DNA of 64,000 nt from Sphingomonas sp. AX6 (GTDB lineage Bacteria > Pseudomonadota > Alphaproteobacteria > Sphingomonadales > Sphingomonadaceae), in assembly GCF_902506605.1 (NCBI RefSeq), contig NZ_LR733979.1, positions 321,468-385,467 of the forward strand, in the 5' to 3' direction. The position numbers and the translations under genes are program-made. The notes under the pieces were generated by a model that had not been told where the DNA came from, did no database searches, and was given only the letters and a program-made list of their open reading frames with translations. Below, piece after piece: positions 1 to 64,000 of the stretch (its first letter is position 1; every line of letters starts with the position of its first letter).

Positions 1-1
1 C

Positions 2-778
2 GCGCTTGCGGTCTGGGTCCACCAGTTCGCGGTCTTCGAGATTTCATGGGCTTGGTACTGGTTCGTCATCGCCTTCGTGCTCGACGATCTGGCTTACTAC
101 GTCTTTCACCGATCGGCGCACCGGGTGCGGTGGTTCTGGGCGAGCCATGTCATCCACCACAGTTCGCAGCATTATAATCTGTCGACCGCGCTGCGTCAGA
201 CCTGGACCGGCTTTTTCTCCGCCACCTTCCTCTTTCGCCTGCCGCTGTTCCTGATCGGCTTTCCGCCAGCGATGGTGTTCTTCGTCGCGGCGCTGAACCT
301 GGTCTATCAATTCTGGATCCATACTGAGACGATTGGGCGGATGCCGCGCTGGTTCGAGGCGGTGATGAACACGCCGTCGCACCACCGCGTCCATCATGCG
401 ACCAATCCGCGCTATCTCGACAGCAACTATGCGGGCGTGTTCATCGTCTGGGACCGAATGTTCGGGACGTTCGTGGCCGAACGCGATGAGGATCGACCGC
501 GCTATGGCATCGTCCGCAACCTGGGCAGCTTCAACATATTATGGGCGGCATTCCACGAATGGATCGGCATCGCGCGCGACGTGAAGGCCGCGCCGGACTG
601 GCGCGCCCGCACAGGCTATATCTTCGGACCACCCGGCTGGAGCCATGACGGCAGCCGCGACACCAGCGATACGATCCGCCAAAAATGGCGGGCGCGAGAG
701 GAGCAGGGGACATGGAAGAGGTCGACTATATCGTCGTCGGTGGCGGATCGGGCGGAAGCGCCGTCGCGGGTCGCCTAG
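2..778 (+). CDS. Sterol desaturase / fatty acid hydroxylase family protein (5' partial)
   Basis: This is an integral-membrane di-iron hydroxylase of the sterol desaturase superfamily. The three histidine clusters that bind the iron pair are all visible: HRSAH, HVIHH and HRVHH, interleaved with hydrophobic segments. The frame is open to the first bases of the window, so the true start lies upstream; about 258 residues are visible and family members usually run to 280-330. The substrate (sterol, carotenoid or fatty acid) cannot be read from the sequence. The 3' end overlaps the start of the GMC oxidoreductase by 67 bases, so the two are probably co-transcribed and may act on the same lipid. Confidence 0.9.
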   Translation, partial: ALAVWVHQFAVFEISWAWYWFVIAFVLDDLAYYVFHRSAHRVRWFWASHVIHHSSQHYNLSTALRQTWTGFFSATFLFRLPLFLIGFPPAMVFFVAALNLVYQFWIHTETIGRMPRWFEAVMNTPSHHRVHHATNPRYLDSNYAGVFIVWDRMFGTFVAERDEDRPRYGIVRNLGSFNILWAAFHEWIGIARDVKAAPDWRARTGYIFGPPGWSHDGSRDTSDTIRQKWRAREEQGTWKRSTISSSVADRAEAPSRVA

Positions 779-2295
779 CCGAAGACGCGCGCACGACCGT
801 CGCGGTGCTGGAGGCGGGCGGGCGCAATGACGGGTGGAAGACCGTCATGCCCGGCATGATGCCGTTCCAGCAGGAAGGCACCAACTGGCGCTTCGACACC
901 GTGCCGCAGGTCGGGCTGAACGGCAGACGGGGATACCAGCCGCGCGGACGCGGGATGGGCGGATCGAGCGCGATCAACGCGATGCTCTATGTGCGCGGCC
1001 ATCCGTGGGATTACGACAATTGGGAAAGGCTGGGCTGCAGCGGTTGGGGCTGGGATGATGTGCTGCCGGTGTTCAAGCGTGCGGAAACCAATGTGCGCGG
1101 GAGCGACGCATTTCACGGCGACAGCGGCCCGCTGCATGTCAGCGATCAGGACTATGCGCACCCCGGCAGCCGCGCGTTCATCGAGGCGGCGGAGAGCCTG
1201 CAAATCCCGTTCAACCCCGATTTCAACGGTGTGCGTCAGGAAGGCGTCGGCCTGTATCAAGTGACGCAGAAAAAGGGCGAACGCTGGTCGGCGGCGCGCG
1301 CCTATCTGGGCGACGGCAAGCCGCCTGCCAATGTGAAAATCCTGACCGATGTCATCGCGGAGCGCGTGGTGTTCGACGATGGCCGTGCGGTCGGCGTTAC
1401 CTATTCGCGCGGTGGAGAGGCGCACACCATTCGCGCGCGGCGTGGCGTCGTGCTGGCGGGCGGGGTGTTCGGGACACCGCAACTGCTGATGCTGTCGGGG
1501 ATCGGGCCGGGTGCGCATCTTCGTGACCACGGCATCGACGTGCAGATCGACCGCGCGGCGGTGGGGTCGGATTTGCAGGATCACCTCGATTATACCGCTG
1601 CGTTCGAGACGCCGGGGGACCTGTTCCTGGGTCGATCGCTGAAAGGTTCGATGCGCTCGCTGGGGCAGATGTGGGAGTGGTTTCGCAAACGCACCGGCGC
1701 GATGACCACGCCCTATGCGGAGGCGGGGGCATTCCTGTCGTCTCAGCCGGGACTGCCGGCGCCCGACCTGCAACTCCATTTCCTGATCGCGATCGTCGAG
1801 GATCATGGCCGGACCAAGGTGCCGGGGCATGGGTTTAGCTGCCACGCCTGTGTGTTGCGTCCCGAAAGCCGGGGAACGGTGCGGCTGGCGTCCGCCGATG
1901 CGCGTGCTGCACCGTTGATCGACCCGGCCTTTCTGACCGATCGCCGCGACGTCGACCTGCTGATGAAAGGGGTGCGGGCGATGTACCGTATCCTGGAACA
2001 GCCCCAGATGACGCAGTATCAGGGACGCGACCGCTATCCCGTCGACCTCGACGACGACGACGCGCTGGAGGCACTGATCCGGTCGCGGGCGGACACCATC
2101 TATCATCCCGTCGGCACCGCACGGATGGGGGGCGATGCGGATGCCGTGTGCGATTCGCGGTTGAAGGTCCGCGGCGTGGACGGGCTGTGGATCGGCGACG
2201 CATCGATCATGCCGCGGCTGGTGGGGGGGAATACCAATGCGCCGTCGATCATGATCGGCGAGCGGTGTGCGGCGTTCGTGCGGGGGGATGGTTAG
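712..2295 (+). CDS. GMC family FAD-dependent oxidoreductase (choline/alcohol dehydrogenase-like)
   Basis: The 527-residue flavoprotein opens with the FAD-binding loop VVGGGSGGSAVAGRL, carries the first GMC signature (GMGGSSAINAMLYVRG) near residue 85 and ends with the family's HPVGTARMG and GGNTNAPS segments that hold the catalytic His and Asn. GMC enzymes oxidise alcohols at a C-OH group; choline dehydrogenase is the best known, but the neighbouring hydroxylase suggests a hydrophobic alcohol substrate instead (inference). I chose the ATG at 712 because GAGGAGCAGGGG precedes it and the FAD loop follows immediately; an ATG at 685 is in frame but adds only nine residues and lacks a better site. 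Confidence 0.92.
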   Translation: MEEVDYIVVGGGSGGSAVAGRLAEDARTTVAVLEAGGRNDGWKTVMPGMMPFQQEGTNWRFDTVPQVGLNGRRGYQPRGRGMGGSSAINAMLYVRGHPWDYDNWERLGCSGWGWDDVLPVFKRAETNVRGSDAFHGDSGPLHVSDQDYAHPGSRAFIEAAESLQIPFNPDFNGVRQEGVGLYQVTQKKGERWSAARAYLGDGKPPANVKILTDVIAERVVFDDGRAVGVTYSRGGEAHTIRARRGVVLAGGVFGTPQLLMLSGIGPGAHLRDHGIDVQIDRAAVGSDLQDHLDYTAAFETPGDLFLGRSLKGSMRSLGQMWEWFRKRTGAMTTPYAEAGAFLSSQPGLPAPDLQLHFLIAIVEDHGRTKVPGHGFSCHACVLRPESRGTVRLASADARAAPLIDPAFLTDRRDVDLLMKGVRAMYRILEQPQMTQYQGRDRYPVDLDDDDALEALIRSRADTIYHPVGTARMGGDADAVCDSRLKVRGVDGLWIGDASIMPRLVGGNTNAPSIMIGERCAAFVRGDG

Positions 2296-2296
2296 A

Positions 2297-2316
2297 TTGG
2301 CGTCTATAAGCGCCAA
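2297..2316. terminator. Short hairpin just after the GMC gene
   Basis: TTGGCG pairs with CGCCAA around an 8-base loop, starting 2 bases after the stop codon. No T-run follows, so it is a weak terminator candidate or an mRNA-end hairpin only. Confidence 0.3.
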
Positions 2317-2336
2317 CCCCACTCCTCACCTCTCCA

Positions 2337-2491
2337 CCCGTTTGTGCTGAGTAGAGACCGAGTAGCTCCGAAGGAGCGTATCGAGGGCGCGTATCGAAGT
2401 ACGGATTTGGGCGCTCTGGCTTGGCCTCCTTCGATACGCCCTCTCGATACGCGGCTACGCCGCTACTCGATGGCTACTCAGGACAAACGGG
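2337..2491. repeat. 155-bp compound intergenic palindrome
   Basis: The outer arms (CCCGTTTGTGCTGAGTAG and its inverse) match over 18 bases with one mismatch. A second nested pair of GTATCGA-containing arms lies inside. The outer CCCGTTTGTGCTGAG sequence resembles the ends of the palindromes at 46821 and 59746, so this is probably a longer member of that family. It fills most of the gap between the GMC gene and the convergent DUF1489 gene and contains no credible coding frame. Confidence 0.75.
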
Positions 2492-2509
2492 GGAGAGAGG
2501 CGAAGATAG

Positions 2510-2911
2510 CTACAACAACGCCAGCGCGTTTAGCTTCCCGACCAGCGCGAGCGGCATCGCCGCCACCCCTTCGCCATCGCCACCCATATCCACGGGCGCA
2601 TCGGCGCCCTCGAGATAGCGCCAGCCCTGATGTGCGCGCTTTGGGCGCGGATTGACCAGGATCAGGCGCGGTTCGAGATGGATCGCGACTCGCCCCCCTT
2701 CGGCCTCTCCAAATCTCAGGATCGGCGAGCGTGCGACGAGTTGGTGCTTGATGATCCAGTAGAGCGAGCCGCCGTCGATTTCGGCCACGCGTTTGGGCAG
2801 GTAGCGCGTGGTCAGTACCAGCCCGCCTTCGGACTCGCGCAGAGCGATGCGGTCGCGCAGATGCTCCAGGCTGTCATGACCGTAAGCGACTTTTGTGAGG
2901 TGAAGCGGCAC
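2510..2911 (-). CDS. DUF1489 family protein
   Basis: This 133-residue soluble protein matches the pattern of DUF1489, a family of unknown function nearly confined to Alphaproteobacteria: an N-terminal MPLHLTKVAYG, a central TRYLPKR segment, and a GSLYWIIKHQLVARSPIL stretch. Its length is normal for the family. It has no signal peptide or membrane segment. It is followed upstream (on the same strand) by mgtE with a 36-base gap, so the two may form one transcript. No function can be given. Confidence 0.85.
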   Translation of the reverse strand: MPLHLTKVAYGHDSLEHLRDRIALRESEGGLVLTTRYLPKRVAEIDGGSLYWIIKHQLVARSPILRFGEAEGGRVAIHLEPRLILVNPRPKRAHQGWRYLEGADAPVDMGGDGEGVAAMPLALVGKLNALALL

Positions 2912-2947
2912 CGGTGCGATTTGGGCGGACGAGCGCCCGCGATCAAG

Positions 2948-4357
2948 TCAATTGCCGACCAACCCGGTCGCGACCGCCAGTCCCAGAAACGCCAGAAAGC
3001 CGATCGAATCGGTGATCATCGTCACGAATACCGAGGATGCGACCGCGGGATCCTGATCCAGCCGTTCCAGCACGACGGGCACCAGCACCCCGGCCAGTCC
3101 CGCGACGAGCACGTTGATGACCATTGCGGAGGCAATGACGATACCGAGTTGCACGTCGCCGAAGAACGCCGCCGCGCCCAGCCCGATCAGCACCGCGATC
3201 GTCGCGCCGTTCAACACCGCGAGCAGGATTTCGCGGCGAATCGTCCGCGCGGTGTTCGACTGGGTCAGCTGATTGGTGGCGAGCGCGCGGACCGCGACTG
3301 CCATAGTCTGCGTGCCCGCATTGCCACCGATCGATGCGACGATCGGCATCAGCACCGCCAGCGCCACCATCTCTTCGATGGCTGCGCCGAAATAGGCGAT
3401 GATCCCCGAGGCGACGAGCGCAGTGAACAGATTGGCGATCAGCCACCGCACGCGCGCGGTATAGCTGTCGCGGATCGGTTCGTTGATGTCGCCTTCGCCT
3501 GCGCCCGACATCAGCAGCGCGTCTTCGCCGGCTTCTTCGGAGATGATGTGGACCACGTCATCGACCGTAATCATGCCGACCAGCCGCCCGCTCGCATCGG
3601 TGACGGCCGCCGAGATCAACCCGTATTTCTGGAAGCGCAGCGCGACTTCTTCCTGGTCCATATCGACCGGGATCAGCGTCTGTTCGCGCTTCATCACGTC
3701 GCCGATCGCGACGGAGCGCGGCGTGCGGAGGATCCAGGACAGGTTGCAGGTGCCGACCGGGTGGTGGGCGGGATCGACGACAAAGATTTCCCAAAAGTCG
3801 GTCGTCAACTGATCGTCGGCGCGCAGGAAATCGATCGCGTCGCCGACGGTCCAATGCTCGGGCACCGCAATCAGCTCACGCTGCATCAAGCGACCGGCGG
3901 ATTCCTCCGGATAGCTAAGCGCCTCCTCAATCGCGGCGCGATCGTCGGGGTCTAGCGCACGCAGCACCGCCTGCTGCTCGTCGGCCTCCATATCCTCGAT
4001 GATCGCAACCGCGTCGTCGGTGTCGAGGTCCGAGGTCAGGTGTGCGACCTGATGCGGCTCCAATGCGTCGATCAGTTCCTCGCGGACCCAATCGTTCATT
4101 TCGGCGAGCACGTCGCCGTCGATCAGGTCGGCGATGGCGGAGGCCAACGCGGCACGCTGATCGCCCGGCGTCAGCTCGATCAGATCGGCGATGTCGGCGG
4201 GGTGGAGCCGTTCGACCTTTTCGCGTGCGGCCTCACCGTCGCCTGCCTCGACTGCGGCCAGAACGGCGCGGACGAATTCGGGTTTAAGGCGATCGTCCTC
4301 GTCGAGTTCGCTGGTCCGCGCCTCAATGGCCTCGCGGGAAAATTCGGTCTCGCTCAT
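2948..4357 (-). CDS. mgtE: Magnesium transporter MgtE
   Basis: MgtE is a dimeric Mg2+ channel of the inner membrane. The 469-residue protein has the expected order: an acidic alpha-helical N domain (residues about 30-130), paired CBS domains (about 140-265) that sense cytoplasmic Mg2+, and five hydrophobic segments from about residue 290 containing the pore motif region PIVASIGGNAGTQT. The start at 4357 is preceded by GGAGG 8 bases upstream; an in-frame ATG at 4429 would add 24 residues without homology to the family. It runs divergently from the isomerase gene at 4497. Confidence 0.95.
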   Translation of the reverse strand: MSETEFSREAIEARTSELDEDDRLKPEFVRAVLAAVEAGDGEAAREKVERLHPADIADLIELTPGDQRAALASAIADLIDGDVLAEMNDWVREELIDALEPHQVAHLTSDLDTDDAVAIIEDMEADEQQAVLRALDPDDRAAIEEALSYPEESAGRLMQRELIAVPEHWTVGDAIDFLRADDQLTTDFWEIFVVDPAHHPVGTCNLSWILRTPRSVAIGDVMKREQTLIPVDMDQEEVALRFQKYGLISAAVTDASGRLVGMITVDDVVHIISEEAGEDALLMSGAGEGDINEPIRDSYTARVRWLIANLFTALVASGIIAYFGAAIEEMVALAVLMPIVASIGGNAGTQTMAVAVRALATNQLTQSNTARTIRREILLAVLNGATIAVLIGLGAAAFFGDVQLGIVIASAMVINVLVAGLAGVLVPVVLERLDQDPAVASSVFVTMITDSIGFLAFLGLAVATGLVGN

Positions 4358-4496
4358 CGTTCGACCTCCACGCGGGGTTTCCAAGGGGTTGGGCTGCGCT
4401 TCTCTAGCGAGTGGGAACTCCCCTGCCAATGGACCGCTTTACCTGAAGGACCGCGCCCATTAGGCGCGTTGCCATTCCCATCCACGGAGATTATCA

Positions 4497-4943
4497 ATGG
4501 CCGAAACCCTGACCCTGACGCTCGACACCGGCGACGTCACGATCCGCCTGCGCCCCGACCTGGCCCCCCAGCACGTCGAACGCATCACCGAACTGGCAAG
4601 CGACGGTTTCTACGATGGCGTGGTGTTCCACCGCGTGATCGACGGCTTCATGGCGCAGGGCGGCGATCCCACCGGCACCGGCACCAGCGGTTCGGACAAG
4701 CCCGACATTCCGGCGGAATTCTCGAAGGAGCCACACAAGCGCGGCGTATGTTCGATGGCGCGGACGATGGACCCCAACTCGGCCAACAGCCAGTTCTTCA
4801 TCTGCCTCGACGATGCGCGCTTCCTTGACGGGCAATATACCGTGTGGGGCGAAGTGACCGACGGCATGGAACATGTCGACAAGCTGCCCAAGGGCGAACC
4901 ACCCCGCACGCCGGGCAAGATCGTCAAGGCGACCGTGGCGTAA
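4497..4943 (+). CDS. Cyclophilin-type peptidyl-prolyl cis-trans isomerase
   Basis: A 148-residue cytoplasmic cyclophilin that speeds proline isomerisation during folding. The active-site segments are present: FHRVIDGFMAQGGDP near residue 42, and SQFFICL near residue 99. No signal peptide precedes the domain, so it is the cytoplasmic (PpiB-like) type rather than the periplasmic PpiA. An AGATTATCA spacer with only a weak ribosome-binding site precedes the ATG. Confidence 0.95.
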   Translation: MAETLTLTLDTGDVTIRLRPDLAPQHVERITELASDGFYDGVVFHRVIDGFMAQGGDPTGTGTSGSDKPDIPAEFSKEPHKRGVCSMARTMDPNSANSQFFICLDDARFLDGQYTVWGEVTDGMEHVDKLPKGEPPRTPGKIVKATVA

Positions 4944-4949
4944 CCAAAC

Positions 4950-5031
4950 CCCATTTACATTGAACCTGTCGAAATGCTGTCCTTCTTTCCTGGAAAGAAA
5001 ACGGATGGCGTTTCGGCGGGCTCGGCACGAA
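4950..5031. repeat. Degenerate copy of the TGTCGAA...TGTCCTTCTT palindrome family
   Basis: The stretch keeps the order of the better copies at 46821 and 59746 (a CTGTCGAAATGCTGTCCTTCTT-like left arm, a short loop, a decayed AAAGAAAACGG right arm and a terminal GGCACGAAC), but with several mismatches. It lies between the convergent stops of the isomerase and LysR genes. Confidence 0.5.
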
Positions 5032-5036
5032 CCGAT

Positions 5037-5930
5037 TTAGGAGGGTTGCTGGGCTCCGAACGCCTCGACCAGCCAGTCGTGGAACAGCTTTACCGGGCGC
5101 TGCGATAGCGCGCGCGGGCGGCAGACGAACCAGTAGCTATACCCCGAATCGACCGCACGCCCGAACAGGTTGACGATGCGCGGGTCGCGGGCTTCCTCGA
5201 AGTGAGATTCGAACATGAAGGCGATGCCCAGCCCCTGGGCTGCCGCCTCCAGCATCAGCGCGCCTGAATCGAAATGGTCGATCGCTGCGGGCTCGAGATG
5301 TGGATGGCCCATGCCTTCGCGCCAGATTTCGAACGTCGTCGGCATGTCGCGGTGGATCAGGATGGTTTGACCGGCCAATTGCCGCGGATCGGTGATCGGG
5401 TCGTCGCCTTCCACCACTGCCCGCGCCGCGATCGCGAACACGCGGTTTCGGTTCAGCCGCACCGAATAATAGGCCGGATCGACGCTTTCGCTCAGCACGA
5501 TCGCGGCATCAATCCCCTCCCCCAGCCGCGATGCACCGTGGGCGGCGGTATCGACGTCGAGGTGCAGTTCGGGATGGCGACGGCGAAGCTCCGGCAATTT
5601 GGGAAGCAATTGTTGCGAGGCAAACAACGACAGAACGCTTAATCGCAGCCGCATCACCCCGACGCCACTGGTCGTGGCCTCGATCGCATCGGACATCGCG
5701 TCGAGCGCAGGGGCAAGCTGGCCGATCAACCGTTCGCCGTCAGCGTTGAGCACCATCGCCTGACGTCGCCGGTCGAACAGGCTGCGCCCCATGAATCGTT
5801 CCAGAGTCTGGATACGGCGGCTGAGCGCAGGCGAGGACAAAGCGAGTTCCTCTGCCGCCGCCTTGATCGACCCCAGCCGCGCGACATGCACGAACGCTTC
5901 GATCGCGGACAAGGGAGGCAGCCTGCGCAT
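5037..5930 (-). CDS. LysR family transcriptional regulator (GcvA-like)
   Basis: A 297-residue LysR regulator. The N-terminal winged helix (PPLSAIEAFVHVARLGSIKAAAEELALS, residues 4-31; SPALSRRIQTLE recognition helix) is followed by a periplasmic-binding-protein-like effector domain. The FDRRRQAMVLNADGE stretch is typical of the GcvA/AmpR branch. The ATG at 5930 is preferred over 5975 because the MRRLPPLSAIEAF opening is the family's usual start. It is divergent from the candidate sRNA and the CDC48 gene, and an inverted repeat in that shared gap is a likely binding site. The effector is unknown. Confidence 0.9.
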   Translation of the reverse strand: MRRLPPLSAIEAFVHVARLGSIKAAAEELALSSPALSRRIQTLERFMGRSLFDRRRQAMVLNADGERLIGQLAPALDAMSDAIEATTSGVGVMRLRLSVLSLFASQQLLPKLPELRRRHPELHLDVDTAAHGASRLGEGIDAAIVLSESVDPAYYSVRLNRNRVFAIAARAVVEGDDPITDPRQLAGQTILIHRDMPTTFEIWREGMGHPHLEPAAIDHFDSGALMLEAAAQGLGIAFMFESHFEEARDPRIVNLFGRAVDSGYSYWFVCRPRALSQRPVKLFHDWLVEAFGAQQPS

Positions 5931-5959
5931 CGCGATATTGTGCGCCGCGACATTGCAAT

Positions 5960-6010
5960 TTGCAACCGATACCACGGTGGACCGCGCCGGGTTACCGGTA
6001 TCAATTGCAA
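5960..6010. promoter_or_regulatory. Candidate LysR operator / divergent promoter region
   Basis: TTGCAACCGATACC (5960-5973) and GGTATCAATTGCAA (5997-6010) are inverted copies matching at 12 of 14 positions, separated by 23 bases. They lie 30-80 bases upstream of the LysR start and just before the candidate sRNA. Paired dyads like this upstream of a LysR gene usually bind its product; that link is inference. Confidence 0.5.
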
Positions 6011-6040
6011 AAAACGCAACTTACCCTGTTTATTTCGCAC

Positions 6041-6137
6041 TTGCACAATATGCCGCACCGCCGCAAAAAGAACGGGCCTTTCAGGCATCCTCTCCTAAAC
6101 CTTTCACGGCCGGTCCCCAGGGATCGGCCTTTTTTTT
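6041..6137 (+). ncRNA. Candidate small RNA ending in a strong intrinsic terminator (suhB/MmgR-like)
   Basis: In the 330-base gap between LysR and CDC48 there is a region with no plausible reading frame that ends in a 10-bp GC-rich hairpin and eight T residues. Just before the hairpin is a single-stranded CU-rich block, GGCATCCTCTCCT, which can pair with Shine-Dalgarno sequences. This layout (anti-SD loop, then terminator) is that of the alphaproteobacterial suhB/MmgR (alpha-r8) sRNA family; the resemblance is from memory and is unverified. A TTGCAA -35-like and TTTATT -10-like pair (6005-6034, 18-base spacing) would place the 5' end near 6041. Confidence 0.55.
6108..6137 (+). terminator. Rho-independent terminator
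   Basis: GGCCGGTCCC (6108-6117) pairs with GGGATCGGCC (6120-6129) with one G-U pair, followed directly by eight T residues. This is the clearest intrinsic terminator in the window. It lies 125 bases upstream of the CDC48 start, so it ends a separate short transcript or attenuates read-through. Confidence 0.85.
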
Positions 6138-6262
6138 GGCGTGCTCCCGCTCGCGCTCATCGCCGAGGGGCGATCACACAACGAAGCCCGTATGCTGGCG
6201 AATTACGGACCCCCACCCTATCTCCCGCGTTCGAGATTAAACGACTGGCGGGAGGACGGCGC

Positions 6263-8551
6263 GTGGCCGATCAGGAAAGCGATACGATCAAGCTTCAGGT
6301 GGCCAATTCACGGCCCGACGATTCGGGGCGCGGTCTGGCGCGGCTGCCGCGATCGATCATGGCGCAACTGGGCGTGACCGAAGGCGATATCGTCGAGCTG
6401 ATCGGCAAGCGCGTGACGCCCGCGCGCGTCGTCTTCCCCTATCCCGAGGACGAGACCATCCAGGTCGTCCGCATCGACGGGCTCCAGCGCGCCAATGCCG
6501 GGGTCGGGTCGGGCGATTTCGTCGAAATCCGCAAGAGCGATCCCAAGCCCGCGACTCGCGTCGTGCTTGCCCCTGCGCAAAAGAATCTCCGCCTCGAAGG
6601 GTCTTCGCCTGCGCTTCAGCGCACCTTCGCCGGGCGTCCGATGTGTCAGGGCGATACCGTCGCCACCGTAGGGCAACAGCGAGTCGGGGATATCCCGCCG
6701 CATGTCGCGCAATATCTGCGCGCGCCCGCCTATGCGCTTCAGGAAATCCGGCTGACCGTGGTCCAGACCGTGCCCAAGGGCGTGGTCCAGATCGACGAGA
6801 ATACCGAGATCGAACTGCGCGCCGATTATCAGGAAGCGCAGGAAACCCGCCGCGCCGACGTTACCTATGACGATATCGGCGGGATGGCGGCGACGATCGA
6901 CCAGTTGCGCGAGATGGTCGAGCTTCCCCTGCGCTACCCGGAATTGTTCGAACGGCTGGGGGTGGAACCGCCCAAGGGCGTGCTGCTCCACGGTCCCCCC
7001 GGCACCGGCAAGACGCGACTAGCGCGCGCGGTCGCCAATGAATCGGATGCCGAATTCTTCCTGATCAACGGCCCCGAGATCATGGGATCGGCCTACGGCG
7101 AGTCCGAAAAGCGGCTGCGCGAGGTATTCGAGGAAGCCGCCAAGTCCGCGCCCTCCATCGTGTTCATCGACGAAATCGATTCGATCGCGCCCAAACGCGG
7201 CCAAGTGTCGGGCGAGGCCGAGAAGCGCCTCGTCGCGCAATTGCTGACGCTGATGGATGGGCTGGAGGCGCGCGCCAATCTGGTCGTGATCGCCGCCACC
7301 AACCGCCCCGAGGCAATCGACGAGGCATTGCGCCGTCCTGGCCGCTTCGACCGCGAAATCGTCGTCGGCGTGCCCGATGAGCGCGGCCGTCGCGAAATCC
7401 TGGGCATCCATACCCGCGGCATGCCGCTGGGCGAGCGGGTCGATCTCGACGAACTGGCGCGCACCACATTCGGTTTCGTCGGTGCCGATCTGGCGGCGCT
7501 GACCCGCGAAGCCGCGATCGAGGCGGTGCGGCGGATCATGCCGCAACTCAACCTTTCCGAACGGACGATCCCACCCGAGGTGCTCGACAATCTGTCGGTC
7601 ACGCGTGAGGATTTCGTCGATGCGCTGAAACGCGTGCAGCCGTCGGCGATGCGCGAAGTCATGGTCCAAAAGCCGAATGTCCGCTGGGAGGATATCGGCG
7701 GGCTGGGCGATGCGCAGGCACGGCTGAAGGAAGGCGTGGAATTGCCGCTGAAAGACCCCGACGCCTTCCTGCGTCTGGGCATTCGTCCGGCCAAGGGATT
7801 CCTGCTCTACGGCCCGCCCGGCACCGGCAAGACGCTGCTGGCAAAGGCGGTTGCACGTGAGGCGGAGGCCAATTTCATCTCCACCAAATCGTCCGACCTG
7901 CTGAGCAAATGGTATGGCGAAAGCGAGCAGCAGATCGCCAAGCTGTTCGCGCGTGCGCGTCAGGTGGCGCCGTGCGTCATCTTTATCGACGAACTGGATT
8001 CGCTGGTGCCTGCACGCGGCGGCGGGCAGGGCGAGCCGCAAGTGACCGAACGCGTGGTAAACACGATCCTGGCCGAAATGGACGGGCTGGAGGAATTGCA
8101 GTCGATCGTTGTCATCGGCGCGACCAACCGCCCCAACATGATCGACCCGGCGTTGATGCGTCCCGGACGGTTCGACGAAATGGTTTATGTCGGGGTGCCC
8201 GACCAGCCCGGACGGCGGCACATATTGTCGATCCAGACCGAAAAGATGCCGCTGGCCGCCGATGTCGACCTCGACGCGGTTGCAGCGCGCACCGAACGCT
8301 TCACCGGCGCGGATCTGGAGGATGTGGTGCGACGCGCGGGCATGTTCGCGCTGCGCGAATCGCTGTCCACTCGGGAAGTCGCCATGGCGCATTTCGAAAA
8401 GGCGCTGGGCGAATCGCGCGCATCGGTCACGCCCGAGATGGAGGACGAATATCGCCGCATGTCGGCGCAGTTGAAGCAGGAGGCGATGACGCCGCTCGGC
8501 TTTATCTCCCCCGGTCAGGTGACTCCGCGCGGCGAAAAACACCAAGACTGA
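6263..8551 (+). CDS. CDC48/VCP-like tandem AAA+ ATPase
   Basis: A 762-residue protein with the full Cdc48/p97 layout: a double-psi-barrel N domain (residues about 10-185), then two AAA modules, each with Walker A GPPGTGKT (about residues 243 and 516), Walker B (VFIDEID and IFIDELD) and a second region of homology (RRPGRFDRE and MRPGRFDEM). The family forms hexamers that unfold proteins. In archaea and eukaryotes it feeds proteasomes; bacterial copies have no settled partner. The GTG at 6263 is chosen because GGGAGGA sits 8 bases upstream; the open frame upstream to 5960 crosses the sRNA and terminator and is not coding. The last 50 bases overlap the convergent MFS gene. Confidence 0.95.
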
Positions 8552-9803
8552 TCGCGGCATAGATCAACAGCAGGACCAGCACGGCGCTCGCAGTCAGATA
8601 GGGCAGCGGGCGCCAGATTTCGTACATGCCGACCCCGATCGAGGGGCCAAGCACGAACGCCGCGCCGTTGATCGACGTGACCTTGCCCGCGACCGACCCT
8701 TGCCCTGCGGCACCCACCGCCAGCGACGACCCGGCGGTAAATCCGGGACGCAGGAACCCGAAACCGAGCGACGCCAGCGCGAACCCGGTGGCGATGCCAT
8801 AGAGCGAATCGGCGGTGCCCGTTACCAGACACCCCGCCGCGCCGATGGCCATGCCCCACAGCACCAATTGCCGTGGTTTCAGGTTCAGGATCGGAATGAT
8901 CCCCCATTGCGCCAACAGCGCCGCGCCCGCGCCCATCATCAGCACGATGCCGGTGGGTTGCAACGCCTCCATCGGCGGCACCGCCAGCCGGTCGATGATC
9001 AGAAAGCCGATCGCCTGTCCCGTCATCGCCTGGGCATGGCCCATCACCAGCCCGATGATCATCCAGATGCGGATGCGCGGATCGAAATAACCCACCCGCT
9101 CGCTGCGTTCGGCCGTTGCGGCGGTGATGCTCGCGCCCGACGATTGTCCGCCGATCGACGGATAGGCCGATGCCGCCCCGCGCGCCTCGGGTGAAGGCAG
9201 CGATTCGCCCAGCATCCGCGTCGTTGCGACCGCGATTCCGATGCCGACGATCGCAAAGATGAACGCCGGTCCCGCCAACCCGACCTCGATACGTCCCAGG
9301 CTGCCGAGCACCAGATAGGGCGCGAAGGCGGGGCCGAGGATCGTCCCCAGCCCGAAGGCGGATCCCAGCAGCGTCAGCGCACGGGTGCGTTCTTCACGTG
9401 TCGTCGCACTGGCCACCATCGCCTGAACCGCAGGCGGCGCGGCGGCACCGAACGTGCCGTAGATCAGCCGCGCGCCGATAAAGAGCAGAAATGCCGTGGC
9501 CGGCGCGACCCAGCCGTTGATTCCCATCATCAGGAACAGCCCGCACAGGAACAGCGACGCCGTAAATCCCCAGATTCCAAGCAGAACCATCGCTCGCCGA
9601 CCGCTACGGTCCGAACGATTTGCCCAGAACGGTGCGGCCAGCACCCACAGCAATGCCGATACCGAAAACGCCGCCGCCACCGCGCTGTCGGGCACGCCCA
9701 GCAATCGCCCCAGCGCGGGCAGCACCGATTGCAGCGCGGTATTGCCGGCCGCGATCACCAGCATGATCAAGAACAACAGGATGAAGGTGCGGTCGCGCGT
9801 CAT
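8502..9803 (-). CDS. MFS transporter (TetA/drug-exporter-like)
   Basis: A 433-residue, 12-helix major facilitator. The loop between helices 2 and 3 carries the antiporter motif in the form FWANRSDRSGRRAM, and the C-terminal half repeats the fold. It resembles the tetracycline/multidrug 12-TM proton antiporters; the substrate is unknown. Its start overlaps the upstream ABM-domain gene by 4 bases (ATGA), so the two are translated together. Its stop lies 50 bases inside the end of the CDC48 gene on the other strand. Confidence 0.88.
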   Translation of the reverse strand: MTRDRTFILLFLIMLVIAAGNTALQSVLPALGRLLGVPDSAVAAAFSVSALLWVLAAPFWANRSDRSGRRAMVLLGIWGFTASLFLCGLFLMMGINGWVAPATAFLLFIGARLIYGTFGAAAPPAVQAMVASATTREERTRALTLLGSAFGLGTILGPAFAPYLVLGSLGRIEVGLAGPAFIFAIVGIGIAVATTRMLGESLPSPEARGAASAYPSIGGQSSGASITAATAERSERVGYFDPRIRIWMIIGLVMGHAQAMTGQAIGFLIIDRLAVPPMEALQPTGIVLMMGAGAALLAQWGIIPILNLKPRQLVLWGMAIGAAGCLVTGTADSLYGIATGFALASLGFGFLRPGFTAGSSLAVGAAGQGSVAGKVTSINGAAFVLGPSIGVGMYEIWRPLPYLTASAVLVLLLIYAAISLGVFRRAESPDRGR

Positions 9804-10120
9804 CCGCCGCGCTCCCAGTCATAGCTGCGCGCGACTTCGCTGACGGTCACCTGATAACGGTCGTACCAGACCGCGCGGCCCGCATCGCGGATCGCGGCAT
9901 GTTCGGAATGGTCGCGCCAGGCAAGCGCGGCGGCGTGATCGGTCCAATAACTGATGGTGATGCCGAACCCATCGGTGCCGCGCGACGATATGATCCCGCG
10001 ATAGCCCGGCTGGACCGACGCCAGTGCCTCCATCGCGTCCGCCGCTGCCCGATATCCTGCATCGTCCACGCCATTTCGCTGCGAGGCGAAGATGACGGCG
10101 ATCTCTCCTGGTTGCGGCAT
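9800..10120 (-). CDS. Antibiotic biosynthesis monooxygenase (ABM) fold protein
   Basis: A 106-residue ferredoxin-like ABM-domain protein. Visible hallmarks are the opening EIAVIFASQRN, the PGYRGIISSRGTDGFGITISYW strand-turn region and WRDHSEHA near the C-terminus. Such small dimeric proteins include heme-degrading and quinol monooxygenases, but many have no known activity. Translation coupling to the MFS gene suggests modification or quality control of the exported compound (inference). The start at 10120 is chosen over 10231, whose extra N-terminus is low-complexity and overlaps hairpin DNA. Confidence 0.75.
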   Translation of the reverse strand: MPQPGEIAVIFASQRNGVDDAGYRAAADAMEALASVQPGYRGIISSRGTDGFGITISYWTDHAAALAWRDHSEHAAIRDAGRAVWYDRYQVTVSEVARSYDWERGG

Positions 10121-10139
10121 GCGCGTGGGATACGCGATT

Positions 10140-10192
10140 GGTTGCGGATCGCAACCCGTTGCCCGCATGTGCCATCCCGGCTTTCGCGGGAT
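10140..10192. repeat. Tandem small hairpins in the 10.1-10.3 kb gap
   Basis: GGTTGCG-gat-CGCAACC (10140-10156) is a perfect 7-bp stem, and ATCCCG-gctttcg-CGGGAT (10174-10192) is a 6-bp stem whose CCCG...TTTCG...CGGG form resembles half of the palindrome at 34028. They sit upstream of the ABM gene start and of the divergent methyltransferase gene. Confidence 0.45.
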
Positions 10193-10301
10193 CGCGGTTG
10201 GGTCGTCCCGCAACCACCCTCCTTCCCGCACGTTACAGCTTTGCGACGCCGCTTCGCTCCGCTATGTCCGCCCGCTCCGGGCCATTTTACGGAAATTTCG
10301 A

Positions 10302-10925
10302 GTGAACACTTCCACTACGCGCGACACTGCCACGCGGACCCGCCGCGCTTCGCTTCCCACCCCCTGGGGCATGTTCTTTCGCGGTTTTCTGAAGCATCCG
10401 GTAATGGTCGGGTCGGTCATCCCGTCGTCGGACCGGCTGATCGCATCCATGCTCGCACCAGTCGATTGGGCCAAGTGCAAGGTGTTCGTCGAATATGGTC
10501 CGGGCGTCGGCACCTTTTGCCGCCCGATCCTCGAAAAAATGGCGCCCGATGCCCGGTTGATCGCAATCGACACCAATCCCGATTTCATCGGCTATCTCGA
10601 CGCGACGATCCTCGATTCGCGCTTTACCGCGGTCGAAGGATCGGCCGCCGATGTGGCGCAGATTCTCGCCGATCTTGGCCTGGATGGCGCGGATTACGTG
10701 CTTTCGGGTCTTCCTTTTTCCACCCTGCCCTCGGGGGTCGGTGCGCGGATCGCGACCGCCACCGCCCAGGTGATGCAGCCCGGCGGCGCGTTCCTCGTCT
10801 ATCAATATTCGCCTAGGGTGCGCGATTTCATCGCCCCGCATTTCGCTCGGATCGACCACCGGATGGTATGGTGGAACGTGCCCCCCGCCCAGCTTTACTG
10901 GGCATGGAGCGACAAGCCCGCCTGA
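10302..10925 (+). CDS. SAM-dependent methyltransferase (phospholipid N-methyltransferase-like)
   Basis: A 207-residue class I methyltransferase. The SAM-binding loop VFVEYGPGVGTFCRPIL is near residue 65, followed by IAIDTNPDFI (acidic loop). The N-terminal FFRGFLKHPVMVGSVIPSS and the SGLPFSTLP segment match the family of PmtA-like phospholipid N-methyltransferases related to rRNA adenine dimethylases. It may methylate phosphatidylethanolamine, but the sequence alone cannot prove this. The GTG at 10302 is the proposed start; an ATG at 10371 is the alternative and would shorten the N-terminus by 23 residues. Neither has a strong ribosome-binding site. Confidence 0.75.
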   Translation: MNTSTTRDTATRTRRASLPTPWGMFFRGFLKHPVMVGSVIPSSDRLIASMLAPVDWAKCKVFVEYGPGVGTFCRPILEKMAPDARLIAIDTNPDFIGYLDATILDSRFTAVEGSAADVAQILADLGLDGADYVLSGLPFSTLPSGVGARIATATAQVMQPGGAFLVYQYSPRVRDFIAPHFARIDHRMVWWNVPPAQLYWAWSDKPA

Positions 10926-10934
10926 TCCGGGCTT
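10914..10934 (+). terminator. Hairpin across the methyltransferase stop codon
   Basis: AAGCCCG pairs perfectly with CGGGCTT around a 7-base loop that contains the TGA. It has no T-run, so it is a weak terminator or an mRNA-protecting hairpin. Confidence 0.35.
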
Positions 10935-10988
10935 CTACGTAATTGCCGGGAATTGACGCGGGCGCATCGCGACCACACATTCCCTCTC

Positions 10989-11408
10989 ATGAACCAGATG
11001 AACCTGTCCGAAGCCGAGTGGCGCAAGAAGCTGTCGCCGGAGGCCTATCACGTGCTGCGCGAAGCCGGGACCGAGCGCGCGTATGCCGGGCATTTCACCG
11101 ATAACAAGGCCGATGGCGTGTATCGGTGCGCAGGTTGCGGCAATCCCTTGTTCGATTCGCTGGACAAGTTCGATTCGGGATCGGGCTGGCCCAGCTTCAC
11201 CCAGCCGGTTGCGGAAGAATCGCTCTCTCATCACGAGGACGTCACTCACGGCATGCGCCGGGTCGAAGTACGCTGCGCGGTGTGCGACGGACATCAGGGC
11301 CATGTCTTTCCCGACGGCCCGCCGCCGACGGGAATGCGTTACTGCATCAATTCGGTCGCGCTCGATTTCCGCGCGCGCGATGCGGCAGAGGGCAGCGCGG
11401 CTGCTTAG
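10989..11408 (+). CDS. msrB: Peptide-methionine (R)-S-oxide reductase MsrB
   Basis: MsrB repairs the R epimer of oxidised methionine using thioredoxin. The 139-residue protein has both zinc-binding pairs (CAGC near residue 46 and CAVC near residue 95), the GSGWPSF substrate segment, and the catalytic cysteine in MRYCINSVAL. No signal peptide is present, so it is cytoplasmic. The ATG at 10989 (MNQMNLSEAEW) is preferred to an upstream in-frame ATG at 10953. Confidence 0.95.
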   Translation: MNQMNLSEAEWRKKLSPEAYHVLREAGTERAYAGHFTDNKADGVYRCAGCGNPLFDSLDKFDSGSGWPSFTQPVAEESLSHHEDVTHGMRRVEVRCAVCDGHQGHVFPDGPPPTGMRYCINSVALDFRARDAAEGSAAA

Positions 11409-11476
11409 GGCTGTCGCGTGCCATCAGAACCGCTTGTGACAGCGTGCGTTAACGCTTAATCACGCAAGCCAATCCC

Positions 11477-13591
11477 ATGGCATCTTCCCGCTCATCGAAA
11501 AAGAAACCGCGCAACTGGCGGCGCATCGCCGCCTGGACCGCGGGGATCGTCGCCGCGATCGGCCTTACCGCGCTGATCGCGCTGGTCGTGGCGGTCTATA
11601 GCGCGCGCGCCTCGCTCCCCAGCTATGAAGCGCTCAAATCCTCGCCCAATGGCCAGATGATCCGCGTACGCGCTGCCGATGGCACCGTGATCGTGTCGCT
11701 TGGCCCGAGCTATGGTGAGTGGATTTCACACGACGAAATCCCCGCGGTGATGCGCGACGCGATGGTGGCGGTCGAGGATCGCCGGTTCGAATCGCACTGG
11801 GGCGTCGATCCCATCGCGCTGGCACGGATCGTCAAATTCGCATGGGACAATTACGGCACCGACCGACGTTTGCAGGGCGCGTCGACCATCACCCAACAGG
11901 TCGCGCGCACGATCTTTCTGTCGAACAAATACGATATCGGCCGCAAATTCCGAGAGATGATCCTGGCGCTCGCCATGGAGCGCAAATTCTCGAAGGAGCA
12001 GATCCTCGAGCTCTATCTGAACAAGGTCTATTTCGGCGGCGGCGCGTACGGAATAGACGCGGCGTCGCGTAAATTCTTCAACCATGACGCCAACACGCTG
12101 AGCCTGTCGGAAGCCGCCGTGATCGCGGGACTGGTCAAGGCGCCCTCGCGCTATTCGCCGACCGCCGATGCCGAAGCCGCGGTCGGCCGCGCGGGCGTCG
12201 TACTCGAACTGATGCGCCAACAGGGCCGCATCACCGCTGCCGAAGCCGCCGCTGCCGATCCCGATACGGTCGAACTCGCCGCCGCGCCGCGCCAGAACAG
12301 CGTGCGGTACTTCACCGACTGGGCGTTGCCCCAGTTGGAAGTGTTGATCGACGAGACGCAAGCGCCGCTCGACGTGTGGACCACCATCGACCTGAACATG
12401 CAGAATGCCGCGACCCAGGCGGTGCAAGCGAACGCACCGTCGGGGGCACAAGGCGCGCTCGTCGCGCTCGACCGCGACGGCGCGGTGCGCGCGTTGGTCG
12501 GCGGCAAGGATTATGTCGCGTCGATCTACAACCGCGCGACCCAGGCGACGCGTCAGCCGGGATCGTCGTGGAAGCTGTTCGTCTATCTCGCCGCGCTGGA
12601 GGCGGGTATCAAGCCCGACGACCAAGTGGTCGATAGGCCGATCGACATTAACGGCTGGCGACCGCGGAATTCTTCCGGGCGGTTCAGCGGCACGATGTCG
12701 CTGCGCAACGCCTTTGCCTATTCGATCAACACGGTGGCGGCGCAACTGGGACAGGAAGTCAGCACGGGGACGATCGCCGACATGGCGCGGCGTTTCGGGG
12801 TGACGACGCCGATCAATACCCAGCCGTCGATGGTGCTGGGAACGTCCGATGTCCGCCTGATCGACATGACGCGCGCCTTTGCGACCGTAGCCAACAAGGG
12901 CGTGGCGGTGGTCCCCTACGGTATCACTCGCGTCACCGCGAACGGCTCGGTCATCTATGAGCATGAGGTCAACCGATCGCTCGTCCTGATCGCGCCCTAT
13001 GTCGCGGCCGAGATGACCGACATGCTCCAGACCGCCGTCAACACCGGCACCGGTCGGGCGGCGCAGATCGGACGTCCCGTCGCTGGCAAGACCGGCACGA
13101 CCACATCGAACAAGGATGGCTGGTTCCTGGGCTTTTCAAGCGGAATCACCACCGGCGTGTGGATGGGCCGTGACGATGCGCGTGCGGTTGGCGGCTTGCA
13201 GGGCGGCACCGCGCCAGCGCGTGCCTTTGCCAATTTCATGCAAAAGGCCGTCGCAAACCGCCCGGTCGAACAATTCGATACTCAGGTGACGTTGCCCGAA
13301 TGGCAATTGGAGCCCGACGACGAGAGCTATTACGGGGAAGCCGACAACGGCCTGTTCGTCGATGAGGACGGCAATCCGGTCCAGCCTTATGGCGTACTGC
13401 CGATGCCCGATACGCCATCGTCCGATGACGGCAGCGAACCCGCACCACCGCCCGAACGGCTCGACCAGCAATGGATCGACCGCGCGATCGGACGCGGTCA
13501 GCGCGAGGAAGCCCCGCCGCAGAGGCGTCGTCCCAATGAGGGGCCACCACCTTCGCAGCCGCGCGAGGATGCGTTGCAGGGGGTTTACTGA
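11477..13591 (+). CDS. Class A penicillin-binding protein (PBP1A family)
   Basis: A 704-residue bifunctional peptidoglycan synthase anchored by one N-terminal helix (residues about 18-42, after a lysine-rich start). The glycosyltransferase domain has EDRRFESHWGVD, GASTITQQVAR and the KVYFGGGAYGI segments. The transpeptidase domain has the serine motif SSWK (about residue 358), SIN (about 417) and KTGTT (about 535). The C-terminal 90 residues are acidic and proline-rich and look disordered. It acts on the periplasmic face of the inner membrane. Confidence 0.95.
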   Translation: MASSRSSKKKPRNWRRIAAWTAGIVAAIGLTALIALVVAVYSARASLPSYEALKSSPNGQMIRVRAADGTVIVSLGPSYGEWISHDEIPAVMRDAMVAVEDRRFESHWGVDPIALARIVKFAWDNYGTDRRLQGASTITQQVARTIFLSNKYDIGRKFREMILALAMERKFSKEQILELYLNKVYFGGGAYGIDAASRKFFNHDANTLSLSEAAVIAGLVKAPSRYSPTADAEAAVGRAGVVLELMRQQGRITAAEAAAADPDTVELAAAPRQNSVRYFTDWALPQLEVLIDETQAPLDVWTTIDLNMQNAATQAVQANAPSGAQGALVALDRDGAVRALVGGKDYVASIYNRATQATRQPGSSWKLFVYLAALEAGIKPDDQVVDRPIDINGWRPRNSSGRFSGTMSLRNAFAYSINTVAAQLGQEVSTGTIADMARRFGVTTPINTQPSMVLGTSDVRLIDMTRAFATVANKGVAVVPYGITRVTANGSVIYEHEVNRSLVLIAPYVAAEMTDMLQTAVNTGTGRAAQIGRPVAGKTGTTTSNKDGWFLGFSSGITTGVWMGRDDARAVGGLQGGTAPARAFANFMQKAVANRPVEQFDTQVTLPEWQLEPDDESYYGEADNGLFVDEDGNPVQPYGVLPMPDTPSSDDGSEPAPPPERLDQQWIDRAIGRGQREEAPPQRRRPNEGPPPSQPREDALQGVY

Positions 13592-13609
13592 GCGACGCCT
13601 GCTCCGTTC

Positions 13610-14134
13610 TCAATCCCCTAAGACGCGTTTCACCGTCGCTTCCGATTCGGCGTGCAATGCCCAGAAATTTCGCACGACATCGCCCGACAGCTTCGCCTGA
13701 AGCACCGCGAGATGCGAATGCCAGCCGCCGCCGAAATTGGCCATCGGTGCCGGGCCGGTGATGCCCGAATGGGTGAGAACTAGGCGCGTGCGCGCGCCAT
13801 CCTCGAACAGTTCGAACCGCGCGACGCCTTCCGTGCCGCCGTCCCAGGTGAAGGCGATCAGGCGCGGCGGATCAGATTCGGTGATCGTCTCGCGCCCGAC
13901 CGCGCATTTATGTTCGGCATAGTGCGGAGGATAAGGCACGTCGTTGGCGGAAAGATTATCATGGTCGAAAACCAGTTCGATCTCGCCCCCGACACGCGGT
14001 TGCAAGGGTCCGCCCGCAAACCATTGCTTTCTCAAGTCGGGTTCGACCAACCAGCGCCAGACGGTTTCGCGCGGGGCATCGAGCAATCGCTCCATCCGCA
14101 GCGTGTCGGGCGCAAGGCGTTCGAGATCAACCAT
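13610..14134 (-). CDS. SRPBCC (AHSA1/START-like) domain protein
   Basis: A 174-residue single-domain protein of the SRPBCC superfamily with the AHSA1 pattern: APRETVWRWLVEPDLRKQWF near the N-terminus, a GGEIELVF strand and a C-terminal helix with WHSHLAVLQAKL. The fold has a deep hydrophobic pocket, but no ligand is known. The ATG at 14134 overlaps the end of the VOC gene by 8 bases, marking it as the last gene of the ArsR-led operon. Confidence 0.88.
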   Translation of the reverse strand: MVDLERLAPDTLRMERLLDAPRETVWRWLVEPDLRKQWFAGGPLQPRVGGEIELVFDHDNLSANDVPYPPHYAEHKCAVGRETITESDPPRLIAFTWDGGTEGVARFELFEDGARTRLVLTHSGITGPAPMANFGGGWHSHLAVLQAKLSGDVVRNFWALHAESEATVKRVLGD

Positions 14135-14537
14135 CCGCTTTCTCCTCATACAGCATGATCCAATTGCCACACTGGTCGTCGAACACCGCCATGCGCGGTG
14201 CGCCGTCGCCGCCTGCGCTGGGCGGCGATTTGAACGCGACCCCCGCCTCGGTCAGCCGCGCATGTTCGGCATCGATATCGACGACGGCAAAGGCGGTCAG
14301 CGGGACGCCGTTGTTCTTCAGCGCCTTTTGATACTCGGCGACGAAGGGGAAGGCATTGGGCTCGAGCGAAATCCGGGTGCCACCCGGCACCTCGGGCGAT
14401 TCGAGCGTGATCCAACGCGGTGCACCCGGTGGTCCGGTCGCCAGGTCGTCCTTGAGCACGAAGCCCAGCGTGTCACGGTACATGGCGAGCGCGCGATCCT
14501 GGTCCGCGACGATGATGCTGAGCAGCGTGACTTTCAT
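14127..14537 (-). CDS. VOC family (glyoxalase/bleomycin-resistance-like) protein
   Basis: A 136-residue vicinal-oxygen-chelate protein with two beta-alpha-beta-beta-beta modules: the opening VTLLSIIVADQDRALAMYRDTLGF and the closing FDDQCGNWIMLYE. The first metal-ligand position that is His in glyoxalase I is not obvious here, so the enzyme activity is uncertain. It overlaps its upstream neighbour by 4 bases and its downstream neighbour by 8, so translation of the operon is tightly coupled. Confidence 0.9.
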   Translation of the reverse strand: MKVTLLSIIVADQDRALAMYRDTLGFVLKDDLATGPPGAPRWITLESPEVPGGTRISLEPNAFPFVAEYQKALKNNGVPLTAFAVVDIDAEHARLTEAGVAFKSPPSAGGDGAPRMAVFDDQCGNWIMLYEEKADG

Positions 14538-14899
14538 GTCGCGCGCACATCCAGAAGGGGGCTGAAGCCGCCATAAATCATGCGGGTGCCATCGAAGTGG
14601 CGCTGTTCTTTGGCGTCGGGTTGCATCCGCGGATCGTTGGCGACCTTGTCATTTCCGGCGTCGCGCGCCGCGCGCGACGGCCATTCGATCCACGAGAACA
14701 TGACAGTCTCATCGTCCTTGGCCTGCACGGCGCGGAGGAAATCGGTCTTCTCGCCTTCGGTCACCTCCTCGCCCCAGCACTCGATCACGCGCAGCGCGCC
14801 ATGTTCGATGAAGACCTTGGCCGCGAATGTGGCTTGGTCACGAAACGCCTGCTTGTTTGCAGTCGGCACCGCGAGAACGAACCCATCAATGAAGCTCAT
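14534..14899 (-). CDS. DUF1428 family protein
   Basis: A 121-residue protein matching DUF1428 (YbaA-like dimeric alpha-beta barrel): the start MSFIDGFVLAVPTANK, a central GALRVIECWGEEV and the MQPDAKEQRHFDGTRMIYGGF ending. It has no known function. The start at 14899 overlaps the arsR stop by 4 bases; an ATG at 14983 in the same frame lies inside arsR and is not used. Confidence 0.88.
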   Translation of the reverse strand: MSFIDGFVLAVPTANKQAFRDQATFAAKVFIEHGALRVIECWGEEVTEGEKTDFLRAVQAKDDETVMFSWIEWPSRAARDAGNDKVANDPRMQPDAKEQRHFDGTRMIYGGFSPLLDVRAT

Positions 14900-15225
14900 A
14901 CCTTCTCTCCTTTTTCGATGGCGATCAGCGAATCGAGTCGATCGAGCCGACGCGTCCACAAAGCTTCCCATTGAGAAAGCCATGCCTGTGCCTCTGCCAG
15001 CGGTGTGACGCGCAAGGTGCAGAGATATTGGCGGCCTTGACGGCGGCGTTCGATCAGTCCGGCCTTTTCCAGCGTTGCGACATGTTTCGATGCGCCCGCG
15101 AACGACATGGTGAAAGGTTCGGCGAGTTCGCCGATTGAACGCTCTCCGTTCGCGAGATGCGCGAGCATTGCCCGACGGGTCGGATCGGCGAGCGCCTGAA
15201 ACGTGGCATCGATTCGTTCAACCAT
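14896..15225 (-). CDS. ArsR-family transcriptional regulator heading a four-gene operon
   Basis: A 109-residue winged-helix repressor (FQALADPTRRAMLAHLANGERSIGELAEPF; recognition helix SFAGASKHVATLEKAGLI). The metal-binding ELCVCDL motif of true ArsR/SmtB proteins is absent, so it belongs to the metal-independent branch that usually sits next to SRPBCC genes. No ribosome-binding site precedes the ATG; translation may start close to the transcript's 5' end. Inverted repeats over the start codon and in the upstream gap indicate self-repression. It lies 52 bases after purA on the same strand. Confidence 0.9.
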   Translation of the reverse strand: MVERIDATFQALADPTRRAMLAHLANGERSIGELAEPFTMSFAGASKHVATLEKAGLIERRRQGRQYLCTLRVTPLAEAQAWLSQWEALWTRRLDRLDSLIAIEKGEKV

Positions 15226-15236
15226 GAAGTTGAACG
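15215..15236 (-). promoter_or_regulatory. ArsR operator candidate 1 (covers the start codon)
   Basis: CGTTCAAC (15215-15222) and GTTGAACG (15229-15236) are perfect inverted 8-mers with a 6-base spacer that contains the arsR ATG. A repressor bound here would block both initiation of transcription and the start region. Confidence 0.65.
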
Positions 15237-15255
15237 TGCACGTCTGTTACAAAAT

Positions 15256-15276
15256 AGTCAACCGCCTGGTTGAACG
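15256..15276 (-). promoter_or_regulatory. ArsR operator candidate 2 with -35 element
   Basis: TCAACC (15258-15263) and GGTTGA (15268-15273) are inverted around GCCT, and TTGAACG (15270-15276) repeats the half-site of operator 1 exactly 40 bases away. Read on the minus strand, TTGACT (15261-15256) is a near-consensus -35 box for the arsR operon. The purA stop is immediately upstream. Confidence 0.6.
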
Positions 15277-15277
15277 A

Positions 15278-16567
15278 TCAGTCCGCAAAGGGGTCGCGAA
15301 CCAGGATCGTGTCCTCACGTTCGGGGCTGGTCGATACCAGCGCTACCGGGCACTGGATCAACTCCTCGATCCGGCGGATATATTTGATCGCCTGTGCGGG
15401 CAGGTCGGCCCAGCTACGCGCGCCCGCGGTCGATTCCGACCATCCGGGCATGGTTTCGTACACCGGCTCGACCTCGGCCTGATCGGCGGCATGGGCAGGG
15501 AAATAGTCGAGCGTTTCGCCGCGCAAGCGATAGCCGGTGCAGATCTTCACCTCGTCGAAGCCGTCGAGCACGTCGATCTTGGTCAGGGCGATGCCGGTGA
15601 TGCCGCCGACCGCCGCCGACTGGCGCACCAGCACCGAATCGAACCAGCCGCAGCGGCGCTTGCGCCCCGTGACGGTGCCGAATTCATGCCCGCGCACGCC
15701 CAGCCGCTCGCCGGTTTCATCGTCCAACTCGGTCGGGAACGGCCCCGATCCGACGCGGGTGGTATAGGCCTTGGCGATGCCCAGCACGAAGCCAACCGCG
15801 CTTGGCCCTAGGCCCGATCCGCCTGCCGCGGTGCCCGCGATGGTGTTGGACGAGGTGACGAAGGGGTAGGTGCCGTGGTCGATGTCGAGCAGCACGCCCT
15901 GCGCGCCTTCGAACAGGATGCGGCGTCCGCGTGCGCGCTGTTCGTTGAGCATCTTCCACACGGGCGATGCGAATTGCAGGACGAATTCGGCGATCTCGGT
16001 CAGGTCGGCGACGAGCCGGGCGCGGTCGATCGGCGGCTCGCCGAAACCCGCACGCAGCGCGTCGTGATGCGCGGTGAGGCGGTCGAGTTGGGCGTCGAGC
16101 TTGTCGAGATGCGCCAGATCGCACACCCGGATCGCGCGGCGGCCGACCTTGTCCTCATAAGCGGGACCGATGCCGCGCCGCGTCGTCCCGATCTTGCCCG
16201 CGCCCGATGCGTCTTCGCGCAACGCGTCGAGATCGCGGTGAAACGGCAGGATCAGCGTGCAATTGTCGGCGATGTGCAAGGTGTCGGGGGTGATGGTTAC
16301 GCCCTGCGCCGACAGCTTCTCGATCTCGGCCTTGAGCGCCCAGGGATCGAGCACGACGCCGTTCCCGATGACGCTGGGGGTGCCGCGGACGATGCCCGAC
16401 GGCAGCAGCGAGAGTTTGTACACCGCCTCACCGACGACCAGCGTATGCCCAGCATTGTGCCCGCCCTGGAACCGGACGACGACATCGGCGCGCTCGGCGA
16501 GCCAGTCGACGATCTTTCCCTTGCCCTCATCACCCCATTGGGCGCCGATCACTGCGACATTGGCCAC
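15278..16567 (-). CDS. purA: Adenylosuccinate synthetase
   Basis: PurA joins IMP and aspartate with GTP to make adenylosuccinate, the first committed step to AMP. The 429-residue length is standard. Visible signatures are the start [20 protein letters not shown] (catalytic Asp and P-loop), the GHNAGHTL loop with its catalytic His, [14 protein letters not shown], and the C-terminal [10 protein letters not shown] guanine-binding segment. It is cytoplasmic. It is followed by the arsR operon on the same strand, separated by only 52 bases. Confidence 0.97.
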
Positions 16568-16632
16568 CGCGAAATTCCTCGTGCGATTGGAAGCGCCCGC
16601 TCCCTAGTCGCTGGGGGGCATTGCGGCAAGGA

Positions 16633-19600
16633 TCAGGCGGCGACGCGTTCCGAATCAAGCGCCTCGCGGATACGACGCGCGAGTTCGTCGATCCCGAACG
16701 GTTTGGCCAGCACGTCGCGTTCGATCAGCGTCGCATCGCCGTCGCGGCGCGCGATCACGTCTCGGGTATAGCCGCTGGTGTAGAGCACGCGCAGCCCCGC
16801 GATCCGCTCACTGGCGCGCTCGGCGAGTTCACGCCCCGTCATGCCGGGCATGATGACGTCGGTGAACAACAGGTCCACGCGCGCGCCGCGATCGATCAGC
16901 GACAGTGCCTCGGCGCCGTCCACGGTCTCGATCACCGTATAGCCCAGGTCGCGCAGCGCTTCGGCGGAGAAGGTGCGGACGCGTTCCTCATCCTCGACCA
17001 GCAGGATCGATTCGCCCGCGCCGCGCGGGGTCGAACGGCGATCGTCGGGGACGGCGTCGGGCAGGGGGCCGATCAAATCGCGGGGCAGGACGATCCGAAC
17101 CGTCGTCCCGCGCCCATGCGCGGTATCGATCGCGACATGCCCGCCCGACTGGCGGACGAACCCGAAGACCTGGCTCAGGCCAAGTCCGGTGCCCTTGCCG
17201 ACTTCCTTCGTGGTGAAGAACGGTTCGAACGCGCGCTGGGCGACATCATCCGGCATTCCCATGCCGGTATCGCCCACCGCGATCTCGACATAATCGCCGG
17301 GGGCCAGCCCCATCACTTGGGCATCGTCGCGGCCGATGGTGCGATTGGCGGTGCGGATGGTCAGCGTACCGCCGCGCGGCATCGCATCGCGGGCATTGAC
17401 CGACAGGTTGATGAGGCAATTTTCCAACTGGCTCGGGTCGGCCTTGGCGCGCCAGGATTCGCGTTCGAGCACGGTTTCGACCCGCACGCCTTCACCCAGT
17501 GTCCGCGTCAACAGGTCGATCATCCCCAGCAACATCTGGTTGGGGTCGATGCTGGCGGGTGCCAGCGGTTGTTGGCGGGCAAAGGCGAGCAGACGCTGGG
17601 TCAGCCCGGCGGCGCGCTGCGCCCCGTCGCGCGCGGCATCGATGTAACGCGACAAATTGGTCTCGCCGCGTGCCATGCGCCGTTCCAGCAGGTCGAGCGC
17701 ACCCAGCACGACCGCCAGCATATTGTTGAAATCATGCGCGATCCCGCCAGTCAGCTGGCCGATCGATTCCATCTTTTGCGCCTGGCGCAATTGTTCTTCG
17801 GTCGCCATCAACTGGCGCGTGCGTTCGTCGACCGCAGTTTCGAGTTCGGCGCGCGACCGGGCCAGCACTTCGCGCGCATCGACGATGTCCTGAATGTCGG
17901 TGCAGGTGCCGAACCAGCGGGTGATGCGCCCGCGCTCGTCGCGCACCGGGTGCGCACGTCCCATCACCCAGCGATAATCGCCGCTGCGGTGGCGCAGACG
18001 ATATTCGATCTGATAGGGTTCACCCGTCTCCAGCGAATGCGACCAGCGTGCCCAGGCGCGCTCCTGATCGTCGGGGTGGAACATGTCGTTCCACCCTTCG
18101 CCATCAGTCGATCCGGGCGGGGTGCCGGTATATTCGTACCATCGGTCATTGTAATAATCATGGAAACCGTCGGGTCGGGTCGACCAGATCATCTGTTCGA
18201 TCGAATTGACGATACCGCGAAACTTGGCTTCGCTGTCGACCAGCCCACCGATCGCCTCGACGCGTTCGACGGCATCCCAGCTGATCTCGGCAATCCCCTC
18301 GATCAGCGCGATTTCTTCGTTGGTCCAATCGCGCGCGGTCGCCTGGCTGACGTAGAGGCTCGCGACCCACCGGCCCTGACGGAGGAGCGGCACGCCGATT
18401 CCGGCAGGCGACAGCCGTGCGAGCGGGGTGTCGGCATGGTCGGGATCGGTTGCGGCGTCGCGGATGACGACCGTCCTGCCGACCGCATATTGATCGCGTA
18501 CCTGCTGCCCCATCGTGCCGCCGGGAACCGTCCCCGTGATCGGCGGCAGCTTTCCGCTGGTCCAGCTCGGCCCGAATTCGAGCGCGCGGTCGTCGCCGAC
18601 CCGGAAAAAGCCGACGCGGTCGAGCCCCAGCCGCTCGCCCAGCGCCTGCGATGTCGACGCCATGATGTCGTCGACATGTTCTGCGGCGCGCTGCTGTTCG
18701 GCAAGCGCATAGACGAAGGCCTGGGTTTCGGTCGCATCGCGCAGCTCTTCGGCGGTCGCGAGCGCATTTTCCTCGGCCTGAACCCGTTCGGTGATGTCGA
18801 ACGCGACGCCCAGGAAGCGGTTCGGCTGTCCCGCGTCGTCCCGCGCGCACTGGCCATGGGTGGATACCCAGCGCACCTTCCCGCTGGGTTGAACGATCCG
18901 GTAGTCATGAGCGTAGGGCTCGCCGGTCGCGACGGCATGGTCGATCGCACGGCCCAGCGCCTCGACATCGTCGGGATGGATGAAGGTCAGGAATTCGGAG
19001 ATTGGAACGCCTTCGGCCGCGCGGTCCGGATCGACGCCGTACAATGCGGCGAAGCGCCGATCGGCAACCACCCGGTCGCCTGGCACGTCCCAATCCCAGA
19101 TGCCGATCCCGATCGACGTGTGAAGCGCAAGTTCGAGCCGTTCCTCGGTCGCGCGCAGCCGTTGTTCGGCGCGCGCACGGTCGGTGACGTCGGTCGCCTC
19201 GACGAAGATATCGGTGACGTTGCCGTTCGAATCCTTGATCGGCTGATAGACGAAATCGATCAGCCGTTCCTCGATCGCCCCGCCTTCGCCCCGCGCCAGT
19301 TCGACCGGAACGCCGAACCCGCGATGCGCTTCCCCGCTGGCGAACACGCGGTCGAGCAGATCGAGAAACCCCTGATCGACGACCTCGGGCAATGCATCGA
19401 CGAACCGCCGGTTCAGGATTTCGCGCCGCCCGGTCAGCTCCAGATAGGCGTCGTTGGCGATTTCATAGACATGGTCGGGGCCGCGCATCAGCGCGACCGC
19501 GCCGGGTGCCTGTTCGAACAGGTCGCGCAGCCGTCCGACCTCCGCCAGCCGTGCACGCTCGGCCATGATCGTGCGCGTCGTCTCGTTTCCCTGGTTGAGA

Positions 19601-20037
19601 ATGCCGACCACCGCGCCGTGCTCGTCGCGGATCGGCGTGATGCTGTAATTCCAATAGGTTTCCTGCGTACGACCGTCGCGGAACATGTCCAACCGCTGAT
19701 CAAAGGCGGCGAAACCCTCACCCGTTTCCATCACCCGGTCGAATTGCGGCCCGACAACGCTCCAGATTTCGGGAAACACGTCCGCGCCGCGCTGCCCCAA
19801 AGCCCAGGGGTGCCGTTCTGCCGGAATATGCGCCCACGCGTCATTGTAGAACAGCCGAAGCTCCGGCCCCCAGTAGATCGCCGTCGGAAAGCTCGATCCC
19901 ATGCAGATATTGAGTGCGAAGCGCAGCGGCTGCGGCCACGCATCAGGTGTGCCAACCGGATTGCCGGACCAGTCGTGATCGCGGATCAATCGACCCATCT
20001 CGCCACCGGAATCCAGAAAATTGAGCGCCGAGAACAT
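16633..20037 (-). CDS. Multi-PAS hybrid sensor histidine kinase with C-terminal receiver
   Basis: A 1134-residue cytoplasmic hybrid kinase without membrane segments. Order: PAS (about 30-150), PAS (about 165-285), PAS_3 (about 296-410), GAF (about 440-600), PAS_3 (about 602-720), HisKA with phospho-His in GGIAHDFNN (about 766), HATPase (about 850-990; GTGLGLSQVFGFVRQSGG) and a receiver (about 1009-1125; LLVEDEE, phospho-acceptor in FTDVIMPGM, KPFG). The conserved opening LNFLDSGGEMGRLIRDHDWS supports the start at 20037. There is no output gene nearby, so its partner lies elsewhere. The signal is unknown; the PAS set could bind heme, flavin or small molecules. Confidence 0.93.
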   Translation of the reverse strand: MFSALNFLDSGGEMGRLIRDHDWSGNPVGTPDAWPQPLRFALNICMGSSFPTAIYWGPELRLFYNDAWAHIPAERHPWALGQRGADVFPEIWSVVGPQFDRVMETGEGFAAFDQRLDMFRDGRTQETYWNYSITPIRDEHGAVVGILNQGNETTRTIMAERARLAEVGRLRDLFEQAPGAVALMRGPDHVYEIANDAYLELTGRREILNRRFVDALPEVVDQGFLDLLDRVFASGEAHRGFGVPVELARGEGGAIEERLIDFVYQPIKDSNGNVTDIFVEATDVTDRARAEQRLRATEERLELALHTSIGIGIWDWDVPGDRVVADRRFAALYGVDPDRAAEGVPISEFLTFIHPDDVEALGRAIDHAVATGEPYAHDYRIVQPSGKVRWVSTHGQCARDDAGQPNRFLGVAFDITERVQAEENALATAEELRDATETQAFVYALAEQQRAAEHVDDIMASTSQALGERLGLDRVGFFRVGDDRALEFGPSWTSGKLPPITGTVPGGTMGQQVRDQYAVGRTVVIRDAATDPDHADTPLARLSPAGIGVPLLRQGRWVASLYVSQATARDWTNEEIALIEGIAEISWDAVERVEAIGGLVDSEAKFRGIVNSIEQMIWSTRPDGFHDYYNDRWYEYTGTPPGSTDGEGWNDMFHPDDQERAWARWSHSLETGEPYQIEYRLRHRSGDYRWVMGRAHPVRDERGRITRWFGTCTDIQDIVDAREVLARSRAELETAVDERTRQLMATEEQLRQAQKMESIGQLTGGIAHDFNNMLAVVLGALDLLERRMARGETNLSRYIDAARDGAQRAAGLTQRLLAFARQQPLAPASIDPNQMLLGMIDLLTRTLGEGVRVETVLERESWRAKADPSQLENCLINLSVNARDAMPRGGTLTIRTANRTIGRDDAQVMGLAPGDYVEIAVGDTGMGMPDDVAQRAFEPFFTTKEVGKGTGLGLSQVFGFVRQSGGHVAIDTAHGRGTTVRIVLPRDLIGPLPDAVPDDRRSTPRGAGESILLVEDEERVRTFSAEALRDLGYTVIETVDGAEALSLIDRGARVDLLFTDVIMPGMTGRELAERASERIAGLRVLYTSGYTRDVIARRDGDATLIERDVLAKPFGIDELARRIREALDSERVAA

Positions 20038-20147
20038 GTTGGCGTTCGTTGCCCCGCTTTACGTCTGTGTCAATCGCCCGGATAACCGCCACCGGCTCGA
20101 CAAGTTGCGTTGTCCCACTATGTCTGGGGCCAATCAAGGGAGACTCC

Positions 20148-21155
20148 ATGAAACTCGCCAGCCTAAAGCACGGACGCGACGGCAAGCTCGTCGTCGTATC
20201 GAACGACCTCGCCTGGTATGCCGATGCCAGCCACATCGCGCCGACGCTGCAAGCCGCGCTCGACAATTGGGACGCGGTAGAGGCGGACCTTCGCAACCTG
20301 TCGACCGACCTCGACCATGAGGCGATTCCGATGATGCGTTTTCACGAGCGGCTGGCGGCGGCGCCGTTGCCGCGTGCGTACCAGTGGGCGGACGGATCGG
20401 CTTATGTGAATCACGTCGCGTTGGTGCGACAGGCGCGGGGTGCGGAAATGCCCGAGACGTTCTGGCACGATCCGTTGATGTATCAGGGGGGGAGCGACGG
20501 TTTTCTCGGCCCGCGCGATGATATCCCGCTGAAAGACGAAAGCTGGGGCTGCGATCTGGAAGCCGAAGTGGTGGTGGTGACCGGCGACGTGCCGCTGGGC
20601 GCGTCTCGCGAGGAAGCGCTGGCCGCGGTTCGGCTGGTCGGTCTGACCAACGACGTGTCGCTTCGCAACCTGATCCCCGGCGAACTGGCCAAGGGATTCG
20701 GATTCTTCCAGTCGAAGCCCGCCAGCGCTTTCTCGCCGGTGTTCGTGACCCCCGATGCACTCGGCGACTGGTGGCAGGATGGCAAGCTGCACCGTCCGCT
20801 CATGGTCGAGCTGAACGGCCAGCCGTTCGGCAGGGCCGATGCGGCCGAGGACATGACGTTCGATTTCGGAACGCTCGTGGCGCACGCCGCCAAGACCCGC
20901 GCGCTGGGGGCGGGCACGATCGTCGGATCGGGCACGGTCTCCAACCGCGACGCAGACGGCGGTCCCGGCAAACCGGTTGCGGACGGTGGCGTCGGCTATA
21001 GCTGCATCGCCGAAATCCGCACGATCGAAACCATCAAAGACGGCAAGCCGACGACCCCGTTCCTGAAGGCGGGCGACACAGTCCGCATCTGGGCCGAGGA
21101 CGACAAGCATCATCCGATCTTCGGCACGATCGAACAGGCGGTGGTGGCCGCTTGA
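20148..21155 (+). CDS. Fumarylacetoacetate hydrolase (FAH) family protein
   Basis: A 335-residue FAH-fold enzyme with the small N-terminal FAA domain (residues 1-75) and the catalytic FAH domain. Metal-binding acidic residues are recognisable in DLEAEVVVVTG, and the family's GYSCIAEIRTIETI ending is present. Such enzymes hydrolyse or decarboxylate acylpyruvates; the tyrosine-pathway enzyme is the archetype, but there are no tyrosine-degradation genes in view, so the substrate stays open. AGGGAGA precedes the ATG at 20148. The stop overlaps the era start by 4 bases. Confidence 0.88.
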   Translation: MKLASLKHGRDGKLVVVSNDLAWYADASHIAPTLQAALDNWDAVEADLRNLSTDLDHEAIPMMRFHERLAAAPLPRAYQWADGSAYVNHVALVRQARGAEMPETFWHDPLMYQGGSDGFLGPRDDIPLKDESWGCDLEAEVVVVTGDVPLGASREEALAAVRLVGLTNDVSLRNLIPGELAKGFGFFQSKPASAFSPVFVTPDALGDWWQDGKLHRPLMVELNGQPFGRADAAEDMTFDFGTLVAHAAKTRALGAGTIVGSGTVSNRDADGGPGKPVADGGVGYSCIAEIRTIETIKDGKPTTPFLKAGDTVRIWAEDDKHHPIFGTIEQAVVAA

Positions 21156-22057
21156 CCCAACCTATCTCTCCCCATTGCGGTCTGGTTGCCGTTGTCGGCG
21201 CGCCCAATGCGGGCAAGTCGACATTGGTCAATGCGCTGGTCGGGCAAAAGGTCGCGATCGTCAGTCCCAAGGCACAGACGACGCGTACCCGGCTGATGGG
21301 CATCGCGATCGAAGGCGACACCCAACTGCTGCTGGTCGACACGCCGGGCATTTTCGAACCCAACCGGCGGCTCGACCGGGCAATGGTCGCGGCCGCGTGG
21401 GAAGGCGCGCGGGGGTCGGACGCGATCGTGCTGGTGGTCGACGCCAAGGGCGGGCTGCCCGAAAAGGTCCGCACCATCGCCGAGCGGATCGCCGAGCGCA
21501 AGGAGCCCCGCTTCCTGGTCCTCAACAAGGTCGATATCGCCGACAAGCCGCGCCTTCTCCGGCATGCGGAGCAGTTGAACGCGCATGTCCCGTTCGACGA
21601 AATCTTTTTCGTATCGGCCACAACCGGCGACGGCGTCCCCGAACTGAAGAAGGCGCTAGCGGCGCGGATGCCCGAGGGGCCGTGGCATTTCCCCGAGGAT
21701 CAGGTGTCGGACGCGACCGACCGGATGCTCGCAGCAGAGGTCACGCGCGAACAGCTATACCATCAGCTCCATGCCGAATTGCCTTATTCGGCTGCGGTCA
21801 CGACCGAACAGTATAAGGAACGCGAAGACGGCTCCGTCGAAATCCACCAGCAGATCCTGGTCGAACGCGACACCCAGCGCGCGATCGTGCTGGGCAAGGG
21901 CGGCCAGCGATTGAAGGAAATCGGTAGCAAGGCGCGCGCCGATTTGGCGGCGATCATGGGGGTACGCGTCCACCTCTATCTCCACGTCAAAGTCTCTCCG
22001 AAGTGGCAGGAGGACAAGAGCCTCTATCGCGACATCGGGCTGGATTGGGTGGAGTGA
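21152..22057 (+). CDS. era: GTPase Era
   Basis: Era binds the 3' end of 16S rRNA and is needed for 30S assembly. The 301-residue protein has all GTPase motifs (GAPNAGKST, DTPGIF, NKVD) and a C-terminal KH domain (GKGGQRLKEIGSKAR). It begins with TTG at 21152, overlapping the FAH stop; the P-loop begins only about 16 residues later, so no other in-frame start fits. In many Alphaproteobacteria era follows rnc; here it is coupled to an FAH-family gene. Confidence 0.96.
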   Translation: MTQPISPHCGLVAVVGAPNAGKSTLVNALVGQKVAIVSPKAQTTRTRLMGIAIEGDTQLLLVDTPGIFEPNRRLDRAMVAAAWEGARGSDAIVLVVDAKGGLPEKVRTIAERIAERKEPRFLVLNKVDIADKPRLLRHAEQLNAHVPFDEIFFVSATTGDGVPELKKALAARMPEGPWHFPEDQVSDATDRMLAAEVTREQLYHQLHAELPYSAAVTTEQYKEREDGSVEIHQQILVERDTQRAIVLGKGGQRLKEIGSKARADLAAIMGVRVHLYLHVKVSPKWQEDKSLYRDIGLDWVE

Positions 22058-22073
22058 GCTGGACGCGTGACCA

Positions 22074-22340
22074 TCACCAGTAAATCGTGACGCCGTTCCG
22101 ACAAACGCCAACCTGGACCTGCTGCTCATAAGGCGTGATCGTGCCGTATGTGGGGCCGACCCCGGCATAACCTTGATAGCAAACGCCGGATTGGCTGCCG
22201 ACCAGCTCGGAATAGGTCGCATCCGAGTAATAATTATAGTCGTAGAGCGGGATGTCGCCGCCAACTTGCGCTGCTGAGGTGCCGGTAACTGCGAATGCGG
22301 CGACGAGAGCAATTGCGCTCCACATCTTGGTCGATTTCAT
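22074..22340 (-). CDS. Small secreted two-cysteine protein (possibly DUF6289)
   Basis: An 88-residue protein with a clear signal peptide (MKSTKMWSAIALVAAFAVTG, cleavage near TSAAQ) and a Tyr-rich mature part containing YNYYSDATYSELVG and two cysteines (GVCYQG and VGVCRNG) that could form one disulfide. The YYSDATY...VG pattern is what I recall of DUF6289 proteins, which have no known role. AAAGGAG lies 7 bases before the ATG at 22340, which supports that start over 22400. Confidence 0.7.
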   Translation of the reverse strand: MKSTKMWSAIALVAAFAVTGTSAAQVGGDIPLYDYNYYSDATYSELVGSQSGVCYQGYAGVGPTYGTITPYEQQVQVGVCRNGVTIYW

Positions 22341-22420
22341 GGACTGCTCCTTTGCAAGAGCGACCAGTAGAAACAGCAATGCCGGGCGGATCAAACGCAA
22401 GTGCCTCCGCTATGGAGGGA

Positions 22421-23485
22421 TCAACCGCCCCCGTCGTCCAGTTCGGCAATGATCCGCTTCACCTCTTGGCTGCGGCCGCGCGGCAGGATCAATATGTCGT
22501 TGCCGTTGGCGACCACGATCAGGTCGCTCACCCCGACCATCGCGATCCGCGCATGGTCGGTGCGCACCAGGCAATTCGTGGAGTCGATCGCGGTGACGTC
22601 GCCCGACAGCGCATTGCCGCCATCGTCATGCTTGCTGATCGCGTGAAGCGCGTCCCAACTGCCGACATCGCTCCAGCCCATCGAAACCGGAACGACGGCC
22701 ACCCGCGTCGCCTTTTCCATCACCGCATAGTCGATCGATTCGGACGGCGACGCGGCGAAGGCGGCCGGATCGGGCAGGATGTGACGGTTCTCACGCGTTG
22801 CGCCATTTGTCGCCGCTGTCGCCGCTGCCAGAATGTCAGGCGCGTGTTCGCCGAGCGCATTCAGGAATGCATCGGCGCGGAACAGGAAAATGCCGCCGTT
22901 CCAGGCATGGTCGCCCGATGCGATCATTGCCTCGGCCGCCGCGCGCGGCGGCTTTTCGACGAAGCGCGCCACTTTGTGAGCCCCATCGGCGACCTGCTCG
23001 CCGATATGGAGATAGCCATAGCCGGTCTCGGGCGCGTCGGGCGCAATGCCGAACGTCACCAGCCAGCCGTCGCGCACCAGCGGCAATGCCAAGTCCACTG
23101 CGCGTTGAAATGCTGGTTGATCCGCGATGACGTGATCGGACGGCATCACCAGCAATGGTGCGTCGCCGCCGCCTGCCGCCAGTGCCGCCAGTGCGATCGC
23201 GGGTGCCGTGTTGCGCGCTGCCGGTTCGAGGACCAGGCAGGCATTGTCGATGCCGATCCCCGCCAGTTGCGCGTCGATCGCGTCGGCATGACGGGCGCTC
23301 GCCACCACGATCGGCGCGGCGTAACGTTTGCCGAATCGCACCCGATCGGCCGTCATCTGAAGCATCGTGTGCTCGCCGGTCAGTGCCAGCATCTGCTTGG
23401 GTGTATCGGGCCGCGACATCGGCCATAGCCGCGTTCCCGCGCCGCCGGACAGGATCACGGGGACAATCAGCGCATCGACGCCCAT
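22421..23485 (-). CDS. Mannose-1-phosphate guanylyltransferase
   Basis: A 354-residue nucleotidyltransferase that makes GDP-mannose from mannose-1-phosphate and GTP. The signature LSGGAGTRLWPMSRP is at the N-terminus, with MPSDHVIAD and FVEKPP downstream. The protein ends before the isomerase domain found in bifunctional ManC/AlgA enzymes. It stands divergently next to the exopolysaccharide sugar transferase, so its GDP-mannose probably feeds the polymer made by that system. Confidence 0.92.
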   Translation of the reverse strand: MGVDALIVPVILSGGAGTRLWPMSRPDTPKQMLALTGEHTMLQMTADRVRFGKRYAAPIVVASARHADAIDAQLAGIGIDNACLVLEPAARNTAPAIALAALAAGGGDAPLLVMPSDHVIADQPAFQRAVDLALPLVRDGWLVTFGIAPDAPETGYGYLHIGEQVADGAHKVARFVEKPPRAAAEAMIASGDHAWNGGIFLFRADAFLNALGEHAPDILAAATAATNGATRENRHILPDPAAFAASPSESIDYAVMEKATRVAVVPVSMGWSDVGSWDALHAISKHDDGGNALSGDVTAIDSTNCLVRTDHARIAMVGVSDLIVVANGNDILILPRGRSQEVKRIIAELDDGGG

Positions 23486-23549
23486 GTTCGGCGAACTCCC
23501 TCTGACGCCACGTTAATCGCTGGCGCGCTCGCGTCAAACGATGTCCGAC

Positions 23550-23567
23550 GCCGAAGGGTTCTTCGGC
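23550..23567. promoter_or_regulatory. Hairpin in the leader of the EpsB-like gene
   Basis: GCCGAAG pairs perfectly with CTTCGGC around GGTT in the 164-base gap between the guanylyltransferase and the sugar transferase. It may be a 5'-UTR structure or an operator; no T-run follows. Confidence 0.4.
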
Positions 23568-23649
23568 ATATTCAGAAAATCTTTGTCAATTATTGCGACA
23601 GAGGAAGGTGTCGGCGGGTTTTACACCCGCGCCCCGGACCCGTGCGCGC

Positions 23650-25038
23650 ATGATCAGGTTGTTCAAACACTATATCCCGAACGCCGTGCTGCTGCTCGGC
23701 TTGCTGGATTTCATGCTGCTGCTGCTGGCGGCGGAGGCCGGGTGGCTGATCCGCGCGGATCAGATCGGGATGCTGGTCGAACCCATCCACACGCGGCTGC
23801 CGCAAATGTTCAGCTTTGCCGCCAGCCTGATGCTGGCGATGGTTGCGGTGGGCGTTTACGGTGCGCAGGCGACGCAATCGATCCGCTTTGCCGCCGCGCG
23901 CTTGCTCGTTGCGATCTCGCTGGGCGTCATCTTTCTCGCGCTCATTTTCTTCTTGGTCCCCGCACTGACGTTCTGGCGATCCAACCTGTTCTACGCGATG
24001 CTGGTGTCGATGGGGTTGCTGATCGGGCTTCGCATCCTGTTAGGCAAGACCTTGGGCGGACAGGCGTTCAAGCGGCGGATCGTCGTCCTGGGCGCAGGAC
24101 CGCGCGCCCAACGCCTGAAGGTGCTGGCGCAACGTCCCGGCGCCGGGTTCGTCGTCGTCGGTTATGTGTCGATGAGCGAAGCCAACCGCGTCATTCCAGA
24201 GGCGATCGCGCGCGATGCGATCTACAATCTCGCCGACCATGTCGTGTTGTTGAACGCGTCCGAAGTCGTGCTCGCGCTGGAGGAACGACGCAATGCGCTG
24301 CCGCTCAAGGACTTGTTGCGGATCAAGACGACCGGGGTCCATGTCAACGAAATCTCGACCTTTCTGGAACGCGAGACGGGGCGCGTCGATCTCGACAGCG
24401 TCAACCCGAGCTGGCTGATCTTTTCCGACGGCTTTTCATCGGGTCGGATGTTTTCGAGCGCGTTCAAGCGACTGTTCGACATCGGCGCCAGCCTGTTGCT
24501 GCTGGTCCTGACGCTGCCGCTCATCCTGATCGCCGCGATCGCGGTCAAACTCGACAGCAAGGGACCGGCTTTCTACCGCCAGCGCCGCGTCGGGCTGTAC
24601 AATCAGGGGTTCGACATCATCAAATTGCGCTCGATGCGCAGCGATGCCGAGGTCGCCGGGACCGCAGTTTGGGCGGAAAAGAACGACCCGCGCATTACCC
24701 GTATCGGCCGCATCATCCGCAAGATTCGCGTCGATGAACTGCCGCAATGCTGGAGCGTGCTGAAGGGCGAAATGAGCTTCGTCGGTCCGCGCCCCGAACG
24801 CCCGCAATTCGTCGAGGATCTCGAAACCCAGCTATCCTATTATGCCGAGCGCCACATGGTGAAGCCCGGCATTACCGGCTGGGCACAGATCAACTATCCT
24901 TACGGCGCCTCGATCGACGATTCGCGGCAGAAGCTGGAGTACGACCTCTATTACGCCAAGAATTATTCGCCGTTCCTCGACCTGTTGATCCTGCTTCAGA
25001 CCATCCGTGTCGTGCTGTGGCCCGAGGGCGCGCGCTGA
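23650..25038 (+). CDS. XrtA/PEP-CTERM-associated sugar transferase (EpsB-like, TIGR03013 type)
   Basis: A 462-residue polyprenyl-phosphate sugar-1-phosphate transferase that starts a polymer chain on the lipid carrier. Four N-terminal membrane helices (within residues about 8-130) are followed by a Rossmann-like domain (KRRIVVLGAGPRAQRL) and, after another helix near residue 275, the bacterial sugar transferase core (KRLFDIGASLLLL, GPAFYRQRRVG, DELPQCWSVLKGEMSFVGPRPE). The adjacency to PrsK, PrsR and PrsT is the reason for the TIGR03013 assignment. The ATG at 23650 is preferred; residues read from 23593 are not family-like. Confidence 0.9.
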   Translation: MIRLFKHYIPNAVLLLGLLDFMLLLLAAEAGWLIRADQIGMLVEPIHTRLPQMFSFAASLMLAMVAVGVYGAQATQSIRFAAARLLVAISLGVIFLALIFFLVPALTFWRSNLFYAMLVSMGLLIGLRILLGKTLGGQAFKRRIVVLGAGPRAQRLKVLAQRPGAGFVVVGYVSMSEANRVIPEAIARDAIYNLADHVVLLNASEVVLALEERRNALPLKDLLRIKTTGVHVNEISTFLERETGRVDLDSVNPSWLIFSDGFSSGRMFSSAFKRLFDIGASLLLLVLTLPLILIAAIAVKLDSKGPAFYRQRRVGLYNQGFDIIKLRSMRSDAEVAGTAVWAEKNDPRITRIGRIIRKIRVDELPQCWSVLKGEMSFVGPRPERPQFVEDLETQLSYYAERHMVKPGITGWAQINYPYGASIDDSRQKLEYDLYYAKNYSPFLDLLILLQTIRVVLWPEGAR

Positions 25039-25039
25039 C

Positions 25040-27097
25040 ATGAGCGCATCCGCCGGCATCGTCATCTGGGGCCATGCCCTGACCGCTTTGCTGTTCGGTG
25101 CGTTGGGGGTGTGGACGCTTCGTCTCGATGCGAAGCGCATGCCGCGTATCCCGTTCGCGATCGCGTTGATCGCCACCGCGTTATGGGCGCTGTCCGTCGC
25201 GGGGATCGGTGAGCCGCAACCCGGCGTCGATCTGGCGCAGGGCGTGCGCGATCTTGCGTGGCTGGGGGTGTTGCTGTTGCTCCACCGTACGCTGAGGCCG
25301 GAAAACGGCTTTGCGCCGATCGGCAGCGTCTATGCCGTCGTGGCGCTGGTGCTCATTACGACGATGGTGCTGCGGTTGCTGGCTCGCGCGACCGAACAGG
25401 TGGCGGTCGCGGACGCGATCGATCAGGCCGCGACGATGCTGGCGATGATGACCGCGATTGCCGGGCTCTGGCTGGTGCAGGGGTTGATGAACGGCGCGGG
25501 CGGGCGCACGCGCTGGGCGATCGCGCTGGCCCCTGCGGCATTGTGGACGCTCGATCTGATCGTGCTGGTCGCTGGCCATGTCGCGAGCGATGCGGATTGG
25601 GCGCATGGCCTGCGCGGAATCGCGCTCGGATTGGTCGGTGCCCTGCTTGCGATCGGGCTGCACCGGGCCGACCAATGGAATCTGCGCGTATCGCGGATGG
25701 TCGCGCTGCAATCGATGTCGTTCGTCGCGGCAGGTCTATACCTCGTCTTCGTGGCGGCAGGCGCGACTGGAATCGCGCAAATGGGCGGTAGCCGCGCATT
25801 CCAGACCGTTTTCATCTTCGGCGCGACCACCACAGCGCTTGCCGCATTGTCCAGCCCGCATCTGCGCGCGTGGCTGCGCGTCAAGCTTGCTAAGCATTTC
25901 TATCGCCACCGCTATGACTATCGCGCCGAATGGATCCGTTTCACCGATACGCTGGGCAGTGGCGAAACCAGCCTTCAGGACCGCATCGTCAAAGCCGTAG
26001 CCGACCTGACCGAATCGCCCGGTGGTGTGCTGATGGTGCCGAGCGGTGCGGGGCTCGACATCGCTGCTCAGTGGCGTTGGGACGGTGCGGAGGTGCATCC
26101 GGGCGAGGGTGCCGATGTGCTGCTCGCGCATCTGGCCACCACGCGCCGCGTGATCGAACTTGACGCAGTGCGCGAGCATAAGGCCGACGCGGTGGACGCC
26201 GCCGCGGTCCCCGGCTGGCTCATCGACGTTGTCGATGGATGGGTGATGGTGCCGCTGCCGCATGGCGATCGGTTGGCGGGGCTGATCCTGCTGGCGCGCC
26301 CGCCAATCGAACGTCCGCTCGATTGGGAAGATTTCGATCTGCTCAAAATCGCGGGACGCCAGGTCGCGTCGCACCTGGCAGAGGCGCGCGCGCAGGAAGC
26401 GTTGGCGCAGGCTGAGCGGTTCGACGAGTTCAACCGGCGGTTCGCATTCATCCTTCACGACATCAAGAATCTGGTCAGCCAGTTGAGCCTGGTCGCGCGC
26501 AACGCTGAACGCCATGCCGACAATCCAGAGTTTCGCGTCGATATGGTCGCGACGCTGAACGAATCGGCGGAGCGCATGAACGCGCTGCTGGCCAAGCTGT
26601 CGCAGCATCATCAGGCCAAGGGCGAACCGATGGTGCCGGTGGCGCTCCATACGCTTGTCGACACCGTCGCGAGCCGACGCAAGGGCCAGCATCCGATCAT
26701 CCTGTCGGGCGATGCGACCGCGACCGCATGGGGAGACCCTGCGCGGATCGAACAGATCGTGTCGCACCTGATCCAGAACGCGATCGATGCCAGCGCACCC
26801 GGCGAGGCGATCATCCTGCGCATTGGCGACGACGGCGACGGCGTGACCATCGATGTGGTCGACCGCGGTTCGGGCATGTCGCCCGGCTTCGTCCGCGACC
26901 GGTTATTCAAACCGTTCGATTCGACCAAGGCGGGCGGATTTGGCATCGGCGCGTTCGAAGCGCGACAGCTCGCCAGCGCGATGCATGGTCGGCTCGACGT
27001 GCATAGCCGCGAAGGCGAAGGCACGCGCTTTCGCCTCACCCTTCCGCGTTTGGGTTCGAATGGGGCCGATGCCAATCCGATGGAACATGCCGCATGA
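25040..27097 (+). CDS. prsK: PEP-CTERM system sensor histidine kinase PrsK
   Basis: A 685-residue kinase. About nine N-terminal membrane helices (residues about 5-285) are followed by a GAF domain (about 310-450), a phospho-His site in FAFILHDIKNLVSQ (about residue 472), and a HATPase domain ending in GTRFRLTLPR. The membrane-GAF-kinase layout and the position directly before PrsR identify it as PrsK. It starts 1 base after the sugar transferase stop and overlaps prsR by 4 bases. The signal it senses is unknown. Confidence 0.92.
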   Translation: MSASAGIVIWGHALTALLFGALGVWTLRLDAKRMPRIPFAIALIATALWALSVAGIGEPQPGVDLAQGVRDLAWLGVLLLLHRTLRPENGFAPIGSVYAVVALVLITTMVLRLLARATEQVAVADAIDQAATMLAMMTAIAGLWLVQGLMNGAGGRTRWAIALAPAALWTLDLIVLVAGHVASDADWAHGLRGIALGLVGALLAIGLHRADQWNLRVSRMVALQSMSFVAAGLYLVFVAAGATGIAQMGGSRAFQTVFIFGATTTALAALSSPHLRAWLRVKLAKHFYRHRYDYRAEWIRFTDTLGSGETSLQDRIVKAVADLTESPGGVLMVPSGAGLDIAAQWRWDGAEVHPGEGADVLLAHLATTRRVIELDAVREHKADAVDAAAVPGWLIDVVDGWVMVPLPHGDRLAGLILLARPPIERPLDWEDFDLLKIAGRQVASHLAEARAQEALAQAERFDEFNRRFAFILHDIKNLVSQLSLVARNAERHADNPEFRVDMVATLNESAERMNALLAKLSQHHQAKGEPMVPVALHTLVDTVASRRKGQHPIILSGDATATAWGDPARIEQIVSHLIQNAIDASAPGEAIILRIGDDGDGVTIDVVDRGSGMSPGFVRDRLFKPFDSTKAGGFGIGAFEARQLASAMHGRLDVHSREGEGTRFRLTLPRLGSNGADANPMEHAA

Positions 27098-28455
27098 CCG
27101 CACCGCGTCCCAAATTGCTGGTCGTGGAGGATGACGCCGGGCTTCAGCGCCAGTTGCGCTGGGCCTATGAAGGCTATGACATCATCGCCGCGACCGACCG
27201 CGAACAGGCGATCACCGCGTTGCGTGCCGAAGAACCGCCCGTCGTCACGCTCGATCTCGGCCTGCCGCCCGATCCCGACGGCACCACCGAAGGCTTCGCG
27301 ACGTTGGAGGCGATCCTGTCGCTGGCGCCCGCGACCAAGGTGATCGTCGCATCCGGGCATGGCGAAGCGCAAAGCGCGGTAAGGGCGATCGCGGCGGGCG
27401 CGTGGGATTTCTATCAGAAGCCGATCGACATCGATGCGCTGGGGCTGATTGTCTCCCGTGCGTTTCACGTCGCCGCGCTCGAGGCCGAAAACCGCCGGCT
27501 TGCCGATCGCCCCGGTGGCGACGTCGCGCTGGGTGGGCTCATCACCGCCTCGCCCGAAATGCTCAAAGTGACGCGCACCATCGAACGCGTGGCGCAGGCC
27601 GATGTCAGCGTGCTGCTGCTGGGCGCTAGCGGGACCGGCAAGGAAGTGCTGGCGCGCGGGCTTCACGACACTAGCCCACGCAAATCCGGCCAGTTCGTCG
27701 CGATCAACTGTGCCGCGATCCCCGAAACGCTGCTCGAAAGCGAGCTGTTCGGCCATGAAAAGGGCGCGTTCACGGGTGCTGTAAAAACCACGCCCGGCAA
27801 GATCGAGCAGGCACAGGGCGGAACCCTGTTCCTCGATGAAATCGGCGATGTGCCGCTGGCGCTCCAGGTCAAATTGCTGCGTTTCTTGCAGGAACGCGTA
27901 ATCGAACGCATTGGCGGGCGCGCGCAGATTGCGGTGGATACGCGGATCGTTTGCGCGACCCATCAGGATCTGGAGGCGATGGTCGCCGACGGGCGGTTCC
28001 GTGAAGACCTTTACTATCGCATCGCGGAGATCGTCGTGCGTATCCCTTCGCTGGCCGAACGCACCGGCGACGCGTCATTACTCGCGCGTCATTTCCTGCG
28101 CACCCACGCCAAATCGATGAACCCCGCGGTGAAGGGCTTCGCCCCCGATGCGCTGGCGGCGATCGATGGCTGGGGCTGGCCCGGCAATGTCCGCGAGCTG
28201 GAAAACCGGGTGAAGCGAGCCGTCATCATGGCCGACGCCAAACTGGTCGGTGCGACCGACCTCGACCTGTCCGAACCGGGCGAATCGGAAGCGCTGCCAA
28301 TCAACCTGAAGGCCGCGCGCGAAGCCACCGACCGCCGCGTCATCGCCCGCGCGCTGGCGCGGTCTGAGGGCAATATCTCGGGCACAGCACGGTTGCTCGG
28401 GATCAGTCGCCCTACCCTTTATGATCTGATGAAAAGCTATGATCTTCAGCCTTGA
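27094..28455 (+). CDS. prsR: PEP-CTERM system response regulator PrsR (NtrC-type)
   Basis: A 453-residue sigma-54 activator: receiver (residues about 8-125, phospho-acceptor in VVTLDLGLPP), AAA+ domain (about 150-375) with GASGTGKE, the sigma-54 contact loop GAFTGA (about 224) and GGTLFLDEIGD, and a Fis-type helix-turn-helix at the C-terminus (ISGTARLLGISRPTLYDLMK). With PrsK it should switch on exopolysaccharide and exosortase target genes from -24/-12 promoters. I found no -24/-12 promoter in front of the genes in this window. Confidence 0.94.
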   Translation: MTAPRPKLLVVEDDAGLQRQLRWAYEGYDIIAATDREQAITALRAEEPPVVTLDLGLPPDPDGTTEGFATLEAILSLAPATKVIVASGHGEAQSAVRAIAAGAWDFYQKPIDIDALGLIVSRAFHVAALEAENRRLADRPGGDVALGGLITASPEMLKVTRTIERVAQADVSVLLLGASGTGKEVLARGLHDTSPRKSGQFVAINCAAIPETLLESELFGHEKGAFTGAVKTTPGKIEQAQGGTLFLDEIGDVPLALQVKLLRFLQERVIERIGGRAQIAVDTRIVCATHQDLEAMVADGRFREDLYYRIAEIVVRIPSLAERTGDASLLARHFLRTHAKSMNPAVKGFAPDALAAIDGWGWPGNVRELENRVKRAVIMADAKLVGATDLDLSEPGESEALPINLKAAREATDRRVIARALARSEGNISGTARLLGISRPTLYDLMKSYDLQP

Positions 28456-28466
28456 AGCGAAACTCA

Positions 28467-28548
28467 CCGTGCTCCCGCGCAGGCGGGAGCCCAGGGTTGG
28501 ACAGGGCGACATTTGTGGTCCTGGGCTCCCGCCTGCGCGGGAGCACGG
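28467..28548. repeat. Perfect 29-bp inverted repeat at the prsR-prsT junction
   Basis: The arms 28467-28495 and 28520-28548 are exact inverse copies with a 24-base loop. Each arm is itself a small hairpin (GCTCCCGC / GGCGGGAGC), giving a cruciform-like double palindrome. It starts 11 bases after the prsR stop and ends 4 bases before the proposed prsT start. Confidence 0.9.
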
Positions 28549-28552
28549 CCGG

Positions 28553-30559
28553 TTGTTGGGTATAGCGTTTTTTCTGGGAAGCCTGGCCCTTGCTTCGACG
28601 CCGCTACATGCCGACGACCAGAAAGCGCGTCAGGAACTGGCACAGGCGCTTGCGCTGCTCGACGCCGGAAACGCTTACGCCGCACGCGATCTGGCGATCG
28701 GGGCAGTCCGACGCGCGCCAGACTGGAACCTGACCCACGCGATCCATGCCCGAACATTGGTCGCGCTGGGCGACGGATTGGGCGCGGAGGCGGCACTGAA
28801 CCGCGCATTCGATAACGGCTTTGCTCGCTCGCGCGGAGTGGCATTGCTGGGGGAGGCACAATTGCTGCGCGGTGCGCCCGAGCAGGCACTGGCGACGCTG
28901 AACGCCGCGCCGCCCGCCTATGCCGCCTATGCCTGGCGTATTCGCGGGCAGGCGCAGGCGGCGATGGGTCGAGGGGGCGAAGCGGCAGACGCCTTTGCCC
29001 GAGCACGCGAATTGTCCCCAGACAGCGCGGTGTTGTGGACCGACATCGCCCGCCACAATCTGGCCAATGGCGATATCGGCAATGCGATCCGCGCATCGGC
29101 GCGTGCGGTCGAACTCGACCCGCGTCAGCCCGATACGGTGCTGGTCCGCGCGCTGCTGGTGCGCGAGCAATTCGGATTGATCGCGTCGCTGCCGTGGTTC
29201 GAGCGTGCATTGGCACGCGATCCGCAACATCACGATGCGCTGATCGATTATGCCGCGACGCTGGGCGATGCCGGGCGCACGGTCGAGATGCTCGACACCG
29301 TGCGCCGCGCGATGCGGGTGCGCGGCAACAGCCCGCAAGGCTTCTATCTGCAAGCCGTGCTCGCCGCGCGCGCGGGCGACGCCGCCACCGCACGCAGCAT
29401 CCTGGCGAAAGCGGGTCCGAGCATCGAGTCGGTGCCCGCGGCGATGATGCTGGCGGGGACGCTCGACCTCGAAGCCGGCGGCTATGGCCAGGCGATCGAA
29501 AAGCTCCGCCCGCTCGTCGCGCGTCAGCCGGGCAATGACGGCGCGCGCCGCCTGCTCGCCACCGCCTATTTACGTGCCGACGCGTCGCGCAATGCGGTCC
29601 AGTTACTTGCGCCCCTGATCGCGCGCGCCGATGCCGACAGCGAAACGTTGTTGCTCGCTGCGCGCGGTTACGAGCGAATCGGCGACCGGGTGCGCGCCGC
29701 GCAATTGAGCGACCGCGCCGCCGCCCCGTTCCGTCCGTCCGCTACCGTGCTACCCGAGGGGGGCATGGTCTCCGTGCTGATGGCCGAGGCCAATGCGCGG
29801 CCTGGCAATCCCACCACGACCGTCGCATTGGTGCGCGGCCTGATCGCCAGTGGCGACCGCGTCGGTGCGCTCGCCCGCGCGCAATCGCTTGTCGCAAGCA
29901 ACCCCGGTGTACCCGAGGCGCATCTGGTGGTCGGCGACATCCACGCGCTGGTCGAAAACTGGGAAGCGGGGCGTACCGCCTACGCAACCGCCGCGTCGCT
30001 GCGGTTCGACGAACCGACGATGTTGAGGCTGGTCGAGGCGCAGGAAAAATCAGGCCGTGCCGCCGATGCCGCGCAAACGCTCGCCCTGTTCCTGTCGCAA
30101 AACCCGATCAATGTCGCCGCCCTCAGGCTCGGGGCCAGATGGCAGCTCGCCAGCGGCGAATATGACGCTGCGATTGACGCGCTGGAGGAGGTTCGCTTCC
30201 GCACCGGCAATCGCGACGCCGCACTGCTCGCTGAACTGGCGATGGCCTATGCCGGGGCCGAGGATCCCGACACCGCGCGCGTCTATGCCCGTGCGGCCTA
30301 TCGCCTCGCACCGGGTAACCCGGCCGTCGCCGATGCCTATGGCTGGACGCTGACGAAAGCGGGCGAACCGCGACAAGCGGTCGCGTTGTTGGTGAAGGCG
30401 GCAATGCTAGCCCCCGACCATGCGGTCATCCGCTGGCATCTGGCGCAGGCATATGCCGCGACGGGCAATCGGCGTGCGGCAAGCGTTCATGCCAGGGCAG
30501 CGCTGCGCGACCCCAGTTTCACCGAACGCCGAGAGGCACAGGCGCTGGCGAGGGGGTGA
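28553..30559 (+). CDS. prsT: PEP-CTERM system TPR-repeat protein PrsT
   Basis: A 668-residue exported protein built almost wholly of TPR-like helical repeats, as in PrsT of XrtA/PEP-CTERM loci. A hydrophobic signal segment (LLGIAFFLGSLALASTPLHA) is cut before DDQKARQEL. The role is unknown; it is presumed to help assemble or export the polymer. Start choice: the TTG at 28553 opens the signal peptide, with GGGAG of the palindrome arm about 9 bases upstream. The ATG at 28439 is in frame but would translate the whole palindrome and overlap prsR. No A/GTG suits better. Confidence 0.85.
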   Translation: MLGIAFFLGSLALASTPLHADDQKARQELAQALALLDAGNAYAARDLAIGAVRRAPDWNLTHAIHARTLVALGDGLGAEAALNRAFDNGFARSRGVALLGEAQLLRGAPEQALATLNAAPPAYAAYAWRIRGQAQAAMGRGGEAADAFARARELSPDSAVLWTDIARHNLANGDIGNAIRASARAVELDPRQPDTVLVRALLVREQFGLIASLPWFERALARDPQHHDALIDYAATLGDAGRTVEMLDTVRRAMRVRGNSPQGFYLQAVLAARAGDAATARSILAKAGPSIESVPAAMMLAGTLDLEAGGYGQAIEKLRPLVARQPGNDGARRLLATAYLRADASRNAVQLLAPLIARADADSETLLLAARGYERIGDRVRAAQLSDRAAAPFRPSATVLPEGGMVSVLMAEANARPGNPTTTVALVRGLIASGDRVGALARAQSLVASNPGVPEAHLVVGDIHALVENWEAGRTAYATAASLRFDEPTMLRLVEAQEKSGRAADAAQTLALFLSQNPINVAALRLGARWQLASGEYDAAIDALEEVRFRTGNRDAALLAELAMAYAGAEDPDTARVYARAAYRLAPGNPAVADAYGWTLTKAGEPRQAVALLVKAAMLAPDHAVIRWHLAQAYAATGNRRAASVHARAALRDPSFTERREAQALARG

Positions 30560-30582
30560 ACTGACCCAAAGCTCTCCTCCGC

Positions 30583-30661
30583 CCCGTTCGTTTCGAGCGA
30601 AGTCGAGAAACGTGACCTGGGCGTGCGCGTGCGTTTCTCGACTTCGCTCGAAACGAACGGG
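30583..30661. repeat. Intergenic palindrome, TTTCGAGCGAAGTCGAGAAACG family (copy 1)
   Basis: Two exact 30-bp inverse arms (30583-30612 and 30632-30661) flank a 19-base loop. Copies 2 and 3 are at 41438 and 50017. It lies 23 bases past the prsT stop. Reading through its right arm artificially lengthens the following DUF815 frame. Confidence 0.9.
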
Positions 30662-30697
30662 TTTCTGATGGCCGGGCTAGACCATATACCCCAACCC

Positions 30698-31510
30698 ATG
30701 ACCGACCCGCTCGACCGTATCGCCGCCGCCCTCGAACGCCTCAGCCCGCTGCCGCCTGCGCCTGCCGATCCGCACGCCCATCCCGGTTATTTGTGGCAGG
30801 GCGATGCCCTCACCGTCCTGACTCGGATCGCCGCGCGGCCGTTGAGTGCGCTGATCGGGATCGACGCGCAAAAATCGGTGTTCGTCGCCAATCTTCAGCG
30901 CCTGTCCGACGGCCATGCCGCGCAGGACGTGTTGCTGTGGGGCGCGCGCGGCACTGGCAAGTCGGCGCTGGTCGCAGCGGGCGTGGCGCATGTCCAGGCA
31001 TCGGGCGGTGCGCTTGGATTGATCGAGGTGGCGGGGGATCGGTTGAGCACGTTGCCGCGTCTGTTCGACACGATCGCCGCGACCGACCGGCCTTTTGCGA
31101 TCTTCATCGACGATCTGGGCTTCGATGCGCCGGGTGACGCGCGGGTGCTGCGCTCGCTGCTGGAGGGTGGCGCGCAGGCGCGGCCCGGCAATGCACGGCT
31201 GATCGTCACCGCCAATCGCCGCCACTTGGTGCCGCGCGACTTCGCCGACGATACGCACGCCGTGAACCCGCGCGACGCGCAGGACGACGCGCTGGCACTT
31301 GCCGACCGGTTCGGGCTGAGCCTGGGTTTCCACGCAATCGATCAGGACCAGTATCTTCGCATCGTGCGCGGCTATGCGGAGGCGCACGGTTTGGACTTCG
31401 ATTCCGCAGAGGCGATCAACTGGGCGACGCGGCGCGGCAACCGGTCGGGGCGGATCGCCTGGCATTATGTCGTCGATCTGGCGGGACGCGCGGGCAAGGC
31501 GATCGGTTAG
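30698..31510 (+). CDS. DUF815 family AAA ATPase
   Basis: A 270-residue ATPase of the DUF815 group: Walker A GARGTGKSAL (about residue 88), Walker B-like FAIFIDDLGFD, and the sensor segment LIVTANRRHLVPR. The usual length is about 280-300. The role is unknown. The ATG at 30698 (MTDPLDRIAAALERL) is taken as the start; 30668 is also possible. Frames beginning at 30623 translate the palindrome and are not real. Placement after prsT is probably incidental, since a repeat separates them. Confidence 0.88.
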   Translation: MTDPLDRIAAALERLSPLPPAPADPHAHPGYLWQGDALTVLTRIAARPLSALIGIDAQKSVFVANLQRLSDGHAAQDVLLWGARGTGKSALVAAGVAHVQASGGALGLIEVAGDRLSTLPRLFDTIAATDRPFAIFIDDLGFDAPGDARVLRSLLEGGAQARPGNARLIVTANRRHLVPRDFADDTHAVNPRDAQDDALALADRFGLSLGFHAIDQDQYLRIVRGYAEAHGLDFDSAEAINWATRRGNRSGRIAWHYVVDLAGRAGKAIG

Positions 31511-31570
31511 CGCGCAACTCTCGACCCGGACGCGCGTTCGCTAGACGACCTTCCCAACCGGAGAACCACC

Positions 31571-32155
31571 ATGAAACTCTATTATTCGCCCGGCGCTTGC
31601 AGCCTGGCCGACCATATCGCGCTGCACGAAGCGGGCCTGAAGTTCGACCATGAAAAGGTCGACCTGAAGGCCAAGACCACGGAAAGCGGCGGCGATTTCA
31701 CCGAGATCAATCCCAAGGGCTATGTCCCCGCGCTCGAAGTGGCGGACGGCGTCGTCCTGACCGAGAATATCGCGATCCTGGGCTGGATCGCGGACCAGAA
31801 GGCCTCGCTTGCCCCGGCGGGTGACATGGGCCGTTATTGGCTGCTCGAAATGCTCGCCTTCATCTCGACCGAGATTCACAAGAGCTTCAAGCCGTTCTTC
31901 TCGGGCGCGGGCGACGATGAAAAGGCCAAGGCCAAGGCAGCGATCGAAAAGCGCTTCGGCCAGATCGCCGACATGATGGAAGGCGATTATCTGTTCGGGG
32001 AGCAAGTGTCGGTGGCCGACGCCTATCTGTTCGTGATGCTGCTGTGGGCGGGCAAGACCGGCGTTGGCGTGCCCGACGATCTTGCCGCGTTTCACGAACG
32101 GATGATGGCACGCGATGCGGTGCATACCGCCATGAAGCATGAAGGGCTGAACTGA
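31571..32155 (+). CDS. Glutathione S-transferase (beta class)
   Basis: A 194-residue cytoplasmic GST. The thioredoxin-like N-domain opens MKLYYSPGACSLADHIAL with the beta-class catalytic Cys at position 10, followed by the cis-proline region KGYVPAL and the LTENIAIL loop; the C-domain is all helical. Beta-class enzymes detoxify electrophiles and bind glutathione covalently. AACCGGAGAACCACC precedes the ATG. It ends against a perfect palindrome shared with the convergent ABC-F gene. Confidence 0.95.
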   Translation: MKLYYSPGACSLADHIALHEAGLKFDHEKVDLKAKTTESGGDFTEINPKGYVPALEVADGVVLTENIAILGWIADQKASLAPAGDMGRYWLLEMLAFISTEIHKSFKPFFSGAGDDEKAKAKAAIEKRFGQIADMMEGDYLFGEQVSVADAYLFVMLLWAGKTGVGVPDDLAAFHERMMARDAVHTAMKHEGLN

Positions 32156-32162
32156 CGACCGG

Positions 32163-32192
32163 CATCACCCCGGCGCCGGCGCCGGGGTGATG
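32163..32192. terminator. 30-bp perfect palindrome between convergent genes
   Basis: CATCACCCCGGCGCC is followed directly by its exact inverse. It sits in the 44 bases between the GST and ABC-F stops and would form the same hairpin in both transcripts, so it may act as a bidirectional terminator although no T-run follows. It also looks like a minimal member of the CACCCCGG family seen at 44242 and 45730. Confidence 0.6.
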
Positions 32193-32199
32193 CGACGGA

Positions 32200-33975
32200 T
32201 CAGCCGAGCGTTTCGATCTGTTCGGCCAGTTCCAGCCAGCGCAGTTCGGCTGCGTCCTTTTCCTCGCGCGCTTTTTCGATGTCGCGAGTCAGCGTCTGGA
32301 ATTTCCCTGGATCGCGCGCATAGAGATCGGGGTCGGCGAGCGCGGCCTCGTCTTTCGCGATCCGCGCCTCGATCTCCTCGATACGCTTGGGCAGCAGGTC
32401 GTAATCGCGCTGATCCTTGTAGGTCAGCTTCGCCGTTTTCGGCTTTGGCATTTCCGCGACCGGTGCCGCTTTTTCCGCTTTCTTCCCCGTCCGCGGCTTT
32501 CGCTTGGCTTCCCAGTCGGCATAGCCGCCGACGATCACGTCCACCGTCCCGCTGCCGTCCAGCCCCAGCGTCATCGTCACCGTGCGGTCGAGAAAGTCGC
32601 GATCATGGCTGACGATCAGCACGGTGCCGTCATAGTCGGAGATCACTTCCTGAAGCAGGTCGAGCGTTTCGAGATCGAGGTCGTTTGTCGGCTCGTCGAG
32701 CACCAGCAAATTGGAAGGCCGTGCGAACTCACGCGCCAGCAAGAGCCGTGACCGCTCACCACCAGACAACGTCCCGACCTTGGCGTCGATCAGCTTGGGC
32801 TCGAACAGAAACTCCTTCAGATACCCATGGACGTGCTTGCGCACCCCCAGCACGTCGATCCACTCACCGCCATCGGCCAGCACGTCGCGCACGCTCTTTT
32901 CGGGTTCCATGCGGCTGCGCTGCTGGTCGATCACGACCGCATCCAGCGTCTTCGACAAACGGATGTGACCCGCATCGGGCTGAATTTCGCCGGTCAGCAA
33001 TTTGAGCAGGGTCGATTTGCCCGCGCCGTTCGCGCCGACGATACCGATCCGGTCGCCACGTGAGACGCGCAGGTTCAGGTCGCGGATGATGGTGCGGTCG
33101 CCGTATCCTTTACTGACATTCTTTACGTCGACGACGATCTTGGTCTTTGAATCGTCGCTGGCGGTGACCAGGTTCGCGGCCCCCTGCGGCCCCTGCATCG
33201 CCGATCGTTCGGCCCGCATTTCGTACAGCTTGTTCAGCCGCCCCATATTGCGCTTGCGCCGGCCGGTAACCCCGCGCAGCAGCCAATGCTCCTCCAGCTT
33301 CAGGCGCGCGTCGAGCCGCTGGGCGGAGCGTTCCTCATCGGCATAGACCTGATCGGTCCATGCCTCGAACCCGCCGAAACCGATTTCGGCACGCCGCATC
33401 GATCCGCGGTCGAGCCATAGGGTCTGGCGCGTTAGCCGGGTCAGGAAGGTGCGGTCGTGGCTGATGACGACGAACGCGCCGCGAAAGCGGTTCAGCCATT
33501 CCTCAAGCCATTCGATGGCGTGGATGTCGAGATGGTTGGTCGGCTCGTCGAGCAACAGCACGTCAGGGTTCTGGGCCAGCGCGCGCGCGATCGCGGCCCT
33601 CCGGCGCTCACCCCCGCTGGCGGTTGCGGCCTCGCGGTCTAGGTCGATGCCCAGCTGGTCGGCGATCGCTTCTGCTTCGTGGACAACCGGCGCGTCGTCG
33701 CCGCCCATCACGTAATCGCGCAGCGTCTCGCAGCCGAGCATCCGGGGTTCCTGTTCCAGGATGATGACGCGCGTGCCGGGTACGATGACGCGGCGACCCT
33801 CATCGGCCTCGATCACGCCCGGGAGCAATTTCAGGAAGGTCGTTTTTCCGGCACCGTTTCGCCCGATCAGTGCCAGCCGATCGCGCGCGCCGACATGAAC
33901 GTCCAGCCCGCGGAACAACCAGCCGGACCCCTGGACGAGACCAAGGCCCTCATAACTCAATATCGGTGCAGCCAT
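32200..33975 (-). CDS. uup: ABC-F family ATPase (Uup-like)
   Basis: A 591-residue soluble protein with two ATP-binding cassettes and no membrane part. Walker A motifs GRNGAGKT (about residue 38) and GANGAGKS (about 317), signatures SGGERRRA and LSGGERSRL, and paired DEPTNHLD / DEPTNDLD segments are visible. A charged coiled-coil C-terminal domain (about residues 490-591, KRIEEIEARIAKDEAAL) is typical of Uup. ABC-F proteins act on stalled or maturing ribosomes. The symbol is by similarity. Confidence 0.93.
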   Translation of the reverse strand: MAAPILSYEGLGLVQGSGWLFRGLDVHVGARDRLALIGRNGAGKTTFLKLLPGVIEADEGRRVIVPGTRVIILEQEPRMLGCETLRDYVMGGDDAPVVHEAEAIADQLGIDLDREAATASGGERRRAAIARALAQNPDVLLLDEPTNHLDIHAIEWLEEWLNRFRGAFVVISHDRTFLTRLTRQTLWLDRGSMRRAEIGFGGFEAWTDQVYADEERSAQRLDARLKLEEHWLLRGVTGRRKRNMGRLNKLYEMRAERSAMQGPQGAANLVTASDDSKTKIVVDVKNVSKGYGDRTIIRDLNLRVSRGDRIGIVGANGAGKSTLLKLLTGEIQPDAGHIRLSKTLDAVVIDQQRSRMEPEKSVRDVLADGGEWIDVLGVRKHVHGYLKEFLFEPKLIDAKVGTLSGGERSRLLLAREFARPSNLLVLDEPTNDLDLETLDLLQEVISDYDGTVLIVSHDRDFLDRTVTMTLGLDGSGTVDVIVGGYADWEAKRKPRTGKKAEKAAPVAEMPKPKTAKLTYKDQRDYDLLPKRIEEIEARIAKDEAALADPDLYARDPGKFQTLTRDIEKAREEKDAAELRWLELAEQIETLG

Positions 33976-34027
33976 GTCGGCGCGGTTAAAGGATTGTGCG
34001 GCGCGGCACCAGTAGAGTCATCTCATT

Positions 34028-34108
34028 CCCGTACTCCTGCGAAAGCAGGCGTGGTGGCCGCAGACGAGACGCTATGCGCCAACGCTCCTGCTTTCGCAGG
34101 AGCACGGG
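34028..34108. repeat. Double palindrome with CTCCTGC-GAAA-GCAGG arms
   Basis: Each arm is a stem with a GAAA or TTTC loop (CCTGC-gaaa-GCAGG), and the two arms (CCCGTACTCCTGCG... and ...CGCAGGAGCACGGG) are inverse copies with one substitution and a small indel. The architecture matches that of the prsR-prsT element at 28467. It lies between the divergent ABC-F and PepSY-like genes. Confidence 0.8.
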
Positions 34109-34184
34109 CAGGCGACATGGGCCCCTCAACCCGATTGCCATTGGCTGACGCGCCCATTCACAGGCTGTTCAACGCGCCACGCCT

Positions 34185-34514
34185 ATGCCAAATCCCATGA
34201 AGATGTTGGTTTCCGTGTTTCTGGCCGCAGGTCTGATTGCCGCCACGCCTGCGCTGTCCGCGCAGACGGACGTGCAGTCGCGCCCGCGTTCGGACCAGGA
34301 TGCCGCGCTCCAGGCGCGGATGCAGGGGCGAATCCTGCCCGTGCGCGAAATCGAGCGGCGCGTCGTGCCGCAGATGCGCGGAAGCCAGTATCTGGGCTTC
34401 GACTTCGATGCCGGAACCCGCATATACACGCTGAAGTTTATGCGCGACGGCAACGTCGTCTGGGTCCATGTCGATGGCGGCAGCGGTCGCGTCGTCGGAC
34501 GCAGCGGTAACTGA
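34185..34514 (+). CDS. Small periplasmic PepSY-like protein
   Basis: A 109-residue exported protein: a signal peptide (MPNPMKMLVSVFLAAGLIAA, cut after ALSA), a Gln/Arg-rich linker, and a C-terminal segment DAGTRIYTLKFMRDGNVVWVHVDGGSGRVVG with the beta-hairpin pattern of PepSY domains. It sits 35 bases before a response regulator. Such proteins often precede and may tune two-component systems; that role is inference. An ATG at 34197 is an alternative start. Confidence 0.75.
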   Translation: MPNPMKMLVSVFLAAGLIAATPALSAQTDVQSRPRSDQDAALQARMQGRILPVREIERRVVPQMRGSQYLGFDFDAGTRIYTLKFMRDGNVVWVHVDGGSGRVVGRSGN

Positions 34515-34549
34515 GCCCGGCTTCGGCGACCAACAAGGGGAATGATTTC

Positions 34550-35230
34550 ATGCGCGTGCTGATCGTCGAGGACGAACCCAATCTCCGCCAGCAACTCCAG
34601 AATACGCTCGAGGGCGCGGGCTATGCCGTCGATGCGGCATCGGACGGCGAGGAGGGGCATTTCCTGGGTTCGACCGAAACCTATGACGCGATCGTGCTCG
34701 ACCTGGGCCTGCCCGAGATCGACGGGCTGACCGTGCTCGACCGCTGGCGCAAGGAAGGGCGCACTGCCCCCGTGCTAGTGCTGACCGCGCGCGATAGCTG
34801 GTCGGACAAGGTGGCGGGGCTGGATGCGGGGGCCGACGATTATGTCGCCAAGCCGTTCCAGACCGAAGAACTGATCGCCCGTCTGCGCGCGCTGATCCGT
34901 CGCGCGAGCGGAAATGCGTCGGCCGAACTCAACGCAGGCGACATCCGCTTGGACACGCGGTCGGGCAAGGTCACGCGTGCGGGTACGCCGATCAAGCTGA
35001 CTGCGCAGGAATACAAGCTGCTCAGCTACCTGCTCCATCACAAGGGCAAGGTGGTCAGCCGCACCGAATTGATCGAGCATATCTACGATCAGGATTTCGA
35101 CCGCGATTCGAACACCATCGAAGTGTTCGTGACGCGCATCCGCAAGAAACTGGGCTCCGACGTCATCACGACGATTCGCGGGCTCGGCTACAGCCTCGAT
35201 GATCCCGACGAACCGCGGGCAACGGAATAA
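34550..35230 (+). CDS. OmpR/PhoP-family response regulator
   Basis: A 226-residue regulator: receiver domain (residues 1-115; acidic pocket VEDEPN, phospho-acceptor in DAIVLDLGLPE, conserved Lys in VAKPF) and an OmpR winged-helix DNA-binding domain (about 128-220; LTAQEYKLLSYLLHHKGKVVS, VFVTRIRKKLG). An AAGGGGAATG spacer precedes the ATG. It is followed after 13 bases by its likely kinase, and preceded by the PepSY-like protein; the three look like one operon. Confidence 0.95.
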   Translation: MRVLIVEDEPNLRQQLQNTLEGAGYAVDAASDGEEGHFLGSTETYDAIVLDLGLPEIDGLTVLDRWRKEGRTAPVLVLTARDSWSDKVAGLDAGADDYVAKPFQTEELIARLRALIRRASGNASAELNAGDIRLDTRSGKVTRAGTPIKLTAQEYKLLSYLLHHKGKVVSRTELIEHIYDQDFDRDSNTIEVFVTRIRKKLGSDVITTIRGLGYSLDDPDEPRATE

Positions 35231-35243
35231 TGATCGGCCTCCC

Positions 35244-36629
35244 GTGACGGAGGTTGCCGCAACTGCGCCCGACGTGCCCCCGCGCCCCTATGTCCGGGTA
35301 ACGGGCTCGCTGGGTCGGCGGATGAGCTTCATCGCCGCGGCATGGATTATGCTGCTGCTGGCGGGCGGCGGCTTCGCGCTCGACCGCGTGCTGTCGAGCG
35401 CGGTGACGCGCAGTTTCGACGACAGCCTCGATTATCTGCTCACCTCGCTTATCGTCTCGGCAGAGATCGATTCGGAAGGCGAAGTCCGCTTCATCCGCGA
35501 ATTGACCGATCAGCGCGCAGTCGAACCCTATTCGGGGCTTTATTGGCAGGTCTCGGGCGAGGGGTTCGACACGTTTCCGTCGCGTTCGTTGTGGGACCGG
35601 CGGCTGCGGACCGACCGCGCGCATCAGGACCGCGAGCTGCACACCTATGACAGCGACCAGTTTCCCGACCAGACACTACGGATCACCGAACGCGATCTGA
35701 CCTTGCCGGGATCGGACGTCGTGTGGCGGTTCCAGGTCGCGCAAAGCCGCGAGTTGCTGGATGCGCAGATCGAAGCGCTGCGATCGACGCTGATCTACAG
35801 CTTTCTGCTGCTGGGCATCGGACTGTTGGTGATGGCGGCGCTCCAGACCTGGTACGGGCTGCTGCCGCTTCGCAAACTGCGCAACGCCATTGCCGATCTA
35901 CGCGCCGGAAACGCAGCGCGGATCGAAGGCGACATGCCCGACGAAATCGCGCCGCTGGTCGAGGAACTGAACGCGCTGGTCCAGCACAATGACCGCCAGG
36001 CGGAGGAAGCGCGGCGGCATGCGGGCAATCTGGCGCACGCGCTGAAGACGCCGCTGACCGTAATAATGAACGCGGCCAGCGCGCAATCGGGCGAGTTGTC
36101 CGAAACCGTGGTGCGCGAAGCTCGCACGATGCGGCGTCAGGTCGATCATCATCTCGCCCGCGCGCGCGCGGTCGGCCGTCGCGGCTCGGCGCACAGCCGC
36201 GCCGATGTCTGGCCGTCGGTCGAGGCGGTCGAGCGCGCGGTCGGGCGGCTCTATCCGCATGTCCGCATCGATGTGGACGGGCCGAAAGACCTGGTCGCGC
36301 ATATCGAGCGGCAGGATCTGGAGGAAATCCTCGGCAATCTGGTCGAGAACGCGGCGAAATACGGTGGTGGCAGCGTGTTCATCACCGTGAGGGCGGAAGC
36401 CGGATTCGTCGAAATCATGGTCGAGGACGATGGGCTCGGCATCCCCGAGGCCGACCGCGTCCGCATCTTCGACCGGGGCGTCCGGCTGGACAGCGGCAAG
36501 CCCGGCACCGGGCTCGGCCTGGCGATCGTTCGCGACGTGGCCGAGATTTACGAAGGCACCGCGAGCCTCGAGGAAAGCGAAGATCTGGGCGGGTTACTGG
36601 TGCGGCTGAGACTGCCTGCTGCGGGGTGA
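35244..36629 (+). CDS. Membrane sensor histidine kinase (partner of the OmpR-type regulator)
   Basis: A 461-residue kinase with two membrane helices (about residues 30-50 and 180-205) enclosing a 130-residue periplasmic sensor domain, a HAMP-like linker, phospho-His in NLAHALKTPLTVIMN (about residue 268) and HATPase motifs (NLVENAAKYGGG, GLGIPEADR, GTGLGLAIV). The AHALKTPL H-box is the PhoQ-like form. GTG at 35244 gives a start just past the regulator's stop; an ATG at 35322 directly before the first helix is the other option. Confidence 0.92.
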   Translation: MTEVAATAPDVPPRPYVRVTGSLGRRMSFIAAAWIMLLLAGGGFALDRVLSSAVTRSFDDSLDYLLTSLIVSAEIDSEGEVRFIRELTDQRAVEPYSGLYWQVSGEGFDTFPSRSLWDRRLRTDRAHQDRELHTYDSDQFPDQTLRITERDLTLPGSDVVWRFQVAQSRELLDAQIEALRSTLIYSFLLLGIGLLVMAALQTWYGLLPLRKLRNAIADLRAGNAARIEGDMPDEIAPLVEELNALVQHNDRQAEEARRHAGNLAHALKTPLTVIMNAASAQSGELSETVVREARTMRRQVDHHLARARAVGRRGSAHSRADVWPSVEAVERAVGRLYPHVRIDVDGPKDLVAHIERQDLEEILGNLVENAAKYGGGSVFITVRAEAGFVEIMVEDDGLGIPEADRVRIFDRGVRLDSGKPGTGLGLAIVRDVAEIYEGTASLEESEDLGGLLVRLRLPAAG

Positions 36630-36636
36630 GCACTGC

Positions 36637-36754
36637 AAATTCCTCCCCCAACGGGGGAGGGGGGAGGGGTAAAGCCGCGAACGCCCGCTCTATGTGGTGA
36701 GTACCCCTCCGTCAGCACTGCGTGCTGCCACCTCCCCCGCCGGGGGAGGAATTT
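36637..36754. repeat. Intergenic palindrome, CCTCCCC family (copy 1)
   Basis: AAATTCCTCCCCC at the left and GGGGGAGGAATTT at the right are inverse copies, and each is part of a local CCTCCCCC / GGGGGAGG hairpin. The interior block CCCTCCGTCAGC-CTGCG-GCTGCCACC is shared with the copy at 50529. It fills the gap between the kinase and the M48 protease. Confidence 0.85.
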
Positions 36755-36838
36755 CCTTGCTTCACCCGCAGTTCATGCCTCCCACGCGATGACCCGAACC
36801 CACCCGCATTGCGCCCATCGGAGAATTCCGCTCAAACC

Positions 36839-38188
36839 ATGACCATGCGCCGCGTCCTCGCCATGCTTTCGCTCATCACCCTGTTCGCCGCCCAGCCTGC
36901 GATCGCGCAATCGATCCTGCGCGACGCCGAGAGCGAAGCGCTGTTCAACGACATGTCGGCGGACATCATCCGTGCCGCAGGGCTTGAGCCGCGCAACGTC
37001 CAGATCGTCCTGATCAACGATCCATCCGTCAACGCCTTCGTCGCGGGCGGGCAGATCGTCTATCTCCATTCCGGGCTGATCGACGAGGCGGATACCGCCA
37101 ACGAGGTCCAAGGCGTGATCGCACACGAAATCGGCCATATCGTAGGCGGGCACGTGCCGTTGATGGGTCGCGGATTTCAGCCTGCGATGGGCGTGTCGAT
37201 CGTCAGCCTGTTGCTCGGCGTCGCGGCCATGGCAGCGGGTGCGGGCGAAGCGGGGGCAGGAATCATGGCGATGGGCCAGCGCGCGGCGCTCGGCACCATA
37301 TTGGCCTTTACCCGTACGCAGGAATCGGCCGCAGATGCCGCGGGCGCGCGGTTCCTGAACGGCGCGGGCGTCAGCGGCAAGGGGATGATCGGCTTTTTCC
37401 AGAAGCTACAGCAGACCGAATATCGCCTCGCCGTGCCGCAGGACAATGGCTATGAGCGCACCCACCCGATGTCGGGGCAGCGCATATCGAACCTGCGCAA
37501 CGACCTGCAGACCGCAGCCGCTTGGGGGAAGCCGAGCGACAGCGATATCGAAAGCCGCTTCAAACGCGTTCAGGCCAAGCTGCGCGGCTATGTCAACGAC
37601 CCCGAACGTACGCTGAGCCTTTACCCGGCAAGCGATACCAGCGCGGCCGCGCGATATGCGCGCGCCTATGCCTATCACAAATCGGGCTACCCTCAGCAGG
37701 CGGCGGCGGAGACGACGGCGCTAGTCGCCAGCAACCCCGATGACCCGTATTTCCTCGAGTTGCAGGGACAGATCCTGCTGGAGTCAGGCAAGCCTGACGC
37801 GGCGCTGGTCGCGCTGCGCGAAGCGACGGAGCGGACGCGGTCGGCGCCGCTGATCGCCAGCACGCTGGGACACGCGCTGCTGGCAACCGAAAATACGGCC
37901 AATCTCGACGAGGCCGAACGCGTGCTCAAACAATCAGTCGCCAACGATCGCCAGAACCCGTTCGCCTGGGTTCAACTGGGCACGGTGTACGAGCGGAAGG
38001 GCGACGGCCCACGCGCCGCGCTCGCGACGGCGGAACGCGCCAACCTGACGCGCGACGTGCATGTCGCATTGGTCAGCGCCGAACGCGCAATGGCGGGCTT
38101 GCCCCAGGGCAGCGCGGAGTGGATACGCGCACAGGACATCCAGATGGTGTCGAAAACCGCGATCGAAGACGAAAAACGCCGACGCTGA
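36839..38188 (+). CDS. M48 family periplasmic metalloprotease with TPR domain (BepA-like)
   Basis: A 449-residue exported protein. A signal peptide (MTMRRVLAMLSLITLFAAQP, cut after AIA) precedes an M48 domain with the zinc motif HEIGH (about residue 98) and a downstream glutamate ligand in QESAADAAGARF. A TPR-like C-terminal half follows. BepA-type proteases police outer-membrane protein assembly; the two-part architecture fits. The 5' end read from 36722 crosses a palindrome and is rejected. A dsbA-like gene follows 15 bases later. Confidence 0.92.
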   Translation: MTMRRVLAMLSLITLFAAQPAIAQSILRDAESEALFNDMSADIIRAAGLEPRNVQIVLINDPSVNAFVAGGQIVYLHSGLIDEADTANEVQGVIAHEIGHIVGGHVPLMGRGFQPAMGVSIVSLLLGVAAMAAGAGEAGAGIMAMGQRAALGTILAFTRTQESAADAAGARFLNGAGVSGKGMIGFFQKLQQTEYRLAVPQDNGYERTHPMSGQRISNLRNDLQTAAAWGKPSDSDIESRFKRVQAKLRGYVNDPERTLSLYPASDTSAAARYARAYAYHKSGYPQQAAAETTALVASNPDDPYFLELQGQILLESGKPDAALVALREATERTRSAPLIASTLGHALLATENTANLDEAERVLKQSVANDRQNPFAWVQLGTVYERKGDGPRAALATAERANLTRDVHVALVSAERAMAGLPQGSAEWIRAQDIQMVSKTAIEDEKRRR

Positions 38189-38203
38189 CGGGGAATACGA
38201 CGA

Positions 38204-38944
38204 ATGTCCGAACGATTGATGCGCAGCCCCTTGCTGCTGGCCGCCTTGCTGGTGGCGAGCGCGGCGATCGGTGCCGCGCTCTACGGACTGGTCGCGCCGA
38301 TGCTGGGTGGCGGAGACGATGCGCGCGTCGAGCAACTGGTCAAGGACACGATACTCGAAAACCCCGAAATCCTGCCCGAAGCCATGGACAATCTGCGCAA
38401 CCGCGAAGTCGGCAAGGCCGTCGCAAGCAACCAGGCGGCGATCACGCAAGCCTTCGGCAATGCATGGGAAGGCGACCCCGAGGGCGACGTAACGCTGGTC
38501 GCGTACATGGATTATGCGTGCGGATTTTGTCGCACCAGCCTGCCAATCATCGAACGGCTGGTGGAAAGCGACCCGAATCTGCGCGTTGTTTATCGCGAGC
38601 TTCCGGTGCTTTCCGAACAGAGCCGGATTGCCGCGCAGTGGAGTCTGGCCGCCGCCGAGCAGGGCAAGTTCATGGAATTTCACGATGCGCTCTACGGAGC
38701 AGGGCAATTGAGCGAAGCGACGATCGAGCGCGCGATTGCCAGCGCCGGACTCGATCGCACACGTGCCAGCGAAGTGGCGGGATCGCCGCGCGCATCGGAG
38801 GAAATCAACCGCAACCTGGGCGTGGCGGGGCAACTCGGCATGTCGGGGACGCCAAGCTGGGTGATCGGCGACCGGATGCTGTCGGGCGCACTGCCGTTCG
38901 AAGCGCTGCAGCAGGCGGTGCGCGAGGCGCGGTCGGCACGCTGA
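38204..38944 (+). CDS. DsbA family thiol-disulfide oxidoreductase
   Basis: A 246-residue periplasmic thioredoxin-fold protein anchored or secreted through its N-terminal hydrophobic segment (residues 9-30). The active site is CGFC (about residue 106) and the cis-Pro loop is SGTPSWVIG. The extra helical N-terminal region (about 40-80, LVKDTILENPEILPEAMDNL) is that of the Com1/ScsC-like group. It is co-directional with the M48 protease (15-base gap), suggesting a joint envelope protein-folding role. DsbB at 61442 could reoxidise it. Confidence 0.93.
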   Translation: MSERLMRSPLLLAALLVASAAIGAALYGLVAPMLGGGDDARVEQLVKDTILENPEILPEAMDNLRNREVGKAVASNQAAITQAFGNAWEGDPEGDVTLVAYMDYACGFCRTSLPIIERLVESDPNLRVVYRELPVLSEQSRIAAQWSLAAAEQGKFMEFHDALYGAGQLSEATIERAIASAGLDRTRASEVAGSPRASEEINRNLGVAGQLGMSGTPSWVIGDRMLSGALPFEALQQAVREARSAR

Positions 38945-39018
38945 TTTCGGGGGCGCTGCTTGTGAGCGGGCGTCGCGCACCCTAACTCCGCCCCTTACGG
39001 CGAAGGGGAACCGCACGC

Positions 39019-39954
39019 ATGGCTGCCATCCTGTCGCTCCGCGGCGTAGGCAAGACCTACAAATCGGGGCACCGCGCGCTGGGCGCGGTCGATCTCGACA
39101 TCGAAAAGGGCGAGATTTTCGCACTGCTCGGCCCGAACGGCGCGGGCAAGACCACGCTGATCTCGATCGTGTGCGGCATCGTCAGCCCGTCATCGGGGAC
39201 CATCCTGATCGACGGCCATGACGCGATCAGCGATTACAAGTCCGCGCGCTCGATGATCGGGCTGGTGCCGCAGGAATTGTCGACCGACGCGTTCGAGACG
39301 GTGCGCGCGACGGTGCGCTTCAGCCGCGGCCTGTTCGGCAAGGCGCCCAATGACGCGTTTATCGAACAATTGCTGCGCGACCTGACGCTGTGGGACAAGC
39401 GCGACATCAAGATCATGGAGTTGTCGGGCGGCATGAAGCGCCGCGTGCTGATCGCCAAGGCGCTGGCGCACGAACCCGATATCCTGTTCCTCGACGAACC
39501 GACCGCGGGCGTCGACGTCAATCTGCGCCGCGACATGTGGAATCTGGTCAAGGCGCTGCGCCAGCGCGGCGTCACCATCATCCTGACCACCCATTATATC
39601 GAAGAAGCCGAGGAAATGGCCGACCGGGTGGGCGTCATCGATCGCGGCGAATTGCTGTTGGTCGAGGAAAAGCGCGCATTGATGGCCAAGCTGGGCAAGC
39701 GGCGCATGGAATTGACGCTGGCCGAACCGATGTCGGCGATCCCGAGCGACTTGTCCGACTGGGACTTGGAACTCGCCGACGAAGGCCACCGGTTGAGGTA
39801 CACGTTCGATGCCAAGGCCGAGCGCACGGGCATCCCCTCGTTGCTCAGAAAGCTTGCGGACATGGGCATCGGCTTCACCGATCTGGAAACCGCCAAATCC
39901 TCGCTCGAGGATATTTTTGTCGATCTGGTCGAAAAGAAGGAGCGCGCGGCATGA
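39019..39954 (+). CDS. ABC-2 type exporter, ATP-binding subunit
   Basis: A 311-residue ATPase: Walker [10 protein letters not shown] (about residue 39), Q-loop [11 protein letters not shown], signature [15 protein letters not shown], Walker [13 protein letters not shown] and switch His in [15 protein letters not shown]. The C-terminal 90 residues extend past the cassette as in YadG-like exporters. It overlaps the permease gene by 4 bases. The cargo is not known; YadG/YadH homologues and capsule/drug exporters share the design. Confidence 0.94.
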
Positions 39955-40727
39955 GCGCCCCCCGGTTCAACGCGCGCGGCGTGTGGTCGATCTATCGTTT
40001 CGAAATGGCGCGGTCGCTGCGCACCTTGTGGCAATCGCTGGCGACGCCGGTGATCACCACCAGCCTGTATTTCATCGTCTTCGGCGGCGCGATCGGCAGC
40101 CGGATGCAGCAGGTCGGCGGCGTCGATTACGGCAGCTTCATCGTGCCGGGCCTGATCATGCTGATGCTGCTGACGCAGAGCATCGGCAATGCATCGATCG
40201 GCATCTATTTTCCCAAGTTCACTGGCACGGTGTACGAATTGCTGTCGGCACCGATTTCCGCGTTCGAGATGACGTTGGGCTTTGTCGGCGCGGCGGCAAC
40301 CAAATCGATCGTGCTGGGGCTTATCATCCTGGCAACCGCCAGTTTCTTCGTCGACCTGACGATCCTGCACCCGCTGGCCATGATCGCATTCCTGGTGCTG
40401 ACCGCGCTGACATTCAGCATGTTCGGCTTCATCATCGGCATCTGGGCGAAGGGGTTCGAGCAACTCAACTTCGTGCCCGCCTTGCTGGTCACCCCGCTGA
40501 CGTTTTTGGGCGGCGCATTCTATTCCATCGATATGCTGGCCGAACCCTGGCGCACGGTCAGCCTGTTCAATCCGGTGGTCTATCTGGTCAGCGGCTTTCG
40601 CTGGTCGTTCTTCGGCCAGGGCGATGTGTCGCCTGCGATCAGCCTGGGCGTGACCGCGCTGTTCCTGTTCGCGTGCATGGCCGTGATCTTCTGGATTTTC
40701 AGGACCGGCTACCGGTTGAAGGACTGA
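39951..40727 (+). CDS. ABC-2 type exporter, permease subunit
   Basis: A 258-residue inner-membrane protein with six predicted helices and the ABC-2 family segment [23 protein letters not shown] near residue 180. Its ATG overlaps the ATPase stop (ATGA). Together they form a minimal homodimeric exporter. The last 29 bases overlap the end of the convergent CPBP protease gene. Confidence 0.93.
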
Positions 40728-41430
40728 TGCGCCGCGCAAGCCAGGGACGGATCACGAGGCCGTTGAGGTTGATCGCCGCATGCGCCGCGATCGGCAGCCA
40801 CAGCGTGCCGGTGCGCAGGTAAAGCAGGGTCAGGAACGCCCCGCCGATCGCGGTGCCGGCAACGCCTGCCCAGCGCTGATAGCGGTGGGCGAACGCAAAC
40901 ATTGCCAGCGCCACCGCAAAACCGATCCACGCATCGCCGGTCGCGCGCGACACCAGCAGCGGCACCACCAGCCGGAAGAACAGCTCCTCGGTCACCGCCG
41001 CGACGATGGACAGCAATGCGGCCCAGCCGAATGCGCCGGGTTCGCGCGGTTGGAGATGTGCGATCTGCCCGATCGTCCAGTCGCGCTTGCCTCGTCGCAA
41101 TCGGCGCCACGCGATCAGGCCGCCGACGACCACGCCGCCCGCAAAGCCCAGCATCACCGCCAGTTCGATCCCTGCGCCCTCGACGGGGCCGAACCATTGG
41201 TCGAGGTGCGTGGCGACGGGTGAGAAAGCGTCTGAACGTTGCGATAATGCGCGCACGTCGCCCGACAGCGCCAGCAGCGCGACCCCGCCGGCGCCGAACG
41301 CGATCAGCGACCGTGCCATCGCGCCGCGATAGCGATCGATCTGCGTCGGCCCGCTGGCCACCCCGCGCAACCGCCACGCGTAAAGCGCCAGCCCAGCGAG
41401 GGTTAGGGCGATGTGAGCGATCATCGACAC
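40699..41430 (-). CDS. CPBP family intramembrane metalloprotease
   Basis: A 243-residue membrane protein with about seven helices. The Abi/CPBP motifs are in order: EELFFR (about residue 149), [10 protein letters not shown] (about 184) and HAAINLNG (about 221). Relatives include Rce1, which trims prenylated proteins, and bacteriocin self-immunity proteins; the bacterial role here is unknown. It converges on, and overlaps by 29 bases, the ABC permease gene. Confidence 0.88.
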
Positions 41431-41437
41431 CCCTTAT

Positions 41438-41515
41438 CCCGTTCGTTTCGAGCGTAGTCGAGAAACGTGGTCCAGGCGGTGCCAAGCGTTTCTCGACTAC
41501 GGTCGAAACAAACGG
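41438..41515. repeat. Intergenic palindrome, TTTCGAGCG-AGTCGAGAAACG family (copy 2)
   Basis: The left arm CCGTTCGTTTCGAGCG... and the right arm ...CGGTCGAAACAAACGG are inverse copies with two mismatches over 29 bases. It lies between the CPBP start and the glpX stop on the minus strand. Confidence 0.88.
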
Positions 41516-41547
41516 AGGTTAGGAGTCGCGGATGACCTAGAACCGCG

Positions 41548-42519
<972 letters not shown>

Positions 42520-42649
42520 ATGGCGAAATCCCTCTCGAAACCCTTGTTTGCTGGGGCGATAGGCGAGCGTGTTCGGCTTGTCGAGCGAGAAGGGGTTGCG
42601 TCGGGCGCGTTCCCCGCTAGCCTGTTGCCGGGTCAGTCGGGAGGCGCAG

Positions 42650-43012
42650 ATGCTTGCCATGCTAGTGTTGCTGTCGGCGCCGCAATCGGTGCCGCGAACG
42701 GTCGATCTGAACCGCGAGATGATCGCTTATCGCCAGCAGACCCGCGCCCGCGTCGAATGCGACCGCGACGTCGATGAGATCGTTGTTTGCGGTCGCCGCG
42801 AGGCGGACGAATATCGCGCGCCGCTGGTGATCCCCAATACCGGCGAACGCGACAATATCGGCGCGTTCGAAGCGCGTCAGGCGCTGCTTCGCCAGCCCAA
42901 CGCCTGTGAGACCAAGATCGGCAACACCCCCTATGGCTGCGGATTTGCAGGCGTGACGATGACCAGCAACGCCAGCGGCACCCGCATCGTCGAACGCGAA
43001 CGCGCGCCCTAA
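42650..43012 (+). CDS. Small secreted protein with IVVCGRR motif
   Basis: A 120-residue protein beginning MLAMLVLLSAPQ, a short hydrophobic leader. The mature part contains CDRDVDEIVVCGRREADEYRAPLVIP and two further cysteines (NACETKIGNTPYGCG). The DEIVVCGRR...YR-P pattern recurs in the gene at 60426 and, from memory, in many unannotated sphingomonad proteins. GGGAGG 7 bases upstream supports the ATG at 42650. Its function is unknown. Its stop overlaps the convergent flavoprotein gene by 4 bases. Confidence 0.75.
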   Translation: MLAMLVLLSAPQSVPRTVDLNREMIAYRQQTRARVECDRDVDEIVVCGRREADEYRAPLVIPNTGERDNIGAFEARQALLRQPNACETKIGNTPYGCGFAGVTMTSNASGTRIVERERAP

Positions 43013-44193
43013 ACCTGCTGTCCCGCTGCCCAGCCGCTGGACCACGCCCATTGGAAATTATAGCCGCCCAGCCAGCCGGTGACGTCCACCGCCTCACCGA
43101 TCGCGTAGAGTCCCGGCACGCTGCGCGCTTCCATCGTCTGTGACGACAGCCCGGCGGTGGCGATGCCGCCGACGGTAACTTCGGCCTTGGCGAACCCTTC
43201 CGTGCCGTCGGGGCGGAATTGCCAGTCGCGCAACCTTGCTTCGGCTGCGCGCAAATTTGCGTCGCGCTGGTCGGCTAGGCCACCGTTCAGCGCCAGTTGG
43301 TCGGCAAGTGCTTCCGCTAATCGGTCGGGCAGATGTTCGCCCAGCACCGATCGCAGGCCCGCTTTCGGGCGCGCGGCTTTCGCCGCGATCAGCCAGTCGG
43401 TGGGCGCGTCGGGAATCAGGTCGATGCCGACTGCTTCGCCATGACGCCAATAGCTCGAAACCTGAAGGATAGCAGGGCCGGACAGACCGCGATGGGTGAA
43501 TAAGGCAGCCTCTGCAAAGCGGGTCTTGCCCGCGCGCGCGACGACCGGGGTGGCGACACCCGACAACGACCGGAACAGCGCCTCGTCAGAAGGCAGTGTT
43601 AGTGGAACAAGGGCGGGGCGAGGCTCGACCACCTTCAGCCCGAAGCGGCGGGCGAGATCGTAGGCGAAGCCCGTCGCACCCAATTTGGGGATCGACGGAC
43701 CGCCGGTGGCGATCACCAGCGACGGCGCGCGGGCGATGCGGTTGCCGTGCGCGACGCTGAACACGCCATCCGCATGGCCGACCTCGCCCATCGACGCGCC
43801 CAGCCGCACGGTGACATTGCCGCGATCGCATTCGTCGATCAGCATCGCGACGATCTGCTTGGCCGTTCCATCGCAGAAGAGCTGCCCGAGCGTCTTTTCG
43901 TGCCACGCGATGCCGTGGCGATCGACCATCGCGATGAACTCATGCTGGGTGTAGCGGCTGAGCGCCGACTTGGCGAAATGTGGGTTGGCCGAGAGATAGC
44001 GGTCGGGGGCGGTGTGCAGGTTGGTGAAATTGCACCGCCCGCCGCCCGAAATCAGGATTTTCTTTCCCGGCTCGGGTGCGTGATCGATCACCAGCACCCG
44101 CCGCCCACGCTGTCCGGCAGTCAGCGCGCAAAAGAGGCCCGCACCGCCTGCGCCTAGGACGATCGCATCGAAATGTTCGGGGGTGCTCGCCAT
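43009..44193 (-). CDS. HI0933/BaiN-type flavoprotein (TIGR03862-like)
   Basis: A 394-residue FAD/NAD(P)-binding protein. The dinucleotide loop IVLGAGGAGLFCALTAG is at residues 10-26; SGGGRCNFTN (about 50) and the C-terminal GLYAIGEAVDVTGWLGGYNFQWAWSSG are hallmarks of the HI0933 family. The reaction is unknown for most members. Family length (about 390-410) fits. The gene stands alone between a palindrome and the convergent IVVC gene. Confidence 0.9.
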   Translation of the reverse strand: MASTPEHFDAIVLGAGGAGLFCALTAGQRGRRVLVIDHAPEPGKKILISGGGRCNFTNLHTAPDRYLSANPHFAKSALSRYTQHEFIAMVDRHGIAWHEKTLGQLFCDGTAKQIVAMLIDECDRGNVTVRLGASMGEVGHADGVFSVAHGNRIARAPSLVIATGGPSIPKLGATGFAYDLARRFGLKVVEPRPALVPLTLPSDEALFRSLSGVATPVVARAGKTRFAEAALFTHRGLSGPAILQVSSYWRHGEAVGIDLIPDAPTDWLIAAKAARPKAGLRSVLGEHLPDRLAEALADQLALNGGLADQRDANLRAAEARLRDWQFRPDGTEGFAKAEVTVGGIATAGLSSQTMEARSVPGLYAIGEAVDVTGWLGGYNFQWAWSSGWAAGQQV

Positions 44194-44241
44194 CCTCGCG
44201 CACTGTCACGGAATGGTCGAATGGCCAAGAGGCCGTTAAAT

Positions 44242-44363
44242 CCCATTCGTCACCCCGGCCAAAGTGCCGGGGTCCACCGGGCGGCATATCACCCGCTTAA
44301 AACTTGAACGATGCCCAAGCGGCTTAGTGGGCCCCGGCACTTCGGCCGGGGTGACGAAATGGG
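44242..44363. repeat. Intergenic palindrome, CGTCACCCCGGCC family (copy 1)
   Basis: CCCATTCGTCACCCCGGCC (left) and GGCCGGGGTGACGAAATGGG (right) are inverse ends, each forming a local CCCCGGC / GCCGGGG hairpin. It lies between the flavoprotein start and the homoserine dehydrogenase stop. Confidence 0.85.
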
Positions 44364-44375
44364 GCGGTGGCTAAC

Positions 44376-45665
44376 TCAGTCCCCCAACAGGTGCATCCAC
44401 ATCGGCTGGCCCACCAGGCTCGACGACCCACGTAGTTTCTCCAGCGCCTGTGCGACCGAGCGTTCCGGCCCCTCATGCGTCACGATCGCGACCAGCACGC
44501 TGCCATCGGCCATCTGACCGCGCTGCATCAGGCTTTCGATCGATACCCCCGCATCGCGCATCGCGGCGGCGATTTCGGCAAGCACGCCGACCTTGTCCTG
44601 AACGGTGAAGCGCAGATAGGCGCGGCCCCGGCGATCGCCCGTCTCTGCCTGTGCAGGATGCGACAGCGACGCGACGGGCATCGCATAGGCCGGGCCATAT
44701 TCGCCGCGTGCGATATCGATCAGGTCGGCAACCACCGCGCTGGCGGTCGGCCCGTCGCCTGCGCCTGCGCCCTGAAAGAACAGTCTTCCGACGAAATTGC
44801 CCTCGGCCACGACCGCGTTGATCGATCCCGAGACATGCGCCAGCGGATGGTCGATCGGCACCAGATGCGGGTGGACGCGCTGGAACAGCCCGGCCTCGCC
44901 CGCCTCCGCCATGCCGACCAGCCGGATGCGATAGCCGAGCGACGCGGCCTCGGCGATGTCGGCGGCGATGACGTGGCGGACGCCGGTTACGCGCACATCG
45001 CCGAACGCCGGTTGGGTGCCGAAGCAGATTGACGACAGGATCGACAATTTATGCGCGGCATCCACGCCGTCGATGTCGAACCCCGGATCGGCTTCGGCAT
45101 AACCCAGCCGTTGCGCCTCGCCTAACACATCGTCGAAATCGCGTCCTTCTGCCTCCATCTTCGACAGGATGAAATTGCAGGTGCCGTTGAGGATGCCGTA
45201 AACGCGCGAAATCTCGTTGGCGGCCGCCCCTTCGCGAAGGCCCTTGATGACCGGAATGCCGCCCGCGACCGCGGCTTCGAATTTCAGCGGGGCGCTGGCC
45301 TTCTCAGCGGCTTCGGCGAGTTCGAGGCCGTGATGCGCCATCATCGCCTTGTTGGCGGTTACGAAGCCCTTGCCCGCGTCCAATGTCTTGCGCGCGAGTG
45401 CCAACGCGGGACCATCCGATCCGCCGACCAGTTCCACCACGACATCGGCATTGCTCGCGCTCAATTCGGTCGGATCGTCAATCCAGTCGAAGCGCGCGAT
45501 ATCGACGCCGCGGTCCTTGGCACGGTCGCGGGCGGAGACGGCGACGATCTCGATCGGGCGTCCGGCGCGCCGCGCGATGAGCGCGCCATTGGCGTCGATC
45601 AGGCGAATGACGCCCGCGCCCACGGTGCCCAAGCCAGCGATTGCGACGCGCAACGGTTCGGTCAT
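44376..45665 (-). CDS. hom: Homoserine dehydrogenase
   Basis: Hom reduces aspartate semialdehyde to homoserine, the branch point to threonine and methionine. The 429-residue protein has the NAD(P) loop VAIAGLGTVGAGVIRL at the start, the catalytic segment GILNGTCNFIL (about residue 178), and a C-terminal ACT domain (about 350-425; FTVQDKVGVLAEIAAAMRDAGVSIESL), which normally gives threonine feedback control. The ATG at 45665 is chosen over 45692 because MTEPLRVAIAGLG is the family start. Confidence 0.96.
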   Translation of the reverse strand: MTEPLRVAIAGLGTVGAGVIRLIDANGALIARRAGRPIEIVAVSARDRAKDRGVDIARFDWIDDPTELSASNADVVVELVGGSDGPALALARKTLDAGKGFVTANKAMMAHHGLELAEAAEKASAPLKFEAAVAGGIPVIKGLREGAAANEISRVYGILNGTCNFILSKMEAEGRDFDDVLGEAQRLGYAEADPGFDIDGVDAAHKLSILSSICFGTQPAFGDVRVTGVRHVIAADIAEAASLGYRIRLVGMAEAGEAGLFQRVHPHLVPIDHPLAHVSGSINAVVAEGNFVGRLFFQGAGAGDGPTASAVVADLIDIARGEYGPAYAMPVASLSHPAQAETGDRRGRAYLRFTVQDKVGVLAEIAAAMRDAGVSIESLMQRGQMADGSVLVAIVTHEGPERSVAQALEKLRGSSSLVGQPMWMHLLGD

Positions 45666-45729
45666 TTCTGTCCCTCGTTCATCGGGCCGCACGGGGCGTC
45701 CCCTCGCGCTCGCTTCTGCGGCACGGTGG

Positions 45730-45750
45730 ACCCCGGAACAAGTCCGGGGT
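45730..45750. repeat. Single hairpin, ACCCCGGA-TCCGGGGT
   Basis: A perfect 8-bp stem with a 5-base loop between the homoserine dehydrogenase start and the oxygenase stop, followed by GACGAAGG. It equals one half-unit of the CACCCCGG palindrome family and could serve as a terminator for the oxygenase transcript. Confidence 0.6.
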
Positions 45751-45774
45751 GACGAAGGATTTTTTGGGCAGCCG

Positions 45775-46728
45775 TTACTTCTTGATCAACCCGATCTCGA
45801 CCAGCCGCTCGTGCAGATAATCATGCGCGGTGATCGGGGTGTCGTAGCGGTTGGGGTTTTCGTCGGAAATGCACGACGGAAGCGTCTGAATCAGGAAATC
45901 GGGGGCAGGGTGGAGGAAGAACGGCATCGAATAACGCGAATGCCCGCGACGATCGACCGGCGGGTTGACGACGCGGTGGGTGGTCGATGGAAGGACATGG
46001 TTGGTCAGCCGCTGGAGCATGTCACCGACATTGACGACCATCGCGTTCTTTGGCGGCTTGACCGGCAGCCAGCGCCCGTCCTTGTCGAGCAGTTCCAGCC
46101 CGGCTTCCTCGGCACCCAAGAGCAGGGTGATGAGGTTGATGTCCTCATGCGCGCCTGCGCGGACATTGGGGGCGTCTTCGGTCACGGGCGGGTAGTGGAG
46201 CAGGCGCAGGACCGAATTGCCGTCCCTGACGGCGGGGTCGAACCAATGGGGATCGAGGCTCAGATAGCGCGCGATCGCCGACAGCAACTTGTCGCCCGCC
46301 GTATCGAACGCAGCGAACAGTTCGAGAAAGGTGTCGCGGAATCCCTCGGGCTTGTCAGGCCAGATGTTAGGCGACATTTGCGCTTCGAACCGGTGTCCGG
46401 CGGCAAGCTGGCGGCCAATGTGCCAGAATTCCTTCAGGTCGACATGGGTCGCGCCCTTGGCGATCTCGGTCTTGAACGGGGTATAGCCGCGCGCACCGCC
46501 GCCGCCTTCGATGAACAGCGCGCGCTTCTCTTCCTCTGGCAGCGCGAAGAATGCTTCGGTCATCGCCCAGGCACGGTCGATCAGACCCTGGTCGATGCCG
46601 TGATCGGTGACCATCGCGAAACCGAAGCGTTCGAACGAACGACCGAATTCGCGGGCGAAGCCTTCGGGATCGGCGGCCTGATCGGCCAGGCTGACGACAG
46701 GCATTTCTGCCATCGGGGTATCAAGCAT
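45775..46728 (-). CDS. 2-oxoglutarate/Fe(II) oxygenase, isopenicillin-N-synthase-like
   Basis: A 317-residue non-heme iron oxygenase. The DIOX_N region (VVSLADQAADPEGFAREFG; GFAMVTDHGID) is followed by the jelly-roll core with HEDINLITLLLG (Fe-binding His and Asp, about residue 195), a distal His in STTHRVVNPP and the 2OG-anchoring RYSMPFF. Substrate unknown; bacterial relatives act on amino acids, hormones or small peptides. AGGACAG lies before the ATG at 46728, which is chosen over 46752. Confidence 0.9.
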   Translation of the reverse strand: MLDTPMAEMPVVSLADQAADPEGFAREFGRSFERFGFAMVTDHGIDQGLIDRAWAMTEAFFALPEEEKRALFIEGGGGARGYTPFKTEIAKGATHVDLKEFWHIGRQLAAGHRFEAQMSPNIWPDKPEGFRDTFLELFAAFDTAGDKLLSAIARYLSLDPHWFDPAVRDGNSVLRLLHYPPVTEDAPNVRAGAHEDINLITLLLGAEEAGLELLDKDGRWLPVKPPKNAMVVNVGDMLQRLTNHVLPSTTHRVVNPPVDRRGHSRYSMPFFLHPAPDFLIQTLPSCISDENPNRYDTPITAHDYLHERLVEIGLIKK

Positions 46729-46820
46729 GTCACTGTCCTGCGGGTGAGTCATTGCAGGATGAGATAGGCTATCCGGCTGCCCGCGAACAGGGGATGATAT
46801 TAGAACCATCTACCCCAACC

Positions 46821-46917
46821 CCGTTCGTGCTGAGCTTGTCGAAGCACTGTCCTTTCTTGCGTAGCCAAGAAGGACAATGCTTCGATACGCGCCTGCGGCG
46901 CTACTCAGCACGAACGG
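46821..46917. repeat. Intergenic palindrome, CGTTCGTGCTGAG...TGTCCTT family (copy 1)
   Basis: CCGTTCGTGCTGAG and CTCAGCACGAACGG are exact inverse 14-mers at the ends. The interior holds a longer stem, GTCGAAGCACTGTCCTT against AAGGACAATGCTTCGAT with few mismatches. Related copies are at 59746, 4950 (decayed) and 2337. Confidence 0.9.
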
Positions 46918-46942
46918 ATTTTGGGGAGAATGCGGTGCGAGC

Positions 46943-47425
46943 TTAGTTTCCGATCGTGATCGTGCCCTGACTGGCCTCTCCGCCATTATCGCCCAGCGCA
47001 ATGCGGAACGGCTTGCCGCCTTCGGTCTGGCCCGACATGCCGTCGCCGGTGACGCGAATACCAGCGTCTGCCAGAGCGCCGCGATACCAGCTACGCACCA
47101 CATCGGCGGGTGCAGGACTGTCGAACGCGATCTCGACACCACCTTCACCGCCGCGTGCGTTGACCTTCACGTCGCGGACCTTCGATCCGGGATAGAGGTC
47201 GAGCCCGTCGAGTTGCAGGTCCGCCCCATCGAGGGTGAAGGCGGGGAGGTTGATGTCGCCTTTGAACACCGGGGTATCGATCTTCACCGCGCCGTCGGTC
47301 GAGGTCGAAAACACCGTCTTTTCCGCGCCATTCTCTTCAGATTTGATCGAAATGCTGGTGCCGTCGCCATCGCCGCAACCGGCAAGCAGCACCGCGCCCG
47401 CACTCGCCAACAATATCGCCCGCAT
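46943..47425 (-). CDS. Hypothetical lipoprotein
   Basis: A 160-residue protein with a lipoprotein signal (MRAILLASAGAVLLAGC; lipid-carrying Cys at 17) followed by an acidic Ser/Asp-rich spacer and a beta-rich mature domain (DTPVFKGDINLPAFTLDGADLQLDGLDLYPGSKV). It recalls sphingomonad lipoproteins of unknown role, without a named family. AAGGAG 8 bases upstream favours the ATG at 47425; a GTG at 47434 is the alternative. It is divergent from the Bcr/CflA exporter. Confidence 0.8.
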   Translation of the reverse strand: MRAILLASAGAVLLAGCGDGDGTSISIKSEENGAEKTVFSTSTDGAVKIDTPVFKGDINLPAFTLDGADLQLDGLDLYPGSKVRDVKVNARGGEGGVEIAFDSPAPADVVRSWYRGALADAGIRVTGDGMSGQTEGGKPFRIALGDNGGEASQGTITIGN

Positions 47426-47537
47426 GATCCGCACTCCTTACTGTGTCACTGGATCAATACAGTGGGCATGGAAACGCTCGGTTTCAAGCAAATAGGGGCG
47501 TGACGAATGGACGCCACAGGTTCATGGGAACGCTGCA

Positions 47538-48767
47538 ATGCAACAAGCGACCCCCCGACTCAGCGAGAATCAGGCGCCGATTCCCTTCGGCGAATTCGTC
47601 GCGCTGGCTGCCGCGCTGATGGCGCTGACCGCGCTCGGTATCGATTCGATGCTGCCCGCGCTCCCTGCGATCGGCGAGTCGCTCGGCGTCCTGCGCGACA
47701 ATGATCGTCAGTTCGTCATCACCGCGTTTCTCGTCGGTTTTGCCGTTGCTCAGCTGGCGCATGGTCCGCTCGCCGACCGGTTCGGACGCCGCCCCGTACT
47801 AGCGGTCGCGCTGCTCGCGGCGGTCGCGACCAATTTGCTGGCGGCGATCGCAGGTAGTTTCGAATTGCTGCTGGCGGCGCGCTTCGCCTCTGGCATGGCG
47901 GTGGCGGGCGCGCGCGTCGTCACCATCGCGCTGGTCCGCGACTGTTTCTCGGGCCGGGCGATGGCTCGCGTGATGAGCCTGGTGTTCGTGGTGTTCATGG
48001 CGGCCCCGGTGCTCGCCCCCGCGTTCGGCCAGATCGTGCTGCTGTTCGCGCCGTGGCGCTGGATTTTCGTCGGTATCGCGGTCGTCGCGGCCATGATCCT
48101 CGCCTGGTTCTGGCTGCGGATGCCCGAAACGCTGAAGCCCGAGGATCGCCACGAATTGAGCGTTTCGCGCATCTCCAAGGGCTATGCCTTCGTCGCGCGC
48201 GACCGGATGGCGGTCAGCTATACGCTGGCCGCGGCACTCATTTCGGGCGGGCTGTTCGGCTTCATCAATTCAATCCAGCAGATCATGTCCGACATTTTCG
48301 GTCGCCCGGAGTTGCTGACCGTGATCTTCGCGTGCGTCGCAGGCACGATGGCGGTCGCCAATTTCCTCAATTCGCGGATCGTGATGCGGTTCGGCACGCG
48401 GCTGTTATCGCATTCAGCGCTGACCGGGCTGATCGTGATTGCCGGCATCCATCTGGTCGTGTCGTGGATCGGCGGCGAGCATCTGGTGGTGTTTGCCATC
48501 CTCCAGGCGCTGATGATGGCGTGTTTCGGGCTCGCCGCGTCCAATTTCTCGGCGATGGCCATGGAGAATATGGGGCATATCGCGGGCACCGCGTCGAGTG
48601 CGCAGGGCTTTGTCTCCACGCTCGGCGGTGCGGTCATCGGCGCGCTGATCGGCCAGGCGTTCGACGGAACGACGGTGCCGCTATACGGCGGCTTCCTGAT
48701 CTGCGGGCTGATCGCACTGGTCATCGTGTTCATCGGCGAGCGCGGCAAGCTGTTCCGTTCGCACTGA
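47538..48767 (+). CDS. Bcr/CflA family multidrug MFS transporter
   Basis: A 409-residue 12-helix proton antiporter. The TM1 opening FVALAAALMALTALGIDSMLPALPAIGESLG and the helix 2-3 loop LADRFGRRPVLAVAL are those of the Bcr/CflA group (DHA1 family). Substrates of relatives include bicyclomycin and chloramphenicol; none can be assigned here. The gene stands divergent from the lipoprotein. Confidence 0.93.
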   Translation: MQQATPRLSENQAPIPFGEFVALAAALMALTALGIDSMLPALPAIGESLGVLRDNDRQFVITAFLVGFAVAQLAHGPLADRFGRRPVLAVALLAAVATNLLAAIAGSFELLLAARFASGMAVAGARVVTIALVRDCFSGRAMARVMSLVFVVFMAAPVLAPAFGQIVLLFAPWRWIFVGIAVVAAMILAWFWLRMPETLKPEDRHELSVSRISKGYAFVARDRMAVSYTLAAALISGGLFGFINSIQQIMSDIFGRPELLTVIFACVAGTMAVANFLNSRIVMRFGTRLLSHSALTGLIVIAGIHLVVSWIGGEHLVVFAILQALMMACFGLAASNFSAMAMENMGHIAGTASSAQGFVSTLGGAVIGALIGQAFDGTTVPLYGGFLICGLIALVIVFIGERGKLFRSH

Positions 48768-48805
48768 TCCCGCACGCACCGTCCAACCGTTCGTCGCAAG
48801 CGTCG

Positions 48806-48831
48806 GGAACGGAGTCGGCCCGCTCTCCGTT
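48806..48831 (+). promoter_or_regulatory. Candidate EcfG-type general-stress promoter
   Basis: GGAAC (48806-48810) and CGTT (48828-48831) are separated by exactly 17 bases, matching the GGAAC-N16/17-CGTT consensus of the alphaproteobacterial general stress sigma factor EcfG. The predicted transcript would start about 40-50 bases before the small acidic gene. Confidence 0.5.
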
Positions 48832-48883
48832 CGATCGCTACCGAGCGCGGCATTCCGCTGTGCCATCAAGATGGATGAAGCCA

Positions 48884-49111
48884 ATGGGCGGACATCAGGT
48901 AACCGACCAGAATCCCGGCGACGACGGCTATGACGAGGATGGCTATGATGAAAGCCAGCGTGCCGAAATCCTCGAAGTGACACGCGATGGCCGCAGTGAT
49001 GGCACGATTCTCGTCGATCTCGATCCCGATCTGGGGGCCGAAATCGATGAAGACGAAGATGAAGGGACGCTCGACAGCCTTGACGAAGAGGGCGAAGACG
49101 ACGAGCGCTGA
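48884..49111 (+). CDS. Small, highly acidic protein (uncertain)
   Basis: A 75-residue frame, starting MGGHQVTDQNPGDD, rich in Asp/Glu (GYDEDGYDESQRAE; DEDEDEGTLDSLDEEGEDDER) with no membrane segment. The frame ends 4 bases before the MliC lipoprotein start, consistent with an operon, and a candidate EcfG-type promoter precedes it. It has no clear ribosome-binding site (ATG at 48875 is another start). The opposite strand (49117-48866) also has an open frame whose hydrophobicity is the mirror of the acidic codons; lack of a promoter or SD there makes it less likely. Confidence 0.45.
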   Translation: MGGHQVTDQNPGDDGYDEDGYDESQRAEILEVTRDGRSDGTILVDLDPDLGAEIDEDEDEGTLDSLDEEGEDDER

Positions 49112-49115
49112 TCGC

Positions 49116-50000
49116 ATGATGCGAACCGGGGTGACCGGCCTCGCGCTGCTGTTGGCGGCGTGCGGACCGGGAGAGGATACGAACGCGGCGGCCGATGCGG
49201 CCGCGCGGATCGAACAGGGTGAGCGCAGCGATGCGCGACTGGAAGATCCGTTGCCGCCGCCGGAAAACACCGTCGGTGCCGATCCGGCGACCGGAACGGC
49301 GCCGCAACCCGGCGCAACGCCCGACCCCTATCCGATCGCCGAGCCCGAAGCCGAACAGGATGTTGCCGACGCCGTTTCGGTCGCGGAAACCTATTTCAAG
49401 CTGATCGGGGATCGCGAGTATCGCTCCGCCTATAATCTGTGGCGCGACCAGGGTCAGGCGACGGGGATGAGCGCGCGGCAATTCGCCCAGAGTTTCGAAC
49501 GGTATGCGCGTTACTCTGGCGACATCGGCGAACCCGGTCGCGTCGATGCAGGCGCGGGGCAGCGGCATATCGAAATCCCCGTGACCATCGCCGCACGCCT
49601 GCGCGAGGGCAACAAGCCGGTGCGGATGGAGGGGACAATGATCCTGCACCGCACCGCCGCAATCGACGGCACGCTTCAGGTCGATCGGCGCTGGCGCATC
49701 CGCGACACCGATTTCGATCCGCAACCGCCCGAATCCGCCGATCCCGCACCTGCGCAGCCCAATCGCATCCGCGCCGAATATCGATGCGAAGACGACAGTC
49801 GCTACAACGCCAATTTCGACAATGATGCGAATACGGTCGAACTCGCGACCGGGCGCAGGCGGCTGGCGGTGCTCGACCAGCAGCGCAGCGGTTCGGGGAT
49901 CGCCTATGAAGGCGGCGGATACGCCCTGCGCGGGCAGGGGACAGAGGCGTATATCAGCTTCCCCACCGGCAACCGGAAACGCTGTACCACCGACCCCTAA
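49116..50000 (+). CDS. Lipoprotein with C-terminal MliC-type lysozyme inhibitor domain
   Basis: A 294-residue outer-envelope protein. The signal ends in LALLLAAC (lipobox Cys near 16), followed by an acidic/proline linker, an NTF2-like middle domain (about residues 85-210; SVAETYFKLIGDREYRSAYNLWRDQG) and a C-terminal MliC/PliC domain (about 215-294; AEYRCEDDSRYNANFD, AYISFPTGNRKRC). MliC domains block C-type lysozymes through a loop ending in Ser/Lys-like residues. The start may be at 49119. The three-part layout is unusual; most MliC proteins are about 110 residues. Confidence 0.85.
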   Translation: MMRTGVTGLALLLAACGPGEDTNAAADAAARIEQGERSDARLEDPLPPPENTVGADPATGTAPQPGATPDPYPIAEPEAEQDVADAVSVAETYFKLIGDREYRSAYNLWRDQGQATGMSARQFAQSFERYARYSGDIGEPGRVDAGAGQRHIEIPVTIAARLREGNKPVRMEGTMILHRTAAIDGTLQVDRRWRIRDTDFDPQPPESADPAPAQPNRIRAEYRCEDDSRYNANFDNDANTVELATGRRRLAVLDQQRSGSGIAYEGGGYALRGQGTEAYISFPTGNRKRCTTDP

Positions 50001-50016
50001 GGGCTAGCCCCTAAAC

Positions 50017-50094
50017 CCGCTTGTTTCGAGCGAAGTCGAAAAACGTGGTGCGGGCGATTTGGTCACGTTTCTCGACTTCGCTCGAAACGAGCGG
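50017..50094. repeat. Intergenic palindrome, TTTCGAGCGAAGTCGA-AAACG family (copy 3)
   Basis: Arms CCGCTTGTTTCGAGCG... and ...CGCTCGAAACGAGCGG are inverse copies over 29 bases with two mismatches. The copy lies 16 bases past the MliC lipoprotein stop and 41 bases before the thioesterase start. Confidence 0.9.
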
Positions 50095-50135
50095 ATATGT
50101 GGTTGCAACGTGGCGTGTTGTGATACCGAACCGGC

Positions 50136-50528
50136 ATGAGCCGCTATACCCGCACCATCACCGCCACCCCTGAGGACATCGACGAACTCGGCCACGTCAA
50201 CAATGCGGTGTGGGTGAAGTGGATTCAGGATGTCGCGGTCGGCCACTGGGTGGATGTCGCGCCACGCGAACATGCCGATGCCTATATCTGGGTCGTGACC
50301 CGACACGAGATTGACTATCGCGGCAATGTTTCGGCGGGCGAGACGGTGACGGCGGAAACCTGGGTACAGGATCCGCCGCGCGGGGCGCGGTTCGATCGAC
50401 ATATGCGGTTTACCGGGGCCGACGGACGGGTGAAGGTCGAGGCCAAGACCACCTGGGCGATCGTCGACCGCGCGACGGGGCGGATATTGCGCGTGCCGAA
50501 AGAAGTGGCGGAAACGTTTTTGCCCTAA
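50136..50528 (+). CDS. Acyl-CoA thioesterase (4HBT hotdog fold)
   Basis: A 130-residue single hotdog-domain protein. DIDELGHVNNAVWVKWIQD (residues 10-28) carries the catalytic Asp/His-Val-Asn-Asn segment of the YbgC/FadM-type 4-hydroxybenzoyl-CoA thioesterases; the rest (VTRHEIDYRGNVSAGETVTAETWV) fits the beta sheet. It hydrolyses acyl-CoA esters in the cytoplasm; chain length cannot be read. The stop is overlapped by the next palindrome. Confidence 0.92.
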   Translation: MSRYTRTITATPEDIDELGHVNNAVWVKWIQDVAVGHWVDVAPREHADAYIWVVTRHEIDYRGNVSAGETVTAETWVQDPPRGARFDRHMRFTGADGRVKVEAKTTWAIVDRATGRILRVPKEVAETFLP

Positions 50529-50659
50529 ATCCTCCCCATTTATGGGGAGGGGGACCGCTCGAAGAGCGGTGGTGGGGGTTGGCCATAAGCGCTGTGCTGC
50601 GTGGCGCACCCCCTCCGTCAGCGCTGCGCGCTGCCACCTCCCCACAATGTGGGGAGGAT
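50529..50659. repeat. Intergenic palindrome, CCTCCCC family (copy 2)
   Basis: Left hairpin CCTCCCC-attta-TGGGGAGG and right hairpin CCTCCCCAC-aat-GTGGGGAGG are arranged as inverse ends, with a CCGCTC-GAAG-AGCGG stem and the shared CCTCCGTCAGC-CTGCG-GCTGCCACC block inside. It fills the gap between thioesterase and ppc. Confidence 0.88.
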
Positions 50660-50662
50660 CTT

Positions 50663-53338
50663 CTACCCGCTATTCCTCAGCGCGGTGGCTATCGCGTTGA
50701 TCGACAGCTGAATTCCTTCGGCAATGCGCGGGTCGTCCTCCCCGCTGCGGTGGCGTTTGAGCAATTCGATCTGGAGCAGGTTGAGCGGCTCGATATAGGG
50801 CAGCCGCAACCGGATCGAGGTTTCCAGACCGGGGCTGGCCTCCAGCAGGCGTTCCTGGCCGGTGACGGCGAGCAGGCAATCATGCGTCTGGTGCCAGCCA
50901 TCGCGAATCTGCCCGAACACGCGGTCGCGCAGGGTTTCGTCCTCGACCAACTCGGCATAGCGCGCAGCGATGCCGATGTCGGATTTCGCCAGCACCATTT
51001 CCATGTTCGCCAGCGTCGATTGGAACAGCGGCCAGCCTGCCGCCATTTCGCGCAGCAGCCCCTTGTCCTCGAACCCGGCGATCGCTTGCCCGACGCCGTA
51101 CCAGCCGGGCAGCATCACCCGCGCCTGCGCCCAACTGAACACCCAAGGAATCGCACGCAAATCCTCGATCGCGTCGGATTTCTTGCGGCTGGCGGGGCGG
51201 CTGCCGATCTTCAGCGTCGAGATTTCCGCGATCGGGGTCATCTGGCGGAAGAACTGGCGGAAGCCGTCGGTCTCGTAAACCAGCCCGCGATAGGCGCGGA
51301 ACGCGGCGTTCGAGAGCGCGTCCATTGCGGCCGAAAAGCGGTCGTAATCGGACTGGCTCAGTCGCTGCGGCTCGAGACTGGCGAGCAACGTCGCCGATGC
51401 CATCGCTTCCAAATTGGTCTTGGCGCTGGCGACCGTTCCGTATTTCGCGGCGATCACTTCGCCTTGTTCGGTAATGCGGATGCGACCCTGGACGGTGCCC
51501 GGCGGCTGCGCCTGGATCGCGGCATAGGCAGAGCCACCGCCCCGTCCTACCGCGCCGCCGCGGCCGTGGAACAACTGCATGCCGACGCCCGCTTCGGCGA
51601 ACACCGGGAGCAAGGCGGTCGATCCTCGGCTCAATTGCCAGGTGGAGGTCAGATAGCCGCCGTCCTTGTTCGAATCGGAATAGCCGATCATCACTTCCTG
51701 GAACCGGCGCGATTTCGATATTGCGGCGATTTCGGGCAGCGCGAACCAGGCGCGCATGATGTCGGGCGCGGCTTCCAGATCGGATACGGTCTCGAACAGC
51801 GGCACTGCCATGATGTGCGCTTTTGCCGGTTCGCCGGGCACATAAAGCCCGGCCTCTTTCAGCATCAGGTGAACCTCGAGCAGATCGGACACCGACTGCG
51901 CCATCGACACGACATATTGGGTAATCGCCGCCCGCCCGAACCGAACATGTGCCTCTGCGGCGGCATGCATGATCGCGATCTCGCCCTTCGTCTCGTCCGA
52001 ATAATCGGCATAGGGGCTGGTCAGCGGACGCGGGCTGGCGAGTTCGTGACGGAGCAATGCGATCCGCGCCTCTTCGTCCAGCGCGGCATAATCCGCCTCG
52101 ACGCCTGCGACCTTTAGCAATTCGCCGACGACGCGTTCATGCACCGCCGAATTCTGGCGCATGTCGAGCGTGGCGAGATGAAAGCCGAACGTCTCGACGC
52201 TGCGAATAAGGCGCCCCAACGCGCCACCCGACGCCAGCGCCCCGCCGCCGCCTGCGCTCAATCCGCGGGCGAGCGCGATCAGGTCGTCGCGCAACTGGTT
52301 CGGCCCTGCATAGGCCTCGGCATCGATCGGGGCAGGACGCGGCGCGCGCTTGCCGGTCAGCAATTTATGCGTCGCGCACAGCCGCGCATAGATGCCCGAC
52401 AAGGCGCGGCGATAGGGTTCGTCGGCGCGGCTCGCGGCGTTGTCGCCCGATCCATTCGCAAGCGCCACCACCGCATCGCCGACATCGCTATGCCCGGTGG
52501 AAATCGACAGTTCGGCACCCAGCGCATGCACGCCGTCGAGATAATGGCCCAGCGCCACTTCGGCGGCACGCGATAGCGCCAGCCGCATCGAATCGGCGGT
52601 GACGAAGGGGTTGCCGTCACGGTCGCCACCGATCCAGCTTCCGGGTTTCAGGAAACTCGGAACGCGCTCGCCGATCGCGCGGTCCCAACGGGCATAAAGC
52701 GCGGGCAACGCGGGGACGAACACGTCGCGCATATAGGACAAAGCGGTCTCTACCTCGTCGGCGACATGCAGTCGGTCGCGGCGCAGCACGCGCGTCTGCC
52801 ACAGCAGCGCGATCTGGCGCAGGATCGCCTCGTCCACGTGGTCGCCGTCGGCGGTTTCCTCGATCCCGCGGTCGCGCAGACCCATCAGTTCGGCGATCCG
52901 GTTGCGGTGGTCGATCATCGACTTGCGCCGCACTTCGGTCGGGTGCGCGGTCAGCACCGGCGCGATCAGCGCATGTTCCAGCAGGGCGCACACCGTCTTG
53001 CGGTCGATGCCGTCCGCGGCGAGCCGCTCCAGCGCGCTTTCGACATCGGCGTCGGGGTCGACCGCGATCCCCTGGCGATCCTCGGCCAGATTGGCGAGCA
53101 TCGAGAACAACATGAAGCCGCGCACGAAATCGAGCGTCTCGTCGAGGCTGAGGCGTTCCAGTCCCGGATCGGTTGCCTCCGCACCCTCCAGGCCGCGGTG
53201 TCGGTCCACCGAAGAACGGCGGATATATTCGATCCGCTCGAACAACCGGTCCCCGCCATAGGCGCGGATGACGTCGCCCAGCTTTTGGCCGAGATATTGG
53301 ATGTCGGGGTTGTTTGCGATTCCGGGAAGGCTAGCCAT
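50663..53338 (-). CDS. ppc: Phosphoenolpyruvate carboxylase
   Basis: Ppc adds bicarbonate to PEP to make oxaloacetate, refilling the TCA cycle. The 891-residue protein has the catalytic His in VLTAHPTEVRRKS (about residue 137), the glycine-rich FHGRGGAVGRGGG and the GYSDSNKDGG signature with its catalytic Lys, and the family C-terminal NAIATALRNSG that binds aspartate/malate inhibitors. An ATG at 53347 is three residues longer; neither has a good ribosome-binding site. Confidence 0.97.
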   Translation of the reverse strand: MASLPGIANNPDIQYLGQKLGDVIRAYGGDRLFERIEYIRRSSVDRHRGLEGAEATDPGLERLSLDETLDFVRGFMLFSMLANLAEDRQGIAVDPDADVESALERLAADGIDRKTVCALLEHALIAPVLTAHPTEVRRKSMIDHRNRIAELMGLRDRGIEETADGDHVDEAILRQIALLWQTRVLRRDRLHVADEVETALSYMRDVFVPALPALYARWDRAIGERVPSFLKPGSWIGGDRDGNPFVTADSMRLALSRAAEVALGHYLDGVHALGAELSISTGHSDVGDAVVALANGSGDNAASRADEPYRRALSGIYARLCATHKLLTGKRAPRPAPIDAEAYAGPNQLRDDLIALARGLSAGGGGALASGGALGRLIRSVETFGFHLATLDMRQNSAVHERVVGELLKVAGVEADYAALDEEARIALLRHELASPRPLTSPYADYSDETKGEIAIMHAAAEAHVRFGRAAITQYVVSMAQSVSDLLEVHLMLKEAGLYVPGEPAKAHIMAVPLFETVSDLEAAPDIMRAWFALPEIAAISKSRRFQEVMIGYSDSNKDGGYLTSTWQLSRGSTALLPVFAEAGVGMQLFHGRGGAVGRGGGSAYAAIQAQPPGTVQGRIRITEQGEVIAAKYGTVASAKTNLEAMASATLLASLEPQRLSQSDYDRFSAAMDALSNAAFRAYRGLVYETDGFRQFFRQMTPIAEISTLKIGSRPASRKKSDAIEDLRAIPWVFSWAQARVMLPGWYGVGQAIAGFEDKGLLREMAAGWPLFQSTLANMEMVLAKSDIGIAARYAELVEDETLRDRVFGQIRDGWHQTHDCLLAVTGQERLLEASPGLETSIRLRLPYIEPLNLLQIELLKRHRSGEDDPRIAEGIQLSINAIATALRNSG

Positions 53339-53397
53339 GCCCGCCATTGCTGCATTGCAACAGGTGCCGGGTCAACCGCCAGCAGGCTTGGCCGCGA

Positions 53398-53796
53398 TCA
53401 ACTCTCGCTATTCAGCCGATGCAGTTCGACATGCCCATGCCCGCGTTGGACGAGTCCGATCTCGGCAGCGGCGGCTTTCGACAAGTCGATCACGCGCCCG
53501 CGCGCGAACGGCCCGCGGTCGTTGATGCGGACGACGACGCTCTTGCCATTTGCCGGGTTGGTTACGCGCAGCTTGGTTCCGAACGGCAATGTCCGATGCG
53601 CAGCGGTCAGTGTCGCGGGGTCGCAGGTTTCGCCATTGGCGGTGCGGCGTCCGGCCATCTCTGCCGCGAAGAAGCTGGCCATGCCCAGTTCGAAAGGCGC
53701 GGCGGCAACACCGGCGGCTGCGGTCTGCGCGGAAGCTGGCGTGGCAAAAACACCCGCCAGCGACAGCGCAGCGGCGGCGATCGAAAATCGGTTCAT
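53398..53796 (-). CDS. RlpA-like septal ring lytic transglycosylase domain protein
   Basis: A 132-residue exported protein: signal peptide (MNRFSIAAAALSLAGVFA, cut after ASA) and a double-psi beta-barrel RlpA domain (GMASFFAAEMAGRRTANGE; LRVTNPANGKSVVVRINDRGPF). The conserved Asp of RINDRGPF is present. RlpA cuts glycan strands lacking peptide stems at the division site. There is no SPOR domain, so septal targeting must occur otherwise; there is no lipobox Cys either. It lies 51 bases upstream of ppc on the same strand. Confidence 0.9.
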   Translation of the reverse strand: MNRFSIAAAALSLAGVFATPASAQTAAAGVAAAPFELGMASFFAAEMAGRRTANGETCDPATLTAAHRTLPFGTKLRVTNPANGKSVVVRINDRGPFARGRVIDLSKAAAAEIGLVQRGHGHVELHRLNSES

Positions 53797-53936
53797 GGCA
53801 TGAGCCCCCTCATGGAAAGGGGGGATGCACGGGTCTCGCTAAGCCGGAAAGAGCGCTTCCTGGATTCTGCGGCGTGCGGTGCGCCGGACCCGACGAAGAG
53901 TCGTTTCGCGAACGAATCCGCCGCAGCGATAGACGA

Positions 53937-54305
53937 TCAGGCGGTGGTCGAGAACCGTGACGCGAGTCGATCGAACGCCGAGCGTGCGGGCGACGTGGAG
54001 GCCGCAGAGGGTGCCATCAACGCGTCCAGTTCGGCATCGGTCAGCGGCACCATGAACTGCACCCCGCACCGGTCGGTGTCGCACCACACCACGCGTCCGC
54101 GCCGCTCTGCGGCACCCAGATCGAAAATCGCGACGGTGCCGACAGCGGGCGGTGCGTCGCTGCGCAGCATCAGGCCGCTGCTCGACAGGTTGACGACGTG
54201 CACCTTCACCCGCGCGTCGAGCACGCGCATTTCGGCGATGTGAAACATCTTGAAGCGCCGCGCACGGGTAGGCGCTGTCGTCAGGTTAAGTGCTTGGTCG
54301 GTCAC
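53937..54305 (-). CDS. PilZ domain protein
   Basis: A 122-residue protein with a PilZ-like barrel: ARRFKMFHIAEMRVLDARVKVHVVNLSSSGLMLRSD (residues about 15-50). The second motif normally reads D/NxSxxG; VNLSSSG satisfies it, and ARRFKM stands where the RxxxR arginines bind c-di-GMP, though the exact RxxxR spacing is not met. The C-terminal tail is Ala/Ser-rich. GTG at 54305 is preceded by AAGGGGG 9 bases upstream; an ATG at 54248 would cut the barrel. It may respond to c-di-GMP from the GGDEF-EAL protein at 56510. Confidence 0.78.
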   Translation of the reverse strand: MTDQALNLTTAPTRARRFKMFHIAEMRVLDARVKVHVVNLSSSGLMLRSDAPPAVGTVAIFDLGAAERRGRVVWCDTDRCGVQFMVPLTDAELDALMAPSAASTSPARSAFDRLASRFSTTA

Positions 54306-54404
54306 AGGAAGTACGCCCCCTTGGTCCCAACAGAACACGAAAGGGGTTTCTACGTTCCCGCGAATCAGGGCTAACGCAGCGTTAACCGCGATTGTGGTGC
54401 TGCG

Positions 54405-54905
54405 TCAGCGTTCGACCACGTCGCCCCGCATCGGTGCAAGCTTCGACAGGAACCGGTTCTGCGCGGCAAACGGAACGCCTTCCGCCGCCATCGCGGATTG
54501 CAGGTTCTCGACCAGCCGGTTCATGTCGCCCTGTTGCACGCCCATATCCTTGTGGCTGCTCCGCATGTCGCGCCCGGTATAGGTGCAGCCCGCGTTCAAG
54601 ATAAAACAGAACTGCTCGAATAGGGTGCGTTTCAGCCGCACCTGATCGTGGTTCGCGAAAATCTCGCCGATGCGGTCGTCGGCGAAGTTTACGGCGACGA
54701 AGCGGTCGACGATGCGGCGAATGCCGTCCTGTCCGCCAAAGGCGCGCGCCATGTTGTCGCCGGCAAAAGGTGTAGCCCCGGCATTGGCGGGATTAACCGT
54801 ATAGGGTTCGACCGCTTCCTCGCCCGGCATCGCGTGCGCGGGCGGCGCGACTTGGTCCTGCGGGACGACCAGCATTGCGAGCGCGATCATCGAAATTTGG
54901 AGCAT
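54405..54905 (-). CDS. Exported group 1 truncated hemoglobin
   Basis: A 166-residue protein with an N-terminal hydrophobic signal (MLQISMIALAMLVV) and a Pro/Ala/Glu linker, then a 2-on-2 globin core (residues about 50-160): MARAFGGQDGIRRIVDRFV (helix A/B start) and the proximal His in RDMRSSHKDMGV. A globin sent out of the cytoplasm is unusual. It would bind O2 or NO at a b-type heme. Its ATG overlaps the DUF3034 stop (TAATG), so the two are translated in tandem. Cofactor delivery to the periplasm is not explained. Confidence 0.85.
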   Translation of the reverse strand: MLQISMIALAMLVVPQDQVAPPAHAMPGEEAVEPYTVNPANAGATPFAGDNMARAFGGQDGIRRIVDRFVAVNFADDRIGEIFANHDQVRLKRTLFEQFCFILNAGCTYTGRDMRSSHKDMGVQQGDMNRLVENLQSAMAAEGVPFAAQNRFLSKLAPMRGDVVER

Positions 54906-55795
54906 TAGAAACTTCCCTGAAGCTGAACGAGCACGCCGCGCTGGCCCTCGATCGTCGCGATCGATCCGAGGTCGGTATAGGCGACCGTCGCGGTAACATG
55001 ACGGTTGAACGCATAGGCCGCGAACGCATCCCACCAATCGTCCTCGCGCGCGATGCCCAGATTGTCGGGCTTGGTGCGGTATTCCGCGCCGACCACGAAT
55101 TTCCGCGAAAATTGATAGGCGAGCGATCCTTCGACCTGGACGCTGTGGCTGTCGCGCAGGTCGCCGCCATAGCCGAGCAGCCCGGTCTGGTTGGCCTTTG
55201 TCGCGCGAACGGTCACATTGCCCAGCACCGACCAGTTCAGGAACAGCTTGGTCGCCGAGAGGTAATAATCGACGCCTTGGTCCTGCGCCGCCCCCACCGC
55301 GCGAACGATCGGCGCATCCAGGCTTTTCTTGTATTGCACGCCCACGGCGATCGCGGGCATCCATTCGGGGCCGTAAACGACATCGCCGGCCAATTTGACT
55401 TTCAGGCCCCAGATGTCCTGATCGAATGTGTAATCCTCGCCCAGCCCCAGTGCGCCACCGACCCAGTTGGTGTCGAACATCTGGCGCGCATAGCTAACCT
55501 CGATCCGATCCCACGCGCCGATCGCAATGCCCGCACTGCGGAAATCGTAATCGGCGAGTTCGGCGACGGTGACATTGGCCTGCGCGCCGACGCCGTCGCG
55601 CGTGCCGTTGCCGGCGATCACAGCCCAGGGCGTCAGGCCACCGCCCGATGCGCCTTCGATTGTCGAGACGCCATTGGTCAGCAACAGCTTTCCCGGTTCG
55701 GCGACCTGTTGCGCGACGGCGGGCGTTGCCGCCAGCGAAAGTGCGGCGAGCGAAGCGAAGCGCGATCTGCGCGCGATCGAGACGAAGCGGTCCAT
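54905..55795 (-). CDS. DUF3034 family outer-membrane-type protein
   Basis: A 296-residue exported protein matching DUF3034. A signal peptide (ending ATPAVAQ) precedes GKLLLTNGVSTIEGASGGGLTPWAVIAGNGT, a family signature, and then alternating beta strands ending in the C-terminal aromatic residue of VLVQLQGSF, a pattern of outer-membrane barrels. Its function is unknown. It is coupled to the truncated hemoglobin downstream and faces the cupredoxin gene across 106 bases. Confidence 0.85.
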   Translation of the reverse strand: MDRFVSIARRSRFASLAALSLAATPAVAQQVAEPGKLLLTNGVSTIEGASGGGLTPWAVIAGNGTRDGVGAQANVTVAELADYDFRSAGIAIGAWDRIEVSYARQMFDTNWVGGALGLGEDYTFDQDIWGLKVKLAGDVVYGPEWMPAIAVGVQYKKSLDAPIVRAVGAAQDQGVDYYLSATKLFLNWSVLGNVTVRATKANQTGLLGYGGDLRDSHSVQVEGSLAYQFSRKFVVGAEYRTKPDNLGIAREDDWWDAFAAYAFNRHVTATVAYTDLGSIATIEGQRGVLVQLQGSF

Positions 55796-55801
55796 GCCCG
55801 T

Positions 55802-55811
55802 CGGTTAACCG
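55802..55811. promoter_or_regulatory. Palindrome in the shared DUF3034/cupredoxin promoter region
   Basis: CGGTTAACCG is a perfect 10-bp palindrome inside a longer imperfect dyad (CCATGCCCG... and ...GGGCGATGG). It is 7 bases upstream of the DUF3034 start and 90 bases upstream of the cupredoxin start, so a protein bound here could control both arms of the cluster. A further GGTTAA follows at 55818. Confidence 0.5.
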
Positions 55812-55901
55812 GGCGATGGTTAAAAAGCGGTTCACTGTCTTCGATCAATTTTGACCGCACCTGTTTACGAGAGTTTGACGATTTCGTCCGATACGGATGC
55901 G

Positions 55902-56504
55902 ATGAAGACAGTTTTAGCCATCGCTGCCGCCAGCCTTGCCGCGTTGCCTGCCCAAGCCGGAAATGTCGGGGTTCGCGTCGTCGATTCGACTGGCAAGCCG
56001 GTGACGGACGCGGTGGTCACGATCCATCCTGCCGCTGGTGTGCCATCAGGGCCGATCCGCTTTCCCTGGGCCAATCAGGTGATTCAAGAGAACATCGCCT
56101 TCAATCCGGGCACGTTGATCGTGCCGGTGGGGGCGACGGTGACCTTTCCCAACCAGGACAAGGTACGCCACCATGTCTATAGCTTTTCCAAGCCCGCACG
56201 CTTCGAACTGAAGCTGTTCGGGCGCGAAGAAAGCCGCGGCTACACCTTCAAGACCGCAGGCGCGGTCGCGCTTGGCTGCAACATCCACGATTCGATGTCG
56301 GGCTTCATCAAGGTCGTCGATACGCCGTTCGCGGCCAAGACCAATGCCACCGGCGGTACGCTGGTCGAAGGGGTGACGGGCGGTGCCGCGAAGCTGACCG
56401 TGTGGCACCCGCGGCTGCGGGCCAAGGACAATGAAGCGGTATTCGACCTCGACGTGCCCGCAAGCGGTGAGATCGCCAAGCGTATCCAGATCGTGCTGCG
56501 CTGA
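55902..56504 (+). CDS. Cupredoxin-like protein (annotated elsewhere as methylamine utilization protein)
   Basis: A 200-residue exported protein: signal peptide (MKTVLAIAAASLAALPAQA) followed by a carboxypeptidase-regulatory/plastocyanin-like fold. The type 1 copper ligands are visible: His in VRHHVYSF (about residue 88) and the C-terminal GCNIHDSMSG (Cys, His and Met, about 125-134). The protein thus should bind one copper ion and carry electrons in the periplasm. There are no methylamine dehydrogenase genes near. It ends 5 bases before the GGDEF-EAL gene. Confidence 0.85.
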   Translation: MKTVLAIAAASLAALPAQAGNVGVRVVDSTGKPVTDAVVTIHPAAGVPSGPIRFPWANQVIQENIAFNPGTLIVPVGATVTFPNQDKVRHHVYSFSKPARFELKLFGREESRGYTFKTAGAVALGCNIHDSMSGFIKVVDTPFAAKTNATGGTLVEGVTGGAAKLTVWHPRLRAKDNEAVFDLDVPASGEIAKRIQIVLR

Positions 56505-56509
56505 TCATC

Positions 56510-58819
56510 GTGGCGGGGGGCAGCTCCATTTTGCGGCGGGGCGCGACGAAGCTGGGCACGTCGCTCTCGGCCAAGCTAACCCTGTTCTATGCCGGGCTGT
56601 TCGCGCTGGCCGCCGCGCTCATCCTGCTGGGTGCGCAGACCGGGATCAGCGCCTATGCCGAACGTATGGTCGCCAGCGAGATGGCGGCGGGCGCCAAGGT
56701 GTTCGATCGCGTCACGACGATGCGCTATGCCCAGCTCGGCGATGCGGGCCGCGTGCTCTCCGCCGATTTCGGTTTTCGCGAGGCGGCGGCCACCGGCGAT
56801 GCGCCGACCATCGCCTCCGCGCTCGATTCGCTGCGCGGTCGCCTCGACCTCGATCAGGCATTTTTCGTCGATATCGACGGCAATGTCACCGGGTTCATGG
56901 GCGCATTGCCACCTGCCGACGCCGAGACGCTGCGCGCGGCGCTCGATTCGGGTGCGGACAGCGGGGTGCTGAGGATCGGAGACGTGCGCTTCAACGCCGC
57001 TGCCGCACCGGTCGAGGCACCGGTGACGATCGGCTGGGTGGTGTTCGCCAATGCGCTGGATGGCGATGAAATGGCGGCGCTTTCCAAACTGTCGGCGATC
57101 GACCTTGCGCCGCGCATCGTACCGCTGGACAGCCTGCCCGCCGGTATGTCGATGAGGGCGGCGACCGAGCATATCGTGGCGGGCGAACGCATGCTGGCGC
57201 AGGCCTCTCCCATCGCGTCGTTCCGCAGCGACGATCCCCAGGCGCTGCTGCTCGAATACAGCCTGACGCACGCGCTGTCGCAATATGCGCCGATGCTGTG
57301 GTCGTTGCTGATCTGCGGGATCGTCGGCGTGATGATGGCGGTGGCGGGTAGCTGGCTGCTCGCTAAGCGCATCACCCGTCCGATTCGCGCGCTCGACGCC
57401 GCCGCGCGTCGAGTCGCGCAGGGCGATTACGCCCAGGTCGCAGTGGAGACGCGCGACGAACTCGGGACATTGGCCGACAGCTTCAACCGGATGGTCGACG
57501 ATATCGGCGAGCGCGAGCGTCAGATCACGCACATGGCGCTGCACGATGGGCTAACCGGCCTCGCAAACCGCACCTTGTTACGCGAGCATTTGGCGACGAT
57601 GGCTTCGCGCCCCGCCACCGATCGCAAACAGGCGCTGTTCTGCCTCGATCTCGATAATTTCAAGGTCGTCAACGATACCCTCGGCCATCCGACGGGCGAC
57701 GCATTGCTGTGCGAAATCGCGCGGCGGTTGGCTACCTTTGCAGGCGACGGGTTCGTCGCGCGGCTGGGGGGCGACGAATTCGCGCTGGTGATCGACGACA
57801 GTCAGCGCCCGCTCGACCGTACCGCGCAGGAACTCATTCAAACGGTGGCGAGCCCCTGCATCGTCAACGGACATCGGATCGTGCCCGGCACCAGCGTCGG
57901 GATTTCGATTCTGGGGGCCGATGGGGTCGATTCGGTCACATTGGTCAAGAACGCCGACCTCGCGCTGTACCGCGCCAAGCATGACGGGCGCGGCGGTTTC
58001 CGCTTTTTCGAAGCCGAAATGAACGCAGAGGCGCAGCGGCGTCGCCAAATGGAACTCGACCTGCATGACGCGATTGCCGAAGGGCAATTGTTCCTGATGT
58101 TCCAGCCGCTGTTCAATCTGGCGGAGGGGCGGGTATCGGCGTTCGAGGCCTTGCTGCGTTGGAACCACCCGACGCGCGGGCTGGTGTCGCCGGTGGATTT
58201 CATTCCGCTGGCCGAGGATACCGGGCTCATCATCCCGATCGGCGAATGGGTGATCCGCGAGGCCGCGCGCGTCGCGTGCGGCTGGCCCGATCATGTGCGG
58301 GTTGCGGTCAACGTATCGCCGGTGCAGTTCCGCAACCCTGGGCTCAACACCGTGATCCTTCAGGCGCTGGCCGAAACCGGCCTGCCGCCCGGCCGGCTGG
58401 AGCTGGAAATCACCGAAAGCCTGTTCATCGACAATCCCGAAACCACGCTCGCATCGCTCCATTCGCTGCGCGCGCTGGGCGTCCGGGTCGCGCTCGACGA
58501 TTTCGGTACGGGTTATTCCTCCCTCAGCTATCTGCGCAGCTTTCCGTTCGACAAGATCAAGATCGACCGCAGCTTCATCATCGACTTGCTGGGGTCTGAC
58601 GGCGCGACCGCGATCATCAAATCGATCACCTCGCTGGCCGACGCGCTGGGGATGGAGACGACGGCGGAGGGCGTCGAGAATGCCGGCCAGCTCGATATCC
58701 TGCGCGAACAGGGCTGTAGCCATATTCAGGGCTATTATTTCAGCCGCCCGGTGACCGAGGACGCGGTCGCCGCGATGCTCGACAAACCCATCGATGATCG
58801 TCGCGTCGCCAACGGTTAG
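56510..58819 (+). CDS. Membrane-bound GGDEF-EAL protein (c-di-GMP turnover)
   Basis: A 769-residue protein: first helix (about 21-45), a periplasmic or extracytoplasmic sensor (about 46-255), second helix (about 262-285), HAMP (about 286-340), GGDEF (about 345-505) and EAL (about 515-760). The cyclase site is intact (RLGGDEFALVID), but the product-inhibition RxxD motif is FAGD. The EAL site is complete (FEALLRW, NVSPVQF, ELEITES, DDFGTGYSS, KIKIDRSF, AEGVEN, QGYYFSRP). The protein could make or break c-di-GMP depending on the sensor. It is cotranscribed with the cupredoxin (5-base gap, GTG start). Confidence 0.93.
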   Translation: MAGGSSILRRGATKLGTSLSAKLTLFYAGLFALAAALILLGAQTGISAYAERMVASEMAAGAKVFDRVTTMRYAQLGDAGRVLSADFGFREAAATGDAPTIASALDSLRGRLDLDQAFFVDIDGNVTGFMGALPPADAETLRAALDSGADSGVLRIGDVRFNAAAAPVEAPVTIGWVVFANALDGDEMAALSKLSAIDLAPRIVPLDSLPAGMSMRAATEHIVAGERMLAQASPIASFRSDDPQALLLEYSLTHALSQYAPMLWSLLICGIVGVMMAVAGSWLLAKRITRPIRALDAAARRVAQGDYAQVAVETRDELGTLADSFNRMVDDIGERERQITHMALHDGLTGLANRTLLREHLATMASRPATDRKQALFCLDLDNFKVVNDTLGHPTGDALLCEIARRLATFAGDGFVARLGGDEFALVIDDSQRPLDRTAQELIQTVASPCIVNGHRIVPGTSVGISILGADGVDSVTLVKNADLALYRAKHDGRGGFRFFEAEMNAEAQRRRQMELDLHDAIAEGQLFLMFQPLFNLAEGRVSAFEALLRWNHPTRGLVSPVDFIPLAEDTGLIIPIGEWVIREAARVACGWPDHVRVAVNVSPVQFRNPGLNTVILQALAETGLPPGRLELEITESLFIDNPETTLASLHSLRALGVRVALDDFGTGYSSLSYLRSFPFDKIKIDRSFIIDLLGSDGATAIIKSITSLADALGMETTAEGVENAGQLDILREQGCSHIQGYYFSRPVTEDAVAAMLDKPIDDRRVANG

Positions 58820-58855
58820 TGCGATTTTAGCGACGAAATGTGTGTTCGCCGTGCG

Positions 58856-58905
58856 GAATCGCCCGTTTTCTGGCGATTCTAGGCATTCCCCCGCTAGACC
58901 GGGGG
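58856..58905. promoter_or_regulatory. Two hairpins upstream of the HU gene
   Basis: GAATCGCC and GGCGATTC (58856-58863, 58872-58879) pair perfectly around CGTTTTCT; CCCCC and GGGGG (58888-58892, 58901-58905) pair around GCTAGACC. They lie between the GGDEF-EAL stop and the HU start; the first may end the upstream transcript and the second may sit in the HU leader. Confidence 0.4.
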
Positions 58906-58957
58906 CGTAACCATCGCTAACCCCGGGCATTCCGGTTCTTTACAGGAGGATGTCCAA

Positions 58958-59233
58958 GTGAATAATGCCGATCTCGCCGACGTTATTGCCAACGATCATG
59001 GCCTGACCAAAGCCGACGCCCGCAAGGTCGTCGATGCCGTTTTCTCGTCGATCACCGATGCCGCCTCGAAGGGCGAAGAAGTGTCGCTGAACGGCTTCGG
59101 CAAGTTCAAGGTCAAGGACAGCCCGGCCCGCGAAGGCCGCAACCCCTCGACCGGCGCGACCATTCAGATCGCCGCATCGAAGAAGCTGGGCTTCAGCCCC
59201 GCCAAGGCGGTCAAGGACAAGCTGAACGGCTAA
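58958..59233 (+). CDS. hupB: HU family DNA-binding protein
   Basis: A 91-residue nucleoid protein that bends DNA as a dimer. MNNADLADVIANDHGLTKADARKVVDAV is the helical N-terminus, and LNGFGKFKVKDSPAREGRNPSTGATIQI carries the arm with the GRNP tip. It begins with GTG at 58958, preceded by AGGAGGA 7 bases upstream, a very strong site. The pseudogene for a tRNA editing protein starts 9 bases after its stop. Confidence 0.96.
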   Translation: MNNADLADVIANDHGLTKADARKVVDAVFSSITDAASKGEEVSLNGFGKFKVKDSPAREGRNPSTGATIQIAASKKLGFSPAKAVKDKLNG

Positions 59234-59242
59234 GTCCTTCGC

Positions 59243-59716
59243 ATGAGTATCGACAGCGTCCGGGCGTTCTTGCAGACAAGAGCCCCGGACGTTGTTTTTA
59301 TCGACCAGGGTACAAGCACTGCAACCGTCGCCGAGGCTGCCCAGGCGCTGGGTGTGGAGCCCGCGCGGATCGCCAAGACGATTGCGCTTAAAAGCGGCGA
59401 CACCGTGTAGCTGGTCGTCGCCAGCTGCAATGCCCGTATCGACAACCGAAAATTCAAAGCCCGCTTCGGCCAGCGTCCCCGGATGCTGGACGCCAAAACG
59501 GTCGAGTGCGGGACTGGCCATCCGGTCGGCGGCGTGTGCCCGTTCGGGCTGCCCACGCCGTTGCCGGTGTATTGCGACCGGTCGCTAGAGGGTTTTGCCA
59601 GCGTGTTCCCCGCGGCGGGTTCGCGGACGGCTTCGGTTGAAATGACCCCGGCAAGGCTCGTGGAAATCACCGGCGCTGTATGCGTGGATATATGCGTGAT
59701 GCCGGACCCGGTTTGA
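59243..59716 (+). pseudogene. YbaK/prolyl-tRNA deacylase with in-frame amber stop
   Basis: The reading frame from ATG 59243 encodes a YbaK-type deacylase that removes mischarged amino acids from tRNA(Pro). A TAG at codon 56 (59408-59410) interrupts it after IAKTIALKSGDTV; the frame continues with LVVASCNARIDNRKFKARFGQRPRMLDA, GHPVGGVCPFGL and PVYCDRSLEGF, all family signatures, to the TGA at 59714. No frameshift is present, only a single stop. It is a recent pseudogene or a sequencing error; no suppressor tRNA is visible here. Confidence 0.85.
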
Positions 59717-59745
59717 CCGCACTGGCGATTACGCTCCACACACAT

Positions 59746-59841
59746 CCCGTTCGTGCTGAGCTTGTCGAAGCGCTGTCCTTCTTCATGCCAAGAAGGACAG
59801 CACTTCGATCCGCCGCTTCGCGGCTAGTCAGTGCGAACGGG
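59746..59841. repeat. Intergenic palindrome, CGTTCGTGCTGAG...TGTCCTTCTT family (copy 2)
   Basis: CCCGTTCG and CGAACGGG are exact inverse ends. Inside, GTCGAAGCGCTGTCCTTCTT and AAGAAGGACAGCACTTCGAT form a stem with two mismatches around CATGCC. It lies between the ybaK pseudogene and hemerythrin. Confidence 0.9.
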
Positions 59842-59859
59842 GCATAAAAACTGTGAAAC

Positions 59860-60342
59860 TTACTCGCGCTCGTCCGATTGCGGGTTGGCGATTGCGGCTT
59901 CCTTTTCCTTGGGTTTGTTCGCCTCGAAGGTCTTGGCCAGCTTCTTTTCGGTTGCAGCCGACAGTTCCTCGGCAGCCGCCGGGAACATTTCCTCCTCTTC
60001 CTCGTCGATATGGTGTTCGTAACGATGGCGCATATCATCGAATTTGCGCTTCCACGCGGAAGAGCTCATGTCGATGTCGGCCAATTCGCCCAGGAAATCG
60101 TCGATTTCCTTATGTTCGGACACCGAATGGCGCGCTTCGTCGCGCAAGTCGGGATTGCCGAGCATTTCGGCATAAAGCGATTCTTCTTCCGCAGCGGCGT
60201 GTGCGGTAACCTCGACGCGAAAGGCCTCGAACAAAGTCCGTCGGTCTTCGCTGTCGCCCGACGTCTCACCCAATTTGGCGAGCAGCTCGCGGTGGCGGTC
60301 GTGATCGGATTTCAGATCGGCGTAGATTTTTGCTTCGGCCAT
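59860..60342 (-). CDS. Hemerythrin-like HHE domain protein
   Basis: A 160-residue four-helix protein that should bind a di-iron pair. Candidate ligands are His at 14 (SDHDRH), His in VTAHAAAEEESLY (about residue 48), the VSEHKEIDDF segment (about 76) and HRYEHHIDEEEEEMF (about 110-116). Such proteins store, sense or carry O2, NO or iron. The last 40 residues are charged and lysine-rich. Its coding strand runs away from the palindrome; the ATG is preceded by AACAGGAGCAATTCTC. Confidence 0.9.
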   Translation of the reverse strand: MAEAKIYADLKSDHDRHRELLAKLGETSGDSEDRRTLFEAFRVEVTAHAAAEEESLYAEMLGNPDLRDEARHSVSEHKEIDDFLGELADIDMSSSAWKRKFDDMRHRYEHHIDEEEEEMFPAAAEELSAATEKKLAKTFEANKPKEKEAAIANPQSDERE

Positions 60343-60425
60343 GAGAATTGCTCCTGTTGTTCAGGAGGCCCAACAACCGCCGCGCACGCTTGTTTCACCC
60401 GCGAATCGTTCGCAGGCGATATCGG

Positions 60426-60833
60426 TCAGTCGAGCGGCGACGCGGCGCGTTCGCGGTTCTGGCGCTCAGCCTTGGCGGCGGCTGCCGCCTGACCGAAACA
60501 GCCGATCTGGCCACCCGGCCCGACGGTCGAGCAGCTACCGATACCCTGCGACGCGGTGCCGCTGTTCAACACATCCTGTTGGCGGACCGCCCAGCTACGA
60601 TTTTCGGGGGTGATTTCCAGATTGCGTAGCTCCTGCGGGATACGGAATCGCTCGGTTTCCGGGCGACGCGCGCACACGACGATTTCTTCACCATTGGCGT
60701 TGGTCGGACAAGCATCGTCCCCATAGATGACCAGCACGCCATTTTCGGTCGCACGCTGCGCCTGAGCAGGGGTGGGGACGAACGCCGCGGCAATTCCGGC
60801 GACTGCGATCAAGACCAAGCTACGCATCATCAT
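60426..60833 (-). CDS. Secreted protein with IVVCARR motif
   Basis: A 135-residue protein with a signal peptide (MMMRSLVLIAVAGIAAAF, cut after AQA). The mature part contains DDACPTNANGEEIVVCARRPETERFRIP, two further cysteines (SCSTVGPGGQIGCFG) and an Ala/Glu-rich tail. The IVVC-A/G-RR...RFRIP block matches the smaller protein at 42650, so they look like one family with a conserved Cys. AGGAGA precedes the ATG. Its function is unknown. Confidence 0.75.
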   Translation of the reverse strand: MMMRSLVLIAVAGIAAAFVPTPAQAQRATENGVLVIYGDDACPTNANGEEIVVCARRPETERFRIPQELRNLEITPENRSWAVRQQDVLNSGTASQGIGSCSTVGPGGQIGCFGQAAAAAKAERQNRERAASPLD

Positions 60834-60899
60834 TCTCCTGCTCCCTTCAACGCATGAAGCGCGGTTAGGGTCAATTCGTTTCGTCTAAATCCGTTTGGC

Positions 60900-61445
60900 C
60901 TAAATCCGCTTGGAAAGCCCGATCGCGGCGCGGCACCCCAGCCGGATCGCGGCGGCGAGCAGTGGATAGGCGGGGGCCTGCTCGGCACCGGCCTCCAGCG
61001 CCGCATCCTTGTGCTCCAGCTCCTCCTCGCGAAACTGGCGTACCGCGTCGCCAAGTTCGGGGTCGTCATTGCCCAATTCATCCAGCTGATGCTGGTAATG
61101 CCGGTCGATTTCGGTCTCCACCGCCACCGTACAGGCCATCGCCGCGCGCGGACCCATCGCGGCGGTCGCCGCCCCCAGCGCGAAGCCCGCGACCTTCCAC
61201 ATCGGCTGGAGCAGGGTCGGGCGCACGCCGCGCCGAGCGATCATCGCGTCGAAAAATGCGCGGTGGCGTTCTTCCTGCAGCGCCATGCCCGCAATCGATC
61301 GCCCCGCTTCGCTGCGGTCGCCCATCACTGCTAATTGCCCGGCATAGATCCGCGTCGCGCCATATTCGCCCGCCTGATCGACACGGATCATCGTCTCGGT
61401 AGCCTCGCGGCGGTCGCCGGGTCGCCAGCGTCTGGAAGCAGTCAT
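60900..61445 (-). CDS. coq7: Demethoxyubiquinone hydroxylase Coq7
   Basis: Coq7 adds the last hydroxyl group in ubiquinone synthesis. The 181-residue protein has the di-iron glutamate/histidine set: VDQAGEYGATRIYAG (Glu), LQEERHRAFF (ExxH, about residue 65), VETEIDRHYQ (about 117) and REEELEHKD (ExxH, about 148). It is a helical membrane-associated protein. The ATG at 61445 (MTASRRWRPGD) is chosen over 61541. It overlaps dsbB by 4 bases. Confidence 0.94.
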   Translation of the reverse strand: MTASRRWRPGDRREATETMIRVDQAGEYGATRIYAGQLAVMGDRSEAGRSIAGMALQEERHRAFFDAMIARRGVRPTLLQPMWKVAGFALGAATAAMGPRAAMACTVAVETEIDRHYQHQLDELGNDDPELGDAVRQFREEELEHKDAALEAGAEQAPAYPLLAAAIRLGCRAAIGLSKRI

Positions 61446-61918
61446 GCGCGCCTCGCCTTCAACAGCCACAAAATGGCACCCGCCGCGCCTAGCGAAATGA
61501 TCGCGTTGAACCCGGCGAGCGAAATGCCGATCAGGCTCCAAGGCGCACGGTCACAGCGGATGACCGGCGCAGCCATGATCGCTTCAAGAAAATTGTCGCC
61601 TGTGGGTAGGTTGGCAGTGCAGGCGGTGACGCCTTCCCACCAACCATATTCGACGCCCGCGTGAAACGCGCCGATCGCACCGCTGACCGCGATCAGGATC
61701 GCGGCAAGCGCCACCAGCGTCACGCGCGATCCCATGCGCGACACCGCCAGGAAGGATGCCCCCGCGGCGGCGATCGCGGCATAATGCGGCCAGCGTTGCC
61801 AATGGCACATCTCGCACGGCGGATATCCCGCGAGCTGGAACACCCATGCCCCGGCGATCAGCGCGCCTGGGACCAGCAGCGCGATCCAGCGCGCCAGGAT
61901 CACCGGGTTCTGCTGCAC
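61442..61918 (-). CDS. dsbB: Disulfide bond formation protein B
   Basis: DsbB reoxidises DsbA and passes the electrons to ubiquinone. The 158-residue inner-membrane protein has four helices and both redox cysteine pairs: CEMC (about residue 35-38) and a second pair in TACTAN...VIRCDRA. Its partner may be the DsbA-type protein at 38204. Stop and next start overlap (coq7), so quinone reduction and quinone synthesis genes are translationally coupled. Its start is 11 bases after ctpA. Confidence 0.94.
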   Translation of the reverse strand: MQQNPVILARWIALLVPGALIAGAWVFQLAGYPPCEMCHWQRWPHYAAIAAAGASFLAVSRMGSRVTLVALAAILIAVSGAIGAFHAGVEYGWWEGVTACTANLPTGDNFLEAIMAAPVIRCDRAPWSLIGISLAGFNAIISLGAAGAILWLLKARRA

Positions 61919-61929
61919 CTCGTGTCAGC

Positions 61930-63288
61930 TCAGCGCTTGGTGGTGGCGGTCGTCGGGCGCGCGGCCAGCGCCTGACCAGGTTTCACCCGCCCGATGGTCT
62001 GGAGCGCATAGTGAAGCTGGAAATCCTCGATCCCCTTCGCCTTGACCTGTTCGGCGGTCATGTCGAAGCGCGGATCGGCCTTCACATCTTCTTCCAGCGT
62101 GCGGTCATCGGCGGCGGCTTCGTTGATCAGATGGCGACGCAGATCGGCCTCGCGGAACACGGGGCGCGACTTGTAATCGGGGTCGGAAAGCTGTGGCACC
62201 ATCAGGTCGGGTTCGATCCCGCCTTCCTGAACCGACTTGCCCGAGGGCGTGTAATAGCGCGCAGTGGTCAGGCGCAGCGCGGTGTTCGACGATAGCGGAA
62301 GCAGCGTCTGGACCGATCCCTTGCCGAAGCTGCGTTCACCCATCACCAGCGCGCGGTGATGGTCCTGAAGCGCGCCTGCGACGATTTCGGAGGCCGAGGC
62401 GGAGCCTGCGTCGATCAGAACGACGATCGGCAACCCGCCGGTATCGTCGCCCTTACGCGCATAGAAACGCTCGATATCGCGCTTGTCGCGTCCGCGCTGC
62501 GACACGATTTCTCCCTGGTCGAGGAACACGTCGGTCACCTCGATCGCCTGGGTCAGCAATCCGCCGCCATTGTTGCGCAGGTCGATGACATAGCCTGCGG
62601 GCTTGCGGCCCAGCGACTTGTCGATCGCCGCAATCGCCGCGCGGGTATCGGCACCCGTCGCCTGGGAGAAGGTGTTGATCGCGATATAACCGATCCCATC
62701 CTTCACTTCCCATTTGACCGGCTTCTGGACGATGACTTCACGCTTCAACGCGACCTCGATCGGCCGATCGCGGCCCGGACGGACGATGGTGATGGTGATG
62801 TTCGATCCCGGAGGCCCGCGCATTTCAGCAACGGCCTCGTCCAGCGTCCCGCCGAAGATCAGCTTGCCGTTGATATGGGTGATATAATCGCCCGCCTTGA
62901 TCCCGGCGCGGTCGGCAGGGGTATCGGCGGTCGGCGCAATCACCTTGACCGTCCGGTCCTCCATCGAAACCGTCAGGCCCAACCCGCCGTAATTGCCTTC
63001 GGTCGCGATGCGCAGATTTTCGAAATCCTTGGCGCTGACATAACCGGAGTGCGGGTCGAGCGCGGCGAGCATTCCTTGCACCGCGCCTTCGACCAGCGTC
63101 TTGTCATCGACCTGATCGACATAATCGGCGCGCACCGTGTTGAACACGTCCATGAACAGGTCGAGTTCGCGATAGGTGCCGCTATCGACCTGCGCCATCG
63201 CGCCGGTGGTGACGGGAACCAGCGCGAGCGCACCGGCAATGGCGGTAGCCTGAAGAAACGGACGGATCATGGAAGCGACTTTCGACAT
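61930..63288 (-). CDS. ctpA: C-terminal processing protease (S41, CtpA-like)
   Basis: A 452-residue periplasmic serine protease. A signal segment (IRPFLQATAIAGALALVPVT) is followed by an N-terminal helical region, a PDZ domain (about 85-165; GGLGLTVSMED) and the S41 fold with the catalytic Ser in GSASASEIVAGAL and Lys in GERSFGKGSVQ. It cuts proteins at the C-terminus, often regulating murein hydrolases; the adjoining EnvC-type gene fits that. The start at 63288 (MSKVASM) is chosen; 63270 is possible. Confidence 0.93.
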   Translation of the reverse strand: MSKVASMIRPFLQATAIAGALALVPVTTGAMAQVDSGTYRELDLFMDVFNTVRADYVDQVDDKTLVEGAVQGMLAALDPHSGYVSAKDFENLRIATEGNYGGLGLTVSMEDRTVKVIAPTADTPADRAGIKAGDYITHINGKLIFGGTLDEAVAEMRGPPGSNITITIVRPGRDRPIEVALKREVIVQKPVKWEVKDGIGYIAINTFSQATGADTRAAIAAIDKSLGRKPAGYVIDLRNNGGGLLTQAIEVTDVFLDQGEIVSQRGRDKRDIERFYARKGDDTGGLPIVVLIDAGSASASEIVAGALQDHHRALVMGERSFGKGSVQTLLPLSSNTALRLTTARYYTPSGKSVQEGGIEPDLMVPQLSDPDYKSRPVFREADLRRHLINEAAADDRTLEEDVKADPRFDMTAEQVKAKGIEDFQLHYALQTIGRVKPGQALAARPTTATTKR

Positions 63289-63357
63289 TTGCGAAGCAGG
63301 ATAGCCGGTTTCGTGAGCGGGATCAAAGCGTAGCATGGATGAACCGCGACTGACCGT

Positions 63358-64000
63358 TCAGCCGATCAGGGCGGCGAGATCGACCGGTTGGCCATGACGG
63401 CGAAGCTCGACCGTGATCGGCAGCGCGTCGCCGCCGCCTGCGCGGCCCAGTGGCGCGCCCTGTGCGATCGGGGTGCCCGGTTCGACGTCGAGCGACGCGA
63501 GTCCCGTGACCAGTGTCGACCAGCCGTCGCCATGGTCGATGATGACGATCCGGCTGTAGCCGCGAAAAGTTCGAGCAAAGACGACTCGGCCCGAAGCGGG
63601 GGCGGCGACCGGGGCGTTGGCGCGCGCTGCCAGGCTGATGCCACGAGCGCGCACGCCGTTTTCCGACAGTTCACCGAAGCCGGTGGCGACGACACCTGCG
63701 ACGGGAAGACGATACGGTGCTGCCCCCGCAGGAATCGGCGCAGGGCCTTCGCCCTCGGGACGCGGCAAAGGTCCGGCAAGCGCCGCCAGCCTGTTTTCGG
63801 TGACGGCGGCATCCTCGGCAATGTCGATATTGGCAATCAGATCGCGGGCCTGTTCGCCCAGCGCGATGGCGCGATCCGATTCGACAAGCGCGCCGCGCGC
63901 CAACTGGCCCGCGCGCAGGCGTTGGCGCGCCTCGGTTTCGATTAGCTGCATGCGTTCGTCGTTCAGCGTCTGGGCACCCTGACGCAGCGACGCGACCGCC
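63358..64000 (-). CDS. Murein hydrolase activator, EnvC/LytM-type (5' partial)
   Basis: The visible 213 residues are the C-terminal part of a peptidoglycan-associated factor: a helical segment (AQTLNDERMQLIETEARQRL...), a linker and a LytM domain (about the last 130 residues). In LytM, ELSENGVRARGISLAARANAPVAAP and VIIDHGDGWSTLVTGLASLDV are typical. The zinc-binding His of HxH peptidases is at HGDG, but a GxxxD partner is not obvious, so it probably activates amidases and does not cut itself. The gene runs off the window edge. Confidence 0.85.
   Translation of the reverse strand, partial: AVASLRQGAQTLNDERMQLIETEARQRLRAGQLARGALVESDRAIALGEQARDLIANIDIAEDAAVTENRLAALAGPLPRPEGEGPAPIPAGAAPYRLPVAGVVATGFGELSENGVRARGISLAARANAPVAAPASGRVVFARTFRGYSRIVIIDHGDGWSTLVTGLASLDVEPGTPIAQGAPLGRAGGGDALPITVELRRHGQPVDLAALIG

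Follow-up and report, generated by a model that had tools for sequence, protein, structure and literature searches.

A recurrent DUF3034–truncated globin gene pair and its cupredoxin and receptor partners in Pseudomonadota: a possible sensory module of the cell envelope

Introduction

Four adjacent genes of Sphingomonas sp. AX6, found in a 64,000-nucleotide stretch of its DNA (hereafter the window), encode a truncated globin, a protein of the DUF3034 family, a cupredoxin and a membrane-bound GGDEF-EAL protein. The question raised by this locus is whether the four genes belong together and, if so, what their products do in the cell envelope. A preliminary description had proposed a sensory unit in which gas or redox state at an outer-membrane site sets the level of cyclic di-GMP (c-di-GMP). 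In the open-licence literature, DUF3034 was found only in an apparent slip for DUF3037 and in a passing entry of an actinobacterial table, and nothing relevant was found there on a truncated globin combined with a cupredoxin or methylamine utilization and GGDEF/EAL. The module described below is real and broad, and the open literature searched apparently holds no description of it. Each part belongs to a known kind, and what is new is the way they are combined.

The locus in Sphingomonas sp. AX6

The exported group-1 truncated globin (166 residues) is encoded at 54405–54905 on the reverse strand. Its gene overlaps by one base (TAATG) with that of the DUF3034 protein (54905–55795, reverse strand; 296 residues including a signal peptide). 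A divergent intergenic region of 106 bases (55796–55901, assigned to no strand) separates this pair from the gene of the periplasmic cupredoxin (55902–56504, forward strand; 200 residues), which is followed after five bases by that of the membrane receptor (56510–58819, forward strand; 769 residues, GTG start). These gene coordinates, the overlap and both gaps had been reported in the preliminary description and were confirmed on the window sequence. The receptor consists of a transmembrane segment, a dCache_3 domain (residues 59–199), a second transmembrane segment, and HAMP (283–332), GGDEF (343–494) and EAL (517–747) domains. The globin gene of the window is the only Bac_globin gene in the genome, which carries nine EAL genes in 3.0 Mb; by simple arithmetic, about 3% of positions chosen at random would have one of the nine no more than 5 kb away. 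With a single Bac_globin gene, nine EAL genes and recurrence across the phylum, the grouping of the four genes is far beyond chance.

Two further elements had been singled out earlier, and neither was retained. The palindrome CGGTTAACCG, at 55802–55811 in the intergenic region, occurs in none of the 55 intergenic regions of divergent relatives, which rules it out as a conserved operator; the half-site GGTTAA/TTAACC is over-represented in the intergenic regions of relatives. The neighbouring PilZ gene, suggested as a reader of c-di-GMP, was seen solely at the window locus among the loci examined and was dropped as a part of the module.

Co-occurrence and linkage of the four genes

DUF3034 is present in 28 of 100 relatives and in 46 of 397 Pseudomonadota genomes, which belong to 29 genera. 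The same 397 genomes were searched with globin and cupredoxin profiles. Counted as species genomes, with kinship between them ignored, all 46 DUF3034-positive genomes carry this type of globin, as against two of the 351 DUF3034-negative ones. The globin threshold was at least 126 bits; scores across the 397 genomes were bimodal, the next best being 100 bits. The cupredoxin, at a threshold of at least 118 bits, was found in 45 of 46 and 15 of 351 genomes respectively.

The DUF3034 loci inspected comprise 73 taken from whole genomes and 80 named ones from GTDB genomes. Linkage was counted where each flank reached 5 kb or more, which applies to 130 loci. In 127 of these the globin gene is next to that of DUF3034; a cupredoxin lies no further than 5 kb away in 104, as does a dCache-GGDEF-EAL receptor in 83, and 82 have all four genes. 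Thus, the cupredoxin is absent nearby in about one-fifth of loci and the GGDEF-EAL receptor in about one-third; some genomes have the DUF3034-globin pair alone near the locus, and in others the cupredoxin-receptor pair is unlinked, with DUF3034 and the globin located elsewhere. At least three gene orders were seen: the divergent layout in Sphingomonadaceae and other alphaproteobacteria, and two collinear layouts, cupredoxin-receptor-DUF3034-globin and, in Caballeronia, DUF3034-globin-cupredoxin-receptor. No further neighbour family recurs in more than seven of the 153 loci. The preliminary description had mentioned similar neighbourhoods in other proteobacteria and had made its case depend on the four genes occurring together; the grouping does recur across the phylum, and many genomes carry the set. 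Judged by linkage, DUF3034 and the globin are the genetically inseparable core of the putative module, with the cupredoxin and the receptor, through its periplasmic dCache domain, as recurrent partners.

Co-divergence was assessed by partial correlation of pairwise distances (mirror-tree) over 84 loci. The correlation was 0.52 for globin and DUF3034, 0.42 for globin and cupredoxin, 0.36 for cupredoxin and dCache, and about zero for cupredoxin and EAL. Between cupredoxin and dCache it reached 0.55 in divergent loci as against 0.22 in collinear ones, and between globin and cupredoxin it fell to 0.09 in divergent loci. The values are modest and only suggest that divergence of the sensor domain follows the cupredoxin more than that of EAL does.

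Two other genomic associations were considered and rejected. A link to denitrification through NirK was dismissed, as only four of the 100 relatives have a match that passes the family threshold, and DUF3034 is missing from all four. FlhA, taken as a marker of flagella, is found in 92 of the 100 relatives and is hence uninformative.

The DUF3034 barrel and the globin

The DUF3034 protein matches Pfam PF11231 with an E-value of 5.9e-93 and 311.5 bits against a gathering score of 25. Its AF2 model (pLDDT 81) has twelve strands, and the Foldseek matches listed are outer-membrane barrels (FapF, OmpG and NanC) at about 10% identity. The family has a conserved glycine-rich N-terminal segment, which was modelled at low confidence, and a C-terminal Phe. 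With its signal peptide, an even number of antiparallel strands and an aromatic C-terminus, the protein is predicted to be a 12-strand outer-membrane β-barrel.

The globin belongs to Pfam PF01152 (Bac_globin; E-value 1.8e-9). Its AF2 model (pLDDT 95) displays the 2/2 fold of group-1 truncated haemoglobins, and the best Foldseek matches are HbN structures (rmsd 1.0 Å, TM 0.91). Residues were tallied over 154 rows, comprising the window globin and 153 relatives. The haem site supposed in the preliminary description is supported by the sequences, as the proximal His (F8; His118 in the window) is invariant in all 154 rows. The globin resembles HbN of M. tuberculosis in fold, in the proximal His and, for most members, in PheE15. 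It differs from HbN in being exported or a lipoprotein, in having aliphatic residues at B10 and Leu at E11 instead of Tyr and Gln, and in its E14 residue, which is mostly Gln. B10 is Val, Met, Leu or Ile in most rows (Val70 in the window) and Tyr in 10; E11 is Leu, Phe or Ile in all rows (Leu95 in the window); E7 is aliphatic or aromatic except for one Pro; and E14 is Gln in 131 rows. The distal hydrogen-bond pair of HbN-like NO dioxygenases, TyrB10-GlnE11, is therefore absent from the window globin. Very fast loss of O2 accompanies highly hydrophobic distal pockets in truncated globins (PMC4720485), and the O2 bond in HbN depends on TyrB10-GlnE11 (PMC3493545). The apolar distal pocket thus argues against O2, one of the ligands first envisaged, and favours NO, CO or a redox role for the globin.

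A further difference from HbN is a Cys pair, at E16 and seven residues further on (Cys100 and Cys107 in the window). Both residues are present in 152 of the 154 rows and both are missing in the other two. That they are kept or lost jointly suggests a disulphide, and hence a periplasmic globin that is probably disulphide-stapled. Export had been claimed for all four products. It is clear for the DUF3034 protein, the cupredoxin and the receptor; the signal segment of the window globin is weak, being hydrophobic with no basic n-region, and it is the orthologues that lend support, with a lipobox in 34 of 153 and a hydrophobic leader in 114 of 153.

The cupredoxin

The window cupredoxin has no Pfam match and weakly matches the PDB sequences of amicyanin and pseudoazurin. 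Its copper ligands are His90, Cys126, His129 and Met132, and this His/Cys/His/Met set is invariant across 25 aligned members. The weak PDB matches and the four invariant ligands together identify it as a predicted type-1 copper protein. The loop Cys-x2-His-x2-Met has amicyanin-like spacing, and relatives in GenBank are annotated as 'methylamine utilization protein', so that loop and name recall the amicyanins of methylamine utilization. Unlike amicyanin, the cupredoxin domain of the module is often set in a CarboxypepD_reg-like frame and adjoins a receptor, and no methylamine dehydrogenase (mau) genes were found as recurrent neighbours among the 153 loci.

The receptor and its outputs

All domains of the receptor, in the order dCache_3-HAMP-GGDEF-EAL, score above the Pfam cut-off in the window protein. 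The EAL catalytic set (E, R, N, E, D, D, K, E) is found in the window receptor and in all 107 homologues, with a Glu/Asp exchange at the last Glu in two of them. The GG(D/E)EF signature is intact in the window receptor and in 54 of the 107 homologues, and the inhibitory RxxD I-site is absent from the window receptor and present in one of the 107. An invariant EAL beside a GGDEF degenerate in about half of the homologues indicates that the conserved activity is that of a phosphodiesterase, and the output of the receptor is most likely c-di-GMP breakdown. The earlier view that the GGDEF-EAL protein controls c-di-GMP is thus modified towards breakdown as the likely output.

A dCache-GGDEF-EAL receptor stands beside the cupredoxin in 85 DUF3034 loci and in 15 loci without DUF3034. 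Other transducers take this place elsewhere: a dCache_3-HAMP-guanylate cyclase and a dCache_3-HAMP-histidine kinase at one locus each, MCP chemoreceptors at two loci (one in Acidisphaera), a histidine kinase with HAMP, REC and Hpt domains at one, and other kinases at three. At some of these loci the cupredoxin is of a shorter form, with a low score in the cupredoxin profile search. Interchangeable transducers beside the cupredoxin match what would be expected of a portable input, and this supports an input role. The idea of a sensory unit gains accordingly from the swapping of output domains between lineages, and also from the co-divergence of dCache and cupredoxin.

At six loci of Lysobacterales/Rhodanobacteraceae, the dCache/CHASE4-like membrane protein lacks any output domain beyond the HAMP region, where it stops, and the cupredoxin is proline-rich and lipoprotein-like. 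These output-less receptors mean that c-di-GMP cannot be the universal readout. No fusion of the globin with the receptor was found in the loci examined.

Comparison with known systems

In YfiBNR/TpbB, one or more periplasmic proteins and an outer-membrane component act on a membrane-bound HAMP c-di-GMP enzyme whose output is a cyclase; neither YfiR nor YfiB is a haem or copper protein. The layout, with c-di-GMP controlled from the periplasm, is alike, and the difference lies in the output of the module, which appears to be mainly a phosphodiesterase. Globin-coupled and H-NOX/NosP sensors are cytoplasmic haem proteins that feed c-di-GMP or other outputs as fusions or direct partners. In contrast, the globin of the module is exported, with the inner membrane between it and the output, and the two are encoded in separate genes, so that it is not a globin-coupled sensor. 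Porin-cytochrome conduits (Mtr, Pio and Cyc2) combine an outer-membrane barrel, a haem protein and a periplasmic electron carrier, as the module may do. Such a conduit was rejected, since the predicted 12-strand barrel is too narrow for the globin and there is no multihaem or CxxCH motif, the latter being absent from the window globin sequence.

Proposed function and alternatives

The reading preferred here, at a probability of roughly 45%, is that the four genes constitute a cell-envelope sensory module in which a haem-copper relay feeds interchangeable transducers. Gene association and motif conservation are observed; from them we infer the ligand, the electron transfer and the direction of signalling. 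The globin, at or near the DUF3034 barrel in the periplasm, would bind NO, CO or a redox-active species, or shift the oxidation state of its iron. The cupredoxin would exchange electrons with the globin and, by docking to the receptor's dCache domain, signal which state the globin is in. The signal would pass through HAMP and switch the activity of the EAL domain, so that c-di-GMP falls and motility is favoured; certain lineages would instead route this input to a chemoreceptor, a histidine kinase or a cyclase. More tentatively, the module may represent a new class of envelope signal input across Pseudomonadota, a barrel-anchored haem/copper redox relay driving interchangeable inner-membrane transducers. 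It would suggest that haem and copper proteins, and not cytoplasmic haem sensors, let bacteria perceive small-molecule or redox cues beyond the inner membrane. DUF3034 gains a predicted structure and a set of partners, and the truncated globins that carry the cysteine pair emerge as a conserved exported family. The hosts Sphingomonas, Caballeronia and Lysobacter include genetically workable strains, which makes the idea directly testable.

A less likely alternative is catalytic: barrel, globin and cupredoxin would together carry out redox chemistry in the envelope, such as removal of NO or peroxide with the cupredoxin as electron donor, and the receptor would merely tune lifestyle to the same condition, making no contact with the cupredoxin. 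The near-invariance of the DUF3034-globin pair, often in loci lacking a receptor, is in keeping with this. So is the precedent of cable bacteria, in which truncated globins of the periplasm form fusions with pentahaem cytochromes and have been proposed to be redox enzymes (PMC11976967). They too place a truncated globin domain beyond the cytoplasm, together with a redox partner; those proteins are multihaem fusions, whereas the globin here has a gene of its own, as do the cupredoxin, the outer-membrane barrel and the receptor that accompany it. Against catalysis, cupredoxin and transducer also occur without the barrel-globin pair and with swapped outputs, as a signal-input pair would, and the residues TyrB10 and GlnE11, tied to NO dioxygenation in HbN (PMC3493545), are missing.

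Trafficking or sensing of metal or haem is rather improbable. On this view, copper, haem or a metal complex would cross the barrel; the globin and the cupredoxin would carry it or sense occupancy, and the metal load would be read by the receptor. A cupredoxin is a plausible reporter of copper occupancy, and in some genomes its homologues adjoin a TonB receptor, a PKHD hydroxylase and an unrelated barrel-like protein, an iron-uptake setting which indicates that the family is not purely sensory. However, genes for copper resistance, an export ATPase, a siderophore or haem uptake are not among the recurrent neighbours of DUF3034 in the 153 loci.

Least probable is shared regulation only, whereby separately acting proteins of one niche would owe their linkage to a shared promoter region and to horizontal transfer; the over-represented GGTTAA half-site in the short control region of divergent pairs and the patchy presence within the genus speak for it, but a common promoter fails to explain the several gene orders, among them the unlinked cupredoxin-receptor pairs.

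Intergenic motifs

The half-site GGTTAA/TTAACC was found in 22 of the 52 upstream regions from divergently arranged relatives, versus 2.4 expected from shuffles; the count covered the intergenic regions that match window positions 55796-55901, between DUF3034 and the cupredoxin gene. Upstream of the cupredoxin gene, GTTTACG-like motifs are also recurrent across the window region and its counterparts in these 52 relatives. The half-site and the GTTTACG-like motifs may constitute a shared regulator site.

Neighbouring genes and partial loci

ECF-sigma-like and anti-sigma-like genes lie near the DUF3034-globin pair at loci L108, L119, L162, L172 and L173 of other genomes, all of them loci without the GGDEF-EAL receptor. 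In the window, a hemerythrin-domain protein is encoded on the minus strand about 1 kb past the module (59860-60342), with an HU gene standing between them. In one MAG, the gene immediately 5' of DUF3034 (L112:6955-8736) encodes a membrane protein that combines a 2Fe-2S ferredoxin domain with a class III cyclase domain.

In several genera at Lysobacterales/Rhodanobacteraceae loci, the dCache-like receptor adjoining the cupredoxin stops past the HAMP region, without an output domain (L110:8974-9897, L164:8948-9928, L145:12286-13353 and L115:8721-9794). At the DUF3034-free loci L209, L223, L225, L231 and L235, cupredoxin homologues adjoin a barrel-like protein of about 415 aa that has no Pfam match. 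Upstream at L209 are genes for a TonB-dependent receptor and for a PKHD-type hydroxylase, a setting resembling iron uptake. Two DUF3034-free genomes carry a single, unaccompanied member of the exported globin type, at L215:5998-6597 and at L221:6001-6459, the latter with a clear lipobox.
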